IMG/VR virus record: IMGVR_UViG_3300040806_001117
Span: 1-32,071 of that record
Origin: a virus
Strand: one strand, 5' to 3'
Length of the DNA stretch: 32,071 bases
In this document: piece after piece, positions 1 through 32,071 of the stretch
How the letters are laid out: each line of letters starts with the position of its first letter
How positions within the stretch are numbered: position 1 is the first letter of the stretch
The notes under the pieces: model-generated
The model's input: only the letters and a program-made list of their open reading frames with translations
Database searches by the model: none
Told to the model about the DNA's origin: nothing
Position numbers and translations under genes: made by a program

Positions 1-26
1 AAGAGTGATTTAAGTGCATCTAACAT
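1..26 (-). CDS. 22: Prohead core scaffolding protein gp22, first codons only (partial)
   Basis: Only the first eight codons are inside the window (MLDALKSL), reading leftward from an ATG at 26. A strong ribosome binding site, GGAGAGG, lies at 40-34, a normal distance upstream. The assignment rests mainly on order: in T4 the genes run 20-67-68-21-22-23, and this start follows gp21 on the same strand after a 17-nt gap. In that family gp22 is the main internal scaffold of the prohead and is degraded by gp21. The residues seen are too few for identification on their own. Confidence 0.7.
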
Positions 27-43
27 TTTCTATCCTCTCCTAG

Positions 44-667
44 TTAGCGGAGTTTGCTTATTATGTCTAATAAGCTCTCTTTTAAATACTTTTGTGCCTT
101 TTCGTCGCCTTGAACTTCCCTTGCTGTATGGAACGCCTTAAGTCCACCACGTGAATTCATTAGGTGTTCATATATTGGTGTTGGGTATGCTCCCGGTGCA
201 CTTGGTTGAGCTACTACATCAACTGTAACAATCTCAAATTCGCTTACCTCACCGGATCCATCTTCTTTTACATTACCACTACCTCTCGATGAGACGCCTA
301 GTTTAACTCCGCTTTCAAGCATTGTTTTAACTAGTTGTCCCATCGGAGTAGGTAGTATTTTTAGTTTACCGTAACCGTTAGGTCCGTCCATCCACATTTC
401 TGAAATCATGTGTGATACACGGTCTAGGTTGATATTAAGTCCGTCTGGGTGATCTACTTCACCTAACACTGAGTAGCCACCTTGGATTTGCTCGTTGAGC
501 GTGGTGACAGCCCTGCCAATCTCATTTACGGGATAAACACGCTGATTTGCGTTGCGTACTCCGCCTTGAATACAAATACCTTTCATGTAAAGATCTTTGC
601 CTTCATTAGCAGACTCAACGACAATCTTAGCCTGGTCAAAACTCAAGTGTTCGTTCAGTAGTTTCAT
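44..667 (-). CDS. 21: Prohead core protease gp21
   Basis: Maturation protease of T4-type proheads, which assembles inside the core, cleaves scaffold and capsid proteins, then digests itself. At 207 residues it is close to T4 gp21 (212). Numbering from the ATG at 667, the family landmarks are an N-x-N-x-R-x-YP stretch near 39-46, a histidine in GEVDHPD (about H73), a serine in GVSSRG (about S126/127) and an aspartate in VTVDVV (about D150). These fit the His-Ser-Asp layout of this peptidase family. An in-frame TTG lies one codon upstream at 670, but the ATG at 667 is seven bases from the GAGGA site and is preferred. It follows the acidic core gene by 12 nt and precedes gp22, so the operon order is that of T4. 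Confidence 0.93.
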   Translation of the reverse strand: MKLLNEHLSFDQAKIVVESANEGKDLYMKGICIQGGVRNANQRVYPVNEIGRAVTTLNEQIQGGYSVLGEVDHPDGLNINLDRVSHMISEMWMDGPNGYGKLKILPTPMGQLVKTMLESGVKLGVSSRGSGNVKEDGSGEVSEFEIVTVDVVAQPSAPGAYPTPIYEHLMNSRGGLKAFHTAREVQGDEKAQKYLKESLLDIISKLR

Positions 668-679
668 CAAACGGTCCTC

Positions 680-1663
680 TTATTTACCAATAATAGGGTT
701 AGTATTACCGGCTTGCTCTGGCTTGCCTTTTTTCTCAGCACCGTGGCCAGGTTGTGATGCCATTTTAGTAGCACCCTTCGCACCAGGAACGTTTACGTTC
801 TTAGTGTTCATATCTTTTGGAGCACCTTTTAGTACGCCATTTCCTTTTAGTTGGCCTTTGCCAGCTTCAACACCTGCTTCAGCTTTTGACTGTGCAATGT
901 TTGATGCTGTGCCGCCCATGTCGTTTTTACCTGCAACAGCTGATTTAGTACCGTTAGTACCTGTGTCACCCATTTTTGCAGTTACTTTTTCAACATATTC
1001 ACGCATTTGCTCACCAGCTGTTTTTGGAGTTTTTGATTCTTCTACTTCATCTTCTTCAGCTTCAAATGCAATTGATTCTTCTTCAGCTTCGTCTTCGTCT
1101 TCGTCGCCTTCTTCTGAATCCATGTCCATTGGCATTTCATCTTCGTCGCCACCCATGTCCATGTCGCCGTGCTCTTCTTCGCCAGCTTCATCAGCCATTA
1201 GTGCTTCAAATTCTGCTTTCAATGATTCTAATTCATCTTCAAGATCCATTACACGGTCTTCGATGTCGCCTTCGCCACCTTCGTCGTCCATGCCCATGTC
1301 CATTGGCATTTCATCTTCGTCGCCGCCCATGCCTGGCATTTCGATGTCCATAGTCATGTCGTCTGCAGGATCTTCTTCACCAAAGAAACCTTCTTCTAGG
1401 TCGTCATCTTCTGACTCGTCTAGGTCGTCATCTTCTGACTCGTCTAGATCATCATCTTCTGATTCTTCTAATTCGTCTTCTGACTCATCAACTTCTTCAT
1501 CAGTTGCTTCATCAATATCATCTTCTACTTCTTCTGCTAGAAGTGATTCATAAATTTCACGTGATCTTTCTACCACGATTTCATGGAAAAGCTCTTCCGC
1601 ACCTTCTCTGTCTTCATTGACAAGGCGTTCAAGCATTTCTTCGAACTTGTTACGATCAGTCAT
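680..1663 (-). CDS. Acidic prohead core protein, gp67-like, expanded
   Basis: A 327-residue protein with a very acidic N-terminal two-thirds and a basic, Gly/Ala/Lys-rich tail from about residue 210. The first ~45 residues (MTDRNKFEEMLERLV..., then EELFHEIVVERSREIYESLL) resemble T4 gp67 in pattern: a short helical start with LF followed by an acidic run. The position between portal and protease is that of gp67/gp68. T4 gp67 is only 80 residues, so this is a large expansion. It holds an 8-residue acidic repeat at 68-91, two near-identical 12-residue Met/Asp/Glu-rich segments at about 112-124 and 170-182, and a likely coiled coil at about 133-157. The probable role is an internal core protein of the prohead, cut by gp21. 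Its start has a good AAAGGAG site. The long Ser-rich frame on the opposite strand is a shadow of its codons. Confidence 0.75.
   Translation of the reverse strand: MTDRNKFEEMLERLVNEDREGAEELFHEIVVERSREIYESLLAEEVEDDIDEATDEEVDESEDELEESEDDDLDESEDDDLDESEDDDLEEGFFGEEDPADDMTMDIEMPGMGGDEDEMPMDMGMDDEGGEGDIEDRVMDLEDELESLKAEFEALMADEAGEEEHGDMDMGGDEDEMPMDMDSEEGDEDEDEAEEESIAFEAEEDEVEESKTPKTAGEQMREYVEKVTAKMGDTGTNGTKSAVAGKNDMGGTASNIAQSKAEAGVEAGKGQLKGNGVLKGAPKDMNTKNVNVPGAKGATKMASQPGHGAEKKGKPEQAGNTNPIIGK
681..687 (-). promoter_or_regulatory. Possible late promoter box GTAAATA before gp21
   Basis: Minus-strand GTAAATA overlaps the TAA stop codon of the upstream acidic gene and lies about 14 bases before the gp21 start. 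It matches the core of the T4 late -10 box except at the first base. It is one of several such boxes here, but a 7-mer in AT-rich DNA is weak evidence alone. Confidence 0.35.
1391..1462 (-). repeat. Three tandem 24-bp coding repeats (acidic octapeptide)
   Basis: Three adjacent 24-base units encode SEDDDLDE, SEDDDLDE and SEDDDLEE in the gp67-like core protein. The first two units are nearly identical at the DNA level, which suggests recent duplication by slippage or unequal recombination. They are in frame and coding, so this is not a CRISPR or an origin iteron. Confidence 0.85.
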
Positions 1664-1703
1664 TGTTAATCTCCTTTATATATCTTTACAAGGCTGTCTA
1701 TTA

Positions 1704-1710
1704 TATTTAC
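1704..1710 (-). promoter_or_regulatory. Possible late promoter box GTAAATA before the core gene
   Basis: Minus-strand GTAAATATAATAG lies about 41 bases before the gp67-like start, in a 93-base intergenic gap (1664-1756). A TATAAT sequence overlaps the box, but no good TTGACA-like hexamer is visible 16-18 bases further upstream. Either a late or a weak sigma-70 element is possible. Confidence 0.35.
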
Positions 1711-1756
1711 ACTTTTTGAAAAATATATGCTTAAAATAGGCTCAAAACAGCACATT

Positions 1757-2368
1757 TTATAAATTATAAGGGGTTAGCTTGAAATTTTTTTTAAAATCTT
1801 CAAGTAAAATGTGTTCTAAATTGTCTAAATTTTCTAATTGCTCTGGTATAAAACTCTTTTCTTTTTCAATTATACGAATGTATTTATTACGTGGATGCGA
1901 TTTAATTGCAGTAGCAGTTTGTCTAGTCCAGTTCCCATAATACGTTGCTCGGTCTTCAACTCGTTTATAATTTTTAGTTCCTGCATAGATGTTGTTTACT
2001 TTATCATTGTCGTCGCCTACACCTACATAATCAAAACCTAGTATATAGATAACACTTGCATTATGTGTACTTGCTAGCCATAATGCTGTAGGACCACTGC
2101 TCCAGCCTTTATTTGGATTAAAAAGATTAACACCTGGTGTGCGTTTTGTTAGCTTGTTTGGGTTAGTCCATACTTCATGATCTAAATGATAACCAACATC
2201 TGTGATTTCAATAATCATTTTAGTATCAACTGCTACAAGATAGTCAGGAGAAAAGGTTCTATATAACGCATTACATCCGTATATAGTACCGTGTTGTTTT
2301 AATTCATCTGGATTAATTGATTTTCGACTGACACCGTTGCCAAGAACAAACGATATTTTTTGAGTCAT
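1757..2368 (-). CDS. Conserved phage protein, possible MptE/DUF115-like fold
   Basis: A 203-residue protein of unknown role in the prohead operon. The N-terminus has a nucleotide-fold-like opening (residues 5-13, SFVLGNGVS), followed by GCNALYR and a YLVAVDTKM strand. A second block has SSGPTALWLA and VIYILGFDYVG, and a third has the YYGNWTRQ segment. This arrangement resembles proteins related to 6-hydroxymethylpterin pyrophosphokinase MptE/DUF115, which in other settings act on sugars or pterins. That relation is recalled, not computed, and I see no basis for a specific substrate. The start codon overlaps the stop of the preceding 82-residue gene by one base (TAATG), so it is probably translationally coupled. 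Relatives next to the portal gene are, to my knowledge, common in marine T4-like phages. Confidence 0.6.
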   Translation of the reverse strand: MTQKISFVLGNGVSRKSINPDELKQHGTIYGCNALYRTFSPDYLVAVDTKMIIEITDVGYHLDHEVWTNPNKLTKRTPGVNLFNPNKGWSSGPTALWLASTHNASVIYILGFDYVGVGDDNDKVNNIYAGTKNYKRVEDRATYYGNWTRQTATAIKSHPRNKYIRIIEKEKSFIPEQLENLDNLEHILLEDFKKNFKLTPYNL

Positions 2369-2616
2369 TACATACCGCCAGCTGCTGCCTGTGCTGCTGC
2401 TCCATACATTTGTCTAACAAGACTCAATTCTTCTTGTTTCAATTTACGGTGCATATCACTTGCTTTGCGGGCTTTATTGATATCTTTCAATGTTAACTTA
2501 GTTTTACGAGTATCTGATTTTTCATAGGCATTGGTATCGTCCTGTAGATCAAAGTTTTCATCTTCTACAGGTTCCATTGTTTTATCATCAAAGTAATAAA
2601 GTTCACGTAATATCAT
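2368..2616 (-). CDS. Small conserved protein next to the portal gene (82 aa)
   Basis: An 82-residue protein starting MILRELYYFDD, with an acidic middle, a basic helical stretch (TRKTKLTLKDINKARKASD) and a short Ala/Gly-rich end. The frame stays open 18 codons further upstream into gp20, but the internal ATG at 2616 is preferred because the protein-like sequence begins there and it follows the gp20 stop by 13 bases. There is no strong Shine-Dalgarno site; a GATAAATAATA sequence lies just upstream instead. The function is unknown. Its place between portal and core genes suggests a role in prohead assembly or in the portal-core connection. Confidence 0.7.
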   Translation of the reverse strand: MILRELYYFDDKTMEPVEDENFDLQDDTNAYEKSDTRKTKLTLKDINKARKASDMHRKLKQEELSLVRQMYGAAAQAAAGGM

Positions 2617-2621
2617 ATTAT

Positions 2622-2628
2622 TATTTAT
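2622..2628 (-). promoter_or_regulatory. Possible late promoter box ATAAATA before the 82-aa gene
   Basis: Minus-strand GATAAATAA lies between the gp20 stop and the 82-codon gene, only about 5 bases before the ATG. That is too close to leave a normal leader, so it may instead serve downstream genes or be chance. Confidence 0.25.
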
Positions 2629-2629
2629 C

Positions 2630-4378
2630 TTATATTGTTTGCTCAACGCCGCCGCCAGCCGGCTCACCACCTAACTCACCACCTGTTGCTGTATCAGGTG
2701 GTGTTGCTTCGCCACCTTCAACTGGAGGAATGTCTCCGCCAAGATCTGGTTCCATGCCGCCTAAATCTGACGCCATACCTGCACCGCTTACTCCAACAGA
2801 TCTAAGTTCACCCGAAGCATCTGTTGGCATTTCTAGATTTTCTTCGTTTTCTTCTCTCCACAAACGTTCGTTTTCTGCAATCTCTTCGTCGCTTAGTCCT
2901 AAGAAACGTTTTAATGCAAATCTATTTGACATAAATGGAATCTGTTGTATAGTAGTAAATGTGTTAATTCTGTTGTTGTCAAGTTCAGCCTGACGATACG
3001 CTGCAAAGTTTTGCGGAGGTGTAAGTTGTAAATCAAACATTGCATAATCAACATTTGCACCTCTGTTTTTTAGATAGAGTTTAAATTCTCTGTTGAATAC
3101 TTCTTCAACTAGGCTTTGCAAACGTTCACAATATTTGTTAAAACGTAATTCTTGGATGTATGCTGTTCCCACACGTCCATCATTATATTGGCTAGCACCG
3201 TCATCTGCTCCAGTTGGTAAGTACGAACTTGGGATACGTAGGCCGCGTACCAACTTATTAGTAAAGTATCTAAGGTCATCAATCTCTCCTAAGTTTGTAC
3301 CACCTGGTAGTGTTTCAACTTTTGATCCTCTACCTTCAGCTGTTTGTGGGAAGAAGTAGTCTTCGTTGATTGACAGAGGGTTATATGAACTGTCTATGAC
3401 ATTAGTGCCGCCGCCTGTTTTTGATGGGATGCGTCTTTGATGTATTTCCGTTTTAACACGTTCTACAAACTGCATAGCAAGGTGGCTAGGCATATTACCC
3501 ACATCAACGTAAAAAACACGTCTTTCAGGAGCTCGCTGAACTCTATAAATGATAATCGCATCTTCTAATAATTCTTTTTGTTTGTATACTTTGAATATAC
3601 TCTCAAGTAAACTGTTTCCAAAAGGATAGTTGTTGTCTAAACCTTCGCTCATGCTTAAATGAATAACATGTTCAGCATCTACAAAAGTTTCGCCTTCTGT
3701 ACGTTCAAAACGATTTGTATTTCCTGACGGAGTACTGTTACCGCCAGTACCAAATTGATTTGTTACTTGTTGATATCCGTTAGTTCCGCCTGGGCCGTAA
3801 CTGTTAGTTGTGTTTAATGGTGTTGCACTCAACACATCAAACGCAAAATTTAAATTTTTAATAACATATTGCTCAGGTTTTTTACCTTCGCTTTCGTTAA
3901 CAATAATTTTTGTAACTTGGCTAGGATCTACATGAAACCACTTTTGTGTTTCTGGGTCACGTACAAAGAATTGATCGCCATACTTAAATGAATTACGAAT
4001 AATTCTAAACATACGTGTTTCAAATTCATTTAATCTACACCATTGTTTTAGATATTCACCAATGATTTTTATTTCTACATTAGTTGCTTCTTTGTTAAAG
4101 TCTAATTTAAAGTGTGTGTCATTTTGCACATTCATTTGTGTACAAAACTCAGCAAGAATATCAAGTGCAGCATTCACTTCGCTGTCGCTGTCCATTGTGT
4201 TGTATTGATTGTAACGTTCAATACGATTTGGTGATCCTACATAAACATCAGGCAGGTGAGAACTATAATTAGCAGCGGCGGGCCCTATATTACCTGTACC
4301 ACGTTGAGAAAACGGACTATAACTTCCGTTTGGATTATTTCCTGTTGGTACAGGAGTAAAATACTTTTTCCACGTCAT
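2630..4378 (-). CDS. 20: Portal vertex protein gp20
   Basis: Portal subunit of T4-type heads, forming the ring at the unique vertex through which DNA is packaged and the neck attaches. It has 582 residues, somewhat longer than T4 gp20 (524). Recognisable features are the YNQYNTMDSDSEVNAALDILAEF segment near 55-80, the clip and stem region around the Arg-rich part near 290-320 (RVQRAPERRVFYVDVGNMP), the IPSKTGGGTNVIDSSYNPLSI stretch after it, and the VRGLRIPSSYLP block. The C-terminus from about 535 is Gly/Pro/Glu-rich and probably flexible. The start overlaps the stop of the tape-measure-like gene (ATGA), with AAAGGTG as its ribosome site. It is followed by two small genes and the core/protease genes. 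Confidence 0.95.
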   Translation of the reverse strand: MTWKKYFTPVPTGNNPNGSYSPFSQRGTGNIGPAAANYSSHLPDVYVGSPNRIERYNQYNTMDSDSEVNAALDILAEFCTQMNVQNDTHFKLDFNKEATNVEIKIIGEYLKQWCRLNEFETRMFRIIRNSFKYGDQFFVRDPETQKWFHVDPSQVTKIIVNESEGKKPEQYVIKNLNFAFDVLSATPLNTTNSYGPGGTNGYQQVTNQFGTGGNSTPSGNTNRFERTEGETFVDAEHVIHLSMSEGLDNNYPFGNSLLESIFKVYKQKELLEDAIIIYRVQRAPERRVFYVDVGNMPSHLAMQFVERVKTEIHQRRIPSKTGGGTNVIDSSYNPLSINEDYFFPQTAEGRGSKVETLPGGTNLGEIDDLRYFTNKLVRGLRIPSSYLPTGADDGASQYNDGRVGTAYIQELRFNKYCERLQSLVEEVFNREFKLYLKNRGANVDYAMFDLQLTPPQNFAAYRQAELDNNRINTFTTIQQIPFMSNRFALKRFLGLSDEEIAENERLWREENEENLEMPTDASGELRSVGVSGAGMASDLGGMEPDLGGDIPPVEGGEATPPDTATGGELGGEPAGGGVEQTI

Positions 4379-6588
4379 GCGTTAACACCTTTTAATAAAT
4401 TCCCGCCTAAGCCTCTAGTTGCTTTCATTGTTCTTCTCTGTGAGTCTGCTGCACCAACTTGAATATCAACAAGTCTTGATAATAATCCATTCATATTACC
4501 AAAACTGTTTTGTAAACTGCTGACAACATCTTTCATATCACCACTTGTACTTATCATATTCTGCTGCATTGCTGTGCTATCTTGAGCTTGTCTTGCAAAG
4601 TTAGATCCAATTGATTGTGTTGCTTGAATTAGTCCCATAACATTTCTAGAACTTATAGTATCAAGCACATTCATTGGACCAGTAACAAATTCAGGACCCA
4701 TTTCGCCAACCATACCTAGTTCGCCAGCACCTAATCTACCGCCGCTTGCAAATCCTCTAACGTTACCAGTACGTTGCATATGACTTAAACTTTCAGCAAC
4801 ACGTCTAGTTGCTTCTGCTGCTTCTGCTGCCCTAGTTGCTTCTGCTTCTGCTACGTTAATTTCAGTTTGTAAATCTGAAGCTCTTTCAAACTGTCCTTGT
4901 TGTACTAATTCTGTTTGTCTGTTAGTTAATTCTGATAGTGCTGCTTCTGCTTCTTGACGCTGAGTTACTGCTTCTGATAAACTTTGATTTGCAGTATCAA
5001 CTTGTTCTTGAGTGACAATTTCATCGGCTGCACGATCTTCATTTGCACCATTAACTGCTTCAACAATCGGTGGTGAAACACCTGCAACAGCTTCACTAAT
5101 TCCGCCAAGTTCTGCTGCAACTTCTTCATCTGATAATGCACCAGCACCTCCGCCCATTAGCTGATTCATTAATTCTTGAATTGCACCTTGAGCACCATTA
5201 TTAACTGCACTTTCGCCTACAGTTAATAATCCGTCAATTGCATTGTTAACAAAACCTGAAATTTGTTCTATGTTATCGCCAATTGTATCTCTTACAGTAT
5301 TAATTGCTTGTACACCCATATCTTCTAGGCGTTCAAGTGCCTGGCGTTGCACTTCCATAACAGTTTGACGAATTTGCTCCTGCATAGCAATTGTACTGTC
5401 AATGATGTTGTTTTCTGCTGACTCTAATTGTGTTTCTTGTTGTGCAGCAATCTCGCCATTCAATCTATTAATAGTCTGTGTTGCTGTTTCGCCTGCTTGA
5501 GCACTTGCATTGATTCTGTTTTCAAAATCATACAGTTGTTCTTTCATACTGCCAAATGCACTACTTGTTGCATTCATGCCGCCAAGCATACCAATGTTAG
5601 CTGCTTCCTGACTGTTCATATAATCAACAACACTACCTTGGAAGTTTGATAACGAACCGCTTACTTGATCAAAACTTGCACCGCTTTCTAATTGTCCAAT
5701 TAGATCACTCATTGCAGCTTGACCTTCGGCACCCATTGCTAAGAATGCCTGTTGTGTTGCTTCAGTAACAGGAGCACCACGAATTGCCATGTCAATAAAT
5801 GCATCCGCAGCATCGTCGCCCATTGTAGTACGAATGTTAGCTAGTGTATTGTTAAATGCTTCTTGCTCATCTGCACTTTTACCTTGTAGATAGAATTGTA
5901 AATCACCTCTGCGTCTATCAGCAAGCATTTGATCTTGTATTTCAGAACGTTGTTTACCAGTTAGTTTTGATAGCCTGTCCATTTCAGTAGCAAGACGCAT
6001 TGCTGCTTCAGCAGATACATCTTGATTTCTACCAGCAGCTCGTCCCATTGGATCAGACTGAATTAATTCTCCTTGTGCTAACAACAGTTCGTTGATGTCG
6101 CTAACAGTATAACCCATTCTACGCATGTTAGTACCAAGGTCGCTATCTAAAACACTTTTACTAAATGCTCTAAACGATTGTACTGCTGCATCTGTAGTGC
6201 CGCCAAAGTTTGACAAGGAACTCATGTTGTTTTGGAACATTTTGGTCATATCTTCAACAGTCATACCAAGTTCGGCTGCGGTCATTTTTATTTCGACCAT
6301 TTCTTTACCAAACGTTGCACCAATTCCTGTTAAACTTTGATATTCTTCTAAACTTGCTTCGGCAAATTTTGTTAAACCCTTGATAGTGTCACCAAGTACT
6401 CCAAACAACTTTGTGTTAGTAACAAGTGCATCGCTGTAGTCAGTAAGAGCCATACTGCCGGATAACAAGTTACCAGCAATGCCAACTGCACTCTGAGCTG
6501 CATCAGAAACTGCACTTCTAAACAGCCCTAAGCCGCCGGAAGCAATGTTTAACTGTCTGCCAAATAAACCGAGATCTTCACCTGCCAA
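4375..6588 (-). CDS. Tail tape-measure-like protein
   Basis: A 737-residue, largely helical protein rich in Ala, Gln, Met and Glu. The C-terminal third has a coiled-coil segment (about 540-595, many Glu/Ala/Arg heptads), then a Gly-rich motif near 608-640: FASGGRLGAGELGMVGEMGP followed by EFV. Gly-rich GE.GPE segments like this are typical of the ends of phage tail tape-measure proteins. Short hydrophobic stretches occur near the N-terminus (about 30-50). Two TTG codons compete as start, at 6594 and 6588. The latter is eight bases from AAAGGA, the former only two, so 6588 is chosen; no ATG is suitable. It opens a minus-strand operon that continues directly into the portal gene (ATGA overlap), an unusual place for a tail gene. 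It could be another internal virion protein. Confidence 0.65.
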   Translation of the reverse strand: MAGEDLGLFGRQLNIASGGLGLFRSAVSDAAQSAVGIAGNLLSGSMALTDYSDALVTNTKLFGVLGDTIKGLTKFAEASLEEYQSLTGIGATFGKEMVEIKMTAAELGMTVEDMTKMFQNNMSSLSNFGGTTDAAVQSFRAFSKSVLDSDLGTNMRRMGYTVSDINELLLAQGELIQSDPMGRAAGRNQDVSAEAAMRLATEMDRLSKLTGKQRSEIQDQMLADRRRGDLQFYLQGKSADEQEAFNNTLANIRTTMGDDAADAFIDMAIRGAPVTEATQQAFLAMGAEGQAAMSDLIGQLESGASFDQVSGSLSNFQGSVVDYMNSQEAANIGMLGGMNATSSAFGSMKEQLYDFENRINASAQAGETATQTINRLNGEIAAQQETQLESAENNIIDSTIAMQEQIRQTVMEVQRQALERLEDMGVQAINTVRDTIGDNIEQISGFVNNAIDGLLTVGESAVNNGAQGAIQELMNQLMGGGAGALSDEEVAAELGGISEAVAGVSPPIVEAVNGANEDRAADEIVTQEQVDTANQSLSEAVTQRQEAEAALSELTNRQTELVQQGQFERASDLQTEINVAEAEATRAAEAAEATRRVAESLSHMQRTGNVRGFASGGRLGAGELGMVGEMGPEFVTGPMNVLDTISSRNVMGLIQATQSIGSNFARQAQDSTAMQQNMISTSGDMKDVVSSLQNSFGNMNGLLSRLVDIQVGAADSQRRTMKATRGLGGNLLKGVNA

Positions 6589-6615
6589 AATCAAATTCCT
6601 TTAAAAAAGTACGCA

Positions 6616-6622
6616 CTAAATA
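6616..6622 (+). promoter_or_regulatory. Probable late promoter box CTAAATA for gp26
   Basis: CACTAAATAG lies 35-41 bases before the gp26 start in a 68-base divergent intergenic region. It faces the minus-strand box at 6634-6640, with a palindromic GTATATATAC between them. The position suits a T4-type late promoter. Confidence 0.55.
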
Positions 6623-6633
6623 GGTATATATAC

Positions 6634-6640
6634 TATTTAT
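6634..6640 (-). promoter_or_regulatory. Probable late promoter box ATAAATA for the tape-measure/portal operon
   Basis: Minus-strand GATAAATAG precedes the tape-measure-like start by about 46 bases and matches seven bases of the T4 late box TATAAATA. Its expected start of transcription would be near 6628, inside the region also transcribed from the facing gp26 box. Confidence 0.55.
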
Positions 6641-6656
6641 CTATAGGAAAAAAGCA

Positions 6657-7496
6657 ATGGAACATCGAGAAAGTCCTCTTAAAAAATTTAAACGTCAACC
6701 TAAAATTTATATAAATTTGCCCAGTAAAGGCAAGTTTTACAAAGATGGCACACTTGATGATAACACATCAACTGATATTCCAGTGTTTAGTATGACAGCC
6801 AACGATGAAATACTTTATAGAACTCCTGATGCATTAATCAACGGAGAAGCAACTGCAAACAATATTAGAAGTTGTATTCCTAGTATTCTTGATCCTTGGA
6901 AAGTAGTTACTATAGATATTGATGCAATATTACTTGCAATTCGACTTTCAAGTTATGGAGAAAACTTGTCAGTTTCAAATGTTTGTAAAAAATGCGGAGA
7001 GCAAAACTCCTATGATATTCCTATTCAGAAATACATTGACTTTTACAATACTTTAGAATTCAAAGATAAAATTTTTGTCGAAGATGGATTAGTTGTAAAT
7101 GTTGAACCATTGACTTACAAACTATGGACAGAAATACAAAAACGTTTGATTGCATTACAACGTACTTTGCAAATTCAAATTCCAAAGATAACAGATGAAG
7201 ATCAAAGAAACAAAGAAACAGATAAAATATTAACTGAAATTTCTAATTTAAATGTACAAATTATTTTTGAACATATTAAATCAATCGAAGTAGATGGTGA
7301 AATTGAAACTAACCCTGCAGAAATTTTAGAATTTATTCAAGAAGCAGATCTAAGTTATTTTAAGAAAATTAAAAAACATATAGATACCCAATCTGAAGTT
7401 TGGAGAATACCTCCGGAAAAAGTACAATGCGGTTGTGGTGCTGAGAACTCCGTGATTATTAGAGTGGACCAATCAGATTTTTTCGGGCGAGGCTAG
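6657..7496 (+). CDS. 26: Baseplate hub assembly protein gp26
   Basis: A 279-residue protein of the T4 gp26 family (T4 gp26 is 208), which acts in assembly of the central baseplate hub. The N-terminal pattern is characteristic: INLPSKGKFY at 19-28, an acidic loop, PVFSMTANDEILYRTPDALING around 42-63, then SCIPSILDPW and an IDIDAILLAIRLSSYG block at about 86-101. A CKKC pair at 110-113 and a CGC at 258-260 could form a zinc ribbon. ATG with AGGA eight bases upstream. The stop overlaps the GTG start of the next gene by one base, so both are probably made together. It stands alone with its partner between two minus-strand blocks and has its own late-type box. Confidence 0.85.
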   Translation: MEHRESPLKKFKRQPKIYINLPSKGKFYKDGTLDDNTSTDIPVFSMTANDEILYRTPDALINGEATANNIRSCIPSILDPWKVVTIDIDAILLAIRLSSYGENLSVSNVCKKCGEQNSYDIPIQKYIDFYNTLEFKDKIFVEDGLVVNVEPLTYKLWTEIQKRLIALQRTLQIQIPKITDEDQRNKETDKILTEISNLNVQIIFEHIKSIEVDGEIETNPAEILEFIQEADLSYFKKIKKHIDTQSEVWRIPPEKVQCGCGAENSVIIRVDQSDFFGRG

Positions 7497-7717
7497 TGTT
7501 CCAGGAAGATCATGAAATTGAAGCACTAGCCAAGGATTTCGAAAATAGAATTAAACAACACAAAGAAAATTTTTATCGATTGACTTGGTACATGCGTGGT
7601 GGAGTTTCTTTTGAAACTCTATTTTATGATACCGATGTTGGTGATGCTGAAATGCTTAACAATATTATCAAAGGCAATATTGAAAATACTAAAAATGCAA
7701 AAATGCCTTTGATTTAA
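7496..7717 (+). CDS. Small hub/tail assembly protein candidate (73 aa)
   Basis: A 73-residue protein starting with GTG in the junction TAGTG, coupled to the gp26 stop. It is hydrophilic and helical, with a central YRLTWYMRGGVSFE motif, a middle with several acidic residues and a C-terminus NIIKGNIENTKNAKMPLI. The WYMRGG motif and the NTK ending recur, from memory, in small proteins beside gp26 in other T4-like phages. The position suggests a hub-assembly or tail-chaperone role like that of gp51 or gp28, but I cannot confirm homology. Its TAA stop overlaps the stop of the convergent gene within TTAA. Confidence 0.6.
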   Translation: MFQEDHEIEALAKDFENRIKQHKENFYRLTWYMRGGVSFETLFYDTDVGDAEMLNNIIKGNIENTKNAKMPLI

Positions 7718-9276
7718 CCGCCAAAGTTTCCACTTGCAGCCATTGCTCGAAAATCTTCAGGAGTCATGTCTTCCCAACTAGATGCACCACTTGGGTTACC
7801 TCTTGGTGCTGTTGGTTGTGCAGGAACAGCATCAACAGCACCACCAGCTACTTCTCTTGCAGCATTTAATTCAGCTTGACTAAGTTCCTGGCCGCCGATT
7901 GTTGCAGCTGGTTGTCCATTGTTATCTTGTCTGCGTCTTTCAACTTCTGCTCTGCCATCACCTCTGCCAGGGTTGGTTTGTTGCGGTGTTGTTGGTGCTG
8001 TTGTTGTTTCTTCAGGAGTAGTATTTGGATCAATGCCTAATACTTCAAATACCTGTGCTTGTCTTGCACCAACAGTTGTGTAAGGAACAAGACGCTTTGC
8101 TCTTTTACCAAATAATGTAAATGCAAATGTTTCTCTTGCCCATTGTGTTGCAGCACTTGCTAATCCTGTTGGTGCTTCGGCAGGACTTTCTTGGAAGAAT
8201 GCATCGCTAATTGCAGGGCCACCGCCCATTAAACCGCCAACAATAGTGCGTAATCCTTGTGCAGTACCAAATATAACACTGCCTGCAAAATTAAATATTT
8301 CAGCAAACACACTGTTGGCCATTGCTTCTGCAATTGCTCTTTGAACACCTGTGCTTTGTATTAAAGCTCGTAATGCCCAAAAACCAATTTCGCCTAATAC
8401 AAATGTTAATGCACCAGTAACTAAAGTACCACCTAACGTAGCCGGCGATGCTGCAACTTGTACTGCTGCGGCTGCTCTCCATGCAATTCTAATTTTTCTT
8501 AAAACTGAAATAACTCTAGCACTTGCAAACACAACCATAAGATCTAAAATAAATGTTGCCAAGCCTGCTGAACAAGCCATGTTAATTGCTTCTTGACCTT
8601 CTTCTCTAGATAACTCGCCGCTTTCAACATCAGCCTCGATTTCTTCAATAACTGCCATAACAGAAAGAACAGTAATTACAGCAATACCGGCTCTTTCAAG
8701 TGTTCTAAACCAAAATCCAGTCATAACACGTTGCCATCTTGGTCTGTTTAGCAAACGTTCTCTATCAATGTCTCGTTCTATACCAACTCTGTTTGCATAG
8801 TTAAGAACTCTATTTCTACCATTGTATGGTCTAACACTACTACCGTAGCGTTGAGTTGTATCTCTTTCCCATGCATCAACATCGAAATCAGGATCACTAC
8901 CATTATAACGACTTAGTGCTTCTTGTGCATTAGCAGGATTTTCAAATCTCAATGCTCTAGTTTGAGAACCATCGTTAGAATGGAATAACAAAGTACGTTC
9001 ACTTGCTATACTAGCTGCTCGACTTGATCTTTCTCTTTGAACTCTAGGTTGAGCAGTGTCATTGCTAGAAGGAGAACTAGGTGTGCGTGAAGCTCGTAGA
9101 CGTTCAGCTTCTCTATCAGCACTACCTCTTATAGGATTAGATCCAAGAACCTGACCACTATCAGTATCTACAATATTAAACACACGATCACGCCCAGTAC
9201 CTGAAGGAGTAACTACTATTTCTTCATCAATTTTGTTTTCTGTGTTTTTATAAGAAATTACTTCAAGAAGTTTCAT
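7714..9276 (-). CDS. Predicted membrane-interacting virion protein, unknown function (520 aa)
   Basis: I do not recognise this gene. The first ~180 residues are hydrophilic, Arg/Ser-rich and probably partly disordered. Four hydrophobic stretches follow at about 196-212, 231-257, 282-305 and 323-347, with charged or amphipathic segments between them. The C-terminal ~150 residues are rich in Thr, Pro, Gln and Gly and end in MTPEDFRAMAASGNFGG. This polarity (disordered, membrane, disordered) resembles ejection or internal virion proteins, but a tail or capsid-associated role is equally possible. ATG at 9276, with only a weak ribosome site and a CTAAATA box about 31 bases upstream. It is convergent with the gp26 pair, and the stops share a TTAA. 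Late expression is likely from the box and the neighbours. Confidence 0.65.
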   Translation of the reverse strand: MKLLEVISYKNTENKIDEEIVVTPSGTGRDRVFNIVDTDSGQVLGSNPIRGSADREAERLRASRTPSSPSSNDTAQPRVQRERSSRAASIASERTLLFHSNDGSQTRALRFENPANAQEALSRYNGSDPDFDVDAWERDTTQRYGSSVRPYNGRNRVLNYANRVGIERDIDRERLLNRPRWQRVMTGFWFRTLERAGIAVITVLSVMAVIEEIEADVESGELSREEGQEAINMACSAGLATFILDLMVVFASARVISVLRKIRIAWRAAAAVQVAASPATLGGTLVTGALTFVLGEIGFWALRALIQSTGVQRAIAEAMANSVFAEIFNFAGSVIFGTAQGLRTIVGGLMGGGPAISDAFFQESPAEAPTGLASAATQWARETFAFTLFGKRAKRLVPYTTVGARQAQVFEVLGIDPNTTPEETTTAPTTPQQTNPGRGDGRAEVERRRQDNNGQPAATIGGQELSQAELNAAREVAGGAVDAVPAQPTAPRGNPSGASSWEDMTPEDFRAMAASGNFGG

Positions 9277-9306
9277 TGTTCAGTGATATCCATTACTTTG
9301 TTAATG

Positions 9307-9313
9307 TATTTAG
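9307..9313 (-). promoter_or_regulatory. Probable late promoter box CTAAATA for the 520-aa gene
   Basis: Minus-strand CAACTAAATACATT lies 31-37 bases before the ATG of the 520-codon gene. The same ACTAAATAC is found before gp48. A perfect hairpin (9317-9336) stands immediately upstream. Confidence 0.5.
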
Positions 9314-9316
9314 TTG

Positions 9317-9336
9317 AAATGAGCTAAAGCTCATTT
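9317..9336. terminator. Perfect 8-bp hairpin, possible terminator
   Basis: AAATGAGC - TAAA - GCTCATTT, a perfect stem with a four-base loop. On the plus strand it is followed by GTGTTTTCG, on the minus strand by TTTCAAC when the stem end is counted. It could end transcripts coming from the GIY-YIG gene or RNA region before the late promoter of the next gene. The T-tracts are short. Confidence 0.4.
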
Positions 9337-9392
9337 GTGTTTTCGTTAACACTCAACACGAATTATCTGTTTGTGATTATAGTATTAGTAAG

Positions 9393-9416
9393 GCATATGC
9401 GAATGCATATGCTTTT
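9393..9416 (+). terminator. Perfect 8-bp hairpin followed by TTTT
   Basis: GCATATGC - GAAT - GCATATGC, then TTTTAG on the plus strand. The arms are themselves palindromic. The T-run fits an intrinsic terminator read rightward, although no plus-strand gene precedes it closely; on the minus strand the stem is preceded by AAAA. Confidence 0.4.
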
Positions 9417-9443
9417 AGTATTATTCAGATTGTGAAGTCATAA

Positions 9444-9463
9444 TTCGCCCGTTGCCGGGCGAA
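9444..9463 (-). repeat. GC-rich perfect hairpin with a GCAA tetraloop on the minus strand
   Basis: Minus-strand TTCGCCCG - GCAA - CGGGCGAA. GCAA is a stable GNRA tetraloop, whereas the plus-strand loop is TTGC. This argues that the functional RNA, if any, is read leftward, in the direction of the GIY-YIG gene. Confidence 0.6.
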
Positions 9464-9516
9464 GGTAGCTTTTGAGCATTATTCGAGTTGCTTCAGCCAT
9501 CTTGTTAAAAGAAATT

Positions 9517-9536
9517 TTATAGTTTGTAAACTATAA
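9517..9536. repeat. Perfect 8-bp AT-rich hairpin
   Basis: TTATAGTT - TGTA - AACTATAA on the plus strand. It stands at the left edge of the GC-rich block. On the minus strand it is followed by AAATTTCTTTTAAC, a weak T-rich tail, so it might end an RNA encoded at 9537-9757. Confidence 0.5.
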
Positions 9537-9757
9537 GCGGAGGCGGTTGACCTGTATCCCCCTATTCTAGCTTCGTCTTATCAACGGAAGGCAGTTAATC
9601 CCTAACAAGCGAAATCACTTACCTATGTGGTTGCTTTTTCTCAGAGCCACAATCTTTTCAGCCTATCGTATGCTTCTACACGCTGACGCTCCACACCATC
9701 GGCGATCTTTCACGCAGAATTTTGGAGGATCGAGCAGCCCCGATCAAACAGTGTCAG
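9537..9757 (-). ncRNA. Candidate structured RNA of unknown class
   Basis: The block right after the GIY-YIG-like stop codon is markedly richer in G and C than its surroundings and has no good frame on either strand. On the minus strand possible pairings are a GATCG/CGATC hairpin (9728-9745), TGTGG/CCACA (about 9651-9626), AAGTG/CGCTT (about 9620-9607), GTTGA/TCAAC (about 9585-9546) and a long-range GTGGAG/CTCCGC (9694-9689 with 9542-9537) that would close the fold. I compared it by eye with tmRNA (one-piece and permuted), RNase P, SRP RNA, 6S, group I and group II introns and the glutamine riboswitch, and found none of their conserved cores. Strand and limits are inferred. Confidence 0.4.
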
Positions 9758-10192
9758 TTATTTTGCCTTGTTATGTTCTAGTAGTGCCTGGCGTAACTTG
9801 TCTGAACCACCAACTCTTACATTGATGATACCGTTGTAGTATTCGTCTGTTTCTAATACACGCCTATCAAATTGTTCTCGTGCTTCAATGTAACTCATTT
9901 CTGCTCTGCTTTTGCAAAAATAAAGTATTTCACGAGAAAAATTTTCTTCGCCTAGTTGTTGTACGTCTGCATTCAGCCTATCTGAGCTGCCCCAGTATTC
10001 ACGCCAATCGCTTTCTTTGTAGCCTCGACGTTTGTTCTTTTTGCCTTTAAGTGGTGGCTTGGTTGTTTTAAACTTTGCTAATTTTTTGCCTACGTACTTT
10101 TGATTTGTTTTGAGATTTGTTATTAGATATACAAAGCCTTCATACTCGTCATCAATAGATTCTACAGGTTTGCCTTGATATGTCCAACTCAT
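9758..10192 (-). CDS. GIY-YIG-like nuclease
   Basis: A 144-residue protein with an N-terminal pattern close to the GIY-YIG nuclease fold: GFVYLITN at 19-26 and KYVGKK at 32-37 stand for the two tyrosine motifs, here as F-V-Y and Y-V-G. A Lys/Arg-rich loop (about 40-60), DWREYWGSS (62-70, candidate catalytic Arg64), a helix with YIEAREQ (101-107, candidate Glu103) and NGIIN (Asn120) follow the order expected for the family. There is no extra DNA-binding domain as in I-TevI, so it may be a stand-alone endonuclease, homing or not. It ends the gp55-gp47-gp46 gene block. The ribosome site is weak and a second, out-of-frame ATG lies four bases upstream, so expression may be low. A candidate structured RNA follows at once. 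Confidence 0.7.
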   Translation of the reverse strand: MSWTYQGKPVESIDDEYEGFVYLITNLKTNQKYVGKKLAKFKTTKPPLKGKKNKRRGYKESDWREYWGSSDRLNADVQQLGEENFSREILYFCKSRAEMSYIEAREQFDRRVLETDEYYNGIINVRVGGSDKLRQALLEHNKAK

Positions 10193-10218
10193 ACATTATG
10201 TATAAGATAGATTTTTGC

Positions 10219-10449
10219 CTAGTCTCGATTTTGATCTGTGCCTTTTTCTTCACGCCATTCGTCAAGATGTTGTAAATGTTTTTGCCTAATTTCGTCTTGT
10301 CTTGTCTTTGCTAGTGTAATAAGTTTTCTCAATTCACGACGAGCCGACCTGCTGTTGCGAATACTTGGCCTACGTTCAAATAATTCACTAGCAGAAAAAT
10401 ATTTCAAATATGTTTTTACAAGCTCGTCGTGTGTATCGTCGTGTTTCAT
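10219..10449 (-). CDS. Small charged protein of unknown function (76 aa)
   Basis: A 76-residue hydrophilic protein with many Arg, Lys, Glu and Asp residues and probably all helical: SASELFERRPSIRNSRSARR followed by ELRKLITLAKTRQDEI. There is no recognisable domain. The ATG overlaps the gp46 stop in ATGA, so it is translated as part of the gp47-gp46 unit and may assist or modulate the nuclease. The opposite-strand frame of similar length is a shadow. Confidence 0.65.
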   Translation of the reverse strand: MKHDDTHDELVKTYLKYFSASELFERRPSIRNSRSARRELRKLITLAKTRQDEIRQKHLQHLDEWREEKGTDQNRD

Positions 10450-12221
10450 TCTATAATATCAACATCAGTAGAGTAACTTGTAAAGCCATTTTCTTTGATG
10501 ACTTTCATAACATGGTTAACTCTACCAACTAGTTCGTCCTTGTGTGATATGAGGAAAACGTTTTTACTACGTTCTCTGCCCATTTTCTTTAGCACAGCAA
10601 GACTATTTTCAACACCTGCTGTGTCCATACCTGAGTCAATTAACTCGTCGATAAACAATAAGTTAATACCTTGGTACAAACTTTCCCAAACATCACGGAA
10701 TGCAAAGCTCATACCTAGTATGAGTCTGTTACGTTCACCACGTGATAAGTTATCAAAGTCTAGGTCTTGTCCAAGTTGTGTAATCTCGACACTTAAATCG
10801 TTTTGGAATTGTACTTGATGAGGTAGTCCAAGTCTGTCAAGATAGTATGTAAGTCTGTTATTTAGATACGCCAAGTTTTGATCAATGATCTTTTTACGAA
10901 TGAAACTGTCTTTGTTTGTTAACAGTTTAAGCAAAAAGTCTTGGTGATCCTTTAAATTATTGAGTTCGTTGATAGAATCCCAACTAATTTCTTGCAATGC
11001 AGTAGTTTTTAGGTCATCAACTTGCTCTTGATACGGATCTGTCTCGTCTTTTTTGTTTTCTAATGCACGTTTTAAGTTATCAACATTGTTTCTATGTTCA
11101 TATGCTTCTTTTGCAGTCTCATAAAACGTATTCGGACGTCCGTTGATGTCTCCAATCTCGTTTAATGTGTTCATAGTTGCTTCTAATTTGTCAGCAACTT
11201 CTGTTTGATAGGCAAGTGCATCGCTTAATTCTTTTTGTTTACGTGTTTCAATTTCTGCTTTTTTATCTGCGTGAAGTTCTTGTCCACAAGTATAACAAAT
11301 AGCAGTATCTAGTTCTTTAATATCTTTTTCAGCCTTGTCAACGCTTTTAGTTGCTCGCATTAGTGCTGCTTCTAGTGTTGCTTTTTCTTTATTAAGGCTT
11401 GTAATACGATTGTTAAGCTCTGTCCAGTTAATTAGTTTGTCATGCTTGTCTAATTCGTCGTTGATATTGAGTTTTTCTAGTTCTTCAATAGCAGATTCAA
11501 GTTTTTTAACGTCATCTCTGCGTTTTGCCTCCCAAGCACGTTGTCTACCAATAAGAGTTTCAATACTTTGTTCAATTTTTTTGTTACTTGCTTCAATAGC
11601 ATTGATTTTTAGTGTTTCTTCGGTGACTAAATCTTTAGTTTGACGAATCTTTTCTTTTAATCCGTCAGCCTTTTCAGTAAGAATAGTAATACCAAGCAAC
11701 TGTTCAATGATAGCACGTTGATCATTTGCTCTCATGCTAAGGAACGGCTCGGTATAAGTGTTGAGTGCAACAATATGTTTGAACATATCGTGGCTCATAC
11801 CCAACAACGTGTCGATTTCTTTCTGTGTTTCGCGGCTATCACCTTGACTTTGATCATCCATTTCGACTTGTTCAAGGTCATTGATGTAAAATTTAAGAAC
11901 GTTAGGTGATCTGCCACGTTCAATCTTGTAACTGTTGCCGTCTTTGTCAAAATTAAGTGTAACTAACATGCCTTTGCTGTTAGTTTTGTTAATCAAGTTG
12001 TTCTTTTTGATATTTGTTAGTGCATTACCAAACAATGCATAGGATAACGCATTAATAATAGTAGTTTTACCAGTACCGTTGCGTGATCCAGTGTCATCAC
12101 CGCCTTGATCTAGGTTTTCACCTAACACAAGTGTTAGTTGTTCACTGTTAAAGTCAACTGCTTGGGTAACATTACCCACACTCATAAAGTTTTTTACGGT
12201 TAAGTCTTTTATTTTGATCAT
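10446..12221 (-). CDS. 46: Recombination nuclease subunit gp46 (SbcC/Rad50 type)
   Basis: ATPase subunit of the gp46/gp47 complex, which resects DNA ends for recombination-dependent replication and takes part in host DNA breakdown in T4. The 591 residues (T4: 560) show the full SMC-type layout: Walker A GSRNGTGKTT at 45-54, long coiled coils, a zinc-hook CYTC at 309-312 in the middle, the returning coil, an ABC signature LSRGERNRL at 492-500, Walker B LLFIDE at 521-526 and a late SHK with His560. No key residue is missing. The start overlaps the gp47 stop (ATGA) and its own stop overlaps the next gene in the same way, giving a tightly coupled unit. Confidence 0.96.
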   Translation of the reverse strand: MIKIKDLTVKNFMSVGNVTQAVDFNSEQLTLVLGENLDQGGDDTGSRNGTGKTTIINALSYALFGNALTNIKKNNLINKTNSKGMLVTLNFDKDGNSYKIERGRSPNVLKFYINDLEQVEMDDQSQGDSRETQKEIDTLLGMSHDMFKHIVALNTYTEPFLSMRANDQRAIIEQLLGITILTEKADGLKEKIRQTKDLVTEETLKINAIEASNKKIEQSIETLIGRQRAWEAKRRDDVKKLESAIEELEKLNINDELDKHDKLINWTELNNRITSLNKEKATLEAALMRATKSVDKAEKDIKELDTAICYTCGQELHADKKAEIETRKQKELSDALAYQTEVADKLEATMNTLNEIGDINGRPNTFYETAKEAYEHRNNVDNLKRALENKKDETDPYQEQVDDLKTTALQEISWDSINELNNLKDHQDFLLKLLTNKDSFIRKKIIDQNLAYLNNRLTYYLDRLGLPHQVQFQNDLSVEITQLGQDLDFDNLSRGERNRLILGMSFAFRDVWESLYQGINLLFIDELIDSGMDTAGVENSLAVLKKMGRERSKNVFLISHKDELVGRVNHVMKVIKENGFTSYSTDVDIIE

Positions 12222-13231
12222 GCTAACTCATTGTATATGTCTAGTAGTAGCTTCTTATTAAAGCTATCTGTGTCTAATGCACTAATTTCATTGCTTACAA
12301 TCTGATCTACACTTTCAAATTGTGCAATATCAAGTTCTGAACTAATTTCTTCAATTAACTTCTGTGGAATAAGAGTAATCTCTCTACATTCATACTGTTC
12401 CATAAAGGTTTCTTTGATGTAACTTGCTTCTTCGTAGCTAATATCAATGTCAAGTGTTACTCTCAGGTACATATTAGGCTTGATAAGACTGTCCTTTTCG
12501 TCAATCAACTGCGATAGCTTAACTGTACGATACTTTGGACATTGTGGCCAGTTGATGTATTCTGGTTCTGCATCGTTCTCGCGGTCTAATATCATCATAC
12601 CACGGTCATCATCCCAAGCATCAGCATAGTTGTGTGGGAAAGCATTACCAATGTAATGAATCTTACCTTGCTTCTGCCGTTTATGGAAGTGCCCACTGAA
12701 CACATACTCTTGATGTTTAAAGTGTTCAGTACGCAAGTCGCCGTGATCTGGCATTTTAACCAATGCGTTCATATAGAAACTAGGTAATTCAAAGTGCCCA
12801 AACAAATATTTGGTTTGCAACTTCTCCATGCGTTTCCATTCTTCACCTACAAGCCACGGAACCAGTGCTACATCTTCGATAACCTGTATGTTATCTACTA
12901 CTGTAATACCAGGAATGTGTCTTGCAAACTCTGTTGAGCTTACATCACGCTTGTCTTTGTAGTACAAGTCATGGTTGCCACTAAACATATAGAACTTTTC
13001 AAATGCTTCGCCTAGTTTTTCTAGGCTACGAATAGTAGCGTCCATGGTTGTAAGGTTAAGACTGTTACGATTATGATGCCAATCACCACAAAAGATGCCT
13101 GTTTCACATCCGTGTGCTTTAGCAGTCTCAATATACCAGTCAATAAAGTCTTCACAGTCCTGATTATGGACACGTGAATTGCCTTTCATACCAAAGTGTA
13201 TGTCGGTAAACACCGCAGCTTTTTTAAACAA
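12218..13231 (-). CDS. 47: Recombination nuclease subunit gp47 (SbcD/Mre11 type)
   Basis: Metal-dependent nuclease partner of gp46. At 337 residues it matches T4 gp47 (339). The phosphoesterase motifs are in order: FTDIHFG (Asp10, His12), GDWHHNR (Asp50, His52), SGNHDLYY (Asn86, His87), GHFELPSF (His146) and SGHFHKR (His181, His183). The start is TTG at 13231: GTGGAG is eight bases upstream and the conserved beta strand KKAAVFTDIHFG begins immediately, so no ATG start fits. The gap to gp55 is 42 bases and has no obvious promoter. It is therefore probably co-transcribed with gp55 from the strong promoter at 14150-14178. Confidence 0.95.
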   Translation of the reverse strand: MFKKAAVFTDIHFGMKGNSRVHNQDCEDFIDWYIETAKAHGCETGIFCGDWHHNRNSLNLTTMDATIRSLEKLGEAFEKFYMFSGNHDLYYKDKRDVSSTEFARHIPGITVVDNIQVIEDVALVPWLVGEEWKRMEKLQTKYLFGHFELPSFYMNALVKMPDHGDLRTEHFKHQEYVFSGHFHKRQKQGKIHYIGNAFPHNYADAWDDDRGMMILDRENDAEPEYINWPQCPKYRTVKLSQLIDEKDSLIKPNMYLRVTLDIDISYEEASYIKETFMEQYECREITLIPQKLIEEISSELDIAQFESVDQIVSNEISALDTDSFNKKLLLDIYNELA

Positions 13232-13273
13232 TAGAAATACTCCACTTAGACTTTGATTATAAAAGAAAAAATC

Positions 13274-14128
13274 TTAATTGTCAAATTCTTTTTGCTTCTT
13301 TTCTTGATCTTCCATGAATCTTGCTAGTCCTGCTTCGTATTCGCCTTCCATTTGACGAGTGTAGCTAGGATCTAAGTCATTCATTTCAAGGATGTCGTCT
13401 CTGATTTTTTGATTGCGTTTTTCTAGGTTAATAACACGCACAAAGCTATTAGTAACAGCAGCGGTATAATAAGCAAAGGGGTTATTGGATTTAGATTCAT
13501 CAAATTGTAGTCCTATCTGTGAAAGTTGTAAGATTGCTTGACCTTTCATTTCGTCATTGTAGGTATAACCACGAACATTACCTCGTCTTGCATAACGATC
13601 AACCAACATTAACCACATACTTGCAAGTGTTCTAGTTGCAACTCCGCGATCTTTGTTGAAATGTCCGTTTTCCATGCCACCTTCCCAGTGACTTTTGCCT
13701 ACACATATTAAATTACCGTCGTCGTCAAATTTATAGTGTTGAAACGGAGGAAAATTTAATTTAACTTTATGGTCTGCCACTGTTTTTGGATTCTTTTTAC
13801 GTCCAGGTTCGTCAGGAATATGATCAAACGTCATAATTCTAAAAATAAGTTCTTCTGTTTTTAAACTTTCTGGGTCAATGGCAAAATTTGCTTGCTTTAC
13901 TTGCTTACCAGCTGCTTTTGCTTCGTCATATGCTGCCGTTGACAATGCTTTTGCTTTGTTTTCTTTAGCTTCTTGAATGGTTGTTTGGTTTATTTTATCT
14001 ATACTTGATAATATGATATTGTAATCTGCATACTCTTTGGAAACAAAACTACAAAAAGAATTTTTACTTTTGTGTATTTCTTTGAGCATGTCCTTATTAT
14101 TAAGATAATTTACTTTTTTTCTAGCCAT
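13274..14128 (-). CDS. 55: Late transcription sigma factor gp55
   Basis: Directs host RNA polymerase to late promoters of the NTAAATA type. From the ATG at 14128 (AGGAG eight bases upstream) it has 284 residues, against 185 for T4 gp55. Both ends of the T4 protein are matched: residues 5-20 (KVNYLNNKDMLKEIHK) parallel T4's N-terminal KYNYVNNKELLQAI, and 187-240 (GYTYNDEMKGQAILQL, then FDESKSNNPFAYYTAAVTNSF) parallels its sigma region-2 core. The extra length lies mostly between about 21 and 165, a Lys/Ala-rich and then aromatic segment. T4 gp55 ends in a hydrophobic clamp-binding tail; this one ends FMEDQEKKQKEFDN, without an evident equivalent. It is the first gene of the block with gp47 and gp46. 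Confidence 0.9.
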   Translation of the reverse strand: MARKKVNYLNNKDMLKEIHKSKNSFCSFVSKEYADYNIILSSIDKINQTTIQEAKENKAKALSTAAYDEAKAAGKQVKQANFAIDPESLKTEELIFRIMTFDHIPDEPGRKKNPKTVADHKVKLNFPPFQHYKFDDDGNLICVGKSHWEGGMENGHFNKDRGVATRTLASMWLMLVDRYARRGNVRGYTYNDEMKGQAILQLSQIGLQFDESKSNNPFAYYTAAVTNSFVRVINLEKRNQKIRDDILEMNDLDPSYTRQMEGEYEAGLARFMEDQEKKQKEFDN

Positions 14129-14144
14129 GGCTACTCCTATACTG

Positions 14145-14151
14145 TATTTAT
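14145..14151 (-). promoter_or_regulatory. Possible late box ATAAATA overlapping the gp55 -10
   Basis: Minus-strand AATAAATACAG shares two bases with the TATAAT at 14150-14155. If used, gp55 would also be made late under its own control; the leader would be very short. It may be no more than the A/T-rich edge of the sigma-70 promoter. Confidence 0.35.
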
Positions 14152-14178
14152 TATAATATACGCAGATAATTTTGTCAA
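14150..14178 (-). promoter_or_regulatory. Consensus sigma-70 promoter for gp55
   Basis: On the minus strand TTGACA (14178-14173) is followed after exactly 17 bases by TATAAT (14155-14150), a perfect match to the bacterial housekeeping consensus in both boxes. Transcription should start near 14143, about 15 bases before the gp55 ATG. This fits early expression of gp55, gp47 and gp46 by unmodified host polymerase. Confidence 0.85.
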
Positions 14179-14185
14179 CTAAATA
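14179..14185 (+). promoter_or_regulatory. Probable late promoter box CTAAATA for the gp48 operon
   Basis: ACTAAATAC lies 17-23 bases before the gp48 ATG, just upstream of its AAGGAG site. It directly abuts the TTGACA of the divergent gp55 promoter, so polymerase bound here would cover that -35 region. Confidence 0.6.
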
Positions 14186-14201
14186 CTGTAAGGAGATTTC
14201 T

Positions 14202-15077
14202 ATGGCAGACAACACTCAATATATCACACAAATTCTAGAAAGTATAGGGTCTGTGTACTCGGGTACAAGTGTATACAGTAACAACGGCGTATTAGGATCG
14301 GAAGACCCGTCATTGAAGACAAAAATGGCAATGTCAACTGGAGAATTTGCACAAAACCCTAATTTAGTAGGATCATTGATTCGCCGTAGATCGTTGCCAC
14401 CTGGTGCTCAGCCTGCTCCGGTAAAGATAACAAGTGCTACTTTTAGTTCATCGTCTTACAACAATACAACTGAAAATTGGAGAGTGCGTTTAAGTTTGCC
14501 AGCTTCTAGTACATTTAGGACTAGTCCGTTGTTAAAGCCGTTAGTTGATACAGACAATAGCATGATATGGCCTACAACTCCTAATATAACACTAAGTCAT
14601 AGTGCAAGTTACAATATGTTAAGTTTATTGCATACAAATTATGCATTTCCGACTTATAAACAATCTCAAGCAGATCCTATTACTGTTTCGGGCTCGTTTC
14701 CTGTTCAAAGTGTGTCTGATGGCCAATATTGGGTTGCAGCGATACATTATTTGCGTAGTATAAGCAAAATGCACTATGGAGAAACTAGTGATAAAGGATC
14801 TCCACCGCCAATGGTAAAGTTAAATGGATATGGTGACTTTGTTTTTAATAATGTTCCTTGTGTTGTTACCAACTTTACTGTTGATTTATCAAACGGTGTT
14901 GATTATATTAGAGTTCCTTTATTAGGAGAATCAGGAAACACAGAAGAATTTACCTATGTTCCTACTGATAGTACCATAAGCGTAACACTTCAACCGATAT
15001 ACAGCAGAGGAAAAGTTAGCGAATTTAGCTTTGACGACTTTGTTAAAGGTAATTTAAGAGATGAAGGATTTATTTAA
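14202..15077 (+). CDS. 48: Baseplate tail-tube cap gp48
   Basis: A 291-residue protein, shorter than T4 gp48 (364), that would form the ring joining the baseplate hub to the tail tube. The recognisable part is C-terminal: WVAAIHYLRSISKMHYGE around 175-192 matches the helix and YFSYGETG turn of gp48, followed by PPMVKLNGYGDFVFNNVPC and a final strand pattern (PTDSTISVTLQPIYSRGKVS) like the LPSTFTLEITMREI end of T4 gp48. The related gp54 (tube initiator) is the main alternative, but gp48 fits better and gp53 follows directly, as expected. The frame extends 10 codons upstream, but the ATG at 14202 has a good AAGGAG and sits after the late box. The stop overlaps the gp53 start (TAATG). Confidence 0.8.
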   Translation: MADNTQYITQILESIGSVYSGTSVYSNNGVLGSEDPSLKTKMAMSTGEFAQNPNLVGSLIRRRSLPPGAQPAPVKITSATFSSSSYNNTTENWRVRLSLPASSTFRTSPLLKPLVDTDNSMIWPTTPNITLSHSASYNMLSLLHTNYAFPTYKQSQADPITVSGSFPVQSVSDGQYWVAAIHYLRSISKMHYGETSDKGSPPPMVKLNGYGDFVFNNVPCVVTNFTVDLSNGVDYIRVPLLGESGNTEEFTYVPTDSTISVTLQPIYSRGKVSEFSFDDFVKGNLRDEGFI

Positions 15078-15379
15078 TGGCACAATATACTAAAACTAGT
15101 CCTTGGTACAAAACAAAAATCAGTGATTCAGGCGAAATGGGTATATTAAATATCAGACCTGTGCCTGCAGAGGACGACGATATCTTATATAAAATAGAAC
15201 CTCAGTACAACCACAGGCCTGATTTGTTAGCGTTTGACTTATATGGTTCTCATAAACTTTGGTGGGTCTTTGCTCAGCGTAATATGAATGTTATATCCGA
15301 TCCGTTATACGATTTTAGACCAGGAGTTGAAATATATTTGCCAAAGGCCAGTAGTTTAAAAAAGGTTTTAGGATTATAA
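15077..15379 (+). CDS. 53: Baseplate wedge protein gp53
   Basis: A 100-residue wedge protein with the hallmark of the family near 46-69: YNHRPDLLAFDLYGSHKLWW followed by VFAQRN. In T4 gp53 (196 residues) a LysM-like domain carries this pattern and holds wedges together around the hub. This version is about half as long and seems to keep only that core, with YFDFRPGVEIYLPK-like strands (here YDFRPGVEIYLPK) at the end. It is coupled to gp48 by a one-base overlap and followed one base later by the next start. Confidence 0.9.
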   Translation: MAQYTKTSPWYKTKISDSGEMGILNIRPVPAEDDDILYKIEPQYNHRPDLLAFDLYGSHKLWWVFAQRNMNVISDPLYDFRPGVEIYLPKASSLKKVLGL

Positions 15380-15380
15380 T

Positions 15381-17663
15381 ATGGCACCACAACCAAACCC
15401 GTTAAGACAATATGCTAGTTTTAACACAATATTTGAATTAGCTGTTCTTACACATGATGAGGAACTGTTTCCGGATGAGACTTATCGTCAAAATCCTCCG
15501 CAGCTTCCTATTTGTCGTAACGGCGGCGGTGCAACTAACGCTGTAACTACTTTTTTTGAAGAACAATTAGGTAAAAAACTAGAATATGTAATAGATAATG
15601 TTGAAATTGAAGGATTGGTAACACCAAACAGTAGAACAAGAACAACAAACGCTACTAGTATAATGTTTCAAGTAACTGAACCTTATAGTATGGGGTTATT
15701 TTTACAAACTTTAAAAATAGCAGCAACACAAGCAGGACATACAAACTATCTAGCAGCACCTTTTTTGTTAATAATTGATTTTGTAGGCTATGACGACAAC
15801 GGAGTTGCAATACAAGCAACCGAAACGTTGCCATTAAGAAGATTTGTTCCTATAAAATTTACAAATATTGAATTTACTGTTAATGAATCTGGAACAGTAT
15901 ATGATGTTCAAGCAATGCCTTGGAATGAACAAGCGTTAACCGATCAAATAGATCAAATAAAAACAGATATAAGCATTACTGGTAACACACTTGTTGAAAT
16001 GTTACAAAATGGTCCAAACAGTTTAACAACTATTATGAATGGACGTTTGCAAGAACGTGTAAATGAAGGACAAAACGCTGAAGCAGACGAAATTGTAATA
16101 ACATTCCCTCAAGATATTTCTAGTGGAGTTACTAGAGACAAATTTTTAGATAGCCAAGATGATGCAGGTTCTACTGTAAGTACTAAGCCAGCGGGATCTA
16201 GTAGCAGCGGCGGCAGCTCTGGCGGTAGCGGACTTTTTGGTGCAGTTGTTGGTGCAGTTGTTGGTGGAGTAATTAATGGTGCATTAAACGGATCATTACA
16301 ATCTAGTGTTAGCGGTATTTTAAATGCATTTAAAAGCGGCGATGTAAATGCAATATATCAAAGTATTACTGGTTTCCTTGGAGTAGAAGCACCTCAAAAT
16401 TTTGAAGGATTTTTGAGTAGTGTTGTTGGAATGGTAATGAATAAAAGTAGCATGGGAGAAAACCTCTCAATTATATCGCAAGACTCAGGCAGCGTTAACG
16501 CTTTAGGTGGAAGTAATTTTATTAGCAGTCATACAGCTGATGGTAGACCTCCAATGGGCAATAGTGGGTTGCAATATGATCAACGAAATAAAGTTTTTAC
16601 AAGAGGTAAAAATGTTGTAAGTACAGATGAACGTGTATTTCAGTATGCAGCAGGTACAAAAATAACAAAAATCATTGAAGAAGTAATTCTTGCAACTGAT
16701 TGGGCAAAAAATGTTGATCAACGTGTTCCAGACGAAAACGGAATGATTGATTGGTTTAGAATTGAAACAAGATGTTTTACTAAACAAAATCCTACACAAA
16801 ATAGTCAAAACGGCTATAAAGCAATGGTATATGAATATCGTGTAGTTTTATTTAAAGTACATCATAGTGTGTTACAAAAGCCAAACGACCCTACAATAGG
16901 GTACAACAGCCTAAGAGAAAAAGCAGCTAAAGAATACAATTATATCTATACAGGTCAAAACGAAGAAGTAAAAAGATTTGACATTAAACTAAACGCAGTA
17001 TTTTTTCAAGCAACTCAAGCAGATACAGGTCAAAATAACATAGATAGACAAACTGGCGGAATTTCAGAGCATACTGTTAAAGAAGATACAGATGCACAAA
17101 CTATAACATCTACAACAGGTACTCAAAGTGCTACAGGTCAGCCGATGATGGTTGAATTGGTAGAAAACAGCACAGTTGTAGGAGGCATGGGCACAGACGC
17201 TAAACGACAAACTGCACTAAGATTCCACGAATTAATTATTAATAGTGATGTTGATTTGGTAACATGTGAATTAGAAATATTAGGAGATCCGTTCTTTATA
17301 TTTGACAGCGGAATGGGTAACTATACTGCACCTATAGAAAGTCTAAACGTAACTCAAGACGGTACAATGGAATATCAACGAAGTCAAGTCGATATTCTTT
17401 TAAATTTTAGAACACCGATAGATTATAATGATGAAACAGGAACAATGACATTCCCTGAAGATACTATTCCTGTTGATGCGTTTAGTGGATTGTACTATGT
17501 AACATCTCTCACTAATTCAATTAACTCGGGCGAGTTTACACAAAGATTAAAATTGATAAGACGTAGAAACCAAGAACAAGATACTAACACAGCTGGCAGC
17601 GACGATTTAGCAATTAATGTTACAACTGCTTCGCCTTCACAACAAAGTCATACAGCATTTTAA
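15381..17663 (+). CDS. Large baseplate hub protein, gp27-like candidate
   Basis: A 760-residue structural protein between gp53 and gp5. The N-terminal part (about 60-200) has alternating strands with the features of a tube/hub domain: EYVIDNVEIEGLV, IMFQVTEPYSMGLFLQTLKI, PFLLIIDFVGYD, FVPIKFTNIEFTVNESGTVY. The C-terminus ends with FSGLYYVTSLTNSINSGEFTQ then RLKLIRRR, a pattern shared by many gp27/gpD-type hub proteins. Since gp5, which sits on gp27 in T4, is next, a gp27 role is the best inference, though it is nearly twice the length of T4 gp27 (391). The middle holds a Ser/Gly-rich linker (about 272-284) and a glycine-zipper-like hydrophobic stretch (G287, G291, G295) before a helical insert to about 345. 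The name is not certain. Confidence 0.7.
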   Translation: MAPQPNPLRQYASFNTIFELAVLTHDEELFPDETYRQNPPQLPICRNGGGATNAVTTFFEEQLGKKLEYVIDNVEIEGLVTPNSRTRTTNATSIMFQVTEPYSMGLFLQTLKIAATQAGHTNYLAAPFLLIIDFVGYDDNGVAIQATETLPLRRFVPIKFTNIEFTVNESGTVYDVQAMPWNEQALTDQIDQIKTDISITGNTLVEMLQNGPNSLTTIMNGRLQERVNEGQNAEADEIVITFPQDISSGVTRDKFLDSQDDAGSTVSTKPAGSSSSGGSSGGSGLFGAVVGAVVGGVINGALNGSLQSSVSGILNAFKSGDVNAIYQSITGFLGVEAPQNFEGFLSSVVGMVMNKSSMGENLSIISQDSGSVNALGGSNFISSHTADGRPPMGNSGLQYDQRNKVFTRGKNVVSTDERVFQYAAGTKITKIIEEVILATDWAKNVDQRVPDENGMIDWFRIETRCFTKQNPTQNSQNGYKAMVYEYRVVLFKVHHSVLQKPNDPTIGYNSLREKAAKEYNYIYTGQNEEVKRFDIKLNAVFFQATQADTGQNNIDRQTGGISEHTVKEDTDAQTITSTTGTQSATGQPMMVELVENSTVVGGMGTDAKRQTALRFHELIINSDVDLVTCELEILGDPFFIFDSGMGNYTAPIESLNVTQDGTMEYQRSQVDILLNFRTPIDYNDETGTMTFPEDTIPVDAFSGLYYVTSLTNSINSGEFTQRLKLIRRRNQEQDTNTAGSDDLAINVTTASPSQQSHTAF

Positions 17664-17674
17664 TGGAGATTTAA

Positions 17675-19150
17675 ATGGCAGAAAATAACCCAAAGGCAGA
17701 ATTAACAAGATCAGCAGACTCTGGAGAAACTCCAAAGAAAGCTGGCCCGTATATTGCTAGAGTTATTGAACATTTAGATAGCTTGTATCTTGGTGGATTA
17801 AAAGTTCAGTTGTTAAAAACTGGAGAAGCTGGTAATATTGGCGAGACATTAGGACAAACTATTGAAGTTTTTTATGCTAGTCCGTTTTACGGATTAACAA
17901 ACAGTCAAAATGGTCCAGGAAAAAATGATGATTTTGCAAATACACAAAAAAGTTACGGATGGTGGGCAGTACCACCTGATCCTGGCAGTTTAGTTCTTGT
18001 AACCTTTGTAGAAGGCAACCAAGATTATGGATATTGGTTTGCTTGTATTCCTCAAAGAGGCATGACATACATGCTTCCTGCAGGTGATCCAGCAACTGAA
18101 CAGACTTCGGGTAAAATTCCAAATGGTTATGCTGGTAAACCCTTGCCAACAGGTGAATACAACAAAGCAATTACTAAACCAGCTGCTAACAATGTTATAA
18201 AATACAAAAGACCGGTAAACGAAGAACTAGTTGAAAAACTAATTGAGCAAGGATTAGTTGAAGATCAAGTGCGTGGCATTACAACAACTAGTGCTCAACG
18301 TGAAACACCTAGTGCAGTTGTAGGTTTTAGCAGTCCTGGACCACTAGATAAACGTGGAGGCAAACCTACTGCACCGGTTGGTGTTAAAGAATCCAAAGCA
18401 AATATACCAGTTAGTAGACTAGGTAGTAGCAGTATTTTTATCGATGACGGTGATGACAAACAAATACGTAAAGGATCACCAAAAGATACTGAATACAAAT
18501 ACATGAATAAAGAAGCAAGCGAACAAGGCGGCGATGTAACTATTCCAGCAAACGAAATGATTCGTTTAAAAACACGCACAGGTGCTCAAATATTAATGCA
18601 CACAAGCGAAGATTTAATTTATATCAATAATAGTCGCGGTACTTGTTGGATAGAAATGAGTAGTAATGGTAAACTTGATGTATATGCACAAGATAGTATC
18701 AGTTTTCACACAGAAACAGACATGAATTTTACAGCAGATAGAGACATTAACTTTGAAGCTGGTAGAAATATCAATATGATTGTCAATGAAAATATATTTC
18801 AAAGTGCAGCAGGTAATTTAGAAGTCAAAGTTGGTGCTAATGGCAATATTACAGCTGGTGCAGAAATCAATACAAAAAGCGGTGCAGACACCAAAATTAC
18901 TGCTGGTGGCACAGCATGGATTGATGGTGGTCCAGATGTACAACTTAATGGCGGCGGCAGTGCAGCAGAAGCAGTTAAAGCTAAATTTCCATTCCGTGTT
19001 CCTCAACACGAGCCGTGGGATGGTCATGAAAACTGGAACCCATCGGAAACTGTACCAGACAAAACTGAAGCAGTTGCAGATGCAAGCAAAGATATTCACT
19101 ATGAAGATAGAAAAGTTCAGACAGATAGAACGCCTATGAATGAACTATAA
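17675..19150 (+). CDS. 5: Baseplate hub/spike protein gp5 without lysozyme domain
   Basis: Central spike protein of the baseplate. Residues about 22-175 form the OB-fold region (GPYIARVIEHLDSLYLGGLK, YGWWAVPPDPGSLVLVTFVE, YGYWFACIPQ), followed by a Pro/Lys-rich linker of about 120 residues. From about 290 (NEMIRLKTRTGAQILMHTSE) the chain turns into octad-like repeats typical of the triple beta-helix (FHTETDMNFTADRDINFEAG, then NINMIVNENIF and GNITAGAEINTKSGAD). T4 gp5 has 575 residues with a lysozyme between OB fold and helix. Here 491 residues leave no room for it and no lysozyme motif is visible, as is common in marine relatives. ATG at 17675 with TGGAGA; 11 bases after the hub gene. Confidence 0.9.
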   Translation: MAENNPKAELTRSADSGETPKKAGPYIARVIEHLDSLYLGGLKVQLLKTGEAGNIGETLGQTIEVFYASPFYGLTNSQNGPGKNDDFANTQKSYGWWAVPPDPGSLVLVTFVEGNQDYGYWFACIPQRGMTYMLPAGDPATEQTSGKIPNGYAGKPLPTGEYNKAITKPAANNVIKYKRPVNEELVEKLIEQGLVEDQVRGITTTSAQRETPSAVVGFSSPGPLDKRGGKPTAPVGVKESKANIPVSRLGSSSIFIDDGDDKQIRKGSPKDTEYKYMNKEASEQGGDVTIPANEMIRLKTRTGAQILMHTSEDLIYINNSRGTCWIEMSSNGKLDVYAQDSISFHTETDMNFTADRDINFEAGRNINMIVNENIFQSAAGNLEVKVGANGNITAGAEINTKSGADTKITAGGTAWIDGGPDVQLNGGGSAAEAVKAKFPFRVPQHEPWDGHENWNPSETVPDKTEAVADASKDIHYEDRKVQTDRTPMNEL

Positions 19151-19153
19151 ATA
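19146..19153 (+). promoter_or_regulatory. Perfect late promoter box TATAAATA
   Basis: All eight bases of the T4 late consensus occur here, overlapping the last codon and TAA stop of gp5. The next ATG is at 19175, after GAGGGAG. A start near 19159 would give a leader of about 16 bases. Confidence 0.65.
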
Positions 19154-19174
19154 TTATAGTAAGAGGGAGTAATT

Positions 19175-20185
19175 ATGGCAGATACATGGCCGGTAAACGA
19201 TGGCGGAGTTGGCACACAAAGTAGTACTGAAATTGGCTACGGTCAAGGCCAAGTAGATCCGCGACTAGCTAGTGCAGCAGGAATAGGTCCGTCATTAGCC
19301 GGAAGTCCAAGTAGTACACAAGCACCTAGTAGTCAGACCGAAGCAGCAAGCGAAACACCCCCGCCGGAAACATTTGCAGGACTTACACCGGGATTAGAAT
19401 TTCTTGCACCGAGAACTGCTATTCAAAGTTTAACAGGAGAAGGTGTACTTTTAAACCCAGATTCGTTTTTGCAAGGGTTGCAAGGCAGTCTTAGTTCGAT
19501 ACTCGGCGGTGCATTAAACAATCTTCTTTCCGGGTTACCGCCTGTGATGCAAGACTTTTTAAATGCAACAGGAATAACCGGTGCGTTAAGTGGAATGGTA
19601 GAGCAATTAAGTGCAGGATTAAGTCAAGCACTTGGGTCTATATCACAAGGATTATCAAATGCAGTAGGACATATTGCAGGCGAATTAGGTAATGCTTTAA
19701 CAAGCATTCCTGGAGTTGGACCTGTAATTGAAGAATTAGGCAATGCTGCTAGTGGAATAGTTTCTAGCTTGCAAGAAGGATTTAATTCATTAACACCTGA
19801 ATTACAAGCAATTGCATCTGATGCAGTTGGTGCAGTTGGTGCAAGTGTGTTAAGATCTCCTAATTTAGCATCTACTATATCAGCAGCAACTTCAGGACAA
19901 ATTTTAGGACAAATGCGTTTTGCTGAAAATCCTGCAGATGGTTTTAACAGACTAGCAAGTGCTGCAAGAGGTGCAGACGAATCGTTCTTCCCACAAACAG
20001 GTAATCCTGTATTTGCAGATTTAGCAGCTAGAGCAATAACAGCTGAACGAGAATTTCAAAGAGTATTACAACAAGATGGCGATAGATTTGCTTTTGCCTT
20101 AAACCCACAACGAGCAGAAACTGCCTTAGCAGAAGCATCAAGTAACATCCGCAGAGTTAGCGGCGGTGCTATACAAATAGGGTAA
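19175..20185 (+). CDS. Putative baseplate or tail structural protein, unknown (336 aa)
   Basis: I do not recognise this 336-residue protein. Residues 1-60 are Gly/Ser/Thr/Pro/Gln-rich and likely disordered. Residues about 90-210 form amphipathic, Gly/Ala/Leu-rich helices (SLSSILGGALNNLLSGLPP, ITGALSGMVEQLSAGLSQAL, HIAGELGNALTSIPGVGPV). The last third is more polar and helical, ending SNIRRVSGGAIQIG. Its place between gp5 and gp25, its strong ribosome site and the perfect late box in front all point to a virion component, perhaps one filling or capping the hub. It could also be a hub-assembly factor or part of a tape-measure complex. Its stop is 7 bases before gp25. Confidence 0.7.
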   Translation: MADTWPVNDGGVGTQSSTEIGYGQGQVDPRLASAAGIGPSLAGSPSSTQAPSSQTEAASETPPPETFAGLTPGLEFLAPRTAIQSLTGEGVLLNPDSFLQGLQGSLSSILGGALNNLLSGLPPVMQDFLNATGITGALSGMVEQLSAGLSQALGSISQGLSNAVGHIAGELGNALTSIPGVGPVIEELGNAASGIVSSLQEGFNSLTPELQAIASDAVGAVGASVLRSPNLASTISAATSGQILGQMRFAENPADGFNRLASAARGADESFFPQTGNPVFADLAARAITAEREFQRVLQQDGDRFAFALNPQRAETALAEASSNIRRVSGGAIQIG

Positions 20186-20188
20186 ATA
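20182..20188 (+). promoter_or_regulatory. Possible late box GTAAATA before gp25
   Basis: GGGTAAATACAG contains the TAA stop of the 336-aa gene and lies only 5-11 bases before the gp25 ATG. The distance is too short for a usual leader, so use as a promoter for gp25 is doubtful. It also takes the place where a ribosome site would be. Confidence 0.25.
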
Positions 20189-20192
20189 CAGT

Positions 20193-20627
20193 ATGGCAGA
20201 ACAACAACTATATAAAAATATAACCATAGACACACCAACAGTAGATAGTCCTGTACGCTCAAAGGCATACAGAGGATTGAGCACGGTTAATCCTTCTGTT
20301 AAAAACTTTAAATTATACGATTTAGCATTAATTAAACAGGACATTGTTAACCATTTTCATATACGTCAAGGTGAAAAACTTAGCGATCCTACATTTGGTA
20401 CAATAATTTGGGATATTTTATATGAGCCGTTGACCAGTGAAATTAAAGAAGCAATTATTAAAAATGTTACCACTATTGTAAACTATGACCCTCGTGTAAA
20501 CGTACAAAAAGTTGAAGTTTCTGAGTACGAAAGTGGCATAGAAATTAAGTGTCAATTGTCCTATTTGCCTTATAATATTAGCGAAACTGTGCAGCTAAAA
20601 TTTGACCAAGCAAACGGTCTACTTTAA
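20193..20627 (+). CDS. 25: Baseplate wedge protein gp25
   Basis: A 144-residue protein, close to T4 gp25 (132), member of the gp25/TssE family that forms the inner wedge and starts the sheath. The family signature is seen in order: LYDLALIKQDIVNHFHIRQG followed by EKLSDPTFGT, where the conserved Gly-Glu and Phe-Gly lie, then LYEPLTSEIKEAI and ENYDPRV-like (here NYDPRVNVQKVEV). The final strand pair ISETVQLKFD is typical. No clear Shine-Dalgarno sequence precedes its ATG; a GTAAATACAGT stretch does. gp6 follows after 52 bases, the usual partner order. Confidence 0.95.
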   Translation: MAEQQLYKNITIDTPTVDSPVRSKAYRGLSTVNPSVKNFKLYDLALIKQDIVNHFHIRQGEKLSDPTFGTIIWDILYEPLTSEIKEAIIKNVTTIVNYDPRVNVQKVEVSEYESGIEIKCQLSYLPYNISETVQLKFDQANGLL

Positions 20628-20649
20628 TGTACGCACTTTTTGAATCCAG

Positions 20650-20656
20650 ATAAATA
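20650..20656 (+). promoter_or_regulatory. Probable late promoter box ATAAATA for gp6
   Basis: AGATAAATATC lies 24-30 bases before the gp6 ATG and upstream of its AAGGAA site, in the 52-base gap after gp25. Seven bases match the late consensus. Confidence 0.55.
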
Positions 20657-20679
20657 TCATATAAAGCAAGGAATACGAC

Positions 20680-23600
20680 ATGTCAAGCACTGAGCGTCAA
20701 AACAGACTTCTTCTGGCAGAAGATTGGAAAAGAATTTATCAAAGTTTCAAGTATGCAGACTTTGAAAGTTATGACTTCGACAACCTACGTCGAGTAATGA
20801 TTAATTATATACGTCAAAATTATCCTGAGGATTTCAACGATTATATTGAAAGCTCAGAATATCTTGCACTTATCGATCTTATTGCATTTTTAGGTCAAAA
20901 CCTTGCTTTCCGTACTGACCTAAATGCTCGTGAAAACTATATCGAAACTGCTGACCGTAGAGAAAGTGTTCTTAGACTAGCACGTTTAATCAGTTACAAT
21001 CCTAAAAGAAACCAAGCAGCAAACGGTCTTTTAAAAATTGAAAGTGTTAGCACTACAGAAGATGTGTTTGATAGTAATGGTGTTAATTTAAGTGGACAAA
21101 CAGTTTTATGGAACGATGGTTCAAATGCTGATTGGTATGAGCAATTTATTAAAATTATAAATGCTGCATTGCCAACAACTAATACATTTGGTCGTCCAGT
21201 TAAAAAAGAAACTATTAATAGTGTGCTAACTGAGCAATATAGATTTAATGCAAATAGTACAAAAATACCGTTATACAGTTTTACAAAAAATATTGATAGT
21301 AACAGTGTTAGATTTGAAATTACAAGTACTAATTTTGAAAATAATACAATATATGAAGAAGAGCCGTTTCCAGGAAATAAACTAGCGTTCTTGTACAGAG
21401 ATGATGGGCAAGGTGCTGGATCGAATAACAGTGGATTTTTCTGTCATTTCCGCCAAGGCTCTATGCAAAACAACATATTTGCAATCAACAACCCGACTCC
21501 AAATACAGTAGTAAATGTTGATACTACAAAAATTAATAATAGCGATGTATGGTTATATAAACTTGATAGTAACAATTTAGAAAGTGAGTTGTGGACTAAG
21601 GTTGATAGCATTGAAGGCAACAATATCATTTACAACAGCATTAACAAAAACATTAGAACTATTTACAGTGTTCTTAGCCGCGTAGATGATAAAATTAGCC
21701 TAATTTTCAGTGATGGCGTTTTTGGTGAATTGCCAAAAGGTTCATATAAACTTTACTATAGAACCAGTCTTAACAAGCAATTAAAAATACTACCAAGTGA
21801 TTTAACAAATATCAACCTGCAAATTCCTTACATTAGTAAAGCAGGTAGAGAAGAAACACTTAACTTGTATTTAGAATTAAAATACACTGTAACAAACGGT
21901 ACAACTAGCGAAGAAACAGCAAGCATTAAAGCAAATGCTCCTAGTACTTACTATACACAAAACCGTTTAATTACAGGTGAAGATTATAACGTTGGTATTT
22001 CGAGTGTAAGTCAAGAAATTATTAAAACAAAAGCAGTTAACAGAACTAGCAGTGGTATTAGTAGATATTTTGATTTACGTGATGCATCAGGAAAATACAC
22101 AAACACATTAATGTTTGGAAACGACGGTGTTATCTACAAAGAAACATTAAATGATTATACTGGATTTGAATTCACAACAAGAACTGACATTGAAGCAGTT
22201 ATAAGAAATCAAGTTGAACCTATATTAAAAACTGATAAAATTAAAAATTATTACTTTAGAAACTTCCCTAGAACAGAAGCAGTTTCTGAGTTAAACTTGA
22301 CTTGGGTAAATGTTACTACAGATACAAATAGAAGCACAGGTTATTTTGTAGATGAAAACAATTTTAAAGCAAGTGTAAGTTCTTATACACAGAGTATTTT
22401 GCGTTTTATTGAACCAAATGCACTATTAAAATTTGAAGCACCTACAGGCTACTTTTTTAGAGGAAATAGAATTGTTGCAGGAACGCCAACTGAAGTTGGT
22501 GACTTAACTTATCGTTGGGTTAAAGTAATAAGCATTGTTGAAAACGGAACAGTTGTTGATAATGATACAGGATTAGGTCCAATTGTATTCAACGATATTA
22601 TTCCGTCTACAGATTTAGTTAAAGCAACTCTTAAACAAATTATTCCTGTATTAGCAACAAGTATTTCTACTGATGTAACTCGTCAAGTAGTAGATCAGAT
22701 ATTTGCTTACAAAACTTTTGGTTTACGTTACGATACAGAAACAAGAACTTGGAGAGTTATTACAAACACAAACTTGAATTCAATATCTCCATTTAGTTTA
22801 GGTAAAACAGGTGATAACACAAATCAGCAACTTGATGCTAGTTGGTTATTATTGTTTGAAACAGATGGCGAAAAATACACAGTTACATCTAGAGGATCAA
22901 GATACATTTACGAAAGTGAAGAGCGTATAAGATTTTACTTTGATGGCAATAACAAAATCTATGACAGTAAAACAGGAAAAGTTATCAAAGATAAAATTAC
23001 TCTTTTGAGTAACAACAATCAACCTGATAGTTTAAGTAGTTTTACTAATAGTTTTGTATGGGAAATTAAAAACGAGTTCAAAAACAGTGCAGGATATGTT
23101 GATAGTCAAAAAGTAGAAATTGGTTTTTACGACAGCGACAACGATGGTGTTATTGACGATCCTGATATTTTTGATCATTTTGTTGCTCCAACAGTAAATC
23201 CGTTAACCAAATATATTTTCCAAAAGAAAGCAACAATAAACAAGACAGAAACATACAACTATGTTGATGCTGTTGCAGAAAATATAACAGTGGTTAGAAG
23301 TGAAGCATCGATTGGTGCATTTAGTCAATATGATAATGGTGCTGTTTTTTATCTTGTAGAAAAAGATATTTTTAAAGTATTAAACACTGCAACTAATACG
23401 CTGGCACAAACAGCCAATTACCAAGCGTTTGTTGGGCGTAGCGGAATTAAATTTGAATATTTACATGCTGCTGATGATACAATGAGAATTGATCCAAGTA
23501 GTAGCAATATCATGGATGTATATCTGTTAACAAGAACATACGATAATGATTATAGAGATTGGATTTCTGGTAAAACAACAACTAAACCTCTTCCTCCTAG

Positions 23601-24150
23601 CAGCGATAATTTATTCCTTAACTACGGTCAAGAAGTTAATAAAATTAAAAGTGTTAGTGACGAAGTAATTTATCATCCAGTAAAATACAAACCACTTTTT
23701 GGTAGCAATGCAAGTGTTGATTTACAAGCAGAAATTAAAATTGTAAAAAATATTGAAAAAATTGTAAACGACAACGAAGTAAAAGCAAAAACAATTGATG
23801 CAATAAATGAATTTTTTGCATTAGAAAATTGGGACTTTGGCGAAACGTTCTATTTTACAGAACTTTCAACATATATTATGAATAAACTTTCGCCAGATGT
23901 TGTGAGTGTTGTTCTTGTTCCAGTTCAAGAAACACAGAGCTTTGGAAGTCTTTATGAAATAAAATCAGAAAGTGACGAAATCTTTATTAGTACAGCAACA
24001 GTTGACGATATCAAAATTATTGATGCAATCACAGCAAGCAGATTACAAGCATCTGGTGCAGTAATTTCAAGTAGCACTACTGCAAATTCAGGTGTACAAA
24101 GTAACACAGCCTCAAGCACATATATTATTACCGGCGGAGATAATGCATAA
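20680..24150 (+). CDS. 6: Baseplate wedge protein gp6, enlarged
   Basis: Wedge protein that in T4 links neighbouring wedges into a continuous ring. The N-terminal ~120 residues are clearly of the family: WKRIYQSFKYADFESYDFDN, a helix IDLIAFLGQNLAFRTDLNAREN and the RRESVLRLARLISYNPKRNQ block. J-like strands follow (INLQIPYISKAGREETLNLY near 380, NRLITGEDYNVGISS near 425-440, a typical gp6/gpJ site). At 1156 residues it is much longer than T4 gp6 (660). The extra part lies mostly after about residue 570 and includes a perfect EF-hand-type loop DSDNDGVIDDPD at 818-829, suggesting bound calcium. The C-terminus returns to a family-like pattern (IDAINEFFALENWDFGETFY). The stop overlaps the next start (TAATG). 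Confidence 0.92.
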   Translation: MSSTERQNRLLLAEDWKRIYQSFKYADFESYDFDNLRRVMINYIRQNYPEDFNDYIESSEYLALIDLIAFLGQNLAFRTDLNARENYIETADRRESVLRLARLISYNPKRNQAANGLLKIESVSTTEDVFDSNGVNLSGQTVLWNDGSNADWYEQFIKIINAALPTTNTFGRPVKKETINSVLTEQYRFNANSTKIPLYSFTKNIDSNSVRFEITSTNFENNTIYEEEPFPGNKLAFLYRDDGQGAGSNNSGFFCHFRQGSMQNNIFAINNPTPNTVVNVDTTKINNSDVWLYKLDSNNLESELWTKVDSIEGNNIIYNSINKNIRTIYSVLSRVDDKISLIFSDGVFGELPKGSYKLYYRTSLNKQLKILPSDLTNINLQIPYISKAGREETLNLYLELKYTVTNGTTSEETASIKANAPSTYYTQNRLITGEDYNVGISSVSQEIIKTKAVNRTSSGISRYFDLRDASGKYTNTLMFGNDGVIYKETLNDYTGFEFTTRTDIEAVIRNQVEPILKTDKIKNYYFRNFPRTEAVSELNLTWVNVTTDTNRSTGYFVDENNFKASVSSYTQSILRFIEPNALLKFEAPTGYFFRGNRIVAGTPTEVGDLTYRWVKVISIVENGTVVDNDTGLGPIVFNDIIPSTDLVKATLKQIIPVLATSISTDVTRQVVDQIFAYKTFGLRYDTETRTWRVITNTNLNSISPFSLGKTGDNTNQQLDASWLLLFETDGEKYTVTSRGSRYIYESEERIRFYFDGNNKIYDSKTGKVIKDKITLLSNNNQPDSLSSFTNSFVWEIKNEFKNSAGYVDSQKVEIGFYDSDNDGVIDDPDIFDHFVAPTVNPLTKYIFQKKATINKTETYNYVDAVAENITVVRSEASIGAFSQYDNGAVFYLVEKDIFKVLNTATNTLAQTANYQAFVGRSGIKFEYLHAADDTMRIDPSSSNIMDVYLLTRTYDNDYRDWISGKTTTKPLPPSSDNLFLNYGQEVNKIKSVSDEVIYHPVKYKPLFGSNASVDLQAEIKIVKNIEKIVNDNEVKAKTIDAINEFFALENWDFGETFYFTELSTYIMNKLSPDVVSVVLVPVQETQSFGSLYEIKSESDEIFISTATVDDIKIIDAITASRLQASGAVISSSTTANSGVQSNTASSTYIITGGDNA
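23131..23166 (+). other. EF-hand-like calcium-binding loop coded within gp6
   Basis: The twelve residues DSDNDGVIDDPD have Asp at 1, 3 and 5, Gly at 6, Ile at 8 and Asp at 12, the full EF-hand loop consensus. They are flanked by VEIGFY and IFDHFV, which are not strong helices, so a dockerin-like or stand-alone calcium loop is more likely than a paired EF hand. Confidence 0.75.
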
Positions 24151-27100
24151 TGGCATACAACGATAACCAGAACGAATATCCACTACCAACAGGAAAGAAT
24201 GACCCAAGACAGACTAGTGAATTCTTACCTCGTTATTTTAGAACTGATGCAAACAAAAAGTTCTTAGGTAGTACATTAGACCAGTTCACTAATTCTGGTG
24301 TTGTTGAAAAACTTAGTGGATTTGTTGGACGCAGAGAAGCAAAAGCAGTATCAGTAGATGACAATTATGTTGATGATATAAATGCATTTAGAAACAACTA
24401 TCAATTTGAACCAGCAACAGTTTACGAAGATAAGTTTGGAAATGCAAAGTTTTACAAAGACTACAAAGATCTAATCGGACTAGTTAATGTTTATAAAGGT
24501 ACTACTGCTAACCATAGCAAATTAAACGAACAAGAATTTTATGCTTGGAACCCTCACATTGATTTTGATAAATTTAGTAATTTCCGTGAATACTATTGGT
24601 TACCTAACGGTCCTCAAGAAGTACCTGTAAAAGGACAAGCACTAGGAATTACAAGCACATATCAAATTAAAACTGTTATCGACGATGATAATACTGCATT
24701 AATTTTTACACCTGATGGAAAGACTAGAAATCCTCGTATTAAATTATACAGAGGACAAACATATCGTTTTGAAGTAAACACAGACGGTAGTCCAATTAGT
24801 ATTGCAACTAGTCGTAGTGTTAAGCCCGATCCTTTAAGCGAAAGCATTTCGTTAATTTCAACACTTTACACAGAAGGTGTTACACTGTATCCTGAATTAG
24901 ATCCGTTGATCGAACCTGAATATTTTATTGAAGATGGATACATTGAAAAGGGTGTAATAGAATTTACAATTCCTGAAAATGCACCAGATACATTATATGT
25001 TGTAAGTCAATTTGATTTAGATACTAGTTGTGCATTTGATGTTTTTAGCATCGAAGAAAACAGTGTAATTGATGTTGAAGCAGAAATTATTGGTAAAAAA
25101 ACTTATACTACCAGCGATGGTTGGTCGTTGTCAAATGGTATGAAAGTGTATTTTATTGGCAATGTAACACCGGAGACATATGCAACTGGGTTTTATTATG
25201 TAGAAGGTGTTGGTTCTAGTATTTCGTTGGTACCAGTTATTGACTTGCAAGTTCCAGCAGCGTTTACACAAGACACTGTAATTCCATTTGATACAAATGG
25301 TTTTGATCGTGTTCCTTTTAGTGATGCAAAAAGCTATGCAGGTACTAAAGATTACATTGTAATGGCAAGAACAGATAGTAGTAAAAATGCATGGTCAAGA
25401 TATAATCGTTGGTTCCACAAAGACGTCATTGCAAAAAGTGCAGAAATTAACAATCAATTAATGGACTTAGATCAAAGTGCTAGAGCCAAACGTCCAATTA
25501 TTGAATTTGAAGCTGGCATTAGATTGTTAAATCATGGTACTAAAAAGAAAAACACAGTTGACTTAATAGACACATATACAAAAGATGTTTTTAGCACCAT
25601 TGAAGGAAGTATAGGACATCATGTTGATGGAGTTGAACTAGTTGAAGGTATGCGTGTATTATTTGTAGCAGATCCTGATTTAATGGTCAACGGAAAAATC
25701 TATAAAGTTACATTTATAAGACATCTAAACAATTATCAAATAAGTTTAATCGAAGATGAGGATGCATTACCTTTTGAGGACGAAACAGTTTTAATTCGTT
25801 CAGGTAACGATTATGCTGGCCGTATGTTCTGGTACAATGGTATAGAATGGGTAATGGCTCAAGATAAAACAAAAGTTAACCAACCTATTATGTTTGATTT
25901 GTATGACGAAAACGGTATTAGTTTTAGCGATACAAATTACTATGATGCTACTGATTTTAAAGGAAACAAAATTTTCTCTTATAGAGAAGGCGAAGGTGTA
26001 AATGATATTGAACTAGGATTTCCATTGGTTTACAAAAACCTAGTAAACAGTGGAGACATTATATTTGATAACAATATTCAAACTGATACGTATTCGTATA
26101 AAGTTAATCAACAAACATATACAATTAATAGTGATGTTGGATTTTTTAAAGTTTACGATGCCTTAGGCGAAACATTTGAATATGCTAACGGATGGACAAA
26201 AGCCCACACACTTAGCAGACAATTTGTAGTTCAAGGATTTACAGGTCAAGAACGTGTAAACAACTTGCCAATTGACGTTTATAATAACAGTGCTAGTTTA
26301 ACAGACTTAATTGTTAAAGTTTATAAAAATAACGATACACTAGTCGAAGGTGTTGATTACTCATTGGTAAATGTTAATACAACACGTAGAGTTGTGTTAA
26401 ACACAGACCTTGAATCAACAGATATTGTTGTTATAAAAACATATACTACTGCTGATAAAAACGATAACGGTTATTATGAGATACCTAGCAACTTTGAAAA
26501 TAATCCGTTAAACAACAATCTATCAGAGTTTACATTTGGTCAAATCAACGAACATATAACCAGCATCACACAAGACTTGAATAATTTTGTAGGCATACAG
26601 CCAGGTGCAAATAATTTGCGTGATTTAGGAAATGTATCGTCTTACGGAACTAAGTTTGTTCAACATAGCGGTCCTATCAATTTGCCGCTGTATCATTTAG
26701 CAGACGAAAATGCAGACATACTAAAATCAATCATTTTTGCAAAAGATGAATATTCAAAGTTTAAAAAGTCTTTAATTCAAATTGCTGAAAACATTGGTGT
26801 TGATACAACATCTAAAAAGATGTTTGAATTGGTAATGAAAGAATATGTTAAAACAAAAGCAAAAACAATGCCGTTTTACAGTTCTGACATGATCGGTTTT
26901 GGCGGATACAAAGAATTAGAATATACAGTTTTAGATTATAGAAATCCTTATTTTGCATTAAGCACACCATTTAATTTAAATTCATTAACAAACAGAGCAG
27001 TGTATGTTTACTTAAACGGTGAACAACTTGTGCATGGTGTAGATTACACATTTACTGACGAAGGATTTGTATTAATTACTGCAACATTAGCCAATGATGA

Positions 27101-30100
27101 TATTGTTACTATCAACGAATACGAAAATACTGAAGCAAGTTATATTCCGCAAACACCTAGTGTATTAGGAATATATCCAAAGTATGTTCCAGAAAAGTTT
27201 GTAGATACTAGCTATGCAGAACCTGTAGAAGTTATTAGGGGTCACGACGGTAGTATTACTATTGCATATGGCGATTACAGAGATGATTTATTAATAGAAC
27301 TTGAACGTAGAATTTTTAACAATATCAAAGTTGAATACAATCCAAGTATATTTGATATTGCTGATTATGTACCTTCGTTCTATAGAAATACTGGAATTAC
27401 ACATTCACAAATAAACAATATATTAATCAGCGAATTTGTTAAGTGGGTAAGAAAAGCAGGTAATCTAAACTATACCGATGGAAGTATTATACAAGAAGGT
27501 GAAACTTTTACATATAATTACAGTCGTTGTGTAAATGCACAAGGACAACAGCTTCCGGGTTTCTGGAGAGAAATTTATAAAAATGCATTTGACACAGATC
27601 GTCCACATACACATCCTTGGGAAATGCTAGGATTTAGCATTATGCCTAGCTGGTGGACTGATGTTTATGGTCCTGCACCGTATACTAAAGATAACTTAAT
27701 ACTTTGGAAAGATCTCGAAAAAGGCGTAATTAGAGAGCCAGGCAAAGCAGTTATTAGAAACAAAAAATATCTACGTCCTGGTCTAGTAAACAATATACCT
27801 GTAAATGAATACGGTGAATTAATAAGTCCGTTAGAATCTAATTATGCAAAAGAATTTAGTTTTAGAACACAAACTAGAAGTTTTGCATTTGGAGACGGTG
27901 CACCAGTTGAAACTGCGTGGAGACGCAGCAGCGACTATCCATATTCCTTAATGATGGCTTTAATTGTTTTAAGACCAGCAAGAGTGTTTGGCTTAACATT
28001 TGACAGAAGCAGAATTAAGAGAAATTTTGTAGGTCAGTTAGTTTACGAAGATACTGAAAAAAGATTAAGAACCAAAGATTTAGTATTTCCAAAAACTAAA
28101 AACAACAATAATGTTGTGTATACAGCAGGTTTAGTAAATTGGATTGCAGAAGCAATATACACCAATGTTGATACAACTATGCAATCATATATTGAAGAAC
28201 TAACAAATTTAAATCAAAAAATGGCATTTAAACTTGCTGGTTTTGCAGAAAAAGAAAAACTAAAACTTATACTTGATAGCAGAACTCCATTAAACAAAGG
28301 AAACGTATTTGTACCTAGTGAGAACTATAAAATAAAACTCACTACAAGTAGTCCTGTTGAAATTGTAAATTACAGTGGTGTTGTAGTTGAAAAAACATCT
28401 AAAGGTTACAAGGTAAAAGGATACGATATTGAAAATCCTGTGTTTAAATATTTTAGAGCTGTTCCGACTCAAGTTGATCCATCATCGACAGTAGGTGGAA
28501 TCAGCGAAAGTTATATTGAGTGGTCAGAAAATAAAACTATTGTTGCAGGTAAGGTTGTAAGATACAACAATCAGTTTTATAGAGCAACAACTACACATAA
28601 TACAACAACAAGTTTTGTTAATTCGAATTTTTCACGTTTAAAAGAACTTCCGGTGTTTGGTGGTGTTACAGCTTATTTTAGAAAAACATTTGAAGAAAAC
28701 CCTACAGTATTACAATATGGTACTGAGTTTGGCAATGTTCAAGACTTGATAGATTTTCTTTTAGGATACGGAAAATACTTAGAATATCAAGGATTTGTTT
28801 TTGATTACTTTAATAGTGAATACAATGTTATCGAAAACTGGAAACAAATTGCCAAAGAATTCCTTTTCTGGACAACACAGAATTGGGCAGCAGGAACAAT
28901 TATTACATTAAGTCCAGCTGCTAATAAACTAGTGTTTAGTAGAAATTATTACACAGTATATGATGTACATCAAGGCAAGTTTGGTTATGGATTGTTAAAT
29001 GAAAATGGAAATCAAATTACATCTTCTTTTAGCAATATTAATAGAGACAACAGTACACAATTTAGTGTAATACCAGTTAACACCGAACAAGGAATTTATT
29101 TTGCAAAACTTTTACTAGTGCAAACAGAACATGTAGTGTTAATTGACAATACCACTGTATTCAATGATACCATTTATGATCCTAATGCCGGGTATAGACA
29201 AGAACGTATCAAAGTTTCAGGTTATAGAACTGATGAGTGGAATGGTACATTAAATATTCCAGGATTTATTCTTGATGATGTTGTTATAACAGATTGGGAA
29301 CCATACCAAGATTACACAATTGGTGATCTAGTAAAATACAAAGAATTTTATTATTCAGCAAAAAATACACACACTGGTACTGAAGTATTCGAAGATACAA
29401 ACTTTAATAGATTACCAGAAAAACCAGAAAGTGCGTTAAAACCTAACTGGGATTATCGTGTAAAACAATTTGCCGATTTTTATGATTTAGACACTGACAA
29501 TTTTGATAGTGAGCAACAACGTCTTGCACAGCATTTAATTGGCTATCAAAAACGTGAATACCTTGGCAATATCATAACTGATGATATTAGCCAATATAAA
29601 TTCTATCAAGGATTTATTCAAGATAAGGGTACTAACAATTCACTTACAAAATTGTTCGATAAATTAGGCAGTGCTGATAGAGATAGTTTACAATTCTACG
29701 AAGAGTGGGCATTCCGTGTTGGACAGTATGGAAACACTGACACTTATAAAGAGTTTGAATTAGCACTAGACGAATCGAAATTCCGCATAGAACCACAGTT
29801 ATTGCAACTGGTACAAAATGTAGATAATACTAGAACAGATTTAACATATCAATATCCAAGTAAAGATGTTTACATAAAACCAGAAAACTACAATAATGCT
29901 CCGTTGCCTGTAAAATTTACATCAGACGAAGTAAGCAAAACTGCTGGATATGTAAAACTTGATCAGATAGATTTTATTGCTAAAACATTTAATGATATTT
30001 TAGCATTGGATATTACTGGTGTTAATATTGGTGATTGCGTTTGGGTACCCGAGTACAAAAATACATGGAATGTATATCAGCATGTAATTGTACCTGCTCG

Positions 30101-32071
30101 TATTATTAGAATTGACAGCACTGACGCAGGTTTTAGAGCAACCTTTAATAAAAATATAAAATTTGAAGTAGACGATTTAGTAGGTTTAAGACAAATAAAT
30201 TCCGAAGTAGATGGATTTAGATTTGTTACAGCAAAAGGTCCTAACTATGTTGAGTTTGCACTAAACACACCTCTTACCGATAGCAGTAAAGACCTTAGCG
30301 ATAGTACAACAGGTGTTGTAACTCAAATGCTATCAAAAAGACTTGAAACACTCGATGATGCAAATACATTGTTTATAAACAAAGGTGTTACAGCCGGCGA
30401 CAAAATTTGGATTGATAACACAGGCGATGAAAAGTTTGCCACATACGAAAATCAATTTGCCTACTCTCAAAAACAAGAATTACCAAACGGCGATAATGAT
30501 AGATCATTTGGTGATGCTATTTGCGGAAACAGTAGTAATACAATTTTAGCAATAGGCAAAAAAAATTCAAACCAAGTAGTTGTTTATAGTCGTAGTAGTG
30601 AACTAGGAAGTTATGTTCAAAGTCAAGTTATTGATTATCCAAACTTGTTCTCTGATCCTGATACTGGGTTTGGTACAAGTGTAGATATAACTGCTGATGG
30701 ACAATATCTGTTTGTAGGTGCTCCATATGCATCAAACGTATTAAGTAGATATGTTGGAGAAATTACACCAGGCAGTGCTTATAGTGCTGGCGATATTGTT
30801 AGCGACAGAGGAACACTGTGGAGAGCACTAATTGATCTTCCTGAAGATGGAAGTACAGTACATCTTGAAAGCCAAGACTGGGCAAGAGTAGAAATTTTAG
30901 AACCTGATGTTGACGGTACAGGCAGCGGCCTTGCTGACCAAGGTATGATTCATGTTTACAAAAAAGCATTAAATGGTCAGTTTGAATTAATTCAAACTAT
31001 AATGTCATCGTATCCGTCTGCAAATGAAAAATTTGGTCTAAGTGTTAAGAGTAGCATTAACACTATCTTAACTTACAACTTATTTGTTCGTTCAGAAAAG
31101 AATGACGGTAGAATATACTTGTTTGACAAGCCATACGGAGACGATAAATTTGGTAACAGTGTTGACGAAACATACAGAGGCGATTACAATGCATCGTACT
31201 CATACCTAGCAAATGAAAAAGTTTACTACAATGGTTCTATCTATCAAGCAACTGTTAATGTTGCTCCAGGTGGATGGACAGGGTTACCTGCATGGGAATT
31301 AGTTGACGCAGATATTGATAGACTAGGATATCTACCTATTGTTAATATTCTTGACGGCGATGTTGATAGTACCACATACAATGATGCAACAAACATTGGT
31401 AAAACTTTTGATGTTAGCAAAGATGGTGAAGTATTAATAATTCTAAGTAAAAATACAGTCACAGAAGAAAACCAATTAAACGTTTATAGAAAACAAGAAA
31501 ACAGATACAAATTTTATGAAACAATTAATTCAGTTAATGCAGATGAAGAATGGGGTATATCATCAAGTATAAACGAAACTGGATCAAAAATTGCAGTAGG
31601 TGCAGTTTCTAGTGACACTAATGGGCTAGATTCAGGTGCAGTATATGTTTATACATACAATACTACATTAGGAGAATTTGAGTTATCTCAAACATTATAT
31701 GCTCCAGTTGCAAGTTTAAATGAAAGATTTGGTCATGTTGTTAAGTTTAGCAACAACGATTTAGTTGTTCTAAGTACAAATGGTATTAACAACGATTATA
31801 CTATTTTTGATAACACTGAAACATATTTTGATTCGTTCTCAACTCAGGTTGTAGACACTGAAAGAAACTACAATCAAGTTTATGTTTACAACAGCATCAA
31901 CGATGTACTTGTATACGGTGAGACATTAGAATATAATAGTTATTACATTGATGGTGGAATAAGATATAAGAGAGATTTAAGCACTTCGACTAATCCTCAG
32001 ATACTGTTTAATAACAATCATGTTATTTTAAGTTTGCCAGATGTTGAATACATATCTAACGAATTTGGCGT
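24150..32071 (+). CDS. Giant baseplate-associated structural protein (gp7 position), C-terminus outside window
   Basis: An uninterrupted frame of at least 2640 residues, still open at the window edge. It starts at the ATG overlapping the gp6 stop. The place after gp6 is that of T4 gp7 (1032 residues), and the opening (FLPRYFRTDANKKFLGSTLD, YVDDINAFRNNYQFEP, FYAWNPHIDFDKFSNFREYY) fits a wedge-core role, but homology to gp7 is inferred. Later parts are modular: two strand modules with NG-x(2)-L-x(2)-G-x-DY-like cores (nt about 26306-26455 and 26995-27130), a conserved PGFWREIYKNAFDTDRPHTH region with WEMLGFS, four short Trp/Tyr modules resembling CBM5/12 (about residues 1455-1500, 1713-1765, 2201-2250, 2348-2390), and from about 2115 several FG-GAP-like repeats (FGTSVDITADGQYLFVGAP, WGISSSINETGSKIAVGA, FGHVVKFSNNDLVVLS) suggesting a beta-propeller. 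Sugar binding at the host surface is a possible role. Confidence 0.8.
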   Translation, partial: MAYNDNQNEYPLPTGKNDPRQTSEFLPRYFRTDANKKFLGSTLDQFTNSGVVEKLSGFVGRREAKAVSVDDNYVDDINAFRNNYQFEPATVYEDKFGNAKFYKDYKDLIGLVNVYKGTTANHSKLNEQEFYAWNPHIDFDKFSNFREYYWLPNGPQEVPVKGQALGITSTYQIKTVIDDDNTALIFTPDGKTRNPRIKLYRGQTYRFEVNTDGSPISIATSRSVKPDPLSESISLISTLYTEGVTLYPELDPLIEPEYFIEDGYIEKGVIEFTIPENAPDTLYVVSQFDLDTSCAFDVFSIEENSVIDVEAEIIGKKTYTTSDGWSLSNGMKVYFIGNVTPETYATGFYYVEGVGSSISLVPVIDLQVPAAFTQDTVIPFDTNGFDRVPFSDAKSYAGTKDYIVMARTDSSKNAWSRYNRWFHKDVIAKSAEINNQLMDLDQSARAKRPIIEFEAGIRLLNHGTKKKNTVDLIDTYTKDVFSTIEGSIGHHVDGVELVEGMRVLFVADPDLMVNGKIYKVTFIRHLNNYQISLIEDEDALPFEDETVLIRSGNDYAGRMFWYNGIEWVMAQDKTKVNQPIMFDLYDENGISFSDTNYYDATDFKGNKIFSYREGEGVNDIELGFPLVYKNLVNSGDIIFDNNIQTDTYSYKVNQQTYTINSDVGFFKVYDALGETFEYANGWTKAHTLSRQFVVQGFTGQERVNNLPIDVYNNSASLTDLIVKVYKNNDTLVEGVDYSLVNVNTTRRVVLNTDLESTDIVVIKTYTTADKNDNGYYEIPSNFENNPLNNNLSEFTFGQINEHITSITQDLNNFVGIQPGANNLRDLGNVSSYGTKFVQHSGPINLPLYHLADENADILKSIIFAKDEYSKFKKSLIQIAENIGVDTTSKKMFELVMKEYVKTKAKTMPFYSSDMIGFGGYKELEYTVLDYRNPYFALSTPFNLNSLTNRAVYVYLNGEQLVHGVDYTFTDEGFVLITATLANDDIVTINEYENTEASYIPQTPSVLGIYPKYVPEKFVDTSYAEPVEVIRGHDGSITIAYGDYRDDLLIELERRIFNNIKVEYNPSIFDIADYVPSFYRNTGITHSQINNILISEFVKWVRKAGNLNYTDGSIIQEGETFTYNYSRCVNAQGQQLPGFWREIYKNAFDTDRPHTHPWEMLGFSIMPSWWTDVYGPAPYTKDNLILWKDLEKGVIREPGKAVIRNKKYLRPGLVNNIPVNEYGELISPLESNYAKEFSFRTQTRSFAFGDGAPVETAWRRSSDYPYSLMMALIVLRPARVFGLTFDRSRIKRNFVGQLVYEDTEKRLRTKDLVFPKTKNNNNVVYTAGLVNWIAEAIYTNVDTTMQSYIEELTNLNQKMAFKLAGFAEKEKLKLILDSRTPLNKGNVFVPSENYKIKLTTSSPVEIVNYSGVVVEKTSKGYKVKGYDIENPVFKYFRAVPTQVDPSSTVGGISESYIEWSENKTIVAGKVVRYNNQFYRATTTHNTTTSFVNSNFSRLKELPVFGGVTAYFRKTFEENPTVLQYGTEFGNVQDLIDFLLGYGKYLEYQGFVFDYFNSEYNVIENWKQIAKEFLFWTTQNWAAGTIITLSPAANKLVFSRNYYTVYDVHQGKFGYGLLNENGNQITSSFSNINRDNSTQFSVIPVNTEQGIYFAKLLLVQTEHVVLIDNTTVFNDTIYDPNAGYRQERIKVSGYRTDEWNGTLNIPGFILDDVVITDWEPYQDYTIGDLVKYKEFYYSAKNTHTGTEVFEDTNFNRLPEKPESALKPNWDYRVKQFADFYDLDTDNFDSEQQRLAQHLIGYQKREYLGNIITDDISQYKFYQGFIQDKGTNNSLTKLFDKLGSADRDSLQFYEEWAFRVGQYGNTDTYKEFELALDESKFRIEPQLLQLVQNVDNTRTDLTYQYPSKDVYIKPENYNNAPLPVKFTSDEVSKTAGYVKLDQIDFIAKTFNDILALDITGVNIGDCVWVPEYKNTWNVYQHVIVPARIIRIDSTDAGFRATFNKNIKFEVDDLVGLRQINSEVDGFRFVTAKGPNYVEFALNTPLTDSSKDLSDSTTGVVTQMLSKRLETLDDANTLFINKGVTAGDKIWIDNTGDEKFATYENQFAYSQKQELPNGDNDRSFGDAICGNSSNTILAIGKKNSNQVVVYSRSSELGSYVQSQVIDYPNLFSDPDTGFGTSVDITADGQYLFVGAPYASNVLSRYVGEITPGSAYSAGDIVSDRGTLWRALIDLPEDGSTVHLESQDWARVEILEPDVDGTGSGLADQGMIHVYKKALNGQFELIQTIMSSYPSANEKFGLSVKSSINTILTYNLFVRSEKNDGRIYLFDKPYGDDKFGNSVDETYRGDYNASYSYLANEKVYYNGSIYQATVNVAPGGWTGLPAWELVDADIDRLGYLPIVNILDGDVDSTTYNDATNIGKTFDVSKDGEVLIILSKNTVTEENQLNVYRKQENRYKFYETINSVNADEEWGISSSINETGSKIAVGAVSSDTNGLDSGAVYVYTYNTTLGEFELSQTLYAPVASLNERFGHVVKFSNNDLVVLSTNGINNDYTIFDNTETYFDSFSTQVVDTERNYNQVYVYNSINDVLVYGETLEYNSYYIDGGIRYKRDLSTSTNPQILFNNNHVILSLPDVEYISNEFG
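28512..28656 (+). repeat. CBM5/12-like module 1 in the giant protein
   Basis: Residues about 1455-1502: W-x(6)-I-x-AGKVVRYNNQFYRA-x-TTH, then NFSRL. The Trp, Gly-x-x-V, Tyr and Tyr-x-Ala spacing is shared with module 2, which also ends NFNRL-x-x-x-P. Confidence 0.5.
29295..29430 (+). repeat. CBM5/12-like module 2 in the giant protein
   Basis: Residues 1716 to about 1760: WEPYQDYTIGDLVKYKEFYY, then SAKNTHTGTEVF and NFNRLPEKP. It is the clearest match to the W...Y..GD.V.Y....Y.A pattern of small chitin-binding-type modules. Confidence 0.5.
30750..30899 (+). repeat. CBM5/12-like module 3 in the giant protein
   Basis: Residues about 2201-2250: YVGEITPGSAYSAGDIVSDR, then GTLWRALIDLPEDG and a final QDWARVEI. 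It is inserted between two FG-GAP-like repeats. Confidence 0.5.
31190..31315 (+). repeat. CBM5/12-like module 4 in the giant protein
   Basis: Residues about 2348-2389: YSYLANEKVYYNGSIYQATV, then GGWTGLPAWELVDAD. The pattern is the same as the other modules: Tyr, small turn, V-Y, NG-x-x-Y-x-A, terminal Trp-x-x-V. Confidence 0.5.

Follow-up and report, generated by a model that had tools for sequence, protein, structure and literature searches.

A predicted early promoter for the late sigma factor gene gp55 and a predicted divergent late baseplate promoter share the same DNA in a group of giant T4-like phages

The gene of a T4-type late sigma factor (gp55) and an operon of baseplate-type genes diverge from a short intergenic region in the DNA analysed here (IMG/VR record IMGVR_UViG_3300040806_001117; the whole stretch of 32,071 nucleotides is called the window). 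How can a promoter for the sigma factor and a late promoter that would use this sigma factor be accommodated in a few dozen bases? A first-pass annotation, made from the sequence letters, had placed a host-type promoter for gp55 next to a late box of the divergent operon, and it had proposed that polymerase at the late box blocks the early promoter.

The proteins of the window resemble those of jumbo T4-like phages. Its gp55 is approximately 46% identical to the proteins of Pseudomonas phage PA5oct and Paride, 41% to that of Atu_ph07, and 37% to those of RaK2, 121Q, and GAP32. The phage encodes a gp55-family sigma factor, as indicated by a profile match to T4 gp55 (7d7c_F, E 1e-8) and by the confident structure model (pLDDT 89), for which the same chain is the top Foldseek match (E 2e-3, probability 1.00). 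The parts matched by the profile to T4 gp55 (7d7c/7d7d) are the N-terminal NNK helix and the sigma-2 region. Between these parts, gp55 of the jumbo phages contains roughly 120 residues that are absent from T4 gp55. No known fold was found for this extra region, and the sigma-2 part alone matches solved structures. For the product of the first divergent gene, named gp48 by the first-pass annotation, solved structures gave no sequence match that would identify it as T4 gp48; its predicted fold, a low-confidence model, matches baseplate or tail-tube initiator proteins (best E 9e-6). We refer to it as the gp48-like gene. Elsewhere in the window (9758-10192), a 144-aa ORF matches phrog_447, which carries the label NAD synthetase, as well as several families of homing endonucleases.

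The features of the gp55/gp48 junction are as follows.

13274..14128, minus strand: gp55, T4-type late sigma factor, 284 aa (phrog_12791, E 1.4e-75; phrog_234), ATG at 14128
14134..14137, minus strand: Shine-Dalgarno sequence GGAG of gp55, from sequence
14145..14151, minus strand: ATAAATA, a late-like box that overlaps the -10 of the early promoter
14150..14155, minus strand: gp55 -10 hexamer TATAAT (ATTATA on the plus strand), 17 nt from the -35
14152..14168, plus strand: putative late-promoter upstream element TATAATATACGCAGATA, situated between the early hexamers and partly covering them
14173..14178, minus strand: gp55 -35 hexamer TTGACA (TGTCAA on the plus strand)
14179..14185, plus strand: late box CTAAATA of the gp48-like gene and baseplate operon, predicted start near 14191
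14190..14195, plus strand: Shine-Dalgarno sequence AAGGAG of the gp48-like gene, from sequence
14202..15077, plus strand: gp48-like gene, which opens the divergent operon and encodes a virion structural protein (phrog_12050), ATG at 14202

A base-by-base check of the coordinates located the perfect TTGACA-17-TATAAT upstream of gp55 at 14178..14150 on the minus strand, exactly as the first-pass annotation had read it. The ATG lies 21 nt past the -10, and the predicted start is near 14143. The first base of CTAAATA (14179) adjoins the TTGACA, again as annotated, and the box is followed by a Shine-Dalgarno sequence and an ATG. The annotated assignment of a host-type promoter to the late sigma gene and a T4-type late box to the divergent baseplate operon is thus supported. 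The extent of the overlap had been understated, because the two boxes not only abut: the late upstream element fills the gp55 spacer and overlaps its -10, and therefore the predicted late (14152-14185) and early (14150-14178) promoters are superimposed. The segment 14150-14185 consists of two complete predicted promoters of different classes on opposite strands, which are antiparallel in the same DNA and not merely adjacent. Their predicted starts (14143 and 14191) are approximately 48 bp apart, back to back. In first-order Markov simulations, 0.047 perfect -35/17/-10 arrangements were expected per window, and two were observed. The stronger evidence that the predicted promoter pair is real is its conservation.

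At least 80 loci of gp55 relatives were fetched from IMG/VR, of which 79 have readable upstream DNA. Among these listed matches, the 12-mer TATTTAGTTGAC is present at the gp55/gp48 junction, with exact abutment of the two boxes, in 76 of 79; the exceptions are L033, L073, and L081. Conservation was measured in 49 representatives differing pairwise at more than 20% of fourfold sites. Because an exact match to the 12-mer was the criterion for picking them, the first 12 columns of the 36-bp block are invariant by construction, while the other 24 are not; TTGAC, found in 49/49, is contained in the selecting 12-mer. The mean pairwise identity of the block is 0.829, that of the gp55 fourfold sites is 0.451 (saturation would be 0.361), and that of the 12-nt flanks on either side is 0.45 and 0.44. 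The gp55 -10 is conserved in the relatives as TATNAT, and the distance from the late box to the gp48-like start codon is mostly 15-24 nt. In the alignments, the overlap was kept while nearby DNA changed almost completely.

The reading of CTAAATA as a late box stands for the gp48 operon, but this heptamer is not the standard of the window's clade; it matches the consensus of phage Aeh1 (PMC1524935). In the clade, ATAAATA precedes a Shine-Dalgarno sequence and ATG in 79 of 188 copies (42%, versus approximately 6% for permutations). The corresponding count for CTAAATA is 19 of 198 copies, and roughly half of the 19 are the gp48 promoter. The usual late box of the clade, as judged from these counts, is ATAAATA, and CTAAATA seldom serves as a late box away from the gp48 locus; we rejected CTAAATA as the general late box. 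Isolated phages also have ATAAATA at the place equivalent to the CTAAATA of the window.

The upstream element is shared with a second baseplate promoter of the window.

20623..20639, plus strand: upstream element TTTAATGTACGCACTTT of the gp6-like late promoter
20650..20656, plus strand: ATAAATA, late box of the gene for a gp6-like baseplate wedge protein (phrog_10646, ORF 20680-24150)

We collected the gp6-like late promoters of 80 further loci (67 distinct). Between -27 and -11 relative to the box they have a common element that reads roughly WWTWAWRTACGYASWT, and the gp48 promoters agree with it column by column. When a weight matrix was built from the gp6 promoters alone and applied to 50 distinct gp48 promoters, 49 had their best match at that exact offset. 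The matrix peaks one or two bases closer to the box in PA5oct-like relatives (24/40), and it gives no peak in RaK2-like phages. In the window, the element is centred around TACGCA, is near-palindromic, and lies 10 nt before the late box. T4 late promoters have no upstream or -35 element (PMC2988020), and the gp48 and gp6 promoters depart from them in this respect. The element was not found in the other late-promoter families of the same genomes, the tail-sheath-like one among them; the idea that all late promoters carry it was therefore discarded. A genome-wide regulon of the palindrome was likewise not adopted, as only weak enrichment was observed.

We consider the best explanation of this anatomy to be that the early promoter of gp55 and the late baseplate promoter, superimposed on opposite strands, are mutually exclusive and limit the amount of gp55 (probability roughly two in three). 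A host sigma-70 type promoter would produce gp55 before late transcription begins, and the gp55-dependent late promoter with its upstream element would then drive the baseplate operon. Given the usual extent of polymerase footprints, two complexes that start 48 bp apart, back to back, would not be able to coexist. From such footprints and the distance between the predicted starts, we infer that a polymerase on one promoter would cover the recognition sequence of the other, and simultaneous use of both is probably impossible. A host-type polymerase on the gp55 promoter would keep the late operon shut; conversely, gp55 polymerase on the late promoter, with any sliding clamp behind it, would cover the -35, spacer, and -10 of gp55, and this occupancy would limit further gp55 synthesis. 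In T4, the footprint of the activated late complex extends 13 bp further upstream than that of the basal complex (PMC2988020); a similar extension here would fall on the early promoter. Mutual exclusion with self-limitation of gp55 is the most likely consequence of the predicted geometry. Some points speak against this explanation. A global shut-off of early sigma-70 transcription may occur late in infection, which would make local exclusion unnecessary; CTAAATA departs from the ATAAATA of the clade and could be weak; and related lineages with spacings of 2-6 nt, or about 35 nt or more, suggest that zero spacing is not needed generally.

The main rival is that a dimeric regulator binds the near-palindromic element (consensus TTAASTRCGYASTTAA) as an operator, so that a phage DNA-binding protein, and not polymerase exclusion, runs the switch. 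Such a protein would repress gp55 from between the -35 and -10, and activate or repress the gp48 and gp6 operons. We regard this as possible but not favoured. Its twofold symmetry suits an operator, as do the eight sites found at no more than one mismatch, versus at most four for each of 24 permuted palindromes. The element also occurs near the divergent pair at 6594/6657, and in L073 late boxes lie 14 nt from it on either side. However, the gp48 and gp6 promoters place it at a constant distance from the late box (49/50), as would be expected of a promoter element, and it is missing from most other late promoters.

Natural variants bear on whether the overlap is required. In a quick maximum-likelihood tree, L073 and L081 form one derived branch nested inside the abutting clade. 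They have kept the canonical ATAAATA and the upstream element ahead of the gp48-like gene. In both, the original -35 and -10 of gp55 have decayed, and a host-type promoter for this gene is found approximately 55 nt farther off. This pattern indicates that the spacer sequence and the box belong to the late promoter. It also suggests that C instead of A at the first box position accompanies an adjacent -35. L033 has a canonical box with a one-base overlap. In L073, the region upstream of gp55 resembles a symmetrical divergent late promoter: boxes flank the element at 14 nt on both sides, ATAAATA toward gp48 and CTAAATA toward gp55.

The isolates have a common gene order and differ in spacing. 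The box and the -35 are 2-6 nt apart in RaK2, 121Q, GAP32, BF, and Munch and 22 nt apart in PA5oct, and the promoters are far apart in Phosso. Atu_ph07 retains TATTTAGTTGAC and has no clear -10. In the PA5oct-like metagenomic relatives (L150-L195), the late box is almost constantly approximately 35 nt from the gp55 -35, and a similar but shifted upstream element, ATAAAAGTASCAGTTTAT, is present. IMG/VR searches with gp55 of Vibrio 2.275.O returned no relatives, and those with gp55 of Atu_ph07 returned that phage alone. In the alignment check that the first-pass annotation had proposed, the abutting boxes are strictly retained in the window's clade and are spaced differently in related lineages, and the far-apart arrangement that had been named as evidence against the switch occurs in part. 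Since the PA5oct-like relatives (mostly 35 nt), L073/L081 (approximately 55 nt), and Phosso separate the promoters, zero spacing is a clade-specific state and not a requirement of the gene pair. The separated lineage and the isolates with spacings of 2-6 nt and approximately 22 nt make the effect of the overlap directly testable.

The overlap could also reflect simple genome compaction, in which a short intergenic space forces the two promoters to share DNA, and a global switch-off of early transcription would leave exclusion without regulatory effect. Short intergenic regions throughout and the varying spacing among lineages are in line with this explanation, which we consider somewhat unlikely. 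Against it, the arrangement is kept at near-saturating divergence, with one clear separation event in the clade, although the constraint seen there acts on each element and not on the conflict itself.

If mutual exclusion is correct, these giant T4-like phages, a large group that has received little study, would possess a compact early-to-late switch within a few dozen bases. The gp48 and gp6 promoters also show that a second recognition element can occur in T4-type late promoters. It is conceivable, but unlikely, that the extra residues of gp55 read the upstream element directly, which lies inside the early promoter of gp55 itself. In that case, the late promoters would consist of two elements, in contrast to T4, and gp55 polymerase, by binding, would at the same time repress gp55.

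The system resembles T4 late transcription (gp55/gp33/gp45) in its gp55-family sigma factor, a TAAATA-type box approximately 12 nt before the start, and structural genes downstream. It differs from T4 in the common upstream element of two baseplate promoters and in the longer gp55. The late consensus of Aeh1, derived in silico, is CTAAATA at -12 throughout the genome (PMC1524935). The gp48 box of the window has the same sequence; here, in contrast, this form is special to the promoter overlapped by an early -35, and the rest are mostly ATAAATA. The jumbo phages CBB and GAP32 likewise have RpoD-like promoters and an ATAAATA late motif, and in CBB, gp55 closely follows a promoter that has a classic -10 (PMC5259590). 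However, the gp55 promoter there belongs to a TGAAACG class, overlap with a late promoter was not reported, and the gp45 clamp and gp33 were reported as undetected in CBB (PMC5259590). In our literature search, which is not proof of novelty, we found no description of the promoter superposition or of an upstream late element. At back-to-back overlapping divergent promoters in bacteria and phages, two polymerases compete for one stretch of DNA. The present case differs in that one of the promoters drives the gene for the sigma factor that would use the other, and the two promoters are of early and late classes.

The first-pass annotation had also left room for late synthesis of gp55, which would create positive feedback, from the box over its own -10. 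This box, a good ATAAATA, is confirmed in the window together with Shine-Dalgarno spacing, and occurs in 13 of the 49 representatives. Its absence in the other 36 does not allow late synthesis as a general feature, and the gp55 strand of the window has no in-register upstream element; we consider this route quite improbable.

The second perfect host-type promoter of the window served as an internal control.

13256..13284, minus strand: TTGACA-17-TATAAT ahead of gp47 (SbcD-like, TTG start 13231)

In the relatives, its hexamers are kept (identity 0.83) without TATTTAG, and the identity of its 17-nt spacer is 0.37, versus 0.68 for the gp55 promoter. The 12-mer is present as a single copy, always at the junction, in 18 of 20 contigs (one contig has one extra copy), and it is therefore not a general extension of early promoters. 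TATTTAG stands immediately before the -35 in almost every member, and one could read it as an extension of the early promoter instead of a late box. This reading is very improbable and largely refuted: TATTTAG is absent from the gp47 and other host-type promoters of the same genomes, the isolates carry ATAAATA at the equivalent place, and L073/L081 keep a canonical late box without an adjacent -35.

A second divergent pair of baseplate-type genes is located at 6594-6657 of the window, with the boxes CTAAATA (6616-6622, plus strand) and ATAAATA (6634-6640, minus strand). A TACGCA element is directly beside the CTAAATA box, and the orthologous regions of other contigs keep TGCGCA or TACGCA at varying spacing.
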